Assembly: GCF_003443615.1 (NCBI RefSeq)
Contig: NZ_CP031967.1
Span: forward strand, 3,410,001-3,474,000
DNA: 64,000 nt
Direction: 5' to 3'
DNA from: Alteromonas sp. BL110
GTDB lineage: Bacteria > Pseudomonadota > Gammaproteobacteria > Enterobacterales > Alteromonadaceae
Positions 1-64,000 of this stretch are shown here, in pieces; position 1 is the first letter of the stretch, and each line of letters opens with the position of its first letter. The notes under the pieces are model-generated. The model worked only from the letters and a program-made list of their open reading frames with translations. It was not told where the DNA came from and did no database searches. A program made the position numbers and the translations under genes.

Positions 1-20
1 TTATCTGGGGGAGCCTTTTA

Positions 21-854
21 TTGTCTCAGCCCGCACTCATTGAGCTTGTTAGGGAGTTTGGACTTTTCAGCGGGCTAGGTGTGATAGGGGCTATATTTGC
101 AAACGCTACAGGCGCCGGTGGCGGTGTGGTGTTCGTTCCGTTTTTTAACTATCTGTCTTTCTCATCTCAAAGCGTAGTGGCAACTAGCTTTGCCATTCAA
201 TGTTGCGGTATGACCGCTGGCGCATTAACTTGGGCGGCGTATTATAAAAGACAGCATAGGCACGATGACTACTGGAAAGCGCTCCCGAGCGCGCTAATGC
301 TAACCATTCCTTCATCAATTTGCGGCATAGGATTCGCTCAGTACTCGTCGCAAAGCATACTTCTGCTCGAACACTTGTGGGGCGGAGCTAATAACCTTCA
401 TATCGCTTTTGGCAGTTTTTCCGTAGTTTTGGCGATCGCAATTTTTGCGTCTATTCCATTAATGAAGCGCACTCATTTTAATAAGGATTTATTAACTAGG
501 GACTTAGTCTTTATGCCCTTTATCGGTTTTCTGGGCGGAATTATTACGGCGTGGCTTTCAGTGGGAGTGGGTGAGCTAGTGGCTGTTTACCTTATTATTC
601 GTGGGTTTAATGTCACCATGTCTATCGCTATCGCGGTTATTCTATCGGCGTTTACCGTGTGGTCTGCATTGCCGTACCACGCTTTTATAAATCCTTCGGT
701 GGTATGGCAGGTTGTTTTGTTTGCCGGCGCGGGCGCGGTAATCGGTGGAATAATTGCCAAATATGTAGTTTTGGCATTTTCTGCTCAACGCTTAAAACTT
801 TTTTTCGGCATGTGGGTACTAATTTTAGGCATTACAAGTTTACCAATATTTTAA
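21..854 (+). CDS. TauE/SafE family membrane permease
   Basis: A 277-residue, strongly hydrophobic protein with about eight membrane segments, the usual size for TauE/SafE permeases. The family moves sulfite, sulfonates or other small organic anions across the inner membrane. The family's glycine-rich signature appears twice, as expected for its internal repeat: NATGAGGGVVFVP near residues 28-40 and a second stretch around VGVGEL near residue 180. The called start is TTG, preceded by GGGGGAG about 9 bases upstream. The frame is open to the left edge of the window, so a start outside it cannot be excluded. The substrate cannot be read from the sequence. The alpha-amylase gene follows after about 95 bases on the same strand. 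Confidence 0.85.
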   Translation: MSQPALIELVREFGLFSGLGVIGAIFANATGAGGGVVFVPFFNYLSFSSQSVVATSFAIQCCGMTAGALTWAAYYKRQHRHDDYWKALPSALMLTIPSSICGIGFAQYSSQSILLLEHLWGGANNLHIAFGSFSVVLAIAIFASIPLMKRTHFNKDLLTRDLVFMPFIGFLGGIITAWLSVGVGELVAVYLIIRGFNVTMSIAIAVILSAFTVWSALPYHAFINPSVVWQVVLFAGAGAVIGGIIAKYVVLAFSAQRLKLFFGMWVLILGITSLPIF

Positions 855-949
855 GCGTGGCTATCGCTGCTAAATATAGTAGTCATTGCGGTTGTGCTTA
901 TAATGCAAATACTTCTTCAAAAACGCTAATCTGCACAAGGAAAGATAAG

Positions 950-2257
950 ATGGATATCAATCCTGTTCCCCAGAAACGCTTTAACGTGCTTCAGCCAGAA
1001 TGGTCATCTCATGCGGTTATTTATCAAGTAAACACTCGGCAGTTTTCAAAAGAAGGAAATTTTGAGGGAGTAAGAAAGGGACTTGCACATATTAAATCCC
1101 TTGGAGCGGATATTGTTTGGCTTATGCCGGTTCACCCTATTGGTGAAAAAAACAGAAAAGGAGCGCTTGGCAGCCCCTATGCTGTTAAAGACTACTTGGC
1201 CATTAGCCCAGAGTTTGGTAGCGAAGAAGATTTCAAAGCGCTGGTGGACGAAGCGCACCGACTATCGCTCAAAGTCATTATAGACTGGGTACCAAATCAC
1301 AGTGCATGGGATAATCAATTGGCTGAACAACACCCTGAGTGGTACGCCAAAGATTATAAAGGCGATTTTCGTCCCTCGCCGTGGTGGGATTGGAGCGATA
1401 TTATTGAGTTCGATTATGAACAAATTGGCCTTCGAAAATACATGATTAATGCATTGTGTTATTGGGTTGAAAAGTTCAACATCGACGGCTTTCGCTGTGA
1501 TGTAGCAGGCTACGTGCCCAACGACTTCTGGCGTCAAGCCGTTGAGATACTCAACGCAATCAGGCCGGTCTTTATGCTGGCTGAATGGGAGAATCGCGAC
1601 CTTCACGAAAGTGCGTTCAATATGACATACGCATGGAGCTGGAATGAAACACTTCATGAACTCGCTCACGGAAGGTGCTCGCTAGATAGGTTGCGCAAGT
1701 ATTATTCGTGGAACGAGCGCAGCTGGCCAGCCTCTGCCTATAGAATGACCTTTGTTAGTAATCACGACAAAAATGCCTGGGATGGCACACAGCGAGAGCA
1801 ATTTGGTGATGCACTTGAAGCCTGCGTTGTGTTGTCCGTCATCGGTGAGGGAATGCCGCTCATTCACAACGGGCAGGAAGCTGGAGAAACTAAGCGTTTA
1901 GCGTTTTTTGAGCGCGATCCAATATACTGGCAAGAACATGAAATAGGCAACTTGTACCGCAAGCTAATTAAACTCAAAAAATCTAAAGCCGTGCTAGGAA
2001 ATGGAGAGTATGGCGCAAGAATGATTCAGGTCCCAAACTCAAAAATGGACAAGGTTTTTAGCTTCGTGCGTCATAACGAGCGAGAAAAAGTGTTTGTTGT
2101 GATTAACTTTTCCAACGAATTTATCGCTACTACATTCAAAGAAGAGTTATTTGAAGGAGAGTATGAAGATTGGAAAAGTGGGATGAAGAAGGTATTTACT
2201 GCTGACAAAGAGATTACGTTGCCGCCATGGCAGTTTAGAATTTGGCTGACACCCTAA
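950..2257 (+). CDS. GH13 alpha-amylase family protein, cytoplasmic
   Basis: A 435-residue glycoside hydrolase family 13 enzyme that should act on alpha-1,4 glucans or maltooligosaccharides. The conserved regions are in order: DWVPNH (112-117), GFRCDVA with nucleophile D184, LAEWE with acid/base E212, and VSNHD with D273. There is no signal peptide, so it probably acts inside the cell, and at 435 residues it is a compact family member with a short C-terminal beta domain. An ATG at 950 with AAGGAAAG upstream is preferred. The frame stays open further upstream, but that part lies inside the preceding permease gene and reads as noise. No sugar transporter or regulator is adjacent, so the exact substrate is unknown. 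Confidence 0.88.
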   Translation: MDINPVPQKRFNVLQPEWSSHAVIYQVNTRQFSKEGNFEGVRKGLAHIKSLGADIVWLMPVHPIGEKNRKGALGSPYAVKDYLAISPEFGSEEDFKALVDEAHRLSLKVIIDWVPNHSAWDNQLAEQHPEWYAKDYKGDFRPSPWWDWSDIIEFDYEQIGLRKYMINALCYWVEKFNIDGFRCDVAGYVPNDFWRQAVEILNAIRPVFMLAEWENRDLHESAFNMTYAWSWNETLHELAHGRCSLDRLRKYYSWNERSWPASAYRMTFVSNHDKNAWDGTQREQFGDALEACVVLSVIGEGMPLIHNGQEAGETKRLAFFERDPIYWQEHEIGNLYRKLIKLKKSKAVLGNGEYGARMIQVPNSKMDKVFSFVRHNEREKVFVVINFSNEFIATTFKEELFEGEYEDWKSGMKKVFTADKEITLPPWQFRIWLTP

Positions 2258-2266
2258 CCGACTGAA

Positions 2267-2318
2267 AGGTGCTCTTTGCTTTAGAGCATGTATATTTTTT
2301 CATTTTTTATGAGCACCT
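2267..2318 (+). terminator. Possible terminator after the alpha-amylase gene
   Basis: Two alternative stems overlap here. A short one pairs TGCTCT (2270-2275) with AGAGCA (2283-2288) and is followed by T-rich sequence. A wider one pairs AGGTGCTC (2267-2274) with GAGCACCT (2311-2318). The T-run after the short stem favours transcription termination. The wider stem would compete with it. Confidence 0.4.
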
Positions 2319-2409
2319 CTAATACCTTCGAATTTAGAGAAATTTTACAAATACAAGATTGATGCATTCTATCGCCTGTATATGCTGTTAATCGCCTGAA
2401 CGCGCAGCC

Positions 2410-2429
2410 TTAACCCCTTTTTAACCCCT
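2410..2429. promoter_or_regulatory. 11-bp-period direct repeat upstream of the RND operon
   Basis: TTAACCCCT occurs twice, at 2410-2418 and 2421-2429, exactly one helical turn apart and about 100 bases before the adaptor gene. Tandem half-sites with 11-bp period are typical of OmpR/PhoP-class response regulators. The binding protein is not known and no regulator gene is adjacent. Confidence 0.35.
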
Positions 2430-2525
2430 CTAAAAATATTATTAAGCGCCTCATTACTCTGACATTCCTTGCGTATTTCCCGATTCGTGAATACTTTTAA
2501 TGTAGTAAATATTAAGGATAACTTT

Positions 2526-3728
2526 ATGAAAATAAAACGAGAGCAATTTGTAGCCGTCTTATTGGCTGTGGCGTTTGTTACCGGTTGTGAGCAACAACCT
2601 AGTGAACCTCAAGGGGAGTTTCCAGGGGCTCGTTTGGCAGAGGTTTCTTATATCAATGTTGCAGCGAGCAGACACAACATAGATAGTCATTCGCAAGGAC
2701 GGGTAACTGCTTCCAAAGAAGCAGAAGTTCGTCCTCAGGTAAGTGGTATTATCCAACAGCGCTTATTTACCGAAGGTGAAATCGTCGAGAAAGGGCAAAC
2801 GCTCTATCAAATAGACCCAGAAACCTATCAAGCCGCTTATAACGAAACGTTTGCTTCATTAAGCAACGCGAAAGCCGCTGAAGCGACTGCAAAGCTTAAA
2901 GATGAGCGCTATGCTAATTTGCTTGAGATTGAAGGTATTTCTCAGCAAGATGCAGATGATGCTCATGCCGAGTACCTTGAAGCGAAAGCCAATGTCGACA
3001 TGTACGAAGCGGCACTAGAAACAGCAAAAATAAACCTCCAATACACTAAGGTTTTAGCACCTATTAGCGGTCGCATTGGTATATCTTCAGTAACGCAAGG
3101 CGCGTTAGTCACCGCTCAACAAGATTCAGCGTTAGCCACCATTCGAACGTTAGATCCTATTTATGTAGACATTGTAAAGAGCAGTAAAGCTTTACTAAGG
3201 CTGCGAAAAATAATTAGTAAGGAAAATATACAAGAAGGGACTGCAGAGGTAACGTTAACGCTAGAAGATGGTAGTGACTATGAATTGACTGGCGAACTCA
3301 AAATGCAAGAAGTTGCTGTTGATGCGTCTACGGGCTCAGTGACTTTGCGTGCGGAGTTCCCTAACCCTGACGGTGTACTGCTACCAGGTATGTTTGTACG
3401 CGCTATTGTCAGCGACGCGGTAGACGAAAACGCCATTTTAGTTCCTCAACAGAGCATTTATCACAGTGCGACAGATGAGGCTTACGCTTATGTAATCAAC
3501 CAAGATAACCAGGTAGAAAAGCGCAGTGTAAAAACTGCGGTCGCGATTGGCAATCAATGGGTCATTATTGATGGTTTAAAAGTTAATGATAAGTTACTTG
3601 TTGAAGGCGCCGGGAAGGTAGGCCCTGGTAGTGAGGTTATACCTGTTGAGGTTAAAGTAGATAGCAATGGCTCTATTATCTATGACAGCAATAACCTCTC
3701 TGACCAAGTTACAACAGGGAGTCACTAA
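2526..3728 (+). CDS. RND efflux periplasmic adaptor lipoprotein
   Basis: A 400-residue membrane-fusion protein of the AcrA/MexA type that should link the inner-membrane pump encoded next to an outer-membrane channel. The N-terminus is a lipoprotein signal ending FVTGC, with C21 as the lipidated cysteine. A barrel-sandwich (lipoyl-like) domain begins near residue 50 (RPQVSGII), followed by a coiled-coil hairpin at about 80-155 and a second lipoyl half containing LAPISGRIG. A beta-barrel and membrane-proximal domain complete it. The ATG at 2526 has AAGGA 7 bases upstream. An in-frame upstream start at 2469 would add 19 residues before the signal peptide and is rejected. Three bases separate it from the pump gene, so they form one operon. 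Confidence 0.93.
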   Translation: MKIKREQFVAVLLAVAFVTGCEQQPSEPQGEFPGARLAEVSYINVAASRHNIDSHSQGRVTASKEAEVRPQVSGIIQQRLFTEGEIVEKGQTLYQIDPETYQAAYNETFASLSNAKAAEATAKLKDERYANLLEIEGISQQDADDAHAEYLEAKANVDMYEAALETAKINLQYTKVLAPISGRIGISSVTQGALVTAQQDSALATIRTLDPIYVDIVKSSKALLRLRKIISKENIQEGTAEVTLTLEDGSDYELTGELKMQEVAVDASTGSVTLRAEFPNPDGVLLPGMFVRAIVSDAVDENAILVPQQSIYHSATDEAYAYVINQDNQVEKRSVKTAVAIGNQWVIIDGLKVNDKLLVEGAGKVGPGSEVIPVEVKVDSNGSIIYDSNNLSDQVTTGSH

Positions 3729-3731
3729 TCC

Positions 3732-6700
3732 ATGCTTGCACGCTTTTTTATCGATCGCCCTGTTTTCGCTTGGGTCATATCTATCGTCATTATGCTGACG
3801 GGTCTGGCATCGATAATGTCATTGCCCATCGCTCAATATCCCAGTGTAGCTCCGCCAGTTATCAGCGTAAGCACTACCTATACTGGGGCCGATGCGCAAA
3901 CAGTAGAAAACAGTGTTACACAAATTTTAGAGCAGCAATTAACAGGTCTTGATGGATTACTGTATTTTTCATCGTCAAGTACATCAGACGGATCGGCTTC
4001 AGTAGATATTACCTTTGAACAAGGCACCGATGCTGACTATGCGCAGGTACAAGTACAAAATAAGGTAGAGCAGGTCACCTCCCGTTTTCCTGAGTCTGTT
4101 CAGTCTGCGGGCGTTACCGTCACAAAGTCAAATTCCGATTTTCTACTTGTAGTATCTGTTTTCGATAGCAGTGACCAATCTAGTGCAGCGGATATCTCAG
4201 ATTATATTTCTTCCAATATAGAAGACTCGCTAGCACGTGTAGAGGGGGTAGGGGATACCCGGGTATTTGGTGCCGAACACGCTATGCGCATTTGGCTTGA
4301 CCCAACAAAGTTGGTCGCTTATGAGCTTATGCCGTCTGATATATCAAGCGCTTTAACGGCTCAAAATGTTCAAATCGCTGCGGGCAGCTTGGGCGCGAGC
4401 CCCGCACCGCCAAATCAAGAGCTAAACGCAACGGTAACGGCGCAGTCTATGCTGTCGAGCCCCGACGAGTTTCGCAACATTATTGTAAAATACAATGCTA
4501 CGGGTGCGAACGTTTTATTAGGTGATGTCGCCAGAGTGGAAATTGGAAGCGAGAGCTATGGCTTATATTCCCGCTTAAACGGGCATCCTGCATCGGGTAT
4601 CGCAATAATGCTTTCTTCGGGAGCCAATGCATTAGACACCGCCACCGCTGTAAAAAACAAGGTAGCAGAATTAGCTGAGAATCTACCATCCGGATACGAT
4701 ATAGCATTTCCCAAAGACAGTACCGAATTTATTAAGATATCGATTACCGAAGTGGTACACACGTTAGCAGAAGCTATAGTTCTTGTCGTTTTAGTGATGT
4801 TTGTATTCTTACAAAATTGGCGAGCAACGCTTATCCCAGCTATCGCTGTTCCGGTTGTTCTTCTCGGTACTTTCGGCGTCCTATCAGCTTTTGGCTTTTC
4901 CATTAATACGTTAACAATGTTTGGCATTGTACTGTCAATAGGCTTGTTAGTAGATGATGCTATTGTGGTGGTTGAGAACGTTGAGCGATTAATGGAAGAG
5001 GAAAACCTCTCGCCGCGGGATGCGACGATAAAGTCTATGTCAGAAATTACAGGCGCACTGATAGGGATAGCAGTAGTCCTATCTGCTGTATTTCTTCCGA
5101 TGGCGTTTTTTGGAGGCTCTACAGGTGTAATCTATAAACAGTTCTCAGTGGCAATTGTATCGTCCATGATACTATCAGTTGTGGTGGCATTAACGCTCAG
5201 TCCGACACTGTGTGCAACGCTTTTGAAGCACAAGTCCCACGATACAAACTCTGCTAAAGAACGCGCTAACGGTAGACGTATGAGCCTTTTCGCTAAATTT
5301 AACGCAATGTTCGACAACTTAACAAAGTCCTACTCAAGCAAAGTTAAAGGGGTTGTTAGCAAAAAAGTAAGTGCTTTAGTGGTGTATGTAGCCATAGTGG
5401 GTGCTCTTAGCGTTTTGATTGTTCGCATGCCTACAGGCTTTTTACCGAATGAAGACCAAGGAAGTATTATGTTTCAGGTTAACCTTCCTCAAGGTGCTTC
5501 AATTAGACGAACCAATGAAGTTGTCGGGCAGGTTGAAGACTATTTGTTAAATGAAGAGAGCGAAATTGTTGATAAAACTTTCTCTATCGCGGGATTCAAC
5601 TTTTCTGGTACGGGGCAAAATGCAGGTATGGGCTTTGTTTCGATGTATTCATGGGACGATCGCACCGAAGATGATGAAAGTGCAGATGCGCTTATCAATC
5701 GTATCAACAGAAACTTATCTAGTATTCGCGACGCCAGCGTGTTTGCGTTAAATCAAGCGGTTATTCAGGGGCTAGGTCAAAGTAACGGTTTCACCTTTGA
5801 GTTACAGGCTGCGTCTGGAACAACTCGTGAAGAACTCACTGCACTGAAAGCCGAATTAGTAAAGCGGGCACAGCAAAGTGAGTTATTAACGAGCATCCGT
5901 GAAGGAGCTCTTAGCGATACGCCGCAGCTTGATATTGACATTGATAATGCCAAAGCAAGTGCACTCGGTCTGTCGATGTCCGATATATCAAATACGTTAA
6001 CAGCCGCGTGGGCTGGAAGCTATATTAATGATTTCATAGACGATGGTCGTGTAAAAAAGGTCTATATCGAAAGTGAAGCTGAGTACCGTTCAAAACCGCG
6101 AGATTTAAACGAGTGGTATGTGCGTGGAACGAATGCGGATGGTGAAAGTACAATGACGTCATTCGAGACATTTAGCAGCTATTCTTGGACGAGTGCGCCG
6201 CAAAGCTTATCGCGCTTTAACGGTATAGCTTCTTACCAAATTCAAGGCGCTGCTGCTAGCGGTGTTAGTTCAGGTGACGCAATGGCGGAGATGGAAAGAC
6301 TAGCTGATGAAGTGGGGCAGGGAAAGCTAGCATATTCATGGAGCGGACTGTCTTACCAAGAAAAGATCGCTGGTGGACAATCGACCATGCTCTACGCAAT
6401 TTCTATACTTGTTGTTTTCTTAGCTCTAGCTGCATTGTACGAAAGCTGGTCGGTGCCGCTTTCCGTTATTATGGTTATACCTCTGGGTGTGATTGGAGCA
6501 GTGTTGGCGTCTACGTTAAGAGGGCTTGATAACGATATTTACTTTCAAGTGGCGCTGCTTACTACCATAGGCCTAGCGGCGAAAAATGCCATATTAATTG
6601 TAGAGTTTGCAGAGGAGTCTTATCAAAAGGGAATGTCACTGGTTGATTCAGCTGTCAATGCTGCAAGATTGAGACTCCGCCCAATTATTATGACTTCCTT

Positions 6701-6953
6701 AGCTTTCATGTTCGGCATTCTACCTCTAGCCGTTTCAAGCGGTGCCGGGGCCAATAGTCGTATATCTATTGGAACGGGTATTTTGGGAGGCACACTTACC
6801 GCAACACTAATAGGTATTTTTATGGTGCCCATGTTCTTCGTATTAATTCGCGGGCTATTTCCTGCTAGGCGCCCCGTATACGAGGATAATTTTAAAGAAG
6901 AAACGCGTATTAAAAGTGAACCGCTGAAGCAATTGGAAAACGGCAATGAATAA
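3732..6953 (+). CDS. RND multidrug efflux pump, HAE1 (AcrB-type)
   Basis: A 1073-residue inner-membrane, proton-driven pump of the hydrophobe/amphiphile efflux family, close to AcrB length. The N-terminus is the family's FFIDRPVFAWV followed by the first membrane helix. Two blocks of six helices flank two large periplasmic loops. The proton-relay residues are visible: paired aspartates D408 and D409 in GLLVDDAIVVVENVE (helix 4) and lysine K951 in GLAAKNAILIVE (helix 10). Substrates are probably drugs, dyes, detergents or bile-salt-like compounds but cannot be predicted. It lies between its adaptor (3-base gap) and its channel (8-base overlap), giving a complete tripartite operon without an adjacent regulator. 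Confidence 0.95.
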   Translation: MLARFFIDRPVFAWVISIVIMLTGLASIMSLPIAQYPSVAPPVISVSTTYTGADAQTVENSVTQILEQQLTGLDGLLYFSSSSTSDGSASVDITFEQGTDADYAQVQVQNKVEQVTSRFPESVQSAGVTVTKSNSDFLLVVSVFDSSDQSSAADISDYISSNIEDSLARVEGVGDTRVFGAEHAMRIWLDPTKLVAYELMPSDISSALTAQNVQIAAGSLGASPAPPNQELNATVTAQSMLSSPDEFRNIIVKYNATGANVLLGDVARVEIGSESYGLYSRLNGHPASGIAIMLSSGANALDTATAVKNKVAELAENLPSGYDIAFPKDSTEFIKISITEVVHTLAEAIVLVVLVMFVFLQNWRATLIPAIAVPVVLLGTFGVLSAFGFSINTLTMFGIVLSIGLLVDDAIVVVENVERLMEEENLSPRDATIKSMSEITGALIGIAVVLSAVFLPMAFFGGSTGVIYKQFSVAIVSSMILSVVVALTLSPTLCATLLKHKSHDTNSAKERANGRRMSLFAKFNAMFDNLTKSYSSKVKGVVSKKVSALVVYVAIVGALSVLIVRMPTGFLPNEDQGSIMFQVNLPQGASIRRTNEVVGQVEDYLLNEESEIVDKTFSIAGFNFSGTGQNAGMGFVSMYSWDDRTEDDESADALINRINRNLSSIRDASVFALNQAVIQGLGQSNGFTFELQAASGTTREELTALKAELVKRAQQSELLTSIREGALSDTPQLDIDIDNAKASALGLSMSDISNTLTAAWAGSYINDFIDDGRVKKVYIESEAEYRSKPRDLNEWYVRGTNADGESTMTSFETFSSYSWTSAPQSLSRFNGIASYQIQGAAASGVSSGDAMAEMERLADEVGQGKLAYSWSGLSYQEKIAGGQSTMLYAISILVVFLALAALYESWSVPLSVIMVIPLGVIGAVLASTLRGLDNDIYFQVALLTTIGLAAKNAILIVEFAEESYQKGMSLVDSAVNAARLRLRPIIMTSLAFMFGILPLAVSSGAGANSRISIGTGILGGTLTATLIGIFMVPMFFVLIRGLFPARRPVYEDNFKEETRIKSEPLKQLENGNE

Positions 6954-8409
6954 GTATTATCAGGTTAATAATGTTATGAAAAAAACAGCAGAATCCATTT
7001 TCTTGCCGACTCCCGTAACTAAACTTTTGCCTGTTGTTACAGCGTTGATTTTAGCGGGGTGTACGTCAATGGCACCAGACTATACGCGTTCTGATTCAGA
7101 GGTGGCCAACGATTGGCAGCTTGAGGAGGTGAGCCAAACTGAGGGACTGTCTAGGCTGCAGGCTTCAGACATTCCATGGCAAGATTTTATCAAAGACGAA
7201 CGTTTGACACGCCTTATTGATATGGGGCTGAGTAGCAGTCGCACCTTGCGAGAAACCCTTGCCGACGTGGAGTCGGCGAGAGCGACTTATAGGATCCAAA
7301 GGTCAGATTTGCTGCCAGATGTGGATGTAAGTTTGGGAGCGAACAGGTCTAAGAGTTCATCCGGTGAAACGTCAACTACGTACGAAGCAGAAGCGGGTTT
7401 AAGTAATTATGAAATAGATTTGTTTGGTAAAAACCAAAGCTTAACGAATGCTGAAATGGAAGCGTATTTAGCAACGGCAGAGACGGCGAAAGCGGCGCGG
7501 ATTTCACTTATTGGTGAAATAGCCAATGCTTGGCTGACATTAGCGGCGGATAGTAACTTGCTTCAACTGGCCGAGGATACCGCTAAGAATGCCAAGCAAG
7601 CAATGGAAATTACCAATAAGCGTCTGGCTTTCGGCGTTGATACACGTATTGACGTTTCGAGTGCGGAAACCATATATCATTCAGCTCGTTCTGATATAGC
7701 CAGTTATAAAACGCAGGTAGAACAAGATACCAATGCGCTTCGATTACTAGTAGGTGAAAGCATTGACGATAGCTTACTTGCATTCTCTTTGCCCGATAGT
7801 GATAGCTTAGTCACTGATGTTCCCGCGGGAATTTCTTCAGATGTGTTGCTTCAGCGTCCAGACGTATTGTCAGCTGAGCACAATTTGAAATCTGCGAATG
7901 CCAATATCGGCGCCGCCCGAGCCGCATTTTTTCCTACTGTTTCACTAACGGCTACAGGAGGGCTTGCCAGCTCAGTGTTAGCGGATATTTTTAGTGGAGG
8001 GGCAAGCACTATATGGAGTTTAGTGCCAAATATCAGCCTACCTATATTTGATGGTGGCGAGAACAAAGCTAATTTAGCTTATAGCGAAGCTCAACAGAAA
8101 AAGTATCTCGCAGCGTATGAATATGCTATTCAAAGCGCATTTACTGAAGTTGCCGATGCGCTAGCGAGAAGAGCGACAATACAAGATCAGCTTGATTCTG
8201 AAAATGAGCTCGTTACGGCATCAACTCGTAGTTACGAACTAACGTTAGCCCGCTATGAAAATGGAGTAGACAGTTTCCAAGAAGTATTAGAGGCGCAGCG
8301 AACTATGTATAGCGCAAGCCAGTCTCTCATAACTACTCGCCAAGCTGACTTAGCAAACCGTATCACTCTTTACAAAGTATTGGGTGGGGGGGGAGCGCCC
8401 ATAGAGTAG
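6946..8409 (+). CDS. Outer-membrane efflux channel lipoprotein (NodT/OprM type)
   Basis: A 487-residue outer-membrane factor of the TolC superfamily, the exit duct of the pump encoded upstream. A lipoprotein signal ends LILAGC and is followed by TSMAPDY, typical of NodT/OprM proteins. Two related halves rich in alanine and coiled-coil heptads follow, with the family's VPAGISSDVLLQRPDV linker in the middle (about residue 285-302) and IGAARAAFFPTVSLTA after it. The ATG at 6946 overlaps the pump gene by 8 bases. A second ATG at 6976 gives a tidier signal peptide and has AGG upstream, so it is equally possible. No terminator is obvious in the 160 bases that follow. Confidence 0.92.
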   Translation: MNKYYQVNNVMKKTAESIFLPTPVTKLLPVVTALILAGCTSMAPDYTRSDSEVANDWQLEEVSQTEGLSRLQASDIPWQDFIKDERLTRLIDMGLSSSRTLRETLADVESARATYRIQRSDLLPDVDVSLGANRSKSSSGETSTTYEAEAGLSNYEIDLFGKNQSLTNAEMEAYLATAETAKAARISLIGEIANAWLTLAADSNLLQLAEDTAKNAKQAMEITNKRLAFGVDTRIDVSSAETIYHSARSDIASYKTQVEQDTNALRLLVGESIDDSLLAFSLPDSDSLVTDVPAGISSDVLLQRPDVLSAEHNLKSANANIGAARAAFFPTVSLTATGGLASSVLADIFSGGASTIWSLVPNISLPIFDGGENKANLAYSEAQQKKYLAAYEYAIQSAFTEVADALARRATIQDQLDSENELVTASTRSYELTLARYENGVDSFQEVLEAQRTMYSASQSLITTRQADLANRITLYKVLGGGGAPIE

Positions 8410-8571
8410 TTTGAACATGTGGAATAAGTACTGGCTATCGCCCATAGCTCAAATAGCGGATTATCAACGATAGTTGATTAGCACTTATCCAAGTGATCGC
8501 TTATCTCCTATTTTTACTACAAAAAACAGAAGTTAATTTTTAGATTCTGTTTAAATGTAGAAGGAGGATTT

Positions 8572-8790
8572 ATGAGTGCTAACGAATCTGGCGAACGGGA
8601 AAGTATTCGCTCTTTAGGTGTTCTTGCAGCAGTAAAAACGTCAATAGCCAATGGCGACCTTGATGAAGTAAAAGCAAGGCTTCAAGGTAAGTCGGTGGAC
8701 AAGTTAGAAAAAGGCTACCTGATTGAGCTTGCACGCTTAAGTGGTAACCGTAAAATTGAAGAAGTGATTAAGTCCACGCCAGAAAGCTAG
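8572..8790 (+). CDS. Small soluble protein of unknown function, 72 aa
   Basis: A 72-residue, charged, helix-prone protein with no signal peptide or membrane segment. The gene is credible because a near-perfect Shine-Dalgarno sequence (AAGGAGG) lies 7 bases before its ATG and a strong stem-loop follows its stop codon. The C-terminal half resembles a small helical bundle (KLEKGYLIELARLSG). I do not recognise the family. It stands alone between the efflux operon and the convergent PAP2 gene. Confidence 0.7.
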   Translation: MSANESGERESIRSLGVLAAVKTSIANGDLDEVKARLQGKSVDKLEKGYLIELARLSGNRKIEEVIKSTPES

Positions 8791-8809
8791 ATATGTACCT
8801 AAGGTAAGC

Positions 8810-8839
8810 GTGTCCCCTCCCAAAACAGGAAGGGGGCAC
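8810..8839 (+). terminator. Stem-loop between convergent genes
   Basis: GTGTCCCCTCCC (8810-8821) pairs with GGAAGGGGGCAC (8828-8839) over a 6-base loop, with one mismatch and one G-T pair. It lies between the 72-aa gene and the convergent PAP2 gene and could stop transcription from either side, though the T-run is weak. Confidence 0.6.
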
Positions 8840-8876
8840 GTCTAAATTTATATCTACGCGTTTAGTGTTATTTAAG

Positions 8877-9491
8877 TTACTTCTGCATGTGCCTATTCTG
8901 TTTGAGGTTTTCAACCTCAGCTTCAACAGGCTTTTCGAGTTTTGACACCGCGTAGGCCACACCAAAACCTAAGCAACTTCCCACTAAAACATCTGATAAA
9001 TGATGTGCATCACGCTTAGTTCTCGATCTTCCGATTACAGCCGTAGCAGCTAAGCCCGCCGTAGACGCAAGTAGAAGAGGTCCAGAAGTACGAGGTATAC
9101 AGCCTGCCACTGCCGCTACTGCTGATGCGTGCCCTGAAGGCATAGAATTAAATTTGTCTTTCAACGCAGGCCCTTTGAGATCAGGGCCGGTCTCAGCACG
9201 AGGGCGCTTTCGCCCAATTAATCGCTTAAGTCCCGCATTAAGTAAGCCAGCCACTGAGGCTGATAAGGTCGATTTCAGAAGAAAGCGTTGTATTTTAGGA
9301 GCGTTCGTCATCTTAGATATTGCGTAGGCTGAACCTGTCATTGCTACGACAGATGGTGGCGTTGTGGCATTGCTCAATTTGCTAGATGTAACCAGATTGC
9401 CTTTATCGTTCGTTGTAGAAGCACCGTCCCCGTTCATTTTTCGCAGTGCTCGATACGCGAGTAAGCCTTTAATTCCTGTTGAAGCTAACAT
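8877..9491 (-). CDS. PAP2-superfamily phosphatase
   Basis: A 204-residue member of the PAP2 (type 2 phosphatidic acid phosphatase) superfamily, which dephosphorylates lipid phosphates at membranes. All three signature motifs are present: KRLIGRKRP (K-x6-RP type), MPSGHA and SRTKRDAHHLSD (SR-x5-H-x3-D). The helices are rather polar and alanine-rich compared with typical six-helix PAP2 enzymes, so membrane attachment may be weak. The N-terminal 55 residues are glycine- and asparagine-rich and may be a linker. The ATG has AAGGAA upstream. The physiological substrate (phosphatidate, undecaprenyl or isoprenyl pyrophosphate) cannot be told. It converges with the 72-aa gene across a stem-loop. Confidence 0.82.
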   Translation of the reverse strand: MLASTGIKGLLAYRALRKMNGDGASTTNDKGNLVTSSKLSNATTPPSVVAMTGSAYAISKMTNAPKIQRFLLKSTLSASVAGLLNAGLKRLIGRKRPRAETGPDLKGPALKDKFNSMPSGHASAVAAVAGCIPRTSGPLLLASTAGLAATAVIGRSRTKRDAHHLSDVLVGSCLGFGVAYAVSKLEKPVEAEVENLKQNRHMQK

Positions 9492-9592
9492 ACAAAATTC
9501 CTTATTTTATAAAAGTGGTGAATCGCTGAGGAAGGTTAATGTCACGTGCAAGTTTAAAAGCACGCGCGTAAAACAAGCTGTTAAAAAATAAA

Positions 9593-9614
9593 AAGAGCCG
9601 CACGCGCGGCTCTT
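9593..9614 (-). terminator. Rho-independent terminator for the EF-hand gene
   Basis: A perfect 9-bp stem pairs AAGAGCCGC (9593-9601) with GCGGCTCTT (9606-9614) around the loop ACGC. Read on the minus strand it lies 15 bases past the EF-hand stop codon and is followed by a T-rich run. Confidence 0.88.
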
Positions 9615-9628
9615 ATATTTCTTAATCA

Positions 9629-10324
9629 TTACTCTTCCGAGTTATCTTTTAAGTTACCTTCAGATGTATGCTGATATCGCTTAAATTCAGTACGGGTAAT
9701 TAATTCATTATCGTTTAAGTCGATTTTATCGAAGTTGCGTGTTAAGCCACTTCTTGAGGCTTCAGCTTTGGTAAGCTCACCATCATTGTTAGCGTCCATC
9801 ATATCGAATTTACTACGCGCGACTACGGCTTCATCTGCAATAACCGTCTTATCATTCACAACCGTATCTTCGGCTACTTTATCGACCTTTGTCTTTTCTA
9901 ATTCCCCATTAGCGTTAAGCTCAGTTTCAGCTCTTAACTCGTGAGTGAGCCTTTTATCTTTCGTCGCGGCAACCACTTCATCCACATTGGTATCAACGTT
10001 AACCTTCGTTTCCATTGTACCTTTTGCCCCCATGCTTTCTTTCATCAATTTTACCGTAGAAAGCACTTCATCATCGAAATGTTGAGGGTGCTTCATAACA
10101 TGGGCATTAAATTCTTTAGCTGAAAGTTGCATGTCTGAATTGGTATCAATTTTAGAGAAGTGCGTATAAATCTCATCGTCGTCTGCTTCTTCTCGCGAGA
10201 TGTAGCCGTTATCATCGTTGTCTAAATCGACGAACGTAGTGTCGATTTTTTCCATATTGTCGCCAGCAAATGCACCAGCAGACAGAGCGGCACTAATTAA
10301 TGTAGCAATAGTTAACTTTTTCAT
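9629..10324 (-). CDS. Exported four-EF-hand calcium-binding protein
   Basis: A 231-residue protein with a cleavable signal peptide (charged MKK, hydrophobic core, AGAFA before residue 21), so it is periplasmic or secreted. Four 12-residue EF-hand loops are visible in two pairs: D35-E46, D60-E71, D177-E188 and D202-E213. All keep acidic or amide ligands at positions 1, 3, 5 and the final glutamate. Loops 2 and 4 lack the usual glycine at position 6. The roughly 100 residues between the pairs are charged, rich in valine, threonine and aspartate, and probably extended. AAGGAG lies 5 bases before the ATG. A calcium sensor or buffer role is inferred; no partner gene is evident. Confidence 0.85.
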   Translation of the reverse strand: MKKLTIATLISAALSAGAFAGDNMEKIDTTFVDLDNDDNGYISREEADDDEIYTHFSKIDTNSDMQLSAKEFNAHVMKHPQHFDDEVLSTVKLMKESMGAKGTMETKVNVDTNVDEVVAATKDKRLTHELRAETELNANGELEKTKVDKVAEDTVVNDKTVIADEAVVARSKFDMMDANNDGELTKAEASRSGLTRNFDKIDLNDNELITRTEFKRYQHTSEGNLKDNSEE

Positions 10325-10733
10325 GTCTTACTCCTTGGTTTTTCGGCCTCCATACTGCTTAAAAACGGAGGAGAGAATTCACAAAGAATTATTCACAGCA
10401 TATGCCATTTTAAAAAAATCATTAAAATCAATAATTTGTCTGGTTGAGGGGAAGGCGGGCGTAACGCTGAATTGTGAGAACTATAGAATTTTATGCAAAA
10501 GTTACCCGATGTTTTTAACAAAATTGGTACAAGTTCAGGGTGTCGATGTGAGCAAACATTATTTATAAGTTCATAGCTTCAGTGCTGATAAAAACGCATT
10601 GCGTTAAGTCCGAATAATAAGAGCGCTGTGTATCACTGAGTTGAATAAAAAATAGTAATATTTTTGTTCAAACCACTATTTTATTTAAAATATCGGAGTA
10701 GAATCCGCGCACCTTAATTTCGAAGTGATTTTC
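10325..10733. other. Intergenic region between divergent EF-hand and cation-efflux genes
   Basis: About 410 bases that should carry the promoters of both divergent genes. CCTCC (10347-10351) can pair with GGAGG (10367-10371) in the leader of the EF-hand mRNA. A weak plus-strand promoter candidate is TTGTTC (10664-10669) with TAAAAT (10686-10691), 16 bases apart. No convincing gene is seen here. Confidence 0.5.
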
Positions 10734-11654
10734 ATGGACATTGGCTTCCATCACCTTGAAGAAAAGCGGCTACTAACGCTTTCTTTTTATATTGCTGGCG
10801 CATTCGTCGTTGTTGCGCTTGGTTTTGCCATTCTAACGAGTTCAGGCGCTATTTTATTTGATGCCGCTTACTCGTTAATCGCTTTTGTTATGTCAATGTT
10901 AACACTTAAAGTGGCCAACTTGGTTCAACGTCCTGATGATGACCGATTCCACTTTGGCTATACGGCTATTGAGCCCACCCTAAACATGTTTAAGTCGCTT
11001 ATTATTATTGCTACCTGTGTGTATGCCGTGGCGAGCTCTGTTCAGAGTTTGTTAGCGGGAGGGCATGCAGCCGAGTACGGTATAGGTATGGTCTACGGAG
11101 TGGTGGCAACGGTAGGCTGTTTTGCTATATCTCTTTACATGGGCACGAAGGGGAAACATGTGCTTTCTGACTTGGTAAAAGTGGATGCCAGCACTTGGTT
11201 GATTGACGGTGTATTAAGTGCCTCCATTTTGTTCGCTTTTATTTTGGCTTACGTGTTGGAAATGACGAACTATAAAACGCTGTCTCCGTACGTTGACCCT
11301 GTTCTGTTGATTATTCTGGGCTCGGCGATGTTGCCCGTGCCTTTTAAAATTCTGCGTGAAAGCCTTAACGAGGTAATTAACAAAGCGCCGCCTGAAGCAA
11401 CATCGGCGATAATTGAGAAAAAATTCAAGAAGACATTGGTCGACGTACCGTATGAACATGTTGAAGTTCGAATTAGTAAGCGAGGTAGGGATGTTTATCT
11501 TTTAGTCCACATTATTGTGGATGACACATTCTCGATTGCTACAATCAGTGAGTTAGACGAAATTAGACTGAAATGTGAAGCAGAGATGCGCGAGTGGGAC
11601 CCTGCAATCATCATGGATATGATGTTTATAAAAGATCCTGAACTAGCAGAGTAA
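10734..11654 (+). CDS. Cation diffusion facilitator-like membrane transporter
   Basis: A 306-residue protein with about six membrane helices and a C-terminal cytoplasmic domain (from about residue 205), the layout of cation diffusion facilitators, which export divalent metals by proton antiport. The usual metal ligands are incomplete. Helix 2 has FDAAYSLIAF, so only the first aspartate of the D-x3-D pair (D43) is kept. Helix 5 has DASTWLIDG instead of H-x3-D. It may therefore move an atypical ion or have changed function. The ATG at 10734 is chosen; an in-frame GTG at 10725 would add three residues. A perfect stem-loop begins 10 bases after its stop. Confidence 0.8.
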   Translation: MDIGFHHLEEKRLLTLSFYIAGAFVVVALGFAILTSSGAILFDAAYSLIAFVMSMLTLKVANLVQRPDDDRFHFGYTAIEPTLNMFKSLIIIATCVYAVASSVQSLLAGGHAAEYGIGMVYGVVATVGCFAISLYMGTKGKHVLSDLVKVDASTWLIDGVLSASILFAFILAYVLEMTNYKTLSPYVDPVLLIILGSAMLPVPFKILRESLNEVINKAPPEATSAIIEKKFKKTLVDVPYEHVEVRISKRGRDVYLLVHIIVDDTFSIATISELDEIRLKCEAEMREWDPAIIMDMMFIKDPELAE

Positions 11655-11663
11655 CAATGAAGG

Positions 11664-11687
11664 GTGAATGCGACTTCTCGCATTCAC
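11664..11687 (+). terminator. Perfect 10-bp stem-loop after the cation-efflux gene
   Basis: GTGAATGCGA (11664-11673) pairs perfectly with TCGCATTCAC (11678-11687) around a CTTC loop. It begins 10 bases past the transporter stop codon. No T-run follows, so it could be a terminator, a 3-prime mRNA stabiliser or a protein site. Confidence 0.55.
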
Positions 11688-11755
11688 TCATTGCTCGGCT
11701 GGTAAAATTGCTAAAATTTTCCGATAATCGAATCTTTAAGCTAATTGAAAATCTA

Positions 11756-12088
11756 ATGGAAACGCGACTTCCGCTATATAAAAAGCTACTGGTAATGTAT
11801 CGCATAGAACCTGGGTGTCTTGGGCCGCAAGGTGCTGACTATGTTGAGGAGTTCTGCGTTTTTGCCAAAAAGAAGCTTAAAGACAACAAGGGTCACTGTT
11901 TGCGATGGTCCATTAAACCCCGTTACGACAAGACGCTACCTGAGCTGGAATTTCAGATTAAAAATGCCGTACTTTCCCGTGACAATGCAGCTAAATATAT
12001 GGACAGTTTTGGTATCGATATCGACGCTTTTGAAGAAGAGTTAGAAGAATCACTCGCCGATTTAGTTGATGCTTTTTTTGAACGTTAA
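11756..12088 (+). CDS. Conserved hypothetical protein, about 110 aa
   Basis: An acidic soluble protein with no signal peptide or membrane helix. I prefer the ATG at 11756, whose product starts METRLPLYKKLL. The frame extends to another ATG at 11657 (143 residues), but that segment includes a perfect 10-bp stem-loop and reads less like protein. Neither start has a strong ribosome-binding site. The C-terminus is strongly acidic (DAFEEELEESLADLVDAF). I do not recognise a named family. It lies between the cation-efflux gene and yoaA, both on the same strand. Confidence 0.68.
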   Translation: METRLPLYKKLLVMYRIEPGCLGPQGADYVEEFCVFAKKKLKDNKGHCLRWSIKPRYDKTLPELEFQIKNAVLSRDNAAKYMDSFGIDIDAFEEELEESLADLVDAFFER

Positions 12089-12225
12089 CTTGGGCCTAAG
12101 CAATATTTGAAAAGCAATATCACTGCACAAAGTGTCGTTAAAACGCAAACCTTTAATGGGCATTCAATAGGCTTTTTGGCATAATGCGCGGCCTAAAGTA
12201 GAAAAGTAATGACAGCGCTTAAACC

Positions 12226-14145
12226 ATGCCCACAATAAATAATGTATTCTCATCAGATGGCCTTCTTGCCGGTGCAATCAAGGGGTTTGTACCTCGCGAA
12301 GCGCAAACTGAAATGGCGAAGGCGGTTAAGCGCGCCATCGACACCACGGGTAGTTTGATAGTAGAGGCGGGCACAGGAACCGGCAAAACTTTCGCCTATC
12401 TCGCTCCGGCATTACTAAGCGACGGAAAAGCCATTGTTTCCACGGGAACTAAGAACTTGCAGGAGCAGCTATTTCACCGTGACCTACCTCTGGTAAAAAA
12501 AGCATTGGGCAGCAAGCGAAAAACTGCACTGTTAAAAGGCCGTTCAAACTACCTTTGTCTTCACCGAGTAGCGCAGCACGGCGGTAACTCTACCCTGGTT
12601 GAAAAAGAGGTGTTGGGCCAGCTTTCTGAAGTTAAACGTTGGTCTAGTACTACCAAAACAGGAGATATGGGCGAGCTTAAATCCCTTCCCGAAGATGCCC
12701 GTGTTTTACCGCTGGTTACCTCTACCGTGGATAACTGCTTAGGCCGTGATTGCCCAGATTATGAAGAGTGCTACCTGGTAAAAGCACGCAGAAAGGCGCT
12801 GGATGCAGATATTATTGTGGTAAATCACCACCTTTTCTTTGCCGATATGGCGCTAAAAGATACAGGCTTTGGCGAGCTCATCCCTGAAGCTGATGCGATT
12901 ATTTTTGATGAGGCTCATCAAATACCCGATATTGCCAGTGACTACTTTGGTGAGTCACTTTCAACACGACAAATTCACGATATCTCGAAAGATATTACGC
13001 TCTTGTTCAGAACGGTTTTAAAAGACGCAGGTCAGTTAGATAAAGCCGCTGACAAGTGCAGAATGATAGCCTCTGATTTACGGTTATTGTTTCCGGATAC
13101 TGCTGAACGCGGCAACTGGGCCGAGGCATTAGACCGTGACGACGTGCGCATGCAGGTGGGTAAATTGGCCGAAGCCCTTGGGGTACTGCACGAGGTGTGT
13201 AAGTTACATATTGGCCGTGACAAAGACTTAGACAACATGTACGAACGTGTGGTTGCTGCAAGAGAGCAGTTAGATGCACTGAGCGACAATAAGCAAGAAA
13301 ACGTGAGCTTGTGGTACGAAACTACCCAGCGTCATCTCATTATGCATCTAACACCCTTATCAATTGCCGCCAAATTTAGACGTTTCGTATCATCCCCGCC
13401 GCGTGGGTGGATTTTTACCTCGGCAACCTTAATGGTAAACGGCGGTTTTGACCACTTTCAGCGCCGTATGGGCTTAGAAGATGCAGAAACATTAGGATTG
13501 GATAGTCCGTTTAACTACCCTGAACAGGCCATGCTTTGCGTGCCCCGCTATTTACCTGAACCGAATAGCTACGCTATGCGCGAAACATTGCTAGAAACAG
13601 CCAAACGGCTGATTAAAGCAAGTCGAGGCAGATGCTTTTTGCTGTTTACCAGTCACGCTATGCTTAGAGAAATTGCGCAGAAGCTAGAAGATGAGATAGA
13701 CAACCCGCTACTGGTGCAAGGGACTACCACCAAGCAAGCATTGCTGGATGCCTACCTTGCAGATGAAAAAGCCGTACTAATGGGAACGGGCGCGTTCTGG
13801 GAAGGCGTCGACGTCCGTGGTAACGACCTGGTTTGCGTGATGATTGATAAGCTGCCCTTTGCGTCACCTGATGACCCGCTGCTTCAAGCGCGTATGGAAG
13901 ATGTAAAAAAGCGCGGCGCTAATCCGTTTGGTGTTATTCAAATTCCTCAAGCTGTAATAACGTTAAAGCAGGGCGCAGGTCGGCTCATTCGTGACCCATC
14001 AGATAAGGGCGTATTGGTTATCTGTGATAACCGATTAGTGACAAAACCTTACGCTAAAACATTCGTCGGTAGCTTGCCTGATATGAAGCGAACAAGAAGC
14101 TTAGACGAAGTTGAAACATTTTTAGCTGGCATCGATGAAGCCTAA
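12226..14145 (+). CDS. yoaA: YoaA, DinG/XPD-family DNA helicase
   Basis: A 639-residue superfamily 2 helicase (E. coli YoaA is 636). Walker A is EAGTGTGKT (47-55) and the DEAH box is at 228-231. Four cysteines suited to the XPD-type 4Fe-4S cluster are visible: C111, C171, C176 and C182. The C-terminal helicase half has GAFWEGVDVRG and QGAGRLIRD. In E. coli YoaA pairs with the HolC subunit of DNA polymerase III and helps repair stalled replication. Gene order supports the call: yoaA, tsaB, slp, fadD and rnd lie in the same order as in E. coli. It begins ATGCCC, and tsaB follows 77 bases after its stop. Confidence 0.93.
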   Translation: MPTINNVFSSDGLLAGAIKGFVPREAQTEMAKAVKRAIDTTGSLIVEAGTGTGKTFAYLAPALLSDGKAIVSTGTKNLQEQLFHRDLPLVKKALGSKRKTALLKGRSNYLCLHRVAQHGGNSTLVEKEVLGQLSEVKRWSSTTKTGDMGELKSLPEDARVLPLVTSTVDNCLGRDCPDYEECYLVKARRKALDADIIVVNHHLFFADMALKDTGFGELIPEADAIIFDEAHQIPDIASDYFGESLSTRQIHDISKDITLLFRTVLKDAGQLDKAADKCRMIASDLRLLFPDTAERGNWAEALDRDDVRMQVGKLAEALGVLHEVCKLHIGRDKDLDNMYERVVAAREQLDALSDNKQENVSLWYETTQRHLIMHLTPLSIAAKFRRFVSSPPRGWIFTSATLMVNGGFDHFQRRMGLEDAETLGLDSPFNYPEQAMLCVPRYLPEPNSYAMRETLLETAKRLIKASRGRCFLLFTSHAMLREIAQKLEDEIDNPLLVQGTTTKQALLDAYLADEKAVLMGTGAFWEGVDVRGNDLVCVMIDKLPFASPDDPLLQARMEDVKKRGANPFGVIQIPQAVITLKQGAGRLIRDPSDKGVLVICDNRLVTKPYAKTFVGSLPDMKRTRSLDEVETFLAGIDEA

Positions 14146-14222
14146 GTTAAAGCACTGAAAAGTGGTTAGCGTGTAATGCGCCATTAGCCCCATTTTCAGC
14201 TTATATGAAATAAGAGAAGAAC

Positions 14223-14939
14223 ATGAATATTTTAGCTATAGATACGGCAACCGAAGCGTGCTCAGTGGCGCTTCAGTACAACGACACTGTTATTACGCGC
14301 TTTGAAATATGTCCTCAGCAGCATAGCCAACGTCTACTTCCTATGGTCGATGAGGTGTTAAAAGAAGCACAGGTAGCCCTTAGCGACCTTGATTTACTAG
14401 CCTTTGGGCGAGGCCCAGGCAGCTTTACCGGAGTTCGCATAGCCACGGGAATGATCCAAGGGCTTGCGCTAGGAACGGGATTAAAGGTCGCCGGTGTAAG
14501 TACCCTTGAAGCAATGGCGTTTGAAGTGGCGTCTAAAACCGAAGACAAAGAGGCATTGATCGCAGTTGCATCAGATGCGCGCATGAATGAAGTGTATTTT
14601 GCTGTTTATAAGCAAACAGAAGAAGGTGTTTTACTCACTATCGACGAGCAAGTTTGTCCGCCAGAGGTGGCCATTGAACAGCTAAACGCACTGGGAGAAA
14701 ATAACAGAGAGGCTGTTATTGCCGTTGGAACAGGCTGGACTGCCTATGATGAACTTACAAAATGGAAGTCTGAAGTAATTGGTGAAACAACGTCTGACGT
14801 TACCCTTCCAAACGCGCAATTCATGCTACAGCTTGCACACGATGCTTATGAAAAAGGAGAAGTGTCTGAAGCTGTGAATGTTGAACCTGTTTATCTACGC
14901 GACAAAGTAACGTGGAAAAAGTTACCTGGAAGAGAGTAG
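14223..14939 (+). CDS. tsaB: tRNA threonylcarbamoyladenosine biosynthesis protein TsaB
   Basis: A 238-residue ASKHA-fold protein. TsaB is the scaffold partner of TsaD and TsaE in making N6-threonylcarbamoyladenosine at position 37 of ANN-decoding tRNAs. The N-terminus, MNILAIDTATEACSVAL, is the typical nucleotide-fold opening, and LLAFGRGPGSFTGVRIATG (about residues 59-77) is the family signature. Length matches E. coli TsaB (231). GAGAAGAAC lies before the ATG. It follows yoaA as in E. coli and is expected to be essential. Confidence 0.95.
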   Translation: MNILAIDTATEACSVALQYNDTVITRFEICPQQHSQRLLPMVDEVLKEAQVALSDLDLLAFGRGPGSFTGVRIATGMIQGLALGTGLKVAGVSTLEAMAFEVASKTEDKEALIAVASDARMNEVYFAVYKQTEEGVLLTIDEQVCPPEVAIEQLNALGENNREAVIAVGTGWTAYDELTKWKSEVIGETTSDVTLPNAQFMLQLAHDAYEKGEVSEAVNVEPVYLRDKVTWKKLPGRE

Positions 14940-15074
14940 CGACACGCCGCAAATAATTGAGCGCCTATAATTGACAAAATTTAATAATAAAACGACTAAT
15001 ACTAAAAAGAGGGGCGGGTGTAAATGCTGAGGCTTGCTTCTCAATGGTATGTTTCTTGCCTCATTTAATGTCGT

Positions 15075-15368
15075 ATGATTATTAATAATAACTTCGCCAT
15101 ACCGTCTTCCGAACCTTCGCAAGGCCGTGTCGCTAAAATCAACAAAGACCCTGATCAACAAAATAAAGGGCAAAGCGAATCGTCTGCCAGAGCGATCGTT
15201 GTTGCGCCCGACGAACAGGGAACGGATAACGCACAAGCGTACCAACGATTTATCCGTGAAGACGGCAACAGTTATTCTCAAAATGCCATAGCGTCATACA
15301 CAAGTTTCGAAAAGCAACAGCAACGTGAGTCTATTCAAACGATGTTCGGTGTAGATATCTACGCTTAA
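15075..15368 (+). CDS. Hypothetical 97-aa protein
   Basis: A 97-residue, polar, glutamine-, asparagine- and serine-rich protein with no signal peptide or membrane helix, probably largely disordered. The C-terminus (QRESIQTMFGVDIYA) looks structured and conserved-like. The upstream ribosome-binding site is weak, and the call rests mainly on codon use and on the clean 135-base spacing after tsaB. I do not recognise the family. The antisense reading across this region is treated as a shadow. Confidence 0.6.
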   Translation: MIINNNFAIPSSEPSQGRVAKINKDPDQQNKGQSESSARAIVVAPDEQGTDNAQAYQRFIREDGNSYSQNAIASYTSFEKQQQRESIQTMFGVDIYA

Positions 15369-15717
15369 CATCGGCACTCTGACAGTTTTTATTCGCATTT
15401 CCATTCTAATCAATAGTTAGGTTTCGCATACTTTTTTGAACCAATTGCCGTCATATATGCTCTAAACAAAGTGCCATACAGCCCCTGTATCTTATATATG
15501 CGTAACATTAATTGAACGACAGTGGTAGTCGATTCGTAATAATGCTAATGTTTAGTTGCTATAGTGCGGTTTTTCTTTGTAACTTAAGGAGATGCGTAAA
15601 AGTATATAAGAGTTTTTAGATGTGTTACCGCACGAGGATTTCATTTAGAACACTTAGTGTTTTACTTGCGATCCAAACAGGCGCAACGTTTTTTCTAGGG
15701 TTCAGAGGAGCGCTTTA
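15369..15717. other. Intergenic region upstream of slp, with a candidate promoter
   Basis: About 350 bases with no credible gene. An extended -10 element, TGCTATAGT (15557-15565), is a plausible promoter for slp and would give a leader of about 145 bases. The leader contains AGGAG directly abutting a five-codon ATG frame (15592-15609), which is too close to be translated efficiently. Confidence 0.4.
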
Positions 15718-16371
15718 ATGTCTCGTTATTTATTTTTACTTACGGTCATGTTGTTTACAGGCTGTACCATAGTTCCAGAAAGTATCGATGTACCTGAAGG
15801 TACCCAGCTAGTTAGTTACTCTAAAGCGGTGACCTCAGGCGCTAACGCGCAAGGACAAAAAGCGCGCTGGGGCGGTATGATTGTTGGGGTTGAAAATAAG
15901 CCCAATAAAACGCTAATTGAACTGGCTCATTTTCCTTTGAACCACTATGGAAAACCTTCCACGAATGGCGAAACATCCGGACGTTTCAAAGTGCAAATTG
16001 ACGGTTTTGTCGACCCTATTGTTTTTGAAGAAGGGCGTTCAGCCACGTTTTTGGGCACAATAACCGCACCCACTGCTGGTATGGTAGGGGAACAACCTTA
16101 TATCTACCCCACAATTATTGCCGAAGACTATCATATGTGGAGAAAACAAGAGGTTTACGACGTAAATACTTACTTCTTTAACTATCACACCGGCTGGTAT
16201 TCACCATTCTATCGTTTTAATGGGCCGTGGATGTACCCCCATTTCAATAGGACCCGCGTTATCCGGTATCAAAATGCCCCGAGCAAAGCAAAGATACCCT
16301 CTTCTAATAATAAACCGACTAATAACAATTCGAAGCGTGGTCAATCACCAAGCACCAATAAGCGACAATAG
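15718..16371 (+). CDS. Slp/YeaY-family outer-membrane lipoprotein
   Basis: A 217-residue Slp-family lipoprotein (starvation-inducible outer-membrane lipoprotein family). The signal peptide ends in lipobox LFTGC with C16 lipidated. The body has family-like sequence (QKARWGGMIVGVENK and GRFKVQIDGFVDP). The last 50 residues are a basic, asparagine- and serine-rich tail that is probably disordered and is longer than in E. coli YeaY. AGAGGAG lies 8 bases before the ATG. Its position between tsaB and fadD matches yeaY in E. coli. Exact function is not established for the family; envelope stress or stationary-phase roles are suggested. Confidence 0.88.
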   Translation: MSRYLFLLTVMLFTGCTIVPESIDVPEGTQLVSYSKAVTSGANAQGQKARWGGMIVGVENKPNKTLIELAHFPLNHYGKPSTNGETSGRFKVQIDGFVDPIVFEEGRSATFLGTITAPTAGMVGEQPYIYPTIIAEDYHMWRKQEVYDVNTYFFNYHTGWYSPFYRFNGPWMYPHFNRTRVIRYQNAPSKAKIPSSNNKPTNNNSKRGQSPSTNKRQ

Positions 16372-16387
16372 GGTTACTTAAAAAAGG

Positions 16388-16414
16388 GCGGCATATCTTT
16401 GCCGCTTTTTGTTT
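16388..16414 (+). terminator. Rho-independent terminator after slp
   Basis: GCGGCA (16388-16393) pairs with TGCCGC (16400-16405) over a 6-base loop and is followed by TTTTTGTTTT. Confidence 0.8.
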
Positions 16415-16452
16415 TCTATTGGGAATGAAAGCGTAAGGGAGGCGGCAATTAT

Positions 16453-17310
16453 TTGCCCGAGCGGAATATTATGATAGAGACAGAGTTTAATATTGGAACA
16501 CTACACTTAGCTGCGTTAGATAACCAAGGTGCTGGCAAAGTTGTCATTGGTTTGCACGGCTACTTAGATAACGCAGAAAGCTTGAGGTTGCTAGCGCCCT
16601 ATCTACAAACTCATCGATTTGTTGCAATTGACCTTGCAGGGCATGGCCGTTCATCTCACCGTGTGCATGGTGCACACTACAATCAAGCGGATTATTTACA
16701 AGACCTGTACGCGTTAATTGAATCCCAAAATTGGGAAGAAGTTATCCTGCTTGGTCATTCTCTTGGTGGAATCTTAGCGAGTCTTTTTGCTGCGCTCTTC
16801 CCAGATAAAGTTTCTGCCGTGATTAGTATAGACGCATGCGGGCCGCTTACAGAAAGTGAAGAGACCACCGCATTGCAGATGCGAGAGTCTATTATGAGCC
16901 GTCATGCCAAATCACGTAATAAGTTACGGATTGTTGATTTAGAAGATGCCGTAAAAGCGAGATGCAAAATTTCAGATATCCCAGAAGAGCACGCGCGCTC
17001 TATATTGACTAGAAATTTAACACAAGATGCCGGTGGACACTGCTTCTGGGCGAGCGACCCTAAACTTCGCACAAAATCATCGCTAAGACTCACGGAAAAG
17101 CAGGCAGAATCTCTTATGCGTGCTATTGTATGTCCTGTACTTTTTATCGGTGCATCTAATAGTTTCAAAAATTTAGAGACAGTCTTCCCAAAAAGGAAGG
17201 GGTGGTTTTTAAATGCACAATACGAACAATTAGTAGGCGGTCATCATATTCACATGGAAAATACTGATGATGTAGGGCTACTAATTCGCAATTTTGTTGA
17301 GCAATTGTAA
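16453..17310 (+). CDS. Alpha/beta-fold hydrolase
   Basis: A 285-residue alpha/beta hydrolase. The oxyanion segment is GLHGYLDN (33-40), the nucleophile elbow is GHSLGG with S103, and the catalytic histidine lies in GGHHIHM (264-267). The expected acidic residue after strand 6 is not obvious (FIGASNSFKN), so the acid may come from elsewhere. The TTG start at 16453 is supported by GGGAGG about 9 bases upstream. An in-frame ATG at 16471 has only a weak site. The protein is cytoplasmic. It is inserted between slp and fadD relative to E. coli, so an ester or thioester substrate linked to lipid metabolism is possible but unproven. Confidence 0.85.
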   Translation: MPERNIMIETEFNIGTLHLAALDNQGAGKVVIGLHGYLDNAESLRLLAPYLQTHRFVAIDLAGHGRSSHRVHGAHYNQADYLQDLYALIESQNWEEVILLGHSLGGILASLFAALFPDKVSAVISIDACGPLTESEETTALQMRESIMSRHAKSRNKLRIVDLEDAVKARCKISDIPEEHARSILTRNLTQDAGGHCFWASDPKLRTKSSLRLTEKQAESLMRAIVCPVLFIGASNSFKNLETVFPKRKGWFLNAQYEQLVGGHHIHMENTDDVGLLIRNFVEQL

Positions 17311-17340
17311 ATTGTGCCGTTTATTTTTTTTTACACTTCC

Positions 17341-17369
17341 TATACTATTCGCAAGTTATCAGACCAGTT
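17341..17369 (+). promoter_or_regulatory. fadD promoter region with FadR-like operator
   Basis: A -10-like TATACT (17341-17346) is followed by AAGTTATCAGACCAGTT (17353-17369). The latter matches the palindromic 17-bp FadR motif of gammaproteobacteria (core TGGT-N3-ACCA) at 13 of the 16 defined positions, with a perfect right half. Its place at the expected transcription start fits repression of fadD by FadR, whose gene lies at 27497. Confidence 0.7.
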
Positions 17370-17431
17370 ACATGGGCACGTCTTCTAAAGTGCTCGTTAA
17401 ATAGTATAAGAATAAAGTAGAGGAGGTTTTG

Positions 17432-19084
17432 GTGGAAAAAACCTGGCTTAAGCATTACGACCCTCGCGTTTCCGCAGAAATCGATGCCGATCGTTACGCA
17501 TCTGTAGTAGACATTTTCGAGCAGTCGGTTAAGAAGTTTAAAAACAAAGAAGCCTTCATAAACATGGGGCACTCAATTTCGTTTGAGGAGTTAGATACCT
17601 TATCTGCGCAGTTTGCTGCTTACTTGCAATCGAGTGGCCTAAAACGCGGTGATGCTGTGGCAATTATGATGCCTAACCTCCTTCAGTATCCTGTTGCTAT
17701 GTTTGGGATATTGCGTGCAGGTATGGTTGTGGTTAACGTTAACCCGCTTTATACCGCTCGCGAGTTAAAGCATCAGCTAAACGACGCCAATGCTAAGGCC
17801 ATTGTTATCGTAGAAAATTTTGCCTGTACCCTTGAAGAGGTCATTGCAGATACTAACCTACAAGAAGTCTTTTTGACGGCACTGGGCGATATGTTGCCGG
17901 CACCTAAGCGCTGGGTTGTGAACGCAGTTGTTAAGTACGTTAAAAAGATGGTGCCATCATTTAACTTGTCTGAAACGACTTCGTTTATGTCGGCGGTTAA
18001 AAAAGGTCAGTCTCTTGAATATAAGCGTCCGGCCATTGATAGTGGCGATTTAGCATTCCTTCAGTATACAGGTGGAACAACCGGTGTTTCTAAAGGGGCT
18101 ATGCTAACTCACCGCAACATGGTAGCAAACTTAGAACAAGTGTCGGGTATTCTAGAAACCGTGATTGAAGAAGGCAAAGACTTTGTTGTTACTGCGCTTC
18201 CGCTGTACCATATCTTTGCACTATTGGCGAACTGCCTCATGTTCGTTAAATACGGCTGCCGTAACTTGCTTATTACTAATCCGCGCGACATGCCGGCTTT
18301 TGTCAACGAACTTAGCAAATATCCATTTACCATCCTACCGGGTGTGAATACCTTGTTTAACGGCCTGTTAAACACGCCTGGATTTAGCGAGCTTGATTTC
18401 AGCAAATTTAAGTTTGGATTGGGCGGAGGCATGGCTGTTCAGCGCCCTGTTGCAGAGAAATGGGAAAAGATTACTAATACTGTGCTTCTTGAAGGCTATG
18501 GTCTAACAGAGTGCTCTCCAGTGGTAGCGGTAAATCCACCACAGATTGAAGCATATAAAGGCGCCATCGGTATGCCTGTACCTTCTACAGACATTAAGCT
18601 TCTTGACGACGATGGTAACCCAGTTGAAAAGGGTGAGCCGGGCGAAATGTGGGTAAAAGGCCCACAGGTGATGAAAGGATATTTGAACAGACCTGAAGCA
18701 ACAGAAGAAATTCTAAAAGACGGTTGGCTAGCCACTGGTGACATTGCAACAATAGATGATGAAGGTTACTTCTATATTGTTGACCGTAAAAAGGATATGA
18801 TCCTAGTGTCAGGCTTTAATGTGTTCCCGAACGAGATCGAAGAAGTTGCTGCAATGCATGACCATATTGTTGAAGCAGCTGCAGTTGGGGTTCCTCACGA
18901 AGTCAGCGGTGAAGTTGTGAAATTATTCGTAGTTAAAAATAACGATTCACTCACTGAAAAAGACGTTATCGCGCACTGCCGTAATCATTTAACAGGTTAC
19001 AAAGTGCCTAAGCAAGTTGTCTTTAAAGATGACTTACCAAAAACCAATGTAGGTAAAATACTGCGTCGGGAGCTTCGAGACTAA
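17432..19084 (+). CDS. fadD: Long-chain fatty acyl-CoA ligase FadD
   Basis: A 550-residue AMP-forming acyl-CoA synthetase that activates long-chain fatty acids to acyl-CoA as they enter the cell for beta-oxidation. The AMP-binding P-loop-like motif [11 protein letters not shown] is near residue 210, followed by GYGLTEC and the hinge [15 protein letters not shown]. It is very similar to E. coli FadD throughout, including [11 protein letters not shown] and [12 protein letters not shown] at the end. The GTG at 17432 sits 5 bases after AGGAGG. The TTG one codon upstream is too close to be the start. A FadR-like operator lies 60 bases upstream and a strong terminator follows. rnd comes next, as in E. 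coli. Confidence 0.96.
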
Positions 19085-19105
19085 TTTCATTGAAATAGTT
19101 CTTTG

Positions 19106-19130
19106 AAAGCCGGCGTTAGCCGGCTTTTTT
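19106..19130 (+). terminator. Rho-independent terminator after fadD
   Basis: A perfect 9-bp stem, AAAGCCGGC (19106-19114) and GCCGGCTTT (19119-19127), encloses the loop GTTA and runs into six T residues. Confidence 0.93.
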
Positions 19131-19146
19131 ATTACTGTGCAAAAAT

Positions 19147-20304
19147 ATGCAATATCAATTAATTACAACATCTGAACAACTCGAAAAAGTGTGCACTGCA
19201 GCACAACGTCAAGAGGCGGTAGCCTTAGACACCGAATTTGTAAGGACAAGAACCCTTACTCCTCACCTGGGTCTTATTCAGCTCTACGACGGCCATCAAC
19301 TAGTGCTTATTGACCCGCTTGCTATAGGCAACATGGGCCCGTTTATCGAGCTTATGGAAAATACCGAAGTAGTAAAAGTGCTGCACTCGTGCTCAGAGGA
19401 TATTGAGGCGTTTCTCACCGCCTTCGACACGGTGCCAACGCCGGTATTTGATACACAGTTGGCGGGCAGTATTTTGGATATGGGGCCATCACTGGGCTAC
19501 GCAAAGCTAGTAGAGTTGCTATGCGATATAACGCTAGATAAAGGTGAATCGCGAACAGACTGGATAGCCAGACCCCTTCGCGAATCGCAGCTTAGCTATG
19601 CCGCAAACGACGTACTGTACTTACTGCCATGCTACCAACAGCTAGCCAGTAAAGTTCAAGAAGCGGGCAAGGTGCATTGGATTTACCAAGAAATAGCGTT
19701 GCTAGTAGATAAAAAACGCGCTCAAATGCCAGAAGATTTTGCCTATTTAAGTATTAAAAACAATTGGCGACTAAACAGCGAACAGCTCACAGTATTACAA
19801 GCGCTAGCCGCATGGCGTTTAAACACGGCGCGAAAGAAAGACTTGGCACTAAACTTTGTTTTCAAAGAAGGCCATTTGTTTGAAGCAGCGCAGCGTCTTA
19901 TTGATAACAAGTCTGGTCTTTCGCGCATCAACGGTGTGAATCACCAGTCAGTACGCCGTTATGGTGATACCATCATTACGCTTATTGAAGAAGCAAGAGC
20001 AAAATACGCGCAAACACCAGAGAAGCTCAGGTTACCTGTTGTGCTGCGGCTTATCGATATTGCTAAATACAAGAAAACCCTTGCCGAACTTAAAGCAATT
20101 AGCGATCAAATCGCGAAAGATAACAACGTGAACAGCGACGTTATTGCGTCTAAAAAACAGCTTAATCAGTTACTAAAATGGTACTGGTTTCCAGTTGACG
20201 AGACCCGTGTACAAGGTTTAATACCTGACGTGTTGTCTACGTGGCGTGAGCCCTTATTTCGTCCTTACGTAACTCGACTGTTAGGCGATGCACCTTCTCA
20301 GTAA
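19147..20304 (+). CDS. rnd: Ribonuclease D
   Basis: A 385-residue 3-prime exonuclease of the DEDD-Y family that trims tRNA and other small RNA precursors. The five catalytic positions are in place and numbered exactly as in E. coli: D28 and E30 (ALDTEF), D85 (SEDIEAF), and Y151 with D155 (SYAANDV). An HRDC domain follows (about residues 210-290), with a second helical domain at the end. The ATG lies 17 bases past the fadD terminator, so it must have its own nearby promoter or depend on readthrough. Length and order match E. coli rnd. Confidence 0.95.
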
Positions 20305-20378
20305 CCTCTACAAAAAAACGAGGGTGTGAGAATGTAAATTTTTACGGCCGCACCCATTACAAAGCGAGTAAAACATTT

Positions 20379-20675
20379 ATGTTATGCGCAGTTTATAAAA
20401 CGCGAAAAAAAGAGGGTATGTATTTATATGTGCCAAAAAAAGATCACTTTGAAGACGTACCAGAAGCGCTCATGGAAACCTTTGGTCGCCCAGAATTAGT
20501 GACTATTATTGCCTTAGAAAAGCGGGAAAAACTGGGTATGATCGATAAGCAAAAGCTTATCGATGAACTTACTGAAAAAGGTTTTTACCTACAAATGCCT
20601 CCCAAAGAAGACAACCTGCTAGAGCAGCATCGCGAATCCCTGGGTTTGTCTAAAAATCCGGATAAAAAGTTTTAA
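20379..20675 (+). CDS. ycgL: YcgL-family protein
   Basis: A 98-residue member of the YcgL family (UPF0745), a small alpha/beta protein found in most gammaproteobacteria. The characteristic start [18 protein letters not shown] and the segment MPPKEDNLL are present. Its function is unknown. In E. coli ycgL is near ycgM and ycgN. Here all three families are close, with a murein transglycosylase inserted, and the four genes are spaced by at most 6 bases or overlap, so they form one operon. Confidence 0.92.
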
Positions 20676-20681
20676 ATATCC

Positions 20682-21764
20682 ATGTTAGTAAAGATAATAA
20701 ACCGCTTAGTTGCTCAATTGGCAGTTCACATTAAGCGTGGTAGCTACAGGTTACTACTAAAGCCATTCAAGATCGCCGTACTTTTATCTAGTATCACCTT
20801 AAGCCTTTCGCTATCGGCTTACGCTGAGAGTAAGCCGAGTAGTGAAGAAGAGCTTAGCGAAGAAGGCTTTAAACGCTATGTTACCCAGTTAAAAAACGAA
20901 GCGGCTGAAAAAGGCATAGATAAGGCTAAGCTAGAGTTGGCGTTCGCTGATATTGCTTTTAGACCTACCGTCGTTAAATCTGATAAAAGTCAGCCAGAGA
21001 AAAAAATCACGTTAGATGATTATCTGGCAACGCGAGTGCCTGATTGGAAAGTAAAGCAAGCGGTTAAGCAGTACAACGAAAATAAAGTACTACTCGATGA
21101 GATTGCTCAGAAATATGGCGTACAAGCACGCTTTATCGTTGCGCTATGGGGAAACGAGTCTAACTTTGGTAAAATTCAGGGCAATTTCAGCGTGCTGTCC
21201 GCATTGGCATCTTTAGCGTATGAAGGGCGAAGAGAAAAGCTTTTCAAAGATAATTTTTTTGCTGCACTTCGCATACTTGATGAAGGGCACATCGACGTAG
21301 AGGCGTTTAAAGGCTCTTGGGCTGGCGCGATGGGCCAAACTCAGTTTATGCCCATTTCGTTTTTAAACTATGCAGTAGACTACGATGGCGACGGTAAAAA
21401 GGATATTTGGGGAACTAAGGCTGATGTGTTTGCTTCCATTGCAAACTACTTATCATCTGAAGGGTGGGATAGTAGAGGTACATGGGGGCGTCAGGTTACT
21501 CTCACTCAACCCGTACCCTTTTCAGGCCTCGCGAAATCTAATATGAAGCCGCTATCTTTTTGGAGCACAAAAGGCGTTAAGCGCTATAACGGCAGCGAGC
21601 TTCCCAAAGCTAACGTAGATGCGTCACTCATTATGCCAGATGGTGAAAAAGGCCGAATTTACTTGGTATATAACAATTTCCATACGCTGATGAAGTGGAA
21701 CCGGTCGTCTTATTTTGGCGTTTCGGTTGGGTATTTATCTGAACGAATAAAGCGAGGTTACTAA
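20682..21764 (+). CDS. MltB-type lytic murein transglycosylase
   Basis: A 360-residue enzyme of the MltB family (glycoside hydrolase family 103), which cleaves peptidoglycan glycan strands to 1,6-anhydromuropeptides. The catalytic glutamate is E159 in ALWGNESNFG, and the family motifs GAMGQTQFMP and NYLSSEGW follow. A hydrophobic segment (about residues 29-48, ending SAYA) is a signal peptide after an unusually long basic N-terminus. It has no lipobox, so it is periplasmic rather than an MltB-like lipoprotein. The ATG lies 6 bases after ycgL, without a strong ribosome-binding site. The stop overlaps the next start (TAATG). Confidence 0.92.
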   Translation: MLVKIINRLVAQLAVHIKRGSYRLLLKPFKIAVLLSSITLSLSLSAYAESKPSSEEELSEEGFKRYVTQLKNEAAEKGIDKAKLELAFADIAFRPTVVKSDKSQPEKKITLDDYLATRVPDWKVKQAVKQYNENKVLLDEIAQKYGVQARFIVALWGNESNFGKIQGNFSVLSALASLAYEGRREKLFKDNFFAALRILDEGHIDVEAFKGSWAGAMGQTQFMPISFLNYAVDYDGDGKKDIWGTKADVFASIANYLSSEGWDSRGTWGRQVTLTQPVPFSGLAKSNMKPLSFWSTKGVKRYNGSELPKANVDASLIMPDGEKGRIYLVYNNFHTLMKWNRSSYFGVSVGYLSERIKRGY

Positions 21765-22432
21765 TGGCATATCGTCACATTGATACCCAAGGTAATGAAA
21801 TACCATTACCCGTTACTAAAGTATTGTGCATAGGTCGAAATTACCTCGACCACATTCAAGAAATGAACTCTACGGTGTCTGAAGCACCGCTGTTGTTTAT
21901 GAAACCGAAGGCTGCTTTGTGCCATATGCATAAGCCCATTGCTATTCCAACCGAGAAAGGCGAATGCCATAACGAGCTTGAAGTGTCGGTGCTGCTCAAG
22001 TCGCCACTTAAAAATGCCAGTCATGCAGAAGTCGAAGACGCTATTTGGGGGATTGGCCTGGGGCTGGATTTAACCCTTCGCGCAATCCAAGCAGCACTTA
22101 AAAAGCAAGGGCAACCTTGGGAAAGGGCTAAATCTTTCGATAATAGCGCGCCACTTTCTGGCTTTGTGCCTTACAGTGAAGTTGGGAGCCTTGATGATTT
22201 GCGCTTTACCCTGACCATAAACGGAGAGGTCAGGCAGCAGGGCCATACCGAGCTCATGCTGCACAAAATCATTCCACTTATCGCTCACATGTCATCTATA
22301 TTTACCCTAGATAGCGGTGACGTCATCCTTACTGGAACCCCAAAAGGGGTAGGTAAGTTAAGCCCTGCGGATAAAGTTGAGGCGTCGCTAGATAGCTTAC
22401 TCGCTTTAAATACAGAGGTAGTGGCAGAATGA
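21764..22432 (+). CDS. Fumarylacetoacetate hydrolase family protein (YcgM-like)
   Basis: A 222-residue FAH-fold enzyme. Relatives split C-C bonds of acylpyruvates or hydrate/decarboxylate related 2-oxo acids using a bound divalent metal. The NELEVSVLL segment (about 71-79) holds the metal-binding glutamates, and LTGTPKGVG (about 189-197) is the conserved active-site loop. E. coli YcgM is the same size and lies in the same gene neighbourhood. The substrate is not predictable; acylpyruvase or oxaloacetate decarboxylase activity is likely. The start overlaps the preceding stop by one base, and the next gene overlaps by four (ATGA). Confidence 0.9.
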   Translation: MAYRHIDTQGNEIPLPVTKVLCIGRNYLDHIQEMNSTVSEAPLLFMKPKAALCHMHKPIAIPTEKGECHNELEVSVLLKSPLKNASHAEVEDAIWGIGLGLDLTLRAIQAALKKQGQPWERAKSFDNSAPLSGFVPYSEVGSLDDLRFTLTINGEVRQQGHTELMLHKIIPLIAHMSSIFTLDSGDVILTGTPKGVGKLSPADKVEASLDSLLALNTEVVAE

Positions 22433-22923
22433 CGGTGGCATTTTGGGAAACTAAGTCGTTAGAAGAAATGTCTCAGAAGGAATGGGAGTCTCTTTGTGAT
22501 GGGTGCGGGAAGTGTTGCCTGCAGAAGTTCATCGACGATGAGGCCGTTGAAGAATACGAAGTTACCGACCACATCAACGAAAACGAAAAAATCCACTACA
22601 CCAATATTGTGTGTTCGTATTTGAATACGAAAAAGTGTGAATGTACTCAGTATGAAAGACGCACAGAGCTAGTCCCAGATTGCGTGAAGCTAACCAAAGA
22701 AAATCTCAAAGATATTTTCTTTATGCCAAACAGCTGCACTTATCGACGCCTTTATGAAGGGAGGGGGATACCCTCTTGGCACCCATTACTAAACAAAGGT
22801 AAAAAACACGTAATGCACGCGAAAGGGATGTCGGTACGTAATAAAACGGTGTTTGAAAGCGATGTAGATCTCAACCACTTTGAAGACTATATCGCCATTT
22901 GGCCGCTAGAAGATTTAGATTAA
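22429..22923 (+). CDS. ycgN: YcgN-family cysteine-cluster protein
   Basis: A 164-residue member of the UPF0260/YcgN family. A CDGCGKCC motif near residue 24 and a second cluster, CSYLNTKKCECTQY with CVKL after it, suggest that zinc or an iron-sulfur centre is bound. Function is not established. The protein has no signal peptide and is cytoplasmic. It is translationally coupled to the FAH gene through an ATGA overlap and ends the ycgL operon. Confidence 0.92.
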   Translation: MTVAFWETKSLEEMSQKEWESLCDGCGKCCLQKFIDDEAVEEYEVTDHINENEKIHYTNIVCSYLNTKKCECTQYERRTELVPDCVKLTKENLKDIFFMPNSCTYRRLYEGRGIPSWHPLLNKGKKHVMHAKGMSVRNKTVFESDVDLNHFEDYIAIWPLEDLD

Positions 22924-23058
22924 ACATTGCGAGCTGTTACTACACAAGTTTAATACTTCACCCTTGTAAAATTTGTATTTAGACTAAAGAGCGTAAGTGA
23001 AAGGCGATTGTCTCGCTTATACTTATGCTTTTCTTACCAGATTTTCAAAGGCTTGAAG

Positions 23059-24342
23059 ATGAGCAAATTGAGCGCTAGTGTTTCGATATTGTTGTTTGCC
23101 ACTACTTGTATGGGCACAACACTAAAAGCACAAAGCCTAGACACTAGCTATAGCGGTTCGGTTAGAGTACGTTATGAAACGCTTAATAATCCAATTTTCC
23201 CCGCCAATGAAAATATCCGCGCCAAAACCAATGAGCGACTCTCAACCCGAATTAGGCTAAAAGGCGAAGCCGACTTCGGGAATTGGAAGGCTGTCGCCGA
23301 GATAGAAGATTCTCGTGCTTATCTCGACGAGAATGACCCCACCCTCAAATCTTCGCAGGTAAATACGCTCGAGCCAGTGCAGTTGTATATTTCTTACAAG
23401 GGCATTGGTGAATACCTAGATAGTATTACTATCGGACGTGTAACGCTTGATCACGGTAGTCGTAGGTTGATTGGGCGTACACGATTCAGAAACGCTACGA
23501 ATAGCTTTGAAGGGGCACTAATTGACGCAAATTGGTCTGGATGGCACGTCCGTGGTTTTTATCTATTGCCGCTGTCTCGTTTTCCTATCGATTCGGCCTC
23601 AATCGATAGTAATAAACGGGCTTTTGATAAAAGTTTTAGTAATCGAAGATTTTTTGGCGTTTACGCTCAATCAGAAGATAACACATGGAAAGTACATAGT
23701 TATTGGTTAAAAGAATCCGACTCAAAAGAGCTTGCGACCAAAAATCGCAACCTGTTTACCCTGTCACTGGATTATTCAAAAACCTTTTCAAAACACTGGG
23801 AATACAATATAGAAGCGATAGGACAAACTGGTCAGGCTAGGCAGTCTGCATCCACATCTGACATTGACGGTAAGGACGTTAGTGCTTGGATGGTACATAG
23901 TCACATCGGCAAACAAATCAGTGCTAGTACTTTTATAAGAGCTGAAATTGATGCTGCAAGTGGTGATAATGATGCCACCGATGACACCATAAAAGCCTTT
24001 GATTCTCTTTATGGTTTACGGCGGTTTGATTTTGGTCCAACGGACGTGTATCAAACATTCCCTCGAAGTAATATATTGGCACCGGGGCTAAGAGGCGTTA
24101 CAAAGCTAAATGACGAGAACACGCTTATGTTAGGGTACAAAGGGCTATGGCTTAAAGAAGTGGGTGAGGGTAAAAAAGACTTTTTAGGGCACCAAATAGA
24201 GTTTCGCTGGCGATATCAAGCATCTGCGCCGTTAAGAATCGAACTAGGTGGTGCATACCTCGCTAAAGGCGAAGCGTTAGAGACGGGCGCATGCCCCGAT
24301 AATTCTATGTACGCCTATACGGGTGTTATGTACTCTTTCTAA
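23059..24342 (+). CDS. Alginate-export-type outer-membrane beta-barrel protein
   Basis: A 427-residue outer-membrane protein with a signal peptide (hydrophobic core, cleavage near LKAQS) and alternating beta-strand sequence throughout. The opening SYSGSVRVRYETLNN, the RLSTRIRLKGEADFGNW segment and the closing aromatic residue (YTGVMYSF) fit the alginate-export/AlgE-like porin family. It probably forms a channel for an anionic polymer or other solute. The ATG at 23059 is preferred because it starts a proper signal peptide; an in-frame start at 23008 would add 17 residues before it. No alginate genes lie nearby, so the substrate is uncertain. Confidence 0.75.
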   Translation: MSKLSASVSILLFATTCMGTTLKAQSLDTSYSGSVRVRYETLNNPIFPANENIRAKTNERLSTRIRLKGEADFGNWKAVAEIEDSRAYLDENDPTLKSSQVNTLEPVQLYISYKGIGEYLDSITIGRVTLDHGSRRLIGRTRFRNATNSFEGALIDANWSGWHVRGFYLLPLSRFPIDSASIDSNKRAFDKSFSNRRFFGVYAQSEDNTWKVHSYWLKESDSKELATKNRNLFTLSLDYSKTFSKHWEYNIEAIGQTGQARQSASTSDIDGKDVSAWMVHSHIGKQISASTFIRAEIDAASGDNDATDDTIKAFDSLYGLRRFDFGPTDVYQTFPRSNILAPGLRGVTKLNDENTLMLGYKGLWLKEVGEGKKDFLGHQIEFRWRYQASAPLRIELGGAYLAKGEALETGACPDNSMYAYTGVMYSF

Positions 24343-24416
24343 GTGTAAAGACAACATTGCCACATAAGTAAGGAATGTTAGGGCTATAGATGGCCCGCTT
24401 TACACAATTAAGCTAA

Positions 24417-24965
24417 TTAGGTAGTAAGTGCATAGAGAAGCGCGTCTCTACCAAATACCCGTTTTCTACACAGCCCTTCTTTCACACCGCCAATTCGCTC
24501 GGCAACACGCATACTCGCTTTGTTATTTGGTTCAACAAGGCATTCTAGACGGTGCAGATTCATTTGCGAGAATGCGAGCTTTTTTAGCGCTTCACACAGT
24601 GCCGTTGCTAAGCCTCTACCGCAAGCGTCAGGTCTTAACCAGTAGCCGAGGTTTGCAGTTAGATGGCTGTGGTGAATATGATTAATAATACCCATGCCCA
24701 AACACTTGTCGTCGTGCATTAACAAATATGTAAGACCGTAACCTGTCTGACGGGCTTTCTCCATATTAGTAATACATTGCTTCGACAATGCTGGCGTAAC
24801 AGGGCACACCGCTGAGCCGAACCAGGGCTTTACATGATGAATAGATTGTTGACCTGCATCGCACAGCGCATTGCAGTGTTTCTCTGCAATGCGCTGAATA
24901 CTAATTGGGCCTTGCTCTGTCTGTATAGGAGGCAGGCGAGAGGGTAAAATGGATAAGTCGATCAA
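24417..24965 (-). CDS. GNAT N-acetyltransferase (RimJ/RimL type)
   Basis: A 182-residue GNAT-fold acetyltransferase that uses acetyl-CoA to modify an amine, possibly a protein N-terminus as in RimJ/RimL. The acetyl-CoA-binding region is visible as GYWLRPDACGRGLATAL (about 116-132), followed by the typical NLHRLECLVEPNNKASMRVAERIGG. The start overlaps the dsbB stop by four bases, so the two are translated together. The substrate is unknown. Confidence 0.87.
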   Translation of the reverse strand: MIDLSILPSRLPPIQTEQGPISIQRIAEKHCNALCDAGQQSIHHVKPWFGSAVCPVTPALSKQCITNMEKARQTGYGLTYLLMHDDKCLGMGIINHIHHSHLTANLGYWLRPDACGRGLATALCEALKKLAFSQMNLHRLECLVEPNNKASMRVAERIGGVKEGLCRKRVFGRDALLYALTT

Positions 24966-25489
24966 AAGGGTTTCTTATCCAGCAAGCGGCAGCTAAATAC
25001 AATGGCAAATACAACAAAATAAGCAGCAAATATAATTTGCATCCACTCCGCCATTCCCATAGACAAAAACTGCCACGTGTCTTCTAAACAGTCGCCCTCA
25101 GCCGCAAATACTGCGGGTAGCCACTCATGAAGCTGTAACCATGAAGGAAAGTTAGGCACTATTTCACAGCTGGCAAAAAACGGATTGGCAGCGTTGAGAA
25201 TACCCACGTGCTCTTTTGCAATTAAAAAGCCCCAGCCTGCAGATACCGCCCAGCCAGCAAAACCAAGCATACGGGTAAATCCGTTGTTTTTTATAATTAC
25301 CACAAGTGCTGACAACACAATGCCGTACATAGCAGTACGCTGATAAATGCACATAATGCATGGTTTCAAGCCCATGCCGTATTGGAAGTAAAGGGCAGCA
25401 ATTTCCAATGCTAATGATGTAGCGAAAAGCACAAGCCATGAAGACTTGTGCTCTGCCCACTGGCTAATGCTGTGAATAAATCCGCGCAT
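24962..25489 (-). CDS. dsbB: Disulfide bond formation protein DsbB
   Basis: A 175-residue inner-membrane protein with four helices that reoxidises the periplasmic thiol oxidase DsbA and passes electrons to quinone. Both redox pairs are present: C44 and C47 (KPCIMCIYQR) and C108 and C134 in the second periplasmic loop. It lies 3 bases after nhaB. The order dsbB-nhaB-fadR is shared with E. coli. Confidence 0.95.
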   Translation of the reverse strand: MRGFIHSISQWAEHKSSWLVLFATSLALEIAALYFQYGMGLKPCIMCIYQRTAMYGIVLSALVVIIKNNGFTRMLGFAGWAVSAGWGFLIAKEHVGILNAANPFFASCEIVPNFPSWLQLHEWLPAVFAAEGDCLEDTWQFLSMGMAEWMQIIFAAYFVVFAIVFSCRLLDKKPF

Positions 25490-25492
25490 ACT

Positions 25493-27067
25493 TTAGTGAC
25501 CTACCACTTGCGCGCCCGCTTCGGTAACCGAGTGGTGCTCAATAAGGTGCATGTCGTATAGCCACTGAGTAGCATCGGCAAGCCCAATATAGGTTGCGAC
25601 CAAACCGACAATAGTAAGCACAATCGTGTACGGCAGCGCCATCATCACCATGCGGCCGTATGACAAGCGAAGTAGCGGGGCGATGGCCGACGTTAGCAAG
25701 AATAAGAAAGCCGCTTGGCCATTTGGTGTTGCAACACTTGGTAAGTTGGTACCTGTGTTAATTGCAACCGCAAGCATATCGTATTGGTCACGAGTAATTT
25801 GACCTGCTTGTAAAGCCGCTGTTACTTCCGTGATATACACTGAGCCAACAAATACGTTGTCACTCACCATCGACAGAACGCCATTTGCCAGATAGAACAT
25901 CACCATCTGGGTTTCGCCTTCAAACGATAGTACCCAATGAATAACTGGCTGGAAGAGGCCCTGGTCAATAATAACTGCCACTACACCAAAGAATACGCAA
26001 AGCAGCGCAGCGAAAGGCAGTGCTTCTTCAAATGCTTTTCCTAGCGCATGCTCTTCAATTACGCCGCTCATCGACGTAGCTAGTACAATTACAGACAAAC
26101 CAATTAAGCCGACCGATGCCATGTGTGTAGCAAGACCAACAATTAACCAAAGGCCAATAAGTGCTTGTACTACGAGTTTTGCTGTTTCTCGCTTGCTGCG
26201 GCCTTTATCCATATGGTCGTTATAGTCGACCAAAATCTGCCTAACTGCTGTTGGCAACTTGGCTCCGTAAGAAAATGTACCTGTCTTTTCAAGAACGATT
26301 GTTGTTAACAAACCGAATACGAAGACAGGCAGGGTAACAGGTGCCATACGGATAAAGAACTCGACGAAATCCCAACCTGCTTTATCAGCGATAATTAGGT
26401 TTTGGGGTTCACCTACCATGGTCATAACGCCGCCTAAGGCTGTACCTACGGCTGAGTGCATCATAAGGTTGCGTAGAAATGCTCTGAAGTCTTCTAAATC
26501 GTGGCTTCCTAATTCGTCATCACTAGTGTGGTCGTGATCAGAATGAAACTCTTTGCCTGACGCCACTTTGTGATAAATAGAGTAAAAGCCCAAGCCTACA
26601 CTGATTATTACTGCCACTACTGTTAGGGCGTCAAGGAATGCAGATAAAAACGCAGAGGCAAAAATAAACGAAAGCGACAGTATTAACTTATTGCGTACCT
26701 TAATCACCAATTTGGTAAACAAGTACATAAGTAAATCTTTCATGAAGTAAATGCCTGCCACCATAAAGACGAGTAGTAGCAGTACCTCTAAATTCACTTC
26801 AATTTCATGCATCATGTGACCGGGTGTCGTCATACCGATAAACATGGCTTCGATAAGAAGGAGTCCACCTGGTTGGAGTGGGTAGCATTTAAGCGCCATT
26901 GCTAGCGTAAAAATAAACTGAATGACAAGCGTCCAGCCAGCTATATAAGGATCCACCATAAAGATGAAGGGATTAACAATGAGAAAGGCAATAATGGTTT
27001 TTTTATACCAGTCGGGCGCATGTCCCAGGAAATTCTTATAGATCGCCGCGATCATTGAGGTTTGCAT
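25493..27067 (-). CDS. nhaB: Na+/H+ antiporter NhaB
   Basis: A 524-residue inner-membrane sodium/proton antiporter with about 12 helices, close to the 513 residues of E. coli NhaB. It exports sodium in exchange for protons, which suits a marine bacterium. Family-like segments include [15 protein letters not shown] at the N-terminus and [17 protein letters not shown] in the middle. AGGAAC precedes the ATG, and another in-frame ATG lies four codons later. It heads an operon with dsbB and the GNAT gene and is divergent from fadR across a 429-base region. Confidence 0.95.
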
Positions 27068-27294
27068 GAGTTCCTGTTCCTTTTACAACAAAGCACGCAT
27101 TTTGCGCATCTTTATAATGTGTAGTTCCGGTTATTGCATACTTAAACTGCTGGTGCCGTACGATTTAATTCGTCTAACCGCCGTTTCGTTGCTGTCATTA
27201 TAGTCGGAAATTAAGCGTACATGATATTACCGCCTTGAGAAAGCAATTCACAGACCCCACCATATGAAAGTCACTGAATATTTATCACTTTTTT

Positions 27295-27313
27295 GATGAT
27301 AATTATCATTAAG
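27295..27313. promoter_or_regulatory. Fur-box-like palindrome
   Basis: The sequence matches the 19-bp Fur consensus at 14 positions and contains the perfect palindrome ATGATAATTATCAT (27296-27309). Neither flanking gene is a classical iron gene, and the region is AT-rich, so chance similarity is possible. Confidence 0.35.
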
Positions 27314-27429
27314 ATAGAAAATGCCGACTATTTTGAACATAAAGTGAACAAGTAAGACTTTATAGCCTTTGAAATAACACTTTAATTTTAACAAGTTGTT
27401 AAAACCTTTAGTGGACGAAGCATAATTCA

Positions 27430-27464
27430 TTGTGATAATAAAACAGCATCTGGTACAATCAGTT
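27430..27464 (+). promoter_or_regulatory. fadR promoter overlapped by a FadR-like operator
   Basis: ATCTGGTACAATCAGTT (27448-27464) resembles E. coli FadR sites such as the one at fadB, with a perfect TGGT left core and one mismatch in the right core. It contains an extended -10 element, TGG-TACAAT, with TTGTGA 18 bases upstream as a weak -35. FadR bound here would block its own promoter, 33 bases before the start codon. Confidence 0.6.
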
Positions 27465-27496
27465 GCAAAATAACAAGAACGTGCAGGCGATTAGTT

Positions 27497-28207
27497 ATGA
27501 TTTATAAGGCACAGAGTCCAGCCGGATTCGCCGAAGAATATATTGTTGAATCTATTTGGAGTGGTAGATTTCCACCTGGCACCATTTTGCCTGCAGAGAG
27601 AGAGCTTTCTGAGTTAATTGGTGTAACGCGAACCACTTTGCGAGAAGTATTACAGCGTTTGGCGCGTGATGGCTGGTTGACCATTCAACACGGCAAGCCA
27701 ACCAAGGTAAATAATTTCTGGGAAACGTGCGGTCTGAACATTCTTGAAACTCTTGCTCGCTTGGACCAAGAGGGCATTCCAGAACTTGTCGATAATTTGC
27801 TCGCAGCGCGCACTAATTTAAGTGCGGTTTTCATCAGAGGCGCTATCCGTAACAACCCTCAAGCGTCTGCAGATATTATCGCTCGATACAAAAATGTTGA
27901 ACAAGAAGGCTTAGCGTTTGCGCAGTTTGATTATCAGATGACCCATGACTTAGCGCTGGCCTCTAACAACAACGTGTTTGTTCTGATGATGAATGGCTTT
28001 CGCGGGCTTTACTCGCGAATAGGTGGTTACTTCTTTTCGCATCAGCCGGCACGAGATATCGCCATGAAGTATTACGCAGACTTGCTTGATGCAGCAGAGA
28101 AGGGCGAATACGATAGGGTTCCTGTCGTGGTAAGAAATTACGGTATTGAGAGTGGTAAGGTATGGCAAGCCATTCGTGACGAAATGCCAAAAGATTTAGT
28201 AGATTAA
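27497..28207 (+). CDS. fadR: Fatty acid metabolism regulator FadR
   Basis: A 236-residue GntR-family regulator. An N-terminal winged helix-turn-helix (about residues 10-75, with [24 protein letters not shown]) is joined to an all-helical acyl-CoA-binding domain. In E. coli it represses beta-oxidation genes and activates unsaturated fatty acid synthesis, and long-chain acyl-CoA releases it from DNA. Length is close to E. coli FadR (239) and the nhaB neighbour is conserved. A FadR-like operator over its own promoter suggests autorepression. The fadD gene in this window also carries a site. A terminator follows. Confidence 0.95.
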
Positions 28208-28560
28208 GGTTAGTGACGTTTAGGTTCAGAAGAACGTAAACCCTGTTCCAAATTCGATAACAAGCGTTCATTTTAAACACCGCATGTTCTTTCGGAATAT
28301 GCGGTGTTTTTGTCTGTACAACCTGCACGATATCTTTCTGTTTGCAAGGCGTTTATATTTTGTAACACTTAATTCCCACCTAGCCTTCATACATATGTCA
28401 TCAACGCTAGAACCACACATTCATTTAGATATACTCGTTATATAAACCAGCGAAGGGCTTTTTGGCGCACACATTCAGGGTTACGGTAGAGTAAAACAGA
28501 ACATTTTTGGGTGGCGACAAAGCAAAAAGCGTGAATAAACGTGGATATAAAGGAAAAATA
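28208..28560. other. Intergenic region between fadR and the S9 peptidase gene
   Basis: About 350 bases. It holds the fadR terminator and, near its end, the ribosome-binding site of the peptidase gene (AAGGA before the ATG at 28561). No other gene or clear operator was seen. Confidence 0.5.
28275..28310 (+). terminator. Rho-independent terminator after fadR
   Basis: An 11-bp stem pairs AAACACCGCAT (28275-28285) with ATGCGGTGTTT (28299-28309), with a further short TTC/GAA pairing inside, and runs into T residues. Confidence 0.9.
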
Positions 28561-30738
28561 ATGAAATTCATATGGATAGCACTTGCTGCAGGCGGGCTGA
28601 TGTCAGGCTGTAGCCTTGAGAACAAAACGGAAAACGTTCAACAAGAGTTAGACAAGACGGCACCATCAGTTATGTTAAATACGAAAGTAAATGCGCCAGT
28701 AGCGAAAAAAGTGCCTTACGAAATGTCGGCGCATGGAGTGACCAGAAACGACAACTATTATTGGATGCGCGATGATTCACGCACCGATAAAGAGATATTG
28801 GCGCACCTAGAGCAGGAAAACAATTACGTAGAAACAGTACTTGCTCCGCTCAAAGAAAACCGTGAGACGCTTTATGGAGAGCTGGTTTCTCGCATAGAGA
28901 AAGACGATTCCACGGTACCAGTGTTCGATAACGGCTATTGGTACTACACACGTTATTCAGGTGAGAACGAGTATCCTGTATATCTAAGAAAGCCTTCGCT
29001 GGATGCTGAGCCGCAAGTTTTGCTTGATGCGAATGTTATGTCTGAAGGGCATGACTATTTTAGTATTGGAAGTTACTCGGTGAGCCGTGACAATACGCTT
29101 ATGGCGTACTCTGAAGACACGCTTAGTCGTCGAATTTATACCGTATACGTAAAAAACCTGAATAGCGGTGAAAAGCTAAACGATGTATTAGAGGGCACGT
29201 CAGGCAGCGCAGTTTGGGCGAACGACAATGAACATTTATTTTACGTGAAAAAAGATCCGCAAACCCTTTTAGGCTATCAAGTGTATCGCCATAAGCTGGG
29301 TACTTCTCAAGAAGACGATGTTTTAGTGTACGAAGAAAGCGACCCTACGTTTTATACTTACATTAGTAAAAGCAAAGACGACAGCGTCATTTACATTCAT
29401 CATTCTAACACTGATAAAACTGGCGTGACTTTGATTGATGCAGGCAATCCTGCGTCTCAATCAGAAGTATTTCTACCTATTAAAGACGGTCAGGAATACA
29501 GCGTAGCAAAAGCAAGTGACGGTTATTACGTTTTAACTAACATCGATGCAAAAAACTTCAAAGTAATGAAGGCGCCGCTAGATGCCACAAGTGACGTGTC
29601 AAAGTGGCAAGAAATAGTCCCACACCGTCCTGAGGTCTTTCTTCAAAGCATTGAGGTGATGAAAAATCACCTAGTAGTGAAAGAGAAAGAAAACGGTATG
29701 CTACGCATGGTTGTGCATAACCTAACGACAAAAGAAGAAAAGGTTATACCAACTCAAGATCCAATCTACGGTGCGTACTTCAATGCAAACCCTGAAATGG
29801 ATACTAACAAGCTTAGAATCTATTACAGCTCGTTAACTACGCCAGGCTCTATCATTGATATCAACCTTGATACGCTTGAAAGTGAAGTAATGAAGCAAAC
29901 CCGTGTATCTGACACATTTGACTCTTCCGCTTATGCATCTGAGAGAGTAATGATTGAAGCGCGCGATGGCGCAATGGTACCGGTTTCATTGGTTTATCGT
30001 AAAGAGAAGTTTAAAAAAGATGGCACTAATCCACTGTATCAATACGCTTATGGCTCGTATGGCGCAACTATTGACCCGACATTTAGAAGCAGCTGGCTTT
30101 CTTTAATTGACCGAGGTTTTGTAGTTGCGATAGCGCACATTCGTGGCGGTCAAATGCTGGGGCGCGAATGGTACGAAGACGGTAAAATGCATCAAAAAAT
30201 GAATACGTTTACGGATTTCATTGACGTATCTAAAGGTTTGGTTGCGAAACAATACACTGATAAAGACCGCGTATTTGCAATGGGCGGCAGCGCAGGTGGA
30301 TTACTAATGGGCGCCGTTGTGAATATGGCCCCTGAGCTATACAAAGGGGTGAGTGCTCACGTGCCCTTTGTTGATGTGGTGACCACTATGAGCGATGAGA
30401 CTATTCCATTGACCACAGGTGAATATACCGAATGGGGTAACCCAGCAAATAAAGATGAGTTTGATTACATGCTGTCATACTCGCCTTACGATCAAGTTGA
30501 AGCTAAAGATTATCCACACATGCTAGTGACTACAGGGTTGCATGATTCGCAAGTTCAATACTTTGAGCCTATGAAGTGGGTTGCGAAACTTAGAGAGTAT
30601 AAAACCGACGATAACTTGCTTCTGTTTAAGACAGACATGGAAGCAGGGCACGGCGGCGCGTCGGGACGCTTCAAGCGTTTTGAATCAACCGCCCTAGAAT
30701 ATGCTTTTGTTTTGCATCTAGCGGGTGTACCTCTTTAA
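28561..30738 (+). CDS. S9A prolyl oligopeptidase/oligopeptidase B, lipoprotein
   Basis: A 725-residue serine peptidase of family S9 that should cleave short peptides, probably after basic residues as in oligopeptidase B. A beta-propeller occupies roughly residues 60-440 and the alpha/beta hydrolase domain follows. The triad is S577 (GGSAGG), D662 (GLHDSQVQY) and H697 (EAGHGG). Unlike classical cytoplasmic oligopeptidase B, it begins with a lipoprotein signal (GLMSGC), so it is exported and anchored in the envelope. The ATG at 28561 with AAGGA upstream is chosen; the earlier in-frame GTG adds only 18 basic residues. It is a single gene with a strong terminator. Confidence 0.9.
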   Translation: MKFIWIALAAGGLMSGCSLENKTENVQQELDKTAPSVMLNTKVNAPVAKKVPYEMSAHGVTRNDNYYWMRDDSRTDKEILAHLEQENNYVETVLAPLKENRETLYGELVSRIEKDDSTVPVFDNGYWYYTRYSGENEYPVYLRKPSLDAEPQVLLDANVMSEGHDYFSIGSYSVSRDNTLMAYSEDTLSRRIYTVYVKNLNSGEKLNDVLEGTSGSAVWANDNEHLFYVKKDPQTLLGYQVYRHKLGTSQEDDVLVYEESDPTFYTYISKSKDDSVIYIHHSNTDKTGVTLIDAGNPASQSEVFLPIKDGQEYSVAKASDGYYVLTNIDAKNFKVMKAPLDATSDVSKWQEIVPHRPEVFLQSIEVMKNHLVVKEKENGMLRMVVHNLTTKEEKVIPTQDPIYGAYFNANPEMDTNKLRIYYSSLTTPGSIIDINLDTLESEVMKQTRVSDTFDSSAYASERVMIEARDGAMVPVSLVYRKEKFKKDGTNPLYQYAYGSYGATIDPTFRSSWLSLIDRGFVVAIAHIRGGQMLGREWYEDGKMHQKMNTFTDFIDVSKGLVAKQYTDKDRVFAMGGSAGGLLMGAVVNMAPELYKGVSAHVPFVDVVTTMSDETIPLTTGEYTEWGNPANKDEFDYMLSYSPYDQVEAKDYPHMLVTTGLHDSQVQYFEPMKWVAKLREYKTDDNLLLFKTDMEAGHGGASGRFKRFESTALEYAFVLHLAGVPL

Positions 30739-30774
30739 TTCGATGCTAATTTTTTGAATTTAGCTTTTGTCTTG

Positions 30775-30810
30775 AAGCCCGAATAAGTCACCACTTTTCG
30801 GGCTTTTTTA
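30775..30810 (+). terminator. Rho-independent terminator after the S9 peptidase
   Basis: AAGCCCGAA (30775-30783) pairs with TTCGGGCTT (30797-30805) and is followed by a T-run. Confidence 0.9.
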
Positions 30811-30908
30811 TTTTTTAGCGTTTTTAGTATGCGGATTCTAATTGTTAAGCGTACAGTTTAACTATGGTGTTGAAACACACTCAAAATTAGCATTCATAGG
30901 AGCTGAAC

Positions 30909-31268
30909 ATGACTACTACTGACACAATTAAAGGCAAAATTAACGAAGCCGAAGAAATGGCGCGTAAAATTTGGTTAGCAGGCTTAGGCGCTTATGGTAA
31001 AAGCGTTGAAGAAGCGCAAGGGCGTTACGAGAAACTAAGCGAAGAAGCGAACAAAATGTTCGACGAGCTAGTGACTAAAGGCGAAACCTTAGAAGACGAT
31101 GCAAAGAGCAAATTTAAATCGACCACTAACGATGTAGAAAATCGTGTAGCTGACGTTCGTAAAAAACTTGGTCTTGATTCTGAACCTGCAGATCAGCGCA
31201 TTGAAGAGCTTTCAGCAAAAATCGATGCCCTTACTGAAGCTGTTGCCAAACTAGCAGCAAGCAAGTAA
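30909..31268 (+). CDS. Phasin-family granule-associated protein
   Basis: A 119-residue, highly charged helical protein of the PhaF/PhaI-type phasin group, which coats polyhydroxyalkanoate granules. The family-like segment ARKIWLAGLGAYGKSVEEAQ (residues 18-37) is followed by a long amphipathic helix and a C-terminal heptad-repeat coiled coil (IEELSAKIDALTEAVAKLAA) for oligomerisation. AGGAGC precedes the ATG. A second phasin-like gene with a histone-H1-like tail follows. No PHA synthase gene lies in the window, so whether this strain makes granules cannot be decided here. Confidence 0.82.
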   Translation: MTTTDTIKGKINEAEEMARKIWLAGLGAYGKSVEEAQGRYEKLSEEANKMFDELVTKGETLEDDAKSKFKSTTNDVENRVADVRKKLGLDSEPADQRIEELSAKIDALTEAVAKLAASK

Positions 31269-31281
31269 AGCGATAGTCTTT

Positions 31282-31307
31282 ATTGGGCACCACATGTTGT
31301 GCCCAAT
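31282..31307 (+). terminator. Stem-loop between the two phasin-type genes
   Basis: A perfect 9-bp stem, ATTGGGCAC (31282-31290) and GTGCCCAAT (31299-31307), encloses 8 bases. Only a short, delayed T-run follows, so partial termination is likely and would separate expression of the two genes. Confidence 0.6.
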
Positions 31308-31479
31308 ACTCAGTTTTCAGCTACTACTTCGCTAAAGAAGGGTGTTAACGGAAATTGCAATTGAGTGGCATGAAAGGCGTGCGTTCAAACTTAAGTCGAG
31401 CGCTTAAACAAAGCTTTGAAACTAAGCTTTAAATATTCCTTACATTGCCATGCTTACAAATCTCCGCATTGGAGGCGTT

Positions 31480-32259
31480 ATGAGCAACAAAAATATTCCC
31501 AATCCAGAAGTTGTGCCTGTTGCCGAAAGAAAAACGACAACACTAAATGGTAGCAACGCTTCACCTTTAAAATCGTCCCCCTTGTTTGGGTGGTTATTCG
31601 CTGGTTCAGATCTATTATCTGAAAAGCTAGATCAAGCTGCAGGTGTAGTCAGCCAGAGAATTGACGATACACACGAGACGATTAATGCAATGCAGGTTAA
31701 AGGCCTAGAAGTGGAAAGTGAACTTAGACGTACACTTAATCCATTCGCTTTAGTCGACACTGCACAAAAACTGGTGGCATCAACGCCGTTATTTTCGGCA
31801 TTATCTGGCGGTCAAAGACGTCAACAAAAAGAGCAGCAACTTGAAATGTTAAGTGCAAAAGTGGATTTGCTCGTCGAGCAGGTAGCCCTTTTAGCTGCAA
31901 AAGAAGCAGCTAAAAAAGCCGAAGCGACAAGTACTGCTAGCAAGGCTACTGCCACTAAAAGAACTGCCTCTAAAACTACAGCAACTAAAAGTGCTTCAAC
32001 GAAGTCGGCTACGACTTCTTCGACGACCACGGGCTCCCGCAAGTCGAGTGCAACCAAATCGGCCGCTACAACGGCCACTGCATCGTCGAGTTCGACTAAA
32101 AAGGCCGCTTCCGGAACAGCAAATAAGCGCACTGCGGCAAAGTCAACGGCAGCAAAGAGCACAGTGCGCAAAACAACGGCTAATACCGAAGTTACACCGG
32201 CCAAAAGCTCGACTAAAAATGCAACGGGTTCGTCTGACACCACAAAGAAAGGCGAGTAA
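31480..32259 (+). CDS. PhaF/AlgP-like protein with lysine-alanine-rich tail
   Basis: A 259-residue protein in two parts. The first 135 residues are helical and end in a coiled-coil segment (LEMLSAKVDLLVEQVALLAAKEAAKKA) like that of the preceding phasin. The remaining 120 or so residues are a low-complexity tail of lysine, alanine, serine and threonine, resembling histone H1 and the tails of Pseudomonas PhaF and AlgP. Such tails bind DNA non-specifically and help distribute PHA granules at division. The ATG at 31480 has GGAGG 4 bases upstream and is chosen over the earlier in-frame ATG at 31450. Confidence 0.75.
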   Translation: MSNKNIPNPEVVPVAERKTTTLNGSNASPLKSSPLFGWLFAGSDLLSEKLDQAAGVVSQRIDDTHETINAMQVKGLEVESELRRTLNPFALVDTAQKLVASTPLFSALSGGQRRQQKEQQLEMLSAKVDLLVEQVALLAAKEAAKKAEATSTASKATATKRTASKTTATKSASTKSATTSSTTTGSRKSSATKSAATTATASSSSTKKAASGTANKRTAAKSTAAKSTVRKTTANTEVTPAKSSTKNATGSSDTTKKGE

Positions 32260-32298
32260 ACGCATTTAATATAGATAAAGGTCATTTTTGGTAATAAT

Positions 32299-32334
32299 AG
32301 CGCCAAATAAATGGATACGCGTATATTTGGCGCT
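32299..32334. terminator. Stem-loop between convergent genes
   Basis: A perfect 11-bp stem, AGCGCCAAATA (32299-32309) and TATTTGGCGCT (32324-32334), with a 14-base loop, lies between the PhaF-like gene and the convergent 188-aa gene. A T-run is lacking on both sides. Confidence 0.55.
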
Positions 32335-32395
32335 GCTTCGTCTAGGCTCGTTTAGATTTCTTTTTGTTTGAGTGTAGAGTTAATTATCTGTGGTG

Positions 32396-32962
32396 TCAGG
32401 CTTCTAAACTATCCACCTCTAATCCAAGAATTTTGGCCAGTATATCTGAGTCATCTTGTATTGCGTAATAATCTCCGTGAAACATTAACGCAATTCTCGT
32501 TTGGTTAGAAGTTAGAATGCTTAGCTCGTGATAAGTTCTTTGCGTACCTGATGTATATATTCGTGTCGTTACTAAAAGAAGCTTTTCAAAAGAATCAAAA
32601 GCAACTGTAGCTTTCGGGTTGTTCAAACTGCCGATGTTTAACACTTTTTCTTTTAGGTCAAAATAAAATGCTCTTCTGCTTCTTCTGCATATAAAAGCTG
32701 TGCCTAAACTAAAGAGTGCCCCTAGTGTAAATACGCCAATGACAAACTCGGTTTTAGAATTAAGGTTGGGTTCCAACTGCCAAACTTTAATTGACATGTA
32801 TATGCATATTGTCCAGCAGAAGAGATGCATTCCCCATTCAAACAAATAGCTTCTAAGGTTTGGAGTAATAGCGACGGCATCTTTATTAATATTTAAATTT
32901 GCGTTGCAAAAACTAGAAGCGGCTAGTTCTCGTGTAATAGTAATTTCGTCATCCGCTTTCAT
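32396..32962 (-). CDS. Hypothetical membrane protein, 188 aa
   Basis: A 188-residue protein with two predicted membrane helices (about residues 43-60 and 72-92), a polar N-terminal cytoplasmic segment and a C-terminal domain of about 95 residues rich in beta strands (KVLNIGSL and ELSILTSNQTRIAL). This layout recalls small PH-like or bPH2-type membrane proteins, but that is only an impression. Codon use and base composition are more AT-rich than in the flanking core genes. AGGGAATTT precedes the ATG on the minus strand. I do not recognise the family. It lies beside the microcin-like gene but on the opposite strand. Confidence 0.68.
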   Translation of the reverse strand: MKADDEITITRELAASSFCNANLNINKDAVAITPNLRSYLFEWGMHLFCWTICIYMSIKVWQLEPNLNSKTEFVIGVFTLGALFSLGTAFICRRSRRAFYFDLKEKVLNIGSLNNPKATVAFDSFEKLLLVTTRIYTSGTQRTYHELSILTSNQTRIALMFHGDYYAIQDDSDILAKILGLEVDSLEA

Positions 32963-33499
32963 ACTTAAATTCCCTTTTGAATAATAAAAACAAGTATAAG
33001 AAATATTAATGCCGTAGGCTACGCATAGAGGTAGTTGTATTTGAGTTTGATTTTACGTCTTTCAGCAAGGCCATTAGAGAAAATATGAAGTGGGTCGTCT
33101 TCGAGATAACTGGCGAATAACCTGACAATGTTAAGAAAGAATATCTTAGAGCAAATTGGCTAGCGTACAGGGCGTGATAAATACTGCCACAAATGTTGTT
33201 AGTTAGAAATTGAGTAATTATATTCAATCCCTTCTGATTATTTTTAGTTATTTAATTCTTACGAGTTAATAATAATTCATCTAAACCACTGTTTTATAGA
33301 GTTTATTTGTGGTTTGGGGGAATTTGATTTAATAATGAAAATACTAAATTATTTAAAGGACGAGCACTAGGGTGTTCGTTAAATTCAGTTATGTAATTAG
33401 TATGAGTTCTGAGTGCGAGCCATCAATATGTAAACTGAAAACTATCAGCGTAAGAGAGTCTAGCGAGCTCTCTAATTATATTTAAATAAGGAATCGAAA
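32963..33499. other. AT-rich intergenic stretch upstream of the microcin-like gene
   Basis: About 540 bases with no supported gene. A 73-codon minus-strand frame (33006-33227) has no good ribosome-binding site and reads as chance or as the remnant of a repeat. Close to the peptide gene, AGAGAG (33453-33458) can pair with CTCTCT (33468-33473) in the probable leader RNA. The stretch should hold promoters for both divergent genes. Confidence 0.45.
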
Positions 33500-33718
33500 A
33501 TGAAAGAAATATGTGAGATGGAAATTGCTCAAGTCAACGGCGGCAATCAATTACTTCTTGGAGTCGGAATTGGTTTAGCAGTAAATTATACATATGAAAG
33601 TATCGGCGGTGCTGCCGGAATTAACCGATATTTCGAAAACTCATGGGCTTCGATGAAGTCTTCTTACGATTACAATGTTAGAAGGTTGCGCAGAACCTTT
33701 GAGTTAAATCGCCCATAA
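33500..33718 (+). CDS. Candidate class II microcin precursor with GG leader
   Basis: A 72-residue peptide with a 15-residue leader, MKEICEMEIAQVNGG, that aligns without gaps to leaders of class II microcins such as microcin V and L (shared features: charged residue 2, E3, I4, E8, V12, G14-G15). Leaders of this kind are cut after the double glycine by C39-peptidase ABC exporters. The mature part would be about 57 residues: a glycine-rich hydrophobic segment (LLLGVGIGLAVNY, then GGAAG) and a basic, aromatic tail. AAGGAA precedes the ATG. A stem-loop and a small membrane protein gene follow. No C39 exporter or accessory gene is in the window, and a signalling rather than toxic role is possible. 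Confidence 0.62.
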   Translation: MKEICEMEIAQVNGGNQLLLGVGIGLAVNYTYESIGGAAGINRYFENSWASMKSSYDYNVRRLRRTFELNRP

Positions 33719-33725
33719 CTTTAGC

Positions 33726-33751
33726 TGGCCTGCTTTTCTAGTAGCAGGCCA
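33726..33751 (+). terminator. Stem-loop between the microcin-like gene and the membrane gene
   Basis: A 9-bp stem, TGGCCTGCT (33726-33734) and AGCAGGCCA (33743-33751), with an 8-base loop, follows the peptide stop by 7 bases. There is no T-run, so partial termination or protection of the upstream mRNA from decay is more likely than full termination. Confidence 0.6.
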
Positions 33752-33769
33752 CAATTACTCGGAACGATA

Positions 33770-34132
33770 ATGAACTACAAAGCATTTTTGGTCGCATGTG
33801 TATGTCTTCCTTGCGCAATATACTCTGACGGTTTTGTTGAGCAATATAGAAGTTCTGTTTCTGAAAACATTCTTTTGAGCACGGCTTTGTACTCAATGCC
33901 TAATTTTATTTCGGTATTTTTTGTTTCTTTGCCATTTATGTTTACTAGATACGCTTTCAAGAAAATATTGCTAGGATTAATTCTTGGTACAATAGTCTAT
34001 GAGTTTATGCAGGCTAAGTTAGACTGGGGAACAACAGACTATATGGATATTGTGTTTACAATCTTGGCTGGTTTGATATTAGTGTTGATATACAAATCGC
34101 TGATATATATGAAAGTATTGCAAAATGAATAG
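33770..34132 (+). CDS. Small membrane protein, possible immunity protein
   Basis: A 120-residue inner-membrane protein with three or four helices (about residues 5-20, 35-58, 65-82 and 92-112). The C-terminal half, YEFMQAKLDWGTTDYMDIVF, resembles the E-x2-Q...D-x2-D pattern of VanZ-like proteins, but the similarity is tentative. It lies 51 bases after the microcin-like gene on the same strand, so it may be the cognate immunity protein; known microcin immunity proteins are small membrane proteins. This role is inference from position only. GGAACGATA precedes the ATG. Base composition is AT-rich like its neighbour. Confidence 0.62.
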   Translation: MNYKAFLVACVCLPCAIYSDGFVEQYRSSVSENILLSTALYSMPNFISVFFVSLPFMFTRYAFKKILLGLILGTIVYEFMQAKLDWGTTDYMDIVFTILAGLILVLIYKSLIYMKVLQNE

Positions 34133-34286
34133 CATTAAAATTTAACCCATTGAGCACGAATTCAACTCTCTATTGCACCGTTTATACTCACAAGTTCAGG
34201 GAGAAGCACTCTCTTTTTAAACTCACGAATGATTAGAGGCTCTCAAAAAAGACCCTAAGCACTGCTTCACTTCTAGTCATTACCCG

Positions 34287-35720
34287 CTAACCGTTCTTCG
34301 CCCACAAATTCTGATGCTTTTTAAAACCGAAGAAATCGTAGGGTTCCCAAAAGCTTGGTACTAAATCATCAATAGCATCTGGCGTGAAATTGCTCGACAG
34401 CTGGCTCATAATTTCGCCTAATCTTTCTTGGCCCACGCGCATTAGCTTTTTTCTGTTCGCAGGGAAATATAGGTTTCTGCCTTTTGGAATGACTTCTTGC
34501 GCACCGCTGGTAATGTACTTTTGGTTCCTTGTTACTACTTTACACAAAGGCTCTGCGGGGTTCGCGGGGTTCAGTCCAATTACTATGGCACATTCATATT
34601 GGTCTTTCTCTTGGCCTTTTTCATTCTCAGGAATATAAGTAACACCAAAGCCTTGTGGGAAGTAGCCCACAAGTTCAACAAAGTCCTGTGCTAATTGCTT
34701 ATTAAGTCCGCCCTTTTTCGAAAGCTGCTCAATTAGTAAATATCCCTTGGGTAAGCTTATTCGTGAGTAGTCTGACTTGGTTGAAAGCACAATGGAAACG
34801 TAAATTTGAGGGATCTTTACAATCTCGCCCAAGCCGGTTTTTGACACAAAGGCGTCTTTAACCAAACTCAGCAAGAATTCGTTAGCCTCTTTGTGAGTTT
34901 GATTGAAACGGTCTCTCTCTTCTTTGTTATTACCAATGTAGTTGGGCTGTCCTAAACCATCGGATAAGTAACGTAACGTAAAGTGATAGTTCAGCTTCAG
35001 TAAGTCTTTTCGCTGTGATTCTTCTAATAAACGAAACTCATCTAGGTCGCCGTTTTCACCTTTTAATATGGTTTGCGCAGCAGGGCTTTGCAAGCCAATG
35101 TCTTGAAGCAAGGCTGCCGTGATAAGAGGGCGGCCTAACTCAGTTTTCCATTTGTCTCGCCAATAGCGGTTTCCGCGAAAGCGAGAGGCGGCTTCGCGGT
35201 ACTTTGATAAATATTTGTGGGCAATTGTGTCGTGTTCTAAAAGTCTATCTACTAAGCGCAACGTTAAAACAGCCTTGTAGAGCGGTTTGAAGCGCATATG
35301 CACACGAGCGAAGTTGCCCTCAGGACCTCGCGTCAGTAACATTATTGTCCCGAGCAGCTTGGCGCTTAGCTGTTGTGTTTCTTGCCAGTTATCGCCTTCA
35401 CAGAGTTCGATAATTTTAGTGCTTACCGCGTCCAAACGCTCTAATCTCGCTAAGCGTTCCTCTTCAAGTTTTTCTGAGCTATTTTGTATTTGTTGGGCAA
35501 GCTGTTCAGCTAATACTTCTTTCTTTTGATTACCTTCTATTCGCTCAAGCTGCGCTTTTAAGTCTTCGATATGCTGCTCAAGAGAAGGGGTGAGGGAAAA
35601 GTAATGACTGGCATCCTCAAAAACCGAACCGTAGCCCGAGTCTTTAGGATAAATCATGTTGATGAGTTGTTTTACCTGCTGGGTAAAAATGCTATCGGGG
35701 TTTTGGCTTTGTGCGCTCAC
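34287..35720 (-). CDS. Conserved hypothetical protein with degenerate HD-like domain
   Basis: A 477-residue cytoplasmic protein. A coiled coil spans about residues 47-100, and the middle holds a helical domain whose segment AALLQDIGL (203-210) looks like the core of an HD-GYP phosphodiesterase with the metal-binding histidine replaced by Q206. The segment ELVGYFPQGFGVTYI followed by AIVIGLNPANP recalls the C-terminal part of HD-GYP proteins. If related, it has probably lost catalysis and may bind a nucleotide or act as a scaffold. This is judged by eye and is uncertain. It lies 78 bases downstream of the patatin gene on the same strand, suggesting co-transcription. Confidence 0.72.
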   Translation of the reverse strand: MSAQSQNPDSIFTQQVKQLINMIYPKDSGYGSVFEDASHYFSLTPSLEQHIEDLKAQLERIEGNQKKEVLAEQLAQQIQNSSEKLEEERLARLERLDAVSTKIIELCEGDNWQETQQLSAKLLGTIMLLTRGPEGNFARVHMRFKPLYKAVLTLRLVDRLLEHDTIAHKYLSKYREAASRFRGNRYWRDKWKTELGRPLITAALLQDIGLQSPAAQTILKGENGDLDEFRLLEESQRKDLLKLNYHFTLRYLSDGLGQPNYIGNNKEERDRFNQTHKEANEFLLSLVKDAFVSKTGLGEIVKIPQIYVSIVLSTKSDYSRISLPKGYLLIEQLSKKGGLNKQLAQDFVELVGYFPQGFGVTYIPENEKGQEKDQYECAIVIGLNPANPAEPLCKVVTRNQKYITSGAQEVIPKGRNLYFPANRKKLMRVGQERLGEIMSQLSSNFTPDAIDDLVPSFWEPYDFFGFKKHQNLWAKNG

Positions 35721-35798
35721 CGTCTTCCTTTCAAATGATGCTGTGAATTGCTATTACTTTGCTATAAGCAGTTCAGGACAGACTAAGCGACACTCGGG

Positions 35799-37259
35799 TT
35801 ACCTGACCTCGTGCCCAAGCTCTACTGCCTCACGTTTTTTCAATTGACCTAAATGATACCGTAAATTTTCACTAATTTTGGTATTTCTTTTAATAACATG
35901 TAGTTGCGGCCACGACGCCCGCTCACCACTGACGATCAGCTGTCTAATGCTTTCACGGGTTGGATTAGACAAAACCTGTGACAAATTTCTTATTTGGCGC
36001 TTGGGTAAAATATTGATATTGCCTACATACTGCTGGTCAATAATAGAACGTACTTTGTGAATTGCTAGCTTGGCGCTCTTGTTCCCAGTCAAACGCTCAA
36101 TGATATCAATGGCGAAAATACTATTGGTTTTCGCTAGCTGTCCAATGTGACGTGCCGACATATCCCATAGTGAGTTAGGATCAATGCGGTTTGATGAAAT
36201 AAAAGGCACCGCCAACGGGTTTGTTTGGCTTACGATGCTATGGTTTACACCATATAACCGAGCCAAGCGTTCGTAGGGGAGGTCAGCCATTAACGAACCG
36301 TCGGCGAAGCGTCGGTTAGGTATGTAAGGCACAATCTCACCAGCTGGCGTTTTAGCCCTAAGTTGAACTGGGCTAAAAATAACGGGAACCGCACAAGATG
36401 CACGCACCGCCTGGGTGATGATGGCATTGGGCGAGGTTTTGGCATTTAACAGTCGTGAGTGCTGATGCAGGTCGGCAGGAGATACCGTCACAGTTATGTG
36501 GCGGCCAGTTTTCTTAAAGGCTTCTTCAAAGGTTGTAAGGTCGAACAGTTCAATCAGTGCATTTTCAAGTACTGAGCTATCAAATAGTCCTTTTTTACCA
36601 AGACCGGCAAAGCTTCGCCAATGTTTGAAAGTCTCGTAGATAAAATCCGCGCTGAGAGCTTCTAGCAACTGATCGTGCGTTCGCGTACCTAACATCGCAG
36701 CAATGATTGACCCAGCACTAGAACCAGACACTACGGTAGGTAGTAAATTCTTTTCGTTTAGCGACTTGACCACACCAGCATGAAAAAAACCTAAACCAGC
36801 TCCTCCTGAAAGCATAAGGCAGCTTCGCCCGAAGGCGTGCGCAGTTTCGTCAAAAAATGACAGCTTTTCATAGAAGTCTACGTCTTGCTCGTCGGCATTA
36901 TAGATCTGTTCTAATGCCAATATTACTTCATCAATAAACTGTTCAATAAGGTATTTAGTGCCAATTTTGCACTGGGTAAGCAGTATAGGGTTGGCAATAT
37001 TGCCCAAGTTGCCGTGCAATCCTTCGTGCAGTATTGACATCAGTGCAGGTAAATCACCTTTACCTCTAGCAAGTTGTAAGCGCTGAACCCGCTTTCGAAT
37101 AAGCTTAAAATCATAGTCATCGCTAGCATCTTCTGCTTTCCACTCGTCAGCGCCAGACAGCGCATCGTGCGCAAGGCACGCGGCTTCATATTCATCGTAA
37201 CTGCTTGCATGTTCAATCTCATGCTCAAGCTTTTTCAACCGAAAATCGAATACTGCCAT
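35799..37259 (-). CDS. Patatin-like phospholipase/triacylglycerol lipase with DUF3336
   Basis: A 486-residue acyl hydrolase. The N-terminal 140 residues match the DUF3336 type of extension that precedes patatin domains in the yeast triacylglycerol lipases Tgl3-5 and in bacterial relatives. The patatin domain starts with the oxyanion motif SGGAGLGFFHAG (151-162), then the nucleophile elbow GSSAG with S181, and the catalytic aspartate D320 in FADGSLMADLP. Ser-Asp dyad chemistry on triacylglycerol or phospholipid is expected. There is no signal peptide, so it acts inside the cell. Its nearness to a WS/DGAT gene suggests mobilisation of stored neutral lipid. Confidence 0.88.
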   Translation of the reverse strand: MAVFDFRLKKLEHEIEHASSYDEYEAACLAHDALSGADEWKAEDASDDYDFKLIRKRVQRLQLARGKGDLPALMSILHEGLHGNLGNIANPILLTQCKIGTKYLIEQFIDEVILALEQIYNADEQDVDFYEKLSFFDETAHAFGRSCLMLSGGAGLGFFHAGVVKSLNEKNLLPTVVSGSSAGSIIAAMLGTRTHDQLLEALSADFIYETFKHWRSFAGLGKKGLFDSSVLENALIELFDLTTFEEAFKKTGRHITVTVSPADLHQHSRLLNAKTSPNAIITQAVRASCAVPVIFSPVQLRAKTPAGEIVPYIPNRRFADGSLMADLPYERLARLYGVNHSIVSQTNPLAVPFISSNRIDPNSLWDMSARHIGQLAKTNSIFAIDIIERLTGNKSAKLAIHKVRSIIDQQYVGNINILPKRQIRNLSQVLSNPTRESIRQLIVSGERASWPQLHVIKRNTKISENLRYHLGQLKKREAVELGHEVR

Positions 37260-37676
37260 AACGATTACCTATTTTAATTGATGAGCGCTGCTGCCTTTTC
37301 TTATAAGACGAGCGAACAGGCGCTGATAGCACCAGCAAAAGGATAAATACGTATTTCGAACGCTGTATTCTGTAAGTCGCATCTGCCAGCGTATGCCGAA
37401 ATTCATGCATAAGCATAAGCATAAGCGTATTAACAGCGATTCGTACACATATTGAGTTTATGTTGTAAATTTAGAATTCACTACCTAAACCCTTCTGCTT
37501 AATTAATTCCGTGGCGCTTTTGTACTTAGCTCAAGGTGGTAACCATTATTTATTAGATCTTCAGAAGGTTGTTTTCAATCAATAATTAGCAGTAATTTTA
37601 CTTTTTACATTGACCATTTCATAAGCACTCAGTAGCCTGAGAAAGAGAATAATAATGTGGACCTCTTTTTTGTCGT
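37260..37676. other. Divergent intergenic region with a short tandem repeat
   Basis: About 420 bases between the divergent patatin and DUF445 genes. The hexamer GCATAA is repeated three times at 37407-37426. No gene, clear operator or stable structure was found. A 65-codon minus-strand frame here is taken as chance. Confidence 0.5.
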
Positions 37677-38885
37677 ATGGAATGGAATTTTCAAACGCTA
37701 AGCCTGCTATCAATTCCTTTAATTAGCGCCATTGTTGGATGGCTGACTAACTATTTGGCGGTGAAAATGATGTTTTACCCCATAGAGTTCGTTGGTTTTA
37801 AACCTTTTTTGGGGTGGCAAGGGCTCATTCCTGCAAAACGCAGGGAAATGGCAGAGATTGAGGTTGAGCTAGTTTTAGGCAAACTGCTAAGCGTTGAAGA
37901 GTTAGCGCAGCGTTTGGATGCGGACGAACTGACGAGGGCTATCGAACGTCGCCTAGGGCAGGTTATTCGCAAAGTTGTTAATGACGTAATGGCCCAGTCA
38001 GCGCCTCAACTTTGGGCTGCTTTGCCTGTGCAAGGCAAAAATCTAGTTTACCAGCGTATCGAAAACGACATCCCCAATGTGGTCCACAAAATGGTGGATG
38101 ACTTCCAGCATAACGTTTCAGAAATTTTAGATATTAAAGAGTTGGTGGTTGAACAACTGGTTAACACCCCAGAACTTGTCAATGAGATTTTCTTAACCGC
38201 CGGCAGCAAAGAATTTCCGTTTATAGTGCGTTCTGGCTTCTACTTCGGTTTCTTGTTCGGCTTACCTACCATGCTGCTTTGGTATTTTTTTCAAGCATGG
38301 TGGATTTTACCGCTAGGAGGCTTGCTTGTAGGTTATGCCACCAATTGGATTGCCATTAAAATTATATTCGAGCCCAAACGTCCAAGAAAACTAGGACCTA
38401 TCACTATTCAGGGCATGTTTCTAAAGCGGCAAAAAGAAGTATCAGAAGTGTACTCAAGCATTATTGAGGAAAAGCTGATAACACCTAAAAACATTACCCA
38501 CGTTATATTGCACGGTTCTGGTTCTGCGCAGCTTTTAGAGCTTATAGAGCTACATGTTAACGATGCTATTGAACGCTATGTCGCTATCGCACAGCCTTAT
38601 TTTGCTTTAGGTGTGGGATCAGAGAACTACCATCAAATGAAGGCGCTAGCCGTACGTCAAATATTTGATAATTCCGATAAATACCTACTTTATGCCTTTG
38701 ATTATGCGAACAATGCTATGCAGATCGGACACGATTTGAGTGAGCGCATGCAAGCGCTGAGTGTAGAAGAATTCGAAGGGGTGTTGCGCCCAGCTTACCA
38801 GCAGGATGAGTGGAAACTCATCGTAACGGGCGCTATTTTGGGTATGGTAGCTGGTGTTGCCCAACTCTATCTGGTGTTTATGTAA
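37677..38885 (+). CDS. DUF445-family membrane protein
   Basis: A 402-residue protein with three membrane segments (near residues 8-30, 185-235 and the last 20). The family's characteristic motif occurs twice: GWLTNYLAVKMMFYP (21-35) and GYATNWIAIKIIFEP (from 219), suggesting an internal duplication. Between them are long amphipathic helices. The function of the family is unknown. The ATG at 37677 has no clear ribosome-binding site, so the start is uncertain. A TetR gene follows after 55 bases and the WS/DGAT gene after that, all on the same strand, which suggests an operon and a possible membrane-lipid role. Confidence 0.87.
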   Translation: MEWNFQTLSLLSIPLISAIVGWLTNYLAVKMMFYPIEFVGFKPFLGWQGLIPAKRREMAEIEVELVLGKLLSVEELAQRLDADELTRAIERRLGQVIRKVVNDVMAQSAPQLWAALPVQGKNLVYQRIENDIPNVVHKMVDDFQHNVSEILDIKELVVEQLVNTPELVNEIFLTAGSKEFPFIVRSGFYFGFLFGLPTMLLWYFFQAWWILPLGGLLVGYATNWIAIKIIFEPKRPRKLGPITIQGMFLKRQKEVSEVYSSIIEEKLITPKNITHVILHGSGSAQLLELIELHVNDAIERYVAIAQPYFALGVGSENYHQMKALAVRQIFDNSDKYLLYAFDYANNAMQIGHDLSERMQALSVEEFEGVLRPAYQQDEWKLIVTGAILGMVAGVAQLYLVFM

Positions 38886-38940
38886 GGTGTTGCATTAGCA
38901 AAAATTATCACACAGGGTTGGCAAAGGATCGGACTGAACT

Positions 38941-39606
38941 ATGAAAACCGCGCAGAAAATACTACTTACCGCGCTGACGTTATTCAATGAGCACGGTGAA
39001 AACACGGTAACCAGTGTCGATATCGCCGTCGAAATGGATATTAGTCCGGGGAACCTTTATTACCACTTTAAAGGTAAGGACAGCCTTGTTAGTGCGCTAA
39101 TGAAAATGCATGAACAACAAATGCAAAAAATGTTAAACCGAGAAAAACTCGATACGCTTCAGCCTGAAGAAATCATGTACTACTTGTACCTGCTTATCGA
39201 TAGCATCCATGTATTTCGCTTTTTTTATCGCAGTCCTGCAGACTTGGCGGAGAAATACCCTAGTATAGTGCGCTCTAGACAGCACATACTATCTAGCCTA
39301 AATAAACAATTAGCTTTTCTTTTTGAGTCCCTGTCAAAGCGAGACGTCCTTATTGCCTCAAATACAGATAGGGCGCTATTAGTGGACTTGATATCTTTAA
39401 TTATTACCCAGTCCTGCCAGTTTGACGAGTTAAACAGTCATACGGATAGCACAATGCAGCGCTATCATGCTCTGTCACTGATGATGGTGAGTGTACTGCC
39501 AAGGCTGACGCTGTCTGATGAACAAAAGCGCCAGCTAGAACAGATGCTGCACTCTCATGACTTTGTAAGAAATGCCTCAACCCCGTCACCCCTAGACTTC
39601 GCGTAA
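38941..39606 (+). CDS. TetR-family transcriptional regulator
   Basis: A 221-residue TetR-type regulator. The N-terminal helix-turn-helix (about residues 5-50, with AVEMDISPGNLYYHFKGKDSL) is typical, and the C-terminal ligand domain is helical. It lies between the DUF445 and WS/DGAT genes, 10 bases before the latter, so it probably controls lipid genes in this run and may respond to a fatty acid or acyl-CoA. No operator was identified. The ATG has GGA upstream. Confidence 0.88.
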   Translation: MKTAQKILLTALTLFNEHGENTVTSVDIAVEMDISPGNLYYHFKGKDSLVSALMKMHEQQMQKMLNREKLDTLQPEEIMYYLYLLIDSIHVFRFFYRSPADLAEKYPSIVRSRQHILSSLNKQLAFLFESLSKRDVLIASNTDRALLVDLISLIITQSCQFDELNSHTDSTMQRYHALSLMMVSVLPRLTLSDEQKRQLEQMLHSHDFVRNASTPSPLDFA

Positions 39607-39616
39607 AGGAATAGTA

Positions 39617-41056
39617 ATGGCAAAAACGCTCAGTTTCTTAGATAAGTCATTTTGGATAACAGAGTCAGATGAGAACCCAAAACATGTTGCTTGTTTGCAG
39701 CTGCTCGCTATTCCGGAAGGGGCAAAAAGCACCCAATACGTGCCTCAGTTATTTCAAGAAATAAGAAGCTTTGCTCGGGCTACTTCTCCGTTCAACTGTG
39801 CGGTAAAGACGGTGCTAGGTTACCCTGTTGGCTTTGCGCCGGTGAAAAAGCTAAACATGGACTATCATGTTCAAATTCATCGAGTGGCTGATATCACAAA
39901 CCGAGAGGCGCTGGACGCCTTCGTTGCAAGGTTACATGCGTCGCGGTTAGACCCTGACAAACCTTTGTGGCAATACCATTTTATTTTCGACGATAACAGC
40001 GAAACATTTGCCATTTATGCCCGCGTTCATCACATGTATGGCGACGGTGCAACCTTGGTGCGTTGGTTTCAGGCCGGTTATGTTTCTCACTCTCACGAAA
40101 CAAAGTTTACGCCCGTGTGGGCCGTAAAGCGGCTTCGCCATAAGCGTAGAGACTCGGTGAGTTTTTACAAGCGCTTAGTCGGAATTGGCTATGCGATAAA
40201 AACCGCGTTTGACTTGCTCATCATCTTTGTTCGAATATTTATGAAAGTGCTGCGGGTAAATCCGAATTATATGCCTATCCCTTTTACCGGCACTAAAACA
40301 GTACTGACCGGACAAGTAAAAGCAGGTAGAGTCGTGGCTACCATGGATTTAGATTTCAAGCGAGTAAAGAAACTTGCAAGACGCACGCGCTCTACCGCGA
40401 ACGAGGTGTTGCTATGCGCATTTGATATCGGTGTGCATAAGTTGCTACAAGATCATGGTCAGGTATTTAAAAAAGCCTTATTCACCAATATGCCGATTAA
40501 TTTGCGTAAACCCGGCGAGAAAACCACAGGTAATAAAATAGCTATTGTGCCGGTGGAGCTAGCGCATGGCGAGAACGACCCCTACCTTCGGTTGCGTCAG
40601 ATTGTGGTGAATCATCGTATTGTTAAAAATGCAGCGCAGCATGCGCGTCCTGCGGCATTTAGCGGCTATACCATTGCTATTCAATCTCTTGCGCTGGTCT
40701 TCGAATGGTTAAAGCTATCTAGCGTAGTTAAACCCATTGCCAATATTCTAATTTCAAACGTTCCCGGCCCAAAAGATACACGGTATTTAAAAGATGCAAA
40801 GCTATTGGCCTGCTATCCCATTTCTACCATGACGCCTGGAGGCGGGGTAAATATTACGCTTATGACCTACGCGGGCACTGCGAATGTTGGGCTGGTTTGC
40901 TGCAATAAAAATGTAGAATCGTTACAACCACTAGCGCGTTACGTTAAAGAGGCATTCGACATGCTAGAAGCGAGTGTGGACGACCCAAGGTTGAACATTG
41001 ATGATATTGGTGAACAGGTGGAAACCGTGCCTGTCTCTATTGTGTCAGACCACTAG
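39617..41056 (+). CDS. Wax ester synthase/diacylglycerol acyltransferase (WS/DGAT)
   Basis: A 479-residue bifunctional acyltransferase that esterifies fatty alcohols or diacylglycerol with acyl-CoA to make wax esters or triacylglycerol, the storage lipids of many marine bacteria. The catalytic motif HHMYGDG (H138 to G144) fits HHxxxDG exactly, and the conserved ISNVPGP motif follows near residue 383. Length is usual for the family (about 450-480). AAGGA lies 6 bases before the ATG. It is transcribed with the upstream TetR gene and overlaps the next, convergent gene by four bases at the 3-prime ends. Confidence 0.92.
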   Translation: MAKTLSFLDKSFWITESDENPKHVACLQLLAIPEGAKSTQYVPQLFQEIRSFARATSPFNCAVKTVLGYPVGFAPVKKLNMDYHVQIHRVADITNREALDAFVARLHASRLDPDKPLWQYHFIFDDNSETFAIYARVHHMYGDGATLVRWFQAGYVSHSHETKFTPVWAVKRLRHKRRDSVSFYKRLVGIGYAIKTAFDLLIIFVRIFMKVLRVNPNYMPIPFTGTKTVLTGQVKAGRVVATMDLDFKRVKKLARRTRSTANEVLLCAFDIGVHKLLQDHGQVFKKALFTNMPINLRKPGEKTTGNKIAIVPVELAHGENDPYLRLRQIVVNHRIVKNAAQHARPAAFSGYTIAIQSLALVFEWLKLSSVVKPIANILISNVPGPKDTRYLKDAKLLACYPISTMTPGGGVNITLMTYAGTANVGLVCCNKNVESLQPLARYVKEAFDMLEASVDDPRLNIDDIGEQVETVPVSIVSDH

Positions 41057-41805
41057 CATGCATCGCTTTTAGACTGGTGCGATTCAATGAGATAGAAGCG
41101 CAGCATATCGTCTTCTACGCGTACGTTTTGACCTAGTTTCGAGAAGAGTACCTCTCGCCAATGGTCCTCACGCATAGTGTGGCTTAAGTCTTCTTGGGTG
41201 ATTTGCTTTTTTATCGCCTTATTTATATGGGGAATGTGGTATTCCAATACTGCCTGTTTTGAGCCCGTTAAATAGACCTGTAAATAGTCTGACGCGATAT
41301 CAGACGTTCCAGCGCTAAAAAGCGATAGGGCTGACTTTAGTGAGCCGCCAAGCAGTGTGTTTACACTTTTAGGAAAGAAGCGCGAAACTAAAAACTGCGT
41401 GTCTTTAATAAGCGCGTAATCATCGTTAACCAAACGGACACTGTCAGTGGAAAGGCCGGTTAAATAAAGCGTGTTCATATTTTTATCATAATGAGGTGAT
41501 GCCGATACAGTGAACACCACATGAGCGCGATAAATAGTAGTAGAAGCCACCACTATATTAAGCGCCGCAAGACACTGAAGACCGATACGGTTGTTTACAT
41601 TATCTAATGTAATGTTGCCTTCAAGCACGGTTACAGTGCCACTTCCCATAGGGATGTTGAAGGTGAAGGCGTAAGGAAAACTATCGTTGATAAGTTCTTG
41701 AAGTTCAGCTTTAGTAAAGTCGTCGTGCGTCAGTTTACCCCATTTCACAAGCCATTGTGCCAGGTAGACTTTGCATTTGTCTTTGAAGGATAAGTTTTTG
41801 GTCAA
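41053..41805 (-). CDS. Hypothetical protein, possible lipid-binding fold
   Basis: A 250-residue protein without signal peptide. After a basic N-terminus (MTKNLSFKDKCKVYLAQWLVKW) the sequence is a run of alternating beta strands (TVTVLEGNITLDNVNNRIGL and YRAHVVFTVSASPHYD), the pattern of DUF1439/TULIP-type lipid-binding proteins. This assignment is tentative. Its 3-prime end overlaps the WS/DGAT gene by four bases, so the two are antisense at their ends. The 212 bases before its start separate it from the divergent GMC dehydrogenase. Confidence 0.65.
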   Translation of the reverse strand: MTKNLSFKDKCKVYLAQWLVKWGKLTHDDFTKAELQELINDSFPYAFTFNIPMGSGTVTVLEGNITLDNVNNRIGLQCLAALNIVVASTTIYRAHVVFTVSASPHYDKNMNTLYLTGLSTDSVRLVNDDYALIKDTQFLVSRFFPKSVNTLLGGSLKSALSLFSAGTSDIASDYLQVYLTGSKQAVLEYHIPHINKAIKKQITQEDLSHTMREDHWREVLFSKLGQNVRVEDDMLRFYLIESHQSKSDAC

Positions 41806-41957
41806 GGTGTATTCTTAGCCTAATTTTGCTAGGCAGTAGCTTGTAGCTAGATAGTTTAACGTAACGTAGATACCGACATAGCACTTAAGTTATCAGGATT
41901 ATTAGATTTTTTAAATCTTACAATTAAAGTCTTTTCTTGATGAAGCGATGTTTGCTA

Positions 41958-41974
41958 ATCTGGTCATACCACAA
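41958..41974 (+). promoter_or_regulatory. FadR-like palindrome upstream of the GMC dehydrogenase
   Basis: ATCTGGTCATACCACAA contains the full palindromic core TGGT-N3-ACCA of FadR operators and a matching left arm; the right arm does not match. It lies 44 bases upstream of the dehydrogenase start codon. Either FadR or another GntR-type regulator could bind. Confidence 0.45.
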
Positions 41975-42017
41975 CGTTTTATTAACATTTAAAGTCTGCC
42001 CTTAAGGAATTGGCGAA

Positions 42018-43670
42018 ATGAGCGAAGTACTCAGCAAATACGATTACATTATTGTAGGCGGCGGTTCTGCAGGGGCGGTGCTCGCCACCCGATTATCGGA
42101 GAACCCTGCGTTAGATATTTTGCTATTGGAAGCGGGCTCAAAAGATACTAACCCACTTATTCATATCCCGTTTGGTTTGTCTCTACTTAGCAGGTTCGAA
42201 GGTATCGGCTGGGGTTATCATACAGCGCCTCAAAAGGAAATGTATGACAGAGAGCTGTTTTGGCCCCGCGGTAAAACCTTAGGCGGCAGCAGTTCGGTTA
42301 ACGCGATGTGCTACATTCGCGGACAAAAAGAAGATTATGATCGCTGGGCCAATGAAGAAGGGGCAGAGGGCTGGTCGTTTGATGATGTACTACCTTATTT
42401 CAAACGTTCAGAGAATTTCGAAGAAGGGGCTGACGAGTATCACGGTACCGGCGGCCCGCTAAACGTTAGCAAGCTTAGACATACGAGTCTACTGTCAGAC
42501 GCATTTGTAAACTCAGCCTCGTTTGCCGGCTACCAACAGCTTGATGACTTTAACCGAGACGATAGGGAAGGGCTTGGTTACTATCATGTCACACAAGCCA
42601 ACGGCCAGCGCTGCTCAACAGCAAAAGGGTACTTAACGCAGGCAAAGCATCGTAATAATTTAACTGTTTTAACAAAAGTTGCTGCCGAAAAAGTGTTGTT
42701 AAAAGAGGGGCGTGCAATTGGCGTTCAAGTACGTGAAAAGGGCGCAGTAAACCGCTATTTCGCTAAAAGCGAAGTTATTCTTTGTGGCGGCGCGATAAAC
42801 TCTCCTCAACTTCTAATGCTATCAGGTATTGGACCAAGAGCAGAGTTAGAAGACAAAGGCATTTATGTGCAGCAAGACCTGCCTGGTGTGGGTCAAAACT
42901 TACAAGATCACTTAGATGCCATTGTTCAATATACTTGTAAAGCCAGAGAAGGTTATGCCGTGGCATTCGGAGCGCTACCTTCCTACGTGAAAGCCACCGC
43001 AGACTACGTTTTTAAACGCAAAGGTATTCTTTCTTCAAATATCGCTGAAGCCGGTGGTTTTGTTAGTTCAAGCTTAGCAACACAAGGTCCTGACATTCAG
43101 TTTCATTTCTTACCTGCAATTCTAAACGACCATGGAAGACAGTTGGCCTTTGGTTATGGTTATGGCCTACACGTATGCTGCCTATACCCTAAAAGCCGCG
43201 GCACTATTTCGCTTCAAAGCAATCACCCGGCTGATCAGGCGCTTATAGATCCCAATTATTTATCTGCCGAAGAAGATCAGCAGGTCATGATTGAAGGGGT
43301 GCGCATTGCCCGTAAGTTACTATCGGCGCCAGATTTCGACAAGTTTGAAGGCAGTGAGCTTTACCCTGGAATAGATGCGGAAACTGACGAGGAAATATTA
43401 GAGTTTTTACGTGAGCGAGCTGAAACCATCTACCATCCAATTGGTACCTGTAAAATGGGCAGTGATGACGATGAGATGGCAGTGGTTGATACTCAGTTAC
43501 GGGTAAGAGGTATAGCAGGTCTTAGAGTGGTAGATGCTTCGGTGATGCCAAGCTTGATTGGCGGCAATACCAATGCACCCACCGTCATGATTGCTGAACG
43601 TGCTGCTGAGTTTATTAAAGCCGCGCACGAAGGACAGCCTGTTTCTTTAGCTAAAGCGGAATCGGCGTAA
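42018..43670 (+). CDS. GMC-family FAD alcohol dehydrogenase
   Basis: A 550-residue glucose-methanol-choline oxidoreductase, of the group containing choline dehydrogenase and the alkanol dehydrogenase AlkJ. The FAD-binding motif IIVGGGSAGAVLATRL begins at residue 11, a GMC signature follows (RGKTLGGSSSVNAMCYIRG), and the catalytic histidine is H473 in YHPIGTCKMG. It has no signal peptide. AAGGA lies before the ATG. A FadR-like palindrome upstream, and WS/DGAT and fatty-acid genes on either side, suggest a long-chain or medium-chain alcohol as substrate. Choline is less likely because no betaine aldehyde dehydrogenase or BetI is adjacent. A TetR gene follows on the opposite strand. Confidence 0.88.
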   Translation: MSEVLSKYDYIIVGGGSAGAVLATRLSENPALDILLLEAGSKDTNPLIHIPFGLSLLSRFEGIGWGYHTAPQKEMYDRELFWPRGKTLGGSSSVNAMCYIRGQKEDYDRWANEEGAEGWSFDDVLPYFKRSENFEEGADEYHGTGGPLNVSKLRHTSLLSDAFVNSASFAGYQQLDDFNRDDREGLGYYHVTQANGQRCSTAKGYLTQAKHRNNLTVLTKVAAEKVLLKEGRAIGVQVREKGAVNRYFAKSEVILCGGAINSPQLLMLSGIGPRAELEDKGIYVQQDLPGVGQNLQDHLDAIVQYTCKAREGYAVAFGALPSYVKATADYVFKRKGILSSNIAEAGGFVSSSLATQGPDIQFHFLPAILNDHGRQLAFGYGYGLHVCCLYPKSRGTISLQSNHPADQALIDPNYLSAEEDQQVMIEGVRIARKLLSAPDFDKFEGSELYPGIDAETDEEILEFLRERAETIYHPIGTCKMGSDDDEMAVVDTQLRVRGIAGLRVVDASVMPSLIGGNTNAPTVMIAERAAEFIKAAHEGQPVSLAKAESA

Positions 43671-43786
43671 ACGAAAAGTGTTAAGAGCGAGATCTTGTCT
43701 TGCTCTAACTATCCATTTGCTTGAAGCAGTTTTACCACGCAGTACTGCTCGTTTCTAAAGGCTACTCTTCTGCTCTGGGTTTTTTG

Positions 43787-43833
43787 GCTCTAGGCTATTT
43801 CTCAGCTCTAGGCTATTTCTAAGCTCTAGGCAG
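43787..43833. repeat. 18-bp tandem repeat, about 2.6 copies
   Basis: Copies begin with GCTCTAGGCTATTTCT at 43787 and 43805, with a partial third copy at 43823-43833. The repeat lies between the convergent GMC and TetR genes, where a terminator would be expected, and is not in a supported gene. Confidence 0.75.
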
Positions 43834-43896
43834 TTAAACGCTTTTGGCATCGTATAAGCACAAGTCTGTGTGCAGGTTTTTGCGTTAATAAGACGT

Positions 43897-44502
43897 TTAT
43901 ACCTGCTTTTGCATAAATAAATCCGCCGCACAATCACACATTTCGTCGATATGACTGCTGTCAGCGTATATACCGTCAATAAGCAAACGCGCTATACCAT
44001 GTAACGTACCCCACGTTACCTGCGCCAGTCTCAGTGCATCCTGATTGTTCGGAAGTAGCCCTTTGTCTTGCCAATAGCGGGTCATCGTCACTTGAAATTG
44101 AAAGCAGGGGAATGCTACGTTTTTTAAGTCGTTGGTCGCCGCTTGGTTTTGCCAAATAGTGCGGCCAAACATCAGTTCGTACATTTCTGGGTTGTCGGCA
44201 GCGTAGCCAATGTATTCGTGAACAAATTCGCGAAAGCGCGCTTTAGGCGTTTTGTCTTCTTGCTCGAAAATGCGTTTAGCTGCGCTATGCCAGTCGCTAA
44301 AGCCTTTCGCCGCAATAGCACTTAACAGTGCACTTTTATCTTTAAAGTGATGATACGGCGCAGTACGTGAAACCCCGGCGTCTTCAGCCAGTTTTCTGAG
44401 CGATAAACTATCAACCCCATGTTCAGACAAACGCGCAGTTGCGGCCTCTATCAGCGCGCTGCGCAGGTCACCATGATGGTAGCTTTGTACTGCATTAGCC
44501 AT
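43897..44502 (-). CDS. TetR-family regulator, divergent from the dienoyl-CoA isomerase gene
   Basis: A 201-residue TetR-type regulator with a clear helix-turn-helix (about residues 24-60, SLRKLAEDAGVSRTAPYHHFKDK) and a helical C-terminal domain of the TetR_C type. It is transcribed away from the isomerase gene. The 138-base gap holds two copies of a repeated operator, so repression of both genes is likely. A fatty-acyl ligand, probably from unsaturated fatty acids, is inferred from the controlled gene. Confidence 0.9.
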   Translation of the reverse strand: MANAVQSYHHGDLRSALIEAATARLSEHGVDSLSLRKLAEDAGVSRTAPYHHFKDKSALLSAIAAKGFSDWHSAAKRIFEQEDKTPKARFREFVHEYIGYAADNPEMYELMFGRTIWQNQAATNDLKNVAFPCFQFQVTMTRYWQDKGLLPNNQDALRLAQVTWGTLHGIARLLIDGIYADSSHIDEMCDCAADLFMQKQV

Positions 44503-44546
44503 AAACCTAATGATTCCATTTTCATAATTGAGACGAATAGATAGCG

Positions 44547-44593
44547 TTTTATCTTGACAGTGTCAACATAGCCTTTTATCTTGACGCTGTCTA
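44547..44593 (+). promoter_or_regulatory. Two TetR-type operators over the isomerase promoter
   Basis: TTTTATCTTGAC occurs at 44547-44558 and again at 44574-44585. The first copy continues into the palindrome TTGACAGTGTCAA (44554-44566), and the second into TTGACGCTGTCTA (44581-44593). TTGACA (44554-44559) with TATCTT (44577-44582), 17 bases apart, looks like the promoter of the isomerase gene, so both copies would block RNA polymerase. Confidence 0.72.
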
Positions 44594-44640
44594 GTTTGCA
44601 AATTTGTTAACAGGAACAGCCCAAGGAGACAGCGCAAACC

Positions 44641-45480
44641 ATGAAGTACTCTACATTAGAAGTAAAACAAGAGGGGCATATTGCCCATGTGGTACTCAAC
44701 CGCCCCGATGCAATGAACAGTATGATCCCAGAATTTTGGACAGAGTTGCCAGCGGCTATTCGCGAAATAGATGATGAAGCCAAAGCGCGGGTCATTGTTA
44801 TTTCATCTACGGGTAAGCATTTCTCTGCCGGTATGGATTTATCGGTGTTTCTGAACATGAAAGAAGACTTTAAGGGCGACCCATCGCGCAGAGCTGAACG
44901 CATGCGTCGTATGGTGATGTTACTACAAGATAGCTTTACCGCCATAGAGCAAGCACGTTTGCCGGTTATTAGTGCAGTTCAGGGCGGGGCAATTGGTGGT
45001 GCGGTTGACCTACTTAGTGCATGCGACATGCGCTATTGCACCCAAGACGCTTTTTTCACCATAAAAGAAACCCAATTAGGCATGACTGCCGATGTCGGTA
45101 CGCTTCAACGCTTACCAAAGCTTATTCCCATAGGCGTTGTAAAAGAACTGGCATACACCGGGCGCAACTTTGGTGCTGCAGAAGCGCAGCAACTCGGCTT
45201 TGTAAATCAAATATTTGATGACCAAGAATCAATGCTAGAAGCGGTAATGAAAATAGCGGAGCAGATCGCAATGAATTCGCCGCTAGCGGTTTCAGGCACT
45301 AAGACCATGATTAATTACGCGACAGAACACACGGTAGCAGAGAGCTTAACCTATATGGCCACATGGCAAGCGGGCATGTTCCAAATGGAAGATGTGTTTA
45401 CAGCCATGGAAGCGCAGAAAACAAAAACACTGCCGGACTATCCGCCGTTACACCCAGCGATTAAGAAAATGAATTCGTAA
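44641..45480 (+). CDS. Delta(3,5)-delta(2,4)-dienoyl-CoA isomerase (crotonase family)
   Basis: A 279-residue crotonase-fold enzyme. It is more than a generic enoyl-CoA hydratase: the three acidic residues of mammalian dienoyl-CoA isomerase ECH1 (D176, E196 and D204 in the rat enzyme) are present with identical spacing as D123, E143 and D151, and ADVGTLQRLPK is shared almost exactly. It would shift 3,5-dienoyl-CoA to 2,4-dienoyl-CoA during oxidation of odd-position double bonds. FadH, which reduces the product, is encoded next (215 bases on). AAGGAG lies about 12 bases before the ATG. Regulation by the divergent TetR is likely. Confidence 0.88.
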   Translation: MKYSTLEVKQEGHIAHVVLNRPDAMNSMIPEFWTELPAAIREIDDEAKARVIVISSTGKHFSAGMDLSVFLNMKEDFKGDPSRRAERMRRMVMLLQDSFTAIEQARLPVISAVQGGAIGGAVDLLSACDMRYCTQDAFFTIKETQLGMTADVGTLQRLPKLIPIGVVKELAYTGRNFGAAEAQQLGFVNQIFDDQESMLEAVMKIAEQIAMNSPLAVSGTKTMINYATEHTVAESLTYMATWQAGMFQMEDVFTAMEAQKTKTLPDYPPLHPAIKKMNS

Positions 45481-45656
45481 GTGTAGGTTTGAGAGCGCGC
45501 TAATCTCATAGCTTTTGTCGCACATGATAGCTTTGCAATCTAAGGGCCCGAGCGCAGTTTGAACCTCCACACTTTTAGTTTATGAAACGATTTAATTTAT
45601 AACGCGCCATCAAACAAAGAGCGCACTAGATAAGAACGTTTATACAGGCATTTTAA

Positions 45657-47738
<2,082 letters not shown>

Positions 47739-47806
47739 TTGTCTAGCGCAGAAACGCGATTAAAAATGTAAGCGCCTCATCAATAGGTGCTTCAGATTCA
47801 TTATAG

Positions 47807-47830
47807 ACCCCTCTTTTTTCGGAGGGGTTT
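47807..47830 (+). terminator. First fadH terminator
   Basis: ACCCCTC (47807-47813) pairs with GAGGGGT (47822-47828), with T-rich loop and tail. Confidence 0.8.
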
Positions 47831-47839
47831 ATTTCATTT

Positions 47840-47864
47840 AGCAGCCGAAGGCTGCTATTTTTTA
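47840..47864 (+). terminator. Second fadH terminator
   Basis: A perfect 7-bp stem, AGCAGCC (47840-47846) and GGCTGCT (47850-47856), with a GAA loop, is followed by a T-run. It lies 10 bases past the first terminator. Confidence 0.88.
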
Positions 47865-47947
47865 TGAAAATAACGAAACCAGACCTGTTTGAGTCTTTGA
47901 TGGTAGCTTAGACCTGTTATTATCGTTTTCTTTTTTTCGAGATAAAC

Positions 47948-48307
47948 ATGGCATACAGCAACACCCAGGACTTAGTTCAAGCAGTTACTAATTCCCCAGA
48001 TACTATCGAATTTAACGACGTTATTGCACTTATCGATAGCGCATTTACTTTCACGCCCACTGCTTTCACCAATGGTGATGTGAAAAACGAAGCGAACCAG
48101 AACAACGGCTCTTGCAAACTACTCGCACTTGGTCAGTATTTAAACCTAAACCAAGCTCAAACCTTAGCCTTATTTGGGCGTTTTTATCGAGAAGATGTAC
48201 TCAATAACCCTAACGGTGACGACCACGCCAATATCCGCAACTTTATGAAAACAGGGCATGAAGGCGTAGTGTTTGATACATTCCCTTTAGTTGAGCTGCA
48301 AAATTAA
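47948..48307 (+). CDS. HopJ type III effector-family protein
   Basis: A 119-residue protein of the HopJ family, named after a Pseudomonas syringae type III effector but common in free-living gammaproteobacteria that have no such secretion system. The core NNGSCKLLALGQYLNL and the closing FMKTGHEGVVFDTFPL are typical. There is no signal peptide. Here no type III genes are nearby, so an ordinary cytoplasmic role is more likely. Only a weak GAGAT site lies before the ATG. Confidence 0.85.
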   Translation: MAYSNTQDLVQAVTNSPDTIEFNDVIALIDSAFTFTPTAFTNGDVKNEANQNNGSCKLLALGQYLNLNQAQTLALFGRFYREDVLNNPNGDDHANIRNFMKTGHEGVVFDTFPLVELQN

Positions 48308-48371
48308 GGCACCACACCATAGTCGCTTCAAAGGCGAAAGTAGTAAAACTCTCGCCATAGCGTAAATAGCG

Positions 48372-49577
48372 TTAATTACGCTTGGTTAAACTCAACTCGC
48401 TAGACTGCGGCATTATCGCAAAGTCAAACTGCCCTAATACGTTCATTCCCAGCAAACCATCAGCATCGGGTAGGGCGTCTTCGGGGAGAACAATGGCAGA
48501 TACATCATTAAACTCGTATCCAGCGAAATAAAAGCGAGGTATTTGTACCAGTGGAGCTTCGATAGTTCCTGATGCAGTTCTAACATTGAAGTTGCCAATG
48601 AACGTGAGGTTTCGCATACGGCCCAAGCGAGCAAATAATCGCGATGATATCGCGGTAGTACTGGCTCCCGTATCTAAAATCATATTGGCTTTCTGGTTAA
48701 GCGCTTTTGCGTCAAGACGGTATTGATCGCCAATACGCTGCAAAGCTACGCGAGTTTGATAACGCGCGGCATCAACGTCTGATGGCGCTAGTTCGCTTTC
48801 GCTTGGCGTGTTATCTATGTTGGCCATATCGCGCATGCCATAGGCTTTATTGCGAATGATATTAGCGTCCCTGTCGTTAGATGGAAGGGCAGCAAGCACG
48901 TCTTCCATTAACGTAAGCTTTTGCTGATAAGCGTAAGCTTCAGCCAAGTTAAGGGTATAGTGTTTCGCGTCGGGTATGCGCTGATACAAGGGTTCATTTA
49001 GCCTAGCCACCAGTTCCCATTGTTCGTCTTTACTCAATTGAGTCTGCGCCTGCTGATACAAGGTAGCAATTTTTGTGTCTATAAACGTGAGCGTCTCGCT
49101 TGAAAGAGGCAGTTCAGCCAAATCGTAATAATGTACGAGTGCCGTCGGAAGCGGCTTTGTTAGTTCAATTAGCTCACCTTCTAGTAATAGCAAAGATTCA
49201 TTAAGCGGGTCAATTTTTAAATTGTTTGTAAGCTCAGTGGCAAGTAATGCATATTGCCCGTTATTAAGTAATGTTGTTAGTGCTGATAGCCGGTCTTGGT
49301 CTATTTGAGATGAAGAGGCACCTAGCGCTTTTATTTTACTAGATGGCGTATTTACCCCTTTAAAGTCGCGAGAGCGAGTATTGGTAAAGGGCTTTTCCTT
49401 ACTCTCTATATTTACATCGCTATTGTGCTTAGCATTGTCTTCCAGACGGTGTTCATAGCTAGCCTCTAATTCATAAGCTTTGTCGTTGTGCTGTTTTAGG
49501 TTAACCCAGAGGTAAATATTCATGCTTAACGACACGCAAAGAGTGAATAGAAGGACTGCCGCTAGCCAGGTTCTCAT
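48372..49577 (-). CDS. Membrane-anchored retropepsin-like aspartic protease
   Basis: A 401-residue protein with one N-terminal membrane helix (about residues 5-25), a helical, TPR-like region (about 90-260) and a C-terminal retropepsin-like domain. The catalytic motif is ILDTGASTTAIS with D302, and the flap-side motif is DGLLGMNVLGQFDF near residue 380. Such proteins probably act as dimers in the periplasm. The ATG at 49577 overlaps the upstream stop as ATGA, indicating translational coupling with the thioesterase gene, and is preferred to the in-frame ATG at 49589. The natural substrate is unknown. Confidence 0.85.
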   Translation of the reverse strand: MRTWLAAVLLFTLCVSLSMNIYLWVNLKQHNDKAYELEASYEHRLEDNAKHNSDVNIESKEKPFTNTRSRDFKGVNTPSSKIKALGASSSQIDQDRLSALTTLLNNGQYALLATELTNNLKIDPLNESLLLLEGELIELTKPLPTALVHYYDLAELPLSSETLTFIDTKIATLYQQAQTQLSKDEQWELVARLNEPLYQRIPDAKHYTLNLAEAYAYQQKLTLMEDVLAALPSNDRDANIIRNKAYGMRDMANIDNTPSESELAPSDVDAARYQTRVALQRIGDQYRLDAKALNQKANMILDTGASTTAISSRLFARLGRMRNLTFIGNFNVRTASGTIEAPLVQIPRFYFAGYEFNDVSAIVLPEDALPDADGLLGMNVLGQFDFAIMPQSSELSLTKRN

Positions 49578-50023
49578 TTGGATATACAAGCCTCGCCGTA
49601 TATATCCACAAATTGCTTAGGCATTCGTTTAGGGGCGCCTGTATCAAGGCTAACGCATACAAATGTGGTTATAGCATCGAATACGGTTTTATTTCGCTTA
49701 GTGCAGATAAATTGAAACTGGCGTTTCAAGGTAAGTTTTTTATCACAATGCACTATCCAAGTGGCGCATTCTAACGTATCACCAAGATGAGTTGGCAGAT
49801 GATAGTTAAGCTCATGACGCTTGATCACCATACCTCGGTTTAGCACCTGATAGTCGGCAAACTGTAAGCCAAGGGCGTTTGAATGGGCCCATGCGAGGCT
49901 TTCTAATTGCGACAGATACGCCACATTGTTCACGTGTTGATAATGATCGATGTGTGTTTCATCAATATGCCATTGCTGTACATAGGGGTTATCTAACATC
50001 CAATCACGCATGGTGGAGCTCAA
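49574..50023 (-). CDS. Acyl-CoA thioesterase, 4HBT hotdog fold
   Basis: A 149-residue hotdog-fold thioesterase of the 4-hydroxybenzoyl-CoA thioesterase/YbgC type, which hydrolyses acyl-CoAs. The family signature DHYQHVNNVAYLSQLE (about residues 26-41) has the active-site aspartate region. The TTG start at 50023 lies 6 bases after GAGGA; an ATG four codons later is too far from it. The gene is coupled to the retropepsin gene by an ATGA overlap. The physiological acyl chain is not predictable. Confidence 0.87.
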   Translation of the reverse strand: MSSTMRDWMLDNPYVQQWHIDETHIDHYQHVNNVAYLSQLESLAWAHSNALGLQFADYQVLNRGMVIKRHELNYHLPTHLGDTLECATWIVHCDKKLTLKRQFQFICTKRNKTVFDAITTFVCVSLDTGAPKRMPKQFVDIYGEACISK

Positions 50024-50115
50024 ACTTCTTCCTCAATTGTATACGTTGTTTTTATGCTGGCTGTTACATTACTGTTAGCCCAGCATCGCTGTTTTCGCCG
50101 GCCTGTTTTGGCAAC

Positions 50116-50826
50116 TTACAAAACAGGCAATGGGTTTTCCTCTGGTAAGGCCAAATCGTCCTTTAACAATAATTGCATTATTGCTTTTTCTCTTACTAAA
50201 ACAGGTTGTATAAAGCTTTGTACATCGCCTAGGGCTTTAAAAGCATTAAACCCGCGCTCTAAAAACTCATGCAGAGCTAGTAACCCGGCTAATTTAGCTG
50301 GGCGACGAGATAACGAAATTAACATACCTATACCACGAATTTTTATTACATCAGAGAGTTTATCGCCCAAATGAGAAATTATGTCGATTTGATGCGCTCT
50401 ATCTTCCATCCTGCCCACATTACGATAAGCCAAGGCGTAGTTGTCTCGGTTGATGGGCTCACCAGGAAAATGGCTTTGTAGATATTGGGCCATTGCCATG
50501 TCTAAATCGAACGAAAGTGCATTTAACGATAATGCGTCGTCCATAGCGTTCATGGCTTTGTCGGGCAATACTTTTGCGAGTTTAGGAATAACTCGAACTA
50601 AGTCGGCGTCGCGCTGGCTAAAATCTTTTGGCCCGTACAATTCATCTACAAAAAACGCCATGGCTTTTTGATAGCGCTTTTGCTTTGCCAAGTCGTCGTG
50701 AGTGACCAGTAAACGCTTACACTGCCAATGTTGCAGTTGATGAATGATAGGCATTACACCCAACTGATTAGCTAAATCACGAAGGGCATTTACCCGATGA
50801 ATATGTTTAATGATCTCTTGCGCCAA
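50116..50826 (-). CDS. Conserved hypothetical helical protein, 236 aa
   Basis: A 236-residue, nearly all-helical cytoplasmic protein. A conserved-looking block, AFFVDELYGPKDFSQRDADLVR (about residues 57-78), is the most distinctive segment and resembles an uncharacterised proteobacterial family. The start is TTG at 50826, with GGGAG 8 bases upstream and no nearby ATG. It is 92 bases upstream of the thioesterase gene on the same strand, so they may share a transcript. Function is unknown. Confidence 0.78.
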   Translation of the reverse strand: MAQEIIKHIHRVNALRDLANQLGVMPIIHQLQHWQCKRLLVTHDDLAKQKRYQKAMAFFVDELYGPKDFSQRDADLVRVIPKLAKVLPDKAMNAMDDALSLNALSFDLDMAMAQYLQSHFPGEPINRDNYALAYRNVGRMEDRAHQIDIISHLGDKLSDVIKIRGIGMLISLSRRPAKLAGLLALHEFLERGFNAFKALGDVQSFIQPVLVREKAIMQLLLKDDLALPEENPLPVL

Positions 50827-50980
50827 ATGCGAAACTCCCTGTTGAACTAATATGACTGGTTCGCTGCTGTAAACCTAGATTGACCTAAGCATGCGTGCCT
50901 TTCAAGTGAGAAGACAAAGTTTTACTGGTATACTCCACCGCCATTGATTTAGCTCACTCGTTTAGAACTTATTGACCGCC

Positions 50981-51610
50981 ATGAAGATCGCAAGTCATCA
51001 CGCTTTGTTTGACCCCGACGTTCCCGCGTTAATAGCGCTGTTTAATTCTACATTTGAAGATTTTAATACGCGCTTGGTTTTAGGTGATGATGAACCCATT
51101 TACCTCCCTGCAGGCGTTGAAAAGCCTTACCATCGAATCGTGTTTGCTCATGGATTCTTTTCAAGTGCTTTGCATGAAATTGCGCACTGGTGTATTGCGG
51201 GAGAAAAGCGCCGACTATTAGAAGACTACGGTTACTGGTATTGTCCAGACGGGCGAGATGCAGCGCAGCAAGCTGACTTTGAAAAAGTAGAAATCAAGCC
51301 TCAGGCTATCGAGTGGGCGTTTACAGAAGCGGCAGGCAGAAAGTTTCAGGTAAGTACAGATAACTTAAATGGTGCTGAGCCCGACAGAGAAGGCTTTACC
51401 CGAAACGTGGCTGCTCAGCTAGAAGCCTATAAAGCTAATGGCTTTCCACCACGAGCTGAACGTTTTATACACGCGCTGTCATCTGTGTTTGGCAAAAGTA
51501 AGTTGTCTACTTTACCCAGCAGCACAGCAGGACATAAGAAAGCTGGAAATACGCCATCAAATTTAGAAAAAAGCGAAACAGGTTATGGGATAGGAGTTGT
51601 TGCTGAATGA
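50981..51610 (+). CDS. epmC: Elongation factor P hydroxylase EpmC
   Basis: A 209-residue protein of the YfcM/EpmC family, the iron-dependent enzyme that hydroxylates the beta-lysylated lysine of elongation factor P as the last step of its modification. The metal-binding motif is LHEIAHW, with nearby EWAFTEAAGRKFQ. The ATG at 50981 is chosen; an in-frame TTG three codons upstream is possible and neither has a strong ribosome-binding site. The C-terminal 35 residues are an extra serine- and lysine-rich tail. The next gene overlaps by four bases. In E. coli epmC neighbours yfcL, which lies here two genes on. Confidence 0.92.
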   Translation: MKIASHHALFDPDVPALIALFNSTFEDFNTRLVLGDDEPIYLPAGVEKPYHRIVFAHGFFSSALHEIAHWCIAGEKRRLLEDYGYWYCPDGRDAAQQADFEKVEIKPQAIEWAFTEAAGRKFQVSTDNLNGAEPDREGFTRNVAAQLEAYKANGFPPRAERFIHALSSVFGKSKLSTLPSSTAGHKKAGNTPSNLEKSETGYGIGVVAE

Positions 51611-52770
51611 GTCAAGTTAGCACTAGTCAATCAGTGTCTGAGCGCAAGCCTATATTCAAGCTAGGCGTTATAGTTAACCCTTTTGCCGGTATTGGCGGAG
51701 CGCTTGCGCTTAAAGGTAGCGATGGTGCTGAAATTCGTGAAAAAGCCCTCGCGATGGGCGCAGAGAAAAAAGCCAACGAAAAAATGGCCAAAGCGCTTAG
51801 TATTCTAGAAGCTCTATCCGGGCAATTTACTGTCATGACCGCGTCAGGCGATATGGGCGAGACCATATGTGAATCTCTAGGTATTCCTTATGAAGTAATC
51901 TACACAGCTGATGCCGCACAAACTGAAGGTGAAGACTCAGAGCGCGCAGCCAAAGCAATGGTAGATGCCAACGTTGACTTACTGCTGTTCGCAGGTGGCG
52001 ACGGTACAGCGCGAAATATTTGTAGTGTAGTGGGGACTCAGGTGCCCGTGCTAGGTGTGCCTGCAGGTTGTAAAATCCATTCTGGCGTTTACTGCGTGTC
52101 GCCCTCAGCAGCAGGTCAGGTAGTGAGTCAAATGATTGCAGGCGAGCTTGTAAGTGAAATGGATGCTGAAGTTCGAGATATTGACGAAAACGCTTTCCGT
52201 GACGGAAAAGTTATTGCTAAACATTACGGTGAAATGCGTGTGCCTGCTGAACTCACTTATGTTCAAGCTGTAAAAATGGGCGGCAAAGAAGACGAGGCTT
52301 TGGTGCTTGATGACCTTGCTGCTTATGTGAGCGAAATCATGGACGATGAGCCTGACACTTACTTTGTTATGGGCTCTGGCTCTACGGTAGGCGCTGTCAT
52401 GGAGTTCCTCGGCTTAGATAACACCTTGCTAGGCGTTGATGTGGTGAAGCAAGGTGAGCTAATCGCAAGTGACGTTACTGCCAGCGAACTAATTGCGCTG
52501 ACACAAGGCAATCCCACGAAAGTCATTTTGACGGTTATTGGTGGTCAAGGCCACATTTTGGGGCGTGGAAATCAACAGTTAAGCCCAGCGTTTATTCGTC
52601 AAGTTGGCAAACAAAACATGCTCGTCGTTGCCACTAAACAAAAACTACAGGCGTTAAACGGCAAGCCGCTTCGGTTAGACTCAAGCGACGCAGCACTAGA
52701 CACTGAACTAGCAGGCGCGTTTACGGTGATAACGGGCTACAAAGATAAAGTGCTTTGTCAGGGAATTTAA
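51607..52770 (+). CDS. ATP-NAD kinase-family protein
   Basis: A 387-residue protein of the ATP-NAD/AcoX kinase family. The N-terminal LGVIVNPFAGIGG and the GGDGTARN motif (about residue 136) are the nucleotide-binding elements of the NAD kinase and diacylglycerol kinase superfamily. It is longer than canonical NadK (about 290), so it is a separate paralogue, and the substrate is unknown. It is translationally coupled to epmC through an ATGA overlap. In E. coli the two flanking families (yfcM and yfcL) are adjacent without this gene. Confidence 0.87.
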   Translation: MSQVSTSQSVSERKPIFKLGVIVNPFAGIGGALALKGSDGAEIREKALAMGAEKKANEKMAKALSILEALSGQFTVMTASGDMGETICESLGIPYEVIYTADAAQTEGEDSERAAKAMVDANVDLLLFAGGDGTARNICSVVGTQVPVLGVPAGCKIHSGVYCVSPSAAGQVVSQMIAGELVSEMDAEVRDIDENAFRDGKVIAKHYGEMRVPAELTYVQAVKMGGKEDEALVLDDLAAYVSEIMDDEPDTYFVMGSGSTVGAVMEFLGLDNTLLGVDVVKQGELIASDVTASELIALTQGNPTKVILTVIGGQGHILGRGNQQLSPAFIRQVGKQNMLVVATKQKLQALNGKPLRLDSSDAALDTELAGAFTVITGYKDKVLCQGI

Positions 52771-52889
52771 AGACTCAGCCCAATATTACTAGTGCGATTC
52801 ATTGCCTTAAAACCAAATTTTATTATCTCTAAATGGGAATTGAAATTTAGAAATAAAGAACTGAAATTAACAACAGAAAGGAGTAAGAC

Positions 52890-53183
52890 GTGTTACCACC
52901 TGCTGCAGCACCAGAAAGTGTCGTTAAAGCTATTGCAGATATTGAGGCATCGCTTGATGACGTGGTAAATCACGGTAGTGATGATGAATTGTTTATTGCC
53001 AGCTACTTACAAGGCCATTTCGCGGTAGAGGCACGCCAACTAGAGATGCAAGAAGGCGCTACCGTTGGGATGCTTAATGAAAAAATGCTGGAAAGTCTTA
53101 ATAATGCTTTCGCTAACAACGAATTAGAAAGTAATGACGCTCAGCAAGTCAAAGCACTTTGGGCGCGGTTAGTCGCAATGTAA
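52890..53183 (+). CDS. yfcL: YfcL-family protein
   Basis: A 97-residue helical, acidic cytoplasmic protein of the YfcL family, whose function is unknown. The start is GTG, supported by AAGGAG 6 bases upstream. It lies two genes after epmC, as the E. coli yfcL-yfcM association predicts. Characteristic sequence includes FIASYLQGHFAVEARQLE near residue 31. Confidence 0.85.
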   Translation: MLPPAAAPESVVKAIADIEASLDDVVNHGSDDELFIASYLQGHFAVEARQLEMQEGATVGMLNEKMLESLNNAFANNELESNDAQQVKALWARLVAM

Positions 53184-53405
53184 TTGCGACTTTCCTTATC
53201 TGTCTTTCCATAAGAACTATCTCTTCCGCTCATCGTTTTTCCCTCTTTTACAATCCGTTACAGTTTTCTGTATCACAGCCCTTTATTAACAGCCAGATTG
53301 GTTTATGTTTAGTACAGGCGTAAGGCCGCTTTGTGGTGCCTAGCACATTCTGGTGTTCAGCGCAGATAATATGCGGATTGGTATAAAAATATTAAGGATG
53401 ACGAC

Positions 53406-56159
53406 ATGACTGTACTTAAGCATCTCACCCAGCGCTTGAAAGTGAGCGTAGGTGTGCTGGCTATAAGCAGTGCGCTGATTAGTTCAGCGTTTGCCAAGAA
53501 CGATATCAACATCGATTACGAAAAATTTACTACTGATAACGGGTTAACCGTAATTGTTCACGAAGACCGTAAAGCACCAGTAGTTGCTGTGGCGGTGTGG
53601 TATAAAGTGGGCTCAAAAGATGAGCCAGAGGGTAAATCTGGGTTTGCGCATTTATTTGAACACTTAATGTTCAACGGCACCGAGAACTATGATGACGAGT
53701 GGTTCGGGCCGCTTCAAGAAGCCGGGGCCACAGGCCTCAACGGTACTACAAACTTTGACCGTACTAACTATTTTCAAACCGTACCGACACCCGCTCTTGA
53801 CCGTATCCTATGGATGGAATCTGATCGTATGGGGCACCTGTTAGGTGCGGTTACACAAGAAAAGTTAGACGAACAGCGTGGCGTTGTACAAAATGAAAAG
53901 CGCCAAGGCGAAGATCAGCCTTATGGAAGCGTATTTACCCATATTTTTGAAGGCTTATTTCCCGTCGGGCACCCCTATCACCATACGGTAATAGGCTCTA
54001 TGGAAGACCTTAACTCAGCTTCTTTAGACGACGTGAAGGGCTGGTTTAACCAATATTATGGGCCCAACAATGCGATATTGGTACTAAGTGGCGATATTAA
54101 CGCTGAAGAAGCCAAACCTTTAGTTAATAAATACTTTGCAGATATTGAACCGGGCCCCGCACTGTCTAAGTGGGAAGCATGGGTACCGAAACGCAGTGCA
54201 AACACCCGGGAAGTGATCCAAGATAAAGTACCACAGTCGCGTATTTATCGTCTTTGGGTTTCACCTGAAAATACATCTTCAACTGCAACCGATCTTTTTA
54301 TCGCCGCAAGTGTGATGGGGGATGGCAAAAACTCACGTCTTTACAAAGAACTTGTTTACGATCAGCAAATCGCTACCAATGCTTCGGTGTTTAATTACGA
54401 GCTACAAATGGCGTCTATCTTCGGTGTGACGGTTGACGTAAAAGACGGCGTTGATGTGGCTAAAGTCGAAAAAGAGATTGATAACGTCATCAGCGAATTC
54501 TTACGCAAAGGACCGAGCAAAGACGAAGTTAAGCTTGTGTCGACGAAACAACGCGCTTCAATCATTCGAGGGCTCGAAGAGGTAGGGGGCTTTGGTGGTA
54601 AAGCCGATACTCTTGCCAGTGGAGAATTTATTGCTGGCGACCCTAACTACTTCAAAACTGAATTAGAGGAGCTAGGAGAGGCGACGCCCAAAGGCGTTAA
54701 AGCGGCTGCGAATAAGTGGTTGAAAGAAGGGTGGCACCAAATTACGGTTATGCCATTTATTGAGCATACAGCATCTACTGAAGGTGTAGACCGTAGTTCA
54801 GGTTTACCATCGATTAATGCCGAAACCAAATTAAGCTTTCCTGAAGTGACAGAAACTACGCTATCCAATGGTATTAATGTAGTATTTGCAAAACGCTCTA
54901 CGGTTCCATTAGTTAATGTGGCTGTACAGTTTGATGCAGGTTATGCTGCCGATGCGGGTGGCAAGCTTGGGCTTGCGAGTTTCACCACGCAGATGCTCGA
55001 CGAAGGGGCGGGTAAATACGATGCCTTAGAACTAGCTGCAGAGCTTGAACAGTTGGGAACGAATTTAAATGCAGGTTCAAATCTAGACACCACCACAGTT
55101 AGTATGTCGATGTTGACGGAAAACATGGAACCTTCTTTGGCGCTATTGGGGGATATATTGAAATCGCCCACGTTTAAAGAAGAAGAGATTGAACGTCAAC
55201 GTGCCCTTATATTAAGCAATATTGCACAGCAAAAAACGCGTCCTGTAAGTATCGCGCTGACTTTGCTTCCGCCACTCATTTATGGTGATGATCATGCCTA
55301 TGGCATACCATTTACCGGTACAGGTGTCGCTAAAGACGTCCAAGAAATTACGCAAAGCGATCTAGTTGGCTTTAAAAATACGTGGCTACGCCCTGATAAC
55401 GCGACAATTTTTGTAGTGGGTGACACCACATTGGATACAATTGAGCCAATGCTGGAAAAGGAATTTGGCCGTTGGAAAGTCAAAGGCGACAAGGGCGCGA
55501 AACAAATTACTGAAGCGTCAATGCCCGACCAAGGCCAAGCGATTATTATTGATCGCCCAGGTGCGCAACAGTCACTTATTCTGGCCGCGCATTTGGCGCC
55601 TCCAACAGGGGCTGACAATAATATAGCCATCAATGCTATGAACCAAACATTAGGTGGCGCTTTCACTGCTCGCGTGAATATGAATTTACGCGAAGATAAA
55701 AGCTGGTCTTATGGTGCGTATACCTTCCTGCAAGACGCCAGAGGGCAGCGGCCGTTTATGGTGTATGCGCCAGTGCAAACCGATAAAACAGGGCCGTCTC
55801 TGCTTGAACTCAAAAAAGAGCTCAATGCATATATAGGGGAAAAACCGCCGATGGCGAATGAATTGGAAAGAGCTCGATTGGATGAAGTCCGCTCGTTGCC
55901 TGGTCAGTTCGAAACTGCCAATGCGGTGATGTATAGCCTCTTATCGAGCAAGAGATTTAATAGAGAATATAATTATCCAGAGTCTTTGGTCGAAAAGTAC
56001 AATGGCTTATCTTTAGACGATTTAAGTAGTGCGGCGAAAGAGGTGCTGCATCCGGAAAAACTGACTTGGATCATCATTGGTGATGCGGAAAAAATCAAAG
56101 CGGATGTTGAAGCAGCGGAACTTGGACCTGTCAGTGTTCAAAGCATGAATTCACTGTAA
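53406..56159 (+). CDS. M16 zinc metallopeptidase, exported, two-domain
   Basis: A 917-residue pitrilysin-type peptidase with a signal peptide ending ISSAFA (residues 25-30), so it is periplasmic. The inverted zinc motif HLFEH (H82, E85, H86) and the downstream glutamate in DEQRGVVQNEKRQ mark the active N-terminal half. The second half (from about residue 480) repeats the fold (TLSNGINVVFAKRSTVPLV) without the zinc motif, as usual in the family. It should degrade peptides in the envelope. AAGGA lies 7 bases before the ATG, and a terminator follows. Confidence 0.92.
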   Translation: MTVLKHLTQRLKVSVGVLAISSALISSAFAKNDINIDYEKFTTDNGLTVIVHEDRKAPVVAVAVWYKVGSKDEPEGKSGFAHLFEHLMFNGTENYDDEWFGPLQEAGATGLNGTTNFDRTNYFQTVPTPALDRILWMESDRMGHLLGAVTQEKLDEQRGVVQNEKRQGEDQPYGSVFTHIFEGLFPVGHPYHHTVIGSMEDLNSASLDDVKGWFNQYYGPNNAILVLSGDINAEEAKPLVNKYFADIEPGPALSKWEAWVPKRSANTREVIQDKVPQSRIYRLWVSPENTSSTATDLFIAASVMGDGKNSRLYKELVYDQQIATNASVFNYELQMASIFGVTVDVKDGVDVAKVEKEIDNVISEFLRKGPSKDEVKLVSTKQRASIIRGLEEVGGFGGKADTLASGEFIAGDPNYFKTELEELGEATPKGVKAAANKWLKEGWHQITVMPFIEHTASTEGVDRSSGLPSINAETKLSFPEVTETTLSNGINVVFAKRSTVPLVNVAVQFDAGYAADAGGKLGLASFTTQMLDEGAGKYDALELAAELEQLGTNLNAGSNLDTTTVSMSMLTENMEPSLALLGDILKSPTFKEEEIERQRALILSNIAQQKTRPVSIALTLLPPLIYGDDHAYGIPFTGTGVAKDVQEITQSDLVGFKNTWLRPDNATIFVVGDTTLDTIEPMLEKEFGRWKVKGDKGAKQITEASMPDQGQAIIIDRPGAQQSLILAAHLAPPTGADNNIAINAMNQTLGGAFTARVNMNLREDKSWSYGAYTFLQDARGQRPFMVYAPVQTDKTGPSLLELKKELNAYIGEKPPMANELERARLDEVRSLPGQFETANAVMYSLLSSKRFNREYNYPESLVEKYNGLSLDDLSSAAKEVLHPEKLTWIIIGDAEKIKADVEAAELGPVSVQSMNSL

Positions 56160-56182
56160 TAGGCGACACTGCAAAGAGAACG

Positions 56183-56213
56183 AAAGGGTCGAGAAATTTC
56201 TCGGCCCTTTTTT
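56183..56213. terminator. Terminator after the M16 peptidase gene
   Basis: AAAGGGTCGAGAAA (56183-56196) pairs with TTTCTCGGCCCTTT, followed by T residues on the plus strand. It may serve the convergent AhpD-like gene weakly. Confidence 0.85.
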
Positions 56214-56221
56214 ATTCAAAA

Positions 56222-56563
56222 TTATTCACTAAATTCGTCAAATGCCCGCAAAGCATCGGCAGCATACATAAATGATGGGCCGCCTCCCATGTAAACGGAC
56301 ATACCGCACACTTCTTCGATTTCTTCACGGGTAGCACCTAAATGCACTAATGCTTTAGCATGAAAGCCTATGCAGCCATCACATCGCGTTGCGATACCAA
56401 TCGCAAGGGCGATAAGTTCTTTGGTTTTTTTATCCAATTCTCCATCGGCAGTCGCTGCTTTGGCCATATCAGAAAACCCTTTCATCACTTCTGGTACGCC
56501 TTTTTTAACCTCAGCCAGATACGGATTTAAGCTATCGGTAATTTCTTTATATGACTTTGTCAT
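56222..56563 (-). CDS. Carboxymuconolactone decarboxylase/AhpD-like protein
   Basis: A 113-residue protein of the carboxymuconolactone decarboxylase fold. The C61-x2-C64 pair and H68 (RCDGCIGFH) are the redox site of AhpD-like alkylhydroperoxidases, so peroxide or thiol-disulfide chemistry is likely rather than decarboxylation. AGGAGAACACC precedes the ATG. It is a single gene, convergent with the M16 peptidase and divergent from the hybrid kinase. Confidence 0.9.
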   Translation of the reverse strand: MTKSYKEITDSLNPYLAEVKKGVPEVMKGFSDMAKAATADGELDKKTKELIALAIGIATRCDGCIGFHAKALVHLGATREEIEEVCGMSVYMGGGPSFMYAADALRAFDEFSE

Positions 56564-56817
56564 GGTGTTCTCCTAAGATGAATGATATCGGGCTTTCATG
56601 TCTTTTTTCTTGCAGCACAAAAGCGCGTAAAAAGAGGCTATCTACTAGCCTCGTTGGTCAATGTCACCATTCATCATATACCTGTGGCTTAATAGCAACA
56701 TGATTCAGGTCAATAGTGGTTTATATATCTGTGACAAATGCGCCTTTTGTAGAATGGTTAGCGACAGTAACATGCACTACAGTTACCGAAGTTTAATTTA
56801 GTAACTCGATTCTTAAC

Positions 56818-59800
56818 TTGAAAATTTCCTTTCTGGTGAACACGACAAAACTTTTACTCTCACCCATTCGCGTGTTTGCAATAGCTCTTCTAAATGTAGT
56901 GTGTATTACTGTTGCGCTCGCATCAGGTTCGAGCAAGCTGATGAATGAATATGCTGTCGAACTTTTGACCGCTGAAGATGGCTTTGTTTCGTCAGAAATC
57001 TATTCAATAGTCCAAGACCGTCAAGGCTTCCTTTGGTTTGGTACTGCGGAAAATGGTGTCATGCGCTACGACGGTCGCAACGTAAAGCTGTTTGAGTCGA
57101 ATAGCGAAAACGAACAGAGCCTTTCTCACAACGACGCGGGTAACTTGATGCTGGATGCAGAGGGTAATATCTGGATAGGTACGTGGGGCGGGGGGGTTAA
57201 CAAATACGATCCTACAATCGGGCAGTATGAGCGCTACTCAAACGTGCCTAGTGATACAAATTCCTTATCATCAAACCGAATTCAGTCACTTTTTCAAGAT
57301 AATGCAGGTGATGTCTGGCTAGGCTCTTACGACAAAGGGCTTAATCGTTTTTTAGGTAATGGACGCTTTCAGCGAGTTCAAAAAATACAAGGTGATCAAA
57401 ATAGCCTCTCCCATAACCGCATTTGGGACATCATTGATAACGACGCTAATAGTCTGTGGGTAGCAACCAGTTATGGGGTGAATTTACTTAATAAAAAAAC
57501 GTTAATTGCCAAACATTATTTGCCGGATCCAAAAAATAAAACGGCAACAGGGGCAAATGAAATACGTAGCTTACTTCGCACATCTTCACACCAGCTATTC
57601 GTCGCAACGCAAAATGGGCCCTTCTTATTTTTCCCCAGTTCTGGTGTGTTCTTGGCTCAAACCACACGAGAAGGTAAACCGTTAGGTCAGGTAAACTCAA
57701 TGCTTGAGGACCATGATGGTCAAATATGGTTCGTCACTACAGAGGGGCTATATCGTCATACTGGAGAAGGGAACTATGTTGAAAAAGTTGACTTTGGTTA
57801 TGAAAACGGTCTTCGCATAATTTTTGAAGACCATACTAAAACCAAGTGGATTACCAGTGAGGTTCATGGGATTTTTAAATTTTCCCCTCGCGGCAAAATT
57901 AAACAAATTAATAGTGAATTACTAACCGCACCAAGTGGTATCGCACTTGATAACGTCGATAAAAATGGCAATAAAAAAGGCGATGTACTTATCGTCACGG
58001 CAAACGCCGACGTGTTCAAATGGAAAGTGAAAGAAGAGCTTTTGCAAAAGGAGTACGACTCGGTATTTAAAGAGCTTGAAGGCTATAAAGATCGTGGGGT
58101 TATAGAAAGACCTATTATAGTGCCAGATCACGATGGGTTACTGTGGGTAGCACAAGATGATTTTGTGGCTAGAGTTGACCGACGTACTAAAGCAATAAGA
58201 CGCATTGAATACCCTAAGACTGACAGTAATTATCGTCAGTTTCGTGAATTCAGAGCACTTGAACTAGACGATGATGGCAACGTTTGGATTGGTACCTATA
58301 AGCACGGTATCTACATTTACAACAAGCATACCGAGGAATTTAAGCACCTCACAACTAAAGACGGTTTAACGCACCCAGAAATCCACAGCCTATATAAAGA
58401 TGCCAGCGGCAATATGTGGGTTGGCACGGGCGGAGGTGTGAATTTGTGGTCAGCTGAAAATGAAAGTTTCGCGTTCTTTAGTGGCGCAAAGGATCAGCAG
58501 GGAAGTTTGGTCGATAGCATTGTGGAAGACATCCACCAAACGAATGATGGAGAAATATGGATAGCTACCCAAAGGGGGTTGCACCAGTATTTCGCCGAGT
58601 CTAAATCCTTTAAGCATTTCAATGAAAAGAATGGGCTGCCCACCACCTTAATAAGAGCTATCGCCGATGGCGAGGACGGCAGGCTGTGGCTTACCACCAA
58701 TAAAGGTGTTTTTCTTTATAATCCTGACACACAAAATGTTGTTAGCTACAACAGTGCCACAGATTTGGCAGGTAAAAACTTTTACTCAGATAGCTTAATT
58801 AAAGCGGGTAAGAATACCTATTTTACGAGTAGCCAGCGGGGGATAGAGTACTTCAAATATAACCGAGAACAAATTGACGCCGTTAGCGCAAACATAGTTC
58901 TTACAGGTTTTAACAAAATGGGAGAAACAGTAGAGCTTAATAAGCCACTGTCCTATGTTACTGATATCGACCTTTCTTATGAAGACTACTTTTTCTCATT
59001 AGATTTTGCGCTTTTGGATTTTTCAGATCCTAAGCACGCCCACTTTGCTTATAAGCTAGAAGGATATGATGAGCATTGGATTGATATTGGAAATCATACT
59101 TCGGTCTCATTTACCAACTTAAATGGGGGAGACTACAGGTTGCTCGTAAAAGCAATGAAACCAAATGGTGAGTGGGGTAATGATACCCTATCGTTGAATT
59201 TACATGTGGCTGCAGCGCCATGGAAAACCTGGTGGGCATATACCCTCTACGCCTTATTCTTGTTAGGTATCGTGGTTTTGGTGATTTACCTGCGTACTCG
59301 TCTACAGCAAACCGAAATTACTAAACAAAAACGCTTTGTTCAAACACTAGAACAGCAAGTATCTGAAAAAACCTCATCGCTAAAAGCGCAGGCGAACGAT
59401 TTAAAACAAGCGCTTGAGCGCGCTGAAGAAGCCACTAAGTTGAAGTCTGAATTTCTCGCCAATATGAGCCATGAAATTAGGACACCAATGAATGGGGTTT
59501 TGGGCATGCTTGGTCTGTTGAAGAAAAGTGACCTTACAGTAGAACAAAGCCAGCGTGTGAGTATTGCAAAAACCAGTGCTAACTCGCTACTGGTGCTTAT
59601 TAATGACATTCTAGACTTTTCAAAGATAGAAGCAGGCAAGCTTGAACTAGAGTCGGTAGATTTTGACCTAAGGGAGCTAGTGGAAAGTGTCGCGCTATCA
59701 GTAGCGCACTCAGCCCAAGAAAAAGATCTAGAATTAGTCGTTGATGTCTCTGAGATCAGCGAAACAAAGATATATTCAGATCCAAACCGAATTCAACAAA

Positions 59801-61074
59801 TTCTGACTAATCTCTTGAGCAATGCCGTTAAATTCACTGAACAGGGTGAAATATACATTGCAGCAAAGTTGCTTCCAAGTGATGTTGAAAATGAAGCTAT
59901 GCTGCACTTAACTGTAAAAGATACGGGAATAGGCATCCCGGAATCCAAACTTCCTCATTTGTTCGACGCCTTCACCCAAGTAGACGCGTCTACAACGAGG
60001 CGCTTCGGCGGCACAGGACTTGGTTTAAGTATTACAAAGAATTTGTGTCATTTATTGGGTGGTGACATAAGCGTTGCGTCAGAGCTTGGCAAAGGTAGCT
60101 GCTTCAACGTTATATGCAAAGTTACGGGCTCAAAGGAAAGCACGACACTGCAACCTGAACTTATTATAGAGAACACGCGTTGTTTAATAGTGGATAACAA
60201 TGCGTCTACAAGGCACGCAATCCAAAATCAGCTTGGGCTGTGGGGTGTGAATGCGTTAACTGCATCGTCATTAGAAGAGGCTGCAACGCTTTACTTAGCT
60301 GATGAGATTAGTGAACAAGACCCTTTAAGTATTGATATTTTGTTTTTGGAAAAAGTCGTTGATGACCACGAGCAAGGCAATCAATTACTGAACCTTAAGG
60401 GTATCGAAAACTTAAGGTGCAGTCGTACTATTCTTATGACCAAATTAAGCGATGTCGATAGCTATAGTGAGTTTAGAGGGCTGCCGATTGACGAATGTCT
60501 GCCCAAACCCATAACGACTTCAGACTTACTAAGAATACTAGAAAATACGGTAGGTAAACCCGGCACGCAAAACGATGTGCATCCACGGCAGTTACGTATG
60601 GGTGCTGCAAATTTTTTAGATCAACATCCAGATGAGGTTCTACTAGAGCTAGAAACCGAAAATCGCCCTCTTACTGTTGAAGCAAAGCGCATTTTGTTAG
60701 TTGAAGACAATGCGATAAACCAACTTGTTGCTACCAACGCGCTCGAAAGCGAAGGGTATCAGGTAGATGTGGCAAACAACGGCTTAGAAGCGTTAGACAT
60801 GTTGAAGAGCTGCAAGATTGAAGCACAATACCGCGCAATTATTATGGATTGCCAAATGCCTGAAATGGATGGGTTTGAAGCAACTAGATGCATTCGTGAA
60901 GGGGCGGCAGGAGATACCTATAAAAGTACGCCTATTATTGCGATGACGGCCAATGCCATGCAGAGCGATAAAGAAATGTGCATGGCAGCAGGTATGGACG
61001 ACTTTCTAACAAAGCCTATCGATCACCAAAAGGTAACTTCAACCTTACAGAAGTGGCTTAGCAAAATAAACTAG
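56818..61074 (+). CDS. Two-component-propeller hybrid histidine kinase
   Basis: A 1418-residue one-protein signalling system. A signal anchor (about residues 12-35) is followed by a periplasmic pair of beta-propellers made of repeats such as [15 protein letters not shown], then a Y_Y_Y domain (about 743-800) and one membrane helix (805-825). In the cytoplasm are a coiled coil, HisKA with phospho-accepting H885 ([16 protein letters not shown]), an ATPase domain with DTGIGIPE and GGTGLGLS, a degenerate receiver (about 1120-1235, E1178 at the usual aspartate place) and a true C-terminal receiver with D1344. Relatives sense polysaccharides in Bacteroidetes. No HPt or DNA-binding domain is present. 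The start is TTG with a weak ribosome-binding site. An AtoE-type transporter gene follows after 67 bases. Confidence 0.9.
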
Positions 61075-61141
61075 CCTCTCGCCAACGAGGAGGTAAACGC
61101 GTTAATATGCAACAAGTTTTTAACAAGTTGTGAGAGCGTTA

Positions 61142-62449
61142 ATGCTAAATCGTGCATCAAAACCCTTCGTAAAACTCGTCGAAAGATATCTTCCCGACCC
61201 TTATATTTTCGTTTTATTGTTGACGCTCATAACAATTGTTTTTGCGGTGGTCATTCAAGACCAATCACCACTTACCACAGTTCAACAGTGGGGAGACGGC
61301 TTCTGGGGGCTGCTAACCTTCTCAATGCAAATGCTCTTGGTATTAGTAACCGGGTTTATGCTGGCATGCACGCCGCTAGTCAAAACAATGCTTGAAAGTC
61401 TCGCCCGACTAGCTAAAAGCCCAGGAAGCGCTATTGTACTGGTTACTTTAGTGTCACTTACAGCAAGTTGGATAAACTGGGGTTTTGGGCTAGTTGTAGG
61501 TGCACTGTTCGCCAAAGCACTTGCAAGAAAAGTGTCGGTAGATTATCGACTATTGGTGGCGAGCGCATATTCAGGTTTTGTCGTATGGCATGGCGGCTTA
61601 GCGGGCTCTGTACCGTTAACTATTGCAACACCGGGGCACTTTTCAGAGACACAAATAGGCGTAATTGGTACCAGCGAGACTATTTTTAGCGGCTTCAACT
61701 TACTGTTGTTGGCGATTATGTTTGTGGTTATCCCTCTTGTGAATCGCCTTATGCTACCCCCTCAATCTGAAAGCGTGATTGTGGATAGCACAAAGCTACA
61801 AGACGATGCTTTACCTTCAGCGACAAACGAAAGACCCGCCGATAGACTTGAAAACAGCAAAGCTCTCGGTTTACTTGTCGGTTTCGCTGGGCTTACTTAC
61901 CTTACAAACTATTTTATTTCTGGCGGCGGGCTAAACCTAAACATCGTTAATACGTTATTTCTTTTTCTTGCTATTGTCCTTCATGGTACGCCACGCAATG
62001 TTTTACATAGTTTGCAGCAAGCCGTTCAGGGCGGCAGCGGAATTGTAATACAGTTTCCGTTTTATGCTGGCATCATGGCGGTTATGGTGCAATCTGGATT
62101 AGCGCAGACTATGTCAGAATGGCTAATAAGTTTTGCATCTGCCGAGTCTTTGCCCGTATGGAGTTTTATTAGTGCAGGCATTGTTAATATTTTCGTACCT
62201 TCGGGAGGAGGGCAGTGGGCGGTGCAAGCTCCTGTAATTCTACCCGCGGCCGCTGAACTGGGTGCGGAAGTAAATAGGGTAGCAATGGCAGTGGCGTGGG
62301 GTGATGCTTGGACGAACTTAATTCAGCCGTTTTGGGCACTACCCGTACTCGCCATAGCGGGCCTAAAAGCCAAAGATATAATGGGATTTTGCTTAGTTCA
62401 GCTTATCGTAACCGGCGTTATTATCTCGCTTGTTTTAAGGTTTGTTTAA
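61142..62449 (+). CDS. AtoE-type short-chain fatty acid transporter
   Basis: A 435-residue inner-membrane protein with about ten to twelve helices, of the AtoE/short-chain fatty acid transporter family, which takes up compounds such as acetoacetate, butyrate or related short-chain acids. The segments SWINWGFGLVVGALFAK and FVPSGGGQWAVQAP are typical. The ATG at 61142 is preferred; GTG at 61130 is an in-frame alternative. It lies 67 bases after the hybrid kinase gene, so the kinase may sense or regulate its substrate; this is inference. No atoD, atoA or atoB genes are adjacent. Confidence 0.88.
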   Translation: MLNRASKPFVKLVERYLPDPYIFVLLLTLITIVFAVVIQDQSPLTTVQQWGDGFWGLLTFSMQMLLVLVTGFMLACTPLVKTMLESLARLAKSPGSAIVLVTLVSLTASWINWGFGLVVGALFAKALARKVSVDYRLLVASAYSGFVVWHGGLAGSVPLTIATPGHFSETQIGVIGTSETIFSGFNLLLLAIMFVVIPLVNRLMLPPQSESVIVDSTKLQDDALPSATNERPADRLENSKALGLLVGFAGLTYLTNYFISGGGLNLNIVNTLFLFLAIVLHGTPRNVLHSLQQAVQGGSGIVIQFPFYAGIMAVMVQSGLAQTMSEWLISFASAESLPVWSFISAGIVNIFVPSGGGQWAVQAPVILPAAAELGAEVNRVAMAVAWGDAWTNLIQPFWALPVLAIAGLKAKDIMGFCLVQLIVTGVIISLVLRFV

Positions 62450-62450
62450 A

Positions 62451-62489
62451 AATATGCCTTGTCTCGCTGATTTTTAGACAAGGCATATT
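62451..62489. terminator. Bidirectional terminator between convergent genes
   Basis: A perfect 14-bp stem, AATATGCCTTGTCT (62451-62464) and AGACAAGGCATATT (62476-62489), with an 11-base loop containing TTTTT. It separates the AtoE-type and ModF-like genes. Confidence 0.88.
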
Positions 62490-62516
62490 CAAAAGCTAAA
62501 CATTAAGACTTCAGAC

Positions 62517-64000
62517 CTAAACATTATAGTCTTTCATATTTAAGGTGTTGCGAATGCTGGGAATGCGCTCTTCTGGATTGTGATTAACGTACAAGAGCGT
62601 GCTGGTGCCAGCCTGTGCCAATATATCAATAAGCTTAAGTGCTTTTTGGCGGTTGAAGTCGTCTAAACCGTTACAGGGTTCATCTAATATAAGCAGTGCA
62701 GGGTGTTTTACCATAGACCTCGCTATAAGCACTAATCGTTGATCGCCAAACGATAGCGACTGAAACGGTGTATTCTTCTTCTGTTGTAAGCCCAGTACAG
62801 CAAGCCATTGTTCTGCTACGTTTCGCTCAGCCAACGTTGGGCGAGTGTATAGACCAATGCTGTCGTGAAAGCCAGAAATGATTACATGTTCAACACTTGC
62901 GTTTACTTTGTATTGCATGTGCAGCGAATTTGACATAATTCCAATGTGCTTTTTAATATCCCATATGCTTTCGCCAGTCCCCCGTTTTATGCCAAACATT
63001 GTTAAGTCGTTGGTATAACAATGGGAATTATCACCAGTAAACATTTGAAGCAAACAAGTTTTACCTGACCCGTTCGGGCCGGTTATCTGCCAATGCTCAT
63101 TTTTATTCAGCGTAAAGTTAAGCTTTTCAAATACAGTACGTTCATCGAAACGCACAAAGCCGTCATTCAGCTGAATTAAGGTATGGGGTAGTGAATCAAG
63201 TTCACTATTCTGCTTATTATGATTTTGGTCATTGCGGTTTTGATCCTTGCCGTTTGGGTCGTTAGCGCTAAGCGCAGCGGGTACATCGATATCATCAGAT
63301 TCTAGGGCAAACCAAGTGCTTAACTCTGAGCGCAAGTCATCATAGTTAAGTGTGCCGTCAGATTTCCACGTTATAGCTAGATCGTCCATCACAATGAGTT
63401 GTGCGTGAAGGCCCTCAGGAATGTCTGCAAGCTTGTTGGCGGTCAGCACCAGTGCGGCTTGTTGTTGAGAAACAAGAAAGCGACTAAATGCATTAATCGC
63501 CTCAACATCTAAGCCTTCGAAAGGTTCATCAAGCAGAATAATTGGAGCATCGCTCAACCACGCTAGCATGATAATTACCTTGCGGGTTTCTCCCGTCGAC
63601 AGCGAAAGGAAAGCACTATCAAATAGATGTTCAATTCTCAACGCAGAAGTAAGTTCGCTGTAATAAGGGTGATTTTGATAATCCTCATTGGTGCGTAAGA
63701 ATAACTCGCGTACCTGTGTTGGCTCAGCGATTACATCTAAAATATCCGCACTGTCTTTTTGTTTTTCTTCTTCAATTAACGCCTGTTGCTTAAATACCGA
63801 TACTTCCGCAACAAGAGAACTACTCTCGCGAATACCGCTTTCTACTTTACCGTTACCCGCTAGTGATGAAATTAAGAGCGACTTCCCGCTACTATTTCTA
63901 CCTGCAATCAGGTAATGCGAGGGTGGTTTTTCATTATGTAGCGTTAACGAAAACGCAGGGGTAATATATTGATTAGAAAGCTTTGTTTGAAATTCGGAAA
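62517..64000 (-). CDS. ModF-like twin ABC ATPase, 5-prime end cut by the window
   Basis: A protein of at least 494 residues with two ABC ATPase domains in tandem and no membrane part, like E. coli ModF (490). The first domain has Walker A GRNSSGKS near the visible N-terminus, signature SLSTGETRK and Walker B IILLDEPFEGLD. The second has Walker A GPNGSGKT, signature SLSFGDQR and Walker B LLILDEPCNGLDD. The frame is open to base 64000, so the true start lies beyond the window, probably only a few codons away. The in-frame TTG at 63641 is not the start, because the first Walker A would be lost. Function is not settled; molybdate-linked roles are suggested by name only. Confidence 0.85.
   Translation of the reverse strand, partial: SEFQTKLSNQYITPAFSLTLHNEKPPSHYLIAGRNSSGKSLLISSLAGNGKVESGIRESSSLVAEVSVFKQQALIEEEKQKDSADILDVIAEPTQVRELFLRTNEDYQNHPYYSELTSALRIEHLFDSAFLSLSTGETRKVIIMLAWLSDAPIILLDEPFEGLDVEAINAFSRFLVSQQQAALVLTANKLADIPEGLHAQLIVMDDLAITWKSDGTLNYDDLRSELSTWFALESDDIDVPAALSANDPNGKDQNRNDQNHNKQNSELDSLPHTLIQLNDGFVRFDERTVFEKLNFTLNKNEHWQITGPNGSGKTCLLQMFTGDNSHCYTNDLTMFGIKRGTGESIWDIKKHIGIMSNSLHMQYKVNASVEHVIISGFHDSIGLYTRPTLAERNVAEQWLAVLGLQQKKNTPFQSLSFGDQRLVLIARSMVKHPALLILDEPCNGLDDFNRQKALKLIDILAQAGTSTLLYVNHNPEERIPSIRNTLNMKDYNV

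Follow-up and report, generated by a model that had tools for sequence, protein, structure and literature searches.

A gene pair at positions 33500–34132 of a 64 kb stretch of the Alteromonas sp. BL110 genome (the whole stretch analysed, hereafter the window) encodes a 72-residue peptide with a double-glycine leader and, behind it, a 120-residue VanZ-like membrane protein. Judging from sequence, we think it fairly likely that the pair is an orphan class II microcin-type bacteriocin served by a shared exporter, with the VanZ-like (Lipocone) protein as its immunity protein. The module is real, conserved and of a known bacteriocin type, and its VanZ-like partner is what seems new against the literature listings searched. 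The earlier prediction of such a pair is supported by the analysis, and none of the three outcomes that it named as refuting was observed. Support for the bacteriocin reading comes from the conserved leader and core, matches of relatives to the bacteriocin model TIGR03949, the pairing with VanZ-like genes, exporter genes in the genome, operon-like arrangements in relatives and selection on the peptide.

Layout of the gene pair

The precursor gene (33500–33718, + strand) has 72 codons, from an ATG at 33500 to a TAA stop at 33716–33718, and a Shine–Dalgarno-like AAGGAA can be read upstream at 33488–33493 (+). Its first 15 codons (33500–33544, +) form the double-glycine leader, as delimited by aligned family members and by a leader match in the PDB; the leader's final residues are GG, and the core starts with NQLLLGVGIGLAV. 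From the sequence and the member alignment, the core (33545–33715, +) is predicted to be a mature peptide of 57 aa with a calculated mass of 6.5 kDa and pI of 9.7. It is Gly-rich, with a GxxxG-like segment, a YTYESIGGAAGIN motif and a basic C-terminus.

The second gene (33770–34132, +) starts 51 bp 3′ of the peptide gene on the same strand and encodes a hydrophobic protein of 120 aa, a candidate immunity protein by its VanZ similarity and recurring neighbourhood. Between the genes lies a stem-loop (33726–33751, +) with a 9-bp stem, an 8-nt loop and no T-run; the segment 33707–33770 folds at −19.4 kcal/mol, and relative to 100 dinucleotide shuffles its z is −3.1. A hairpin with z < −2.5 was found in the same place at 5 of the 12 loci folded and is thus not universal. 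The original prediction had described just this arrangement, a 72-residue frame with a 15-residue leader ending in GG, then a stem-loop and a same-strand membrane protein of 120 residues, and every element was there. The window leader presumably also fits the microcin V/L leaders gap-free.

We applied a strict leader filter that required an ATG start, 40–150 aa, hydrophobic residues at −4, −7 and −12, E, D, S or Q at −8, a GG and an upstream Shine–Dalgarno-like tetramer. The ORF at 33500–33718 was the sole match in the 64 kb window, and 60 dinucleotide shuffles gave 0 matches. A looser filter added two window matches, both TTG-started.

Distribution and conservation of the peptide

The window peptide has no Pfam or NCBIfam name. 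When 59 genomes of the genus were searched with the single sequence, 10 gave a match at E ≤ 0.1. Full-length, leader-bearing matches were those of the genome itself (G000) and G022 (identical), G008 (50%) and G040 (49%); the matches in G019 and G043 were partial, that in G042 weak and broken, and those in G002, G009 and G053 weak. A profile search of the taxonomic family found 31 of 395 genomes at E ≤ 0.05, and a later one 84 of 395 at E ≤ 0.001, mostly via the leader alone; the best 30 loci of the later search were fetched. We took as the core family the 16 best loci (L083–L098, E ≤ 3.4 × 10−13), spread over nine genera, and counted 19 core loci by adding G042, G043 and Microbulbifer halophilus. 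The profile search in marine relatives proposed with the original prediction thus placed the core family in nine genera of the taxonomic family and in Microbulbifer. The core motif Y-x-Y-E/D-x-x-G-G-x-x-G-I-N/D is present as written at 14 of the 16 best loci, with broken or varied copies at the other two (G011 and G019), and homologues retain leader, core and gene order. Wider searches matched 5 of 394 genomes in the order, two of them outside the taxonomic family, and 2 of 369 in the class, one being the genome itself. RalF-type matches of the peptide (E 0.1–0.2) were taken as chance, and 72,556 plasmid records gave one weak match (E 0.3, Phocaeicola).

Two profile searches of a protein database returned 31 and 29 matches. 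Source names among them include ‘Bacteriocin’ (Thalassomonas viridans) and ‘lactobin A/cerein 7B family class IIb bacteriocin’; the others are hypothetical, uncharacterized or unnamed. Of 27 aligned members, 17 match the class IIb bacteriocin model TIGR03949 (lactobin A/cerein 7B) with E no higher than 1, the lowest being 1.8 × 10−8, although the window member gave no match; the family also differs in that its named members are marine Gram-negatives and in having one GG-leader ORF per core locus scanned. TIGR01847 matched 3 of the 27 at E ≤ 1.

The double-glycine site, on which the original prediction hinged, is kept among homologues: the leader ends in GG in 23, GA in 3 and AG in 1 of the 27 aligned members. 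Rather than lying inside a folded domain, it closes an N-terminal leader in all 27. The PDB yielded two hits with E no higher than 1, of which the better (E 0.01) is to pre-carnobacteriocin B2, across its leader only, and the other (E 0.25) to a CHAP protein.

Purifying selection acts between two related peptide genes, L025 and L027, which differ by nine synonymous changes and one non-synonymous change (dN/dS 0.03). That the window ORFs are chance frames or a functionless decayed relic might be suspected from the 7 of 19 core loci where the peptide is broken; but the window copy is undamaged and recurs unchanged in another genome of the genus, and this, the dN/dS value and the empty shuffles leave such an origin scarcely credible. 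Separately, at the match start of L013 and L014 the leader and core occupy separate reading frames about a run of G, with the core frame open, in both species; decay, slippage or an assembly error are candidate causes.

A GxxxG-like (G/A) segment falls in residues 16–40 of 26 of the 27 members, counted with a loose motif and without a shuffled control. Such a segment would also suit a surface-retained, contact-dependent killer rather than a diffusible microcin, on the model of Caulobacter Cdz, an atypical Gram-negative bacteriocin that is built of glycine-zipper proteins, leaves by type I secretion and has a small immunity protein in the membrane (PMC5380434). However, Cdz has two glycine-zipper peptides, their exporter and the immunity gene in one cluster, whereas the window has one ATG-started GG-leader ORF and no C39 match, and the core loci scanned show at most one GG-leader ORF and no pair. 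Nor, in the passages of PMC5380434 consulted, is the Cdz immunity protein termed VanZ-like. We regard a killer of the Cdz kind as unlikely.

Pairing with VanZ-like genes

A VanZ-like gene lies downstream of the peptide at all 19 core loci read, intact at 16 and decayed at 3. In a search with a partner profile, which was itself built from core-locus partners and has L025/L088, L024/L094 and L115 as its independent points, a same-strand neighbour was found at 14 of 16 core loci versus 0 of 14 leader-only loci (Fisher P = 8 × 10−7). The two misses, L026 and L027, have a decayed VanZ-like reading, and one leader-only locus (L103) with a match on the opposite strand, more than 0.8 kb off, was left out of the count. 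Peptide and VanZ-like sequences co-vary weakly over nine pairs (Mantel r = 0.32, P = 0.035, without species-tree control).

Other cores can have such a neighbour too: two leader-only peptides with different cores (L064 and L067) lie just upstream of a VanZ-like gene. Across the other VanZ-like matches in the genus (22 loci from 42 matches listed, one being that of G043 itself), a GG peptide was found upstream at these two loci and about 1 kb away at L057, and no accepted GG peptide at the rest. L064 and L067 raise the possibility that VanZ-like partners serve several peptide types.

Against the Pfam VanZ model (PF04892), the window protein scores 18.6 bits (E 0.0029), below the gathering cut-off of 30.1, and 11 of 12 aligned partners match at E ≤ 1 (best 1.1 × 10−6). 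Gly73, Tyr77, Glu78, Gln81, Asp90 and Asp93 are invariant in the 12 partners, Pro44 is present in 11 and the Asn45 that follows it in 10; the window protein has P44-N45, E78-x-x-Q81 and D90-x-x-D93, and the full DxDDxxxN form is absent from it. The Asn, ExxQ and Asp positions agree with those named, in helices H2, H3 and H4 respectively, for VanZ-1/Skillet Lipocones, for which action on lipid head groups has been predicted (PMC12419801), and with ExxQ and two Asp in 12 of 12 partners and the Asn after Pro in 10 of 12, the partner retains the predicted active-site residues of these proteins. The partner profile matched no PDB chain up to E 1, and the VanZ-like protein had no match in the 72,556 plasmid records. 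The 120-aa protein also hit UrtC at 20.1 bits, far below that model's cut-off of 575.55, and we regard this as chance.

The state of the two genes varies over the 19 core loci. Both are intact at ten (G000, G022, G008, G040, G183, G179, G390, G307, G107 and L115), both are broken at one (G043), the peptide is broken beside an intact VanZ-like gene at six (G131, G100, G011, G019, G219 and G042), and the VanZ-like gene is decayed beside an intact peptide at two genomes of one genus (G123 and G155), each with an intact CPBP gene downstream. Where there is any damage, then, it affects the peptide alone at 6 of 9 loci. A protector that outlasts its toxin is what is expected of an immunity gene, so these six loci fit that role, although the asymmetry of six to two falls short of significance by itself and related genomes do not count as independent observations.

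CPBP proteins (Abi/PlnI type) are of a bacteriocin-immunity type, and we searched for them with a CPBP profile. Four of the 19 core loci have a CPBP gene (Microbulbifer, G183, G123 and G155); none was found in the sequence read around the remaining 15, with flanks mostly of 1.5 kb, or at 30–38 kb of the window. Four g7 peptides with a related leader (L033–L036) adjoin a CPBP (Rce1-like) gene and have no VanZ-like neighbour. As in the pair studied here, CPBP/Abi proteins (Rce1-like, PF02517) in related loci are membrane proteins of an enzyme type encoded right after a GG-leader peptide; unlike it, the window region read lacks a CPBP gene.

These observations could also mean that the peptide is a bacteriocin but immunity comes from a CPBP-type or unlinked gene, with the VanZ-like protein acting in, for example, maturation or export. 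The retention of peptide and CPBP gene beside a decayed VanZ-like gene in G123 and G155 favours this, as do the VanZ-free loci L033–L036. We nevertheless judge it quite improbable, given the scarcity of CPBP genes at core loci and the six loci where the VanZ-like gene has outlived the peptide, a persistence that a maturation factor would leave unexplained.

History of the locus

Between 32900 and 34400 the window is near-identical to the second genome, G022 (98–100% identity in 100-bp bins), versus 78–83% in the upstream flank (32400–32899) and 83–95% in the downstream flank (34400–35199). In a survey of 21 genomes with the flank read, drawn from 30 loci fetched (the flanking gene occurs in 57 of 59 genomes), the pair sits at this site only in the genome itself and G022. 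A 178-aa gene occupies its place in G049 and G023, and G040 carries the pair on a different contig from its copy of the flanking gene. The pair has a GC content of 36.7% versus 43.8% for the window. The identity block, the sporadic occupancy of the site, the placement in G040 and the low GC suggest recent exchange of a module, and the block at 32900–34400 is probably a recently exchanged segment that carries the pair.

This history bears on whether the peptide kills at all. It might instead be a secreted double-glycine peptide with another job, as a signal, biofilm or lysis factor, with the VanZ-like protein as its receptor or as a lipid enzyme that it regulates. There are precedents: some small proteins with a GG leader have a role in biofilm (PMC4997328), some bacteriocin-like peptides have one in autolysis (PMC11798529), and VanZ-1 domains are found in signalling contexts (PMC12419801). 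Pheromone models also match some members weakly (VP1 4 of 27, BlpC 2 of 27), and regulators lie near the pair at no fewer than three core loci. G040 has a histidine kinase on the opposite strand, G131 has AraC-type and Trans_reg_C proteins, and G019 has Trans_reg_C and MarR-like proteins, the MarR-like one below its cut-off. These regulators, however, vary by locus, and the two proteins flanking the window pair have no Pfam family match. The sporadic spread, the probable recent exchange and the CPBP partners of related leader peptides fit a toxin and its immunity better, and we give a non-killing role a low probability.

Candidate exporters

No C39 match lies within the 64 kb window, so the peptide is, as had been predicted, a local orphan. 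The anticipated CvaB/CvaA-type exporter was found elsewhere in the genome, and twice: of four Peptidase_C39 matches, two are complete C39-ABC proteins (PCATs) of 738 and 758 aa, each adjoining an HlyD protein (membrane fusion protein), and the catalytic Cys, His and Asp can be read in both. A TolC-type protein is also encoded (TIGR01844, E 2.1 × 10−115, above the cut-off). The peptide gene lies at 3.44 Mb and the exporters at 1.58 and 2.23 Mb, so that precursor and exporter are not close together.

Each exporter cluster (L005 6825–12891, C1 ~1.58 Mb; L006 4421–9638, C1 ~2.23 Mb) contains HlyD, the C39-ABC protein, an ATP-grasp protein and a precursor with a GG leader and TMAIGEEGG or TMAIGEGGG in its core. 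Both are probably clusters for graspetides (omega-ester peptides), each with a PCAT of its own, and because both PCATs sit with ATP-grasp proteins and precursors of their own, sharing of an exporter by the window peptide is an assumption. Exporter presence is also weak support that does not discriminate, since 58 of the 59 genus members searched have a C39 match (as do 19 of 19 genomes in a further query); C39 co-occurrence was dropped as a test on account of this near-universality.

Two relatives have precursor and exporter genes together. In Microbulbifer halophilus (L115), HlyD, C39 and ABC parts (as separate ORFs), the peptide, the VanZ-like gene and a CPBP gene lie on one strand, with precursor and exporter genes side by side and a leader that ends in NAG. 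At L148 (G064), HlyD, a GG peptide with a similar leader and another core, CPBP and C39-ABC form an operon-like set.

Other GG-leader peptides were seen in passing. Two in tandem, with Gly/Ala-rich cores, are encoded at L116 4845–5148 (− strand, ~C1:1.571 Mb), about 10 kb before the first exporter and near a piece of an IS66-type transposase. At L018 1051–1620 (−), two adjoining GG-leader peptides are followed by a small membrane ORF in an arrangement like that of two-peptide bacteriocins.

Discussion

The nearest known system is that of microcin V (CvaC/Cvi/CvaB/CvaA/TolC). By the definitions in PMC9746304 and PMC10233263, the pair resembles it in the double-glycine leader, a core of 5–10 kDa, the neighbouring small membrane protein and a PCAT, MFP and TolC in the genome; it differs in that the exporter does not adjoin the window gene, the core is unnamed in Pfam and NCBIfam and the partner is VanZ-like. 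Immunity proteins of class II microcins span 51–216 aa, and the candidate here has 120 aa and adjoins the peptide gene. A 2022 survey of class II microcins covered Enterobacterales, Vibrionaceae and Pasteurellaceae, and ‘Alteromon’ occurs 0 times in its main text (PMC9746304). The main text of PMC12419801 likewise has 0 occurrences of ‘bacteriocin’ and of ‘microcin’, and in the titles and abstract openings searched, mostly outside subscription journals, the pairing of a GG-leader peptide with a VanZ-like protein was not described.

From the leader, core, pairing and exporter genes observed, we infer a route of export, killing and self-protection. Together with HlyD and TolC, a C39-peptidase ABC exporter from elsewhere in the genome would recognise the 72-aa precursor via its leader, cleave it after the GG and release a basic, glycine-zipper-like peptide of 57 aa, which may insert into the inner membrane of related cells. 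In the producer's own inner membrane the 120-aa VanZ-like protein would confer protection, either by binding the peptide or by altering or masking a lipid-linked docking site through its conserved Asn, E-x-x-Q and D-x-x-D residues. Against the bacteriocin reading, the window peptide passes no bacteriocin model, its 72 aa fall just below the range of 75–120 aa for precursors that have been verified, and in G123 and G155 the peptide has stayed intact beside a decayed VanZ-like gene, though an intact CPBP gene follows.

In a 2022 review, microcin immunity proteins were described as at present not locatable via conserved sequence features (PMC10233263). A recognisable family, VanZ-like, found with a single core type at each of the 19 loci read, offers a handle for finding such pairs from sequence and testing them. 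It would also tie VanZ, whose part in glycopeptide resistance is termed unknown (PMC7146870, PMC12419801), to self-protection against a peptide; VanZ-carrying cells reportedly bind less membrane-anchored teicoplanin, and the peptide LL37 is mentioned in the same paper (PMC7146870). A bolder idea, possible though doubtful, is that marine microcins recruited a VanZ-type Lipocone enzyme and that self-protection is enzymatic modification of the head group of the peptide's lipid-linked docking site. If so, the same immunity slot would be filled in relatives by another type of intramembrane enzyme, CPBP, and glycopeptide resistance by VanZ would be one case of a wider job, that of keeping membrane-anchored peptides off the cell.
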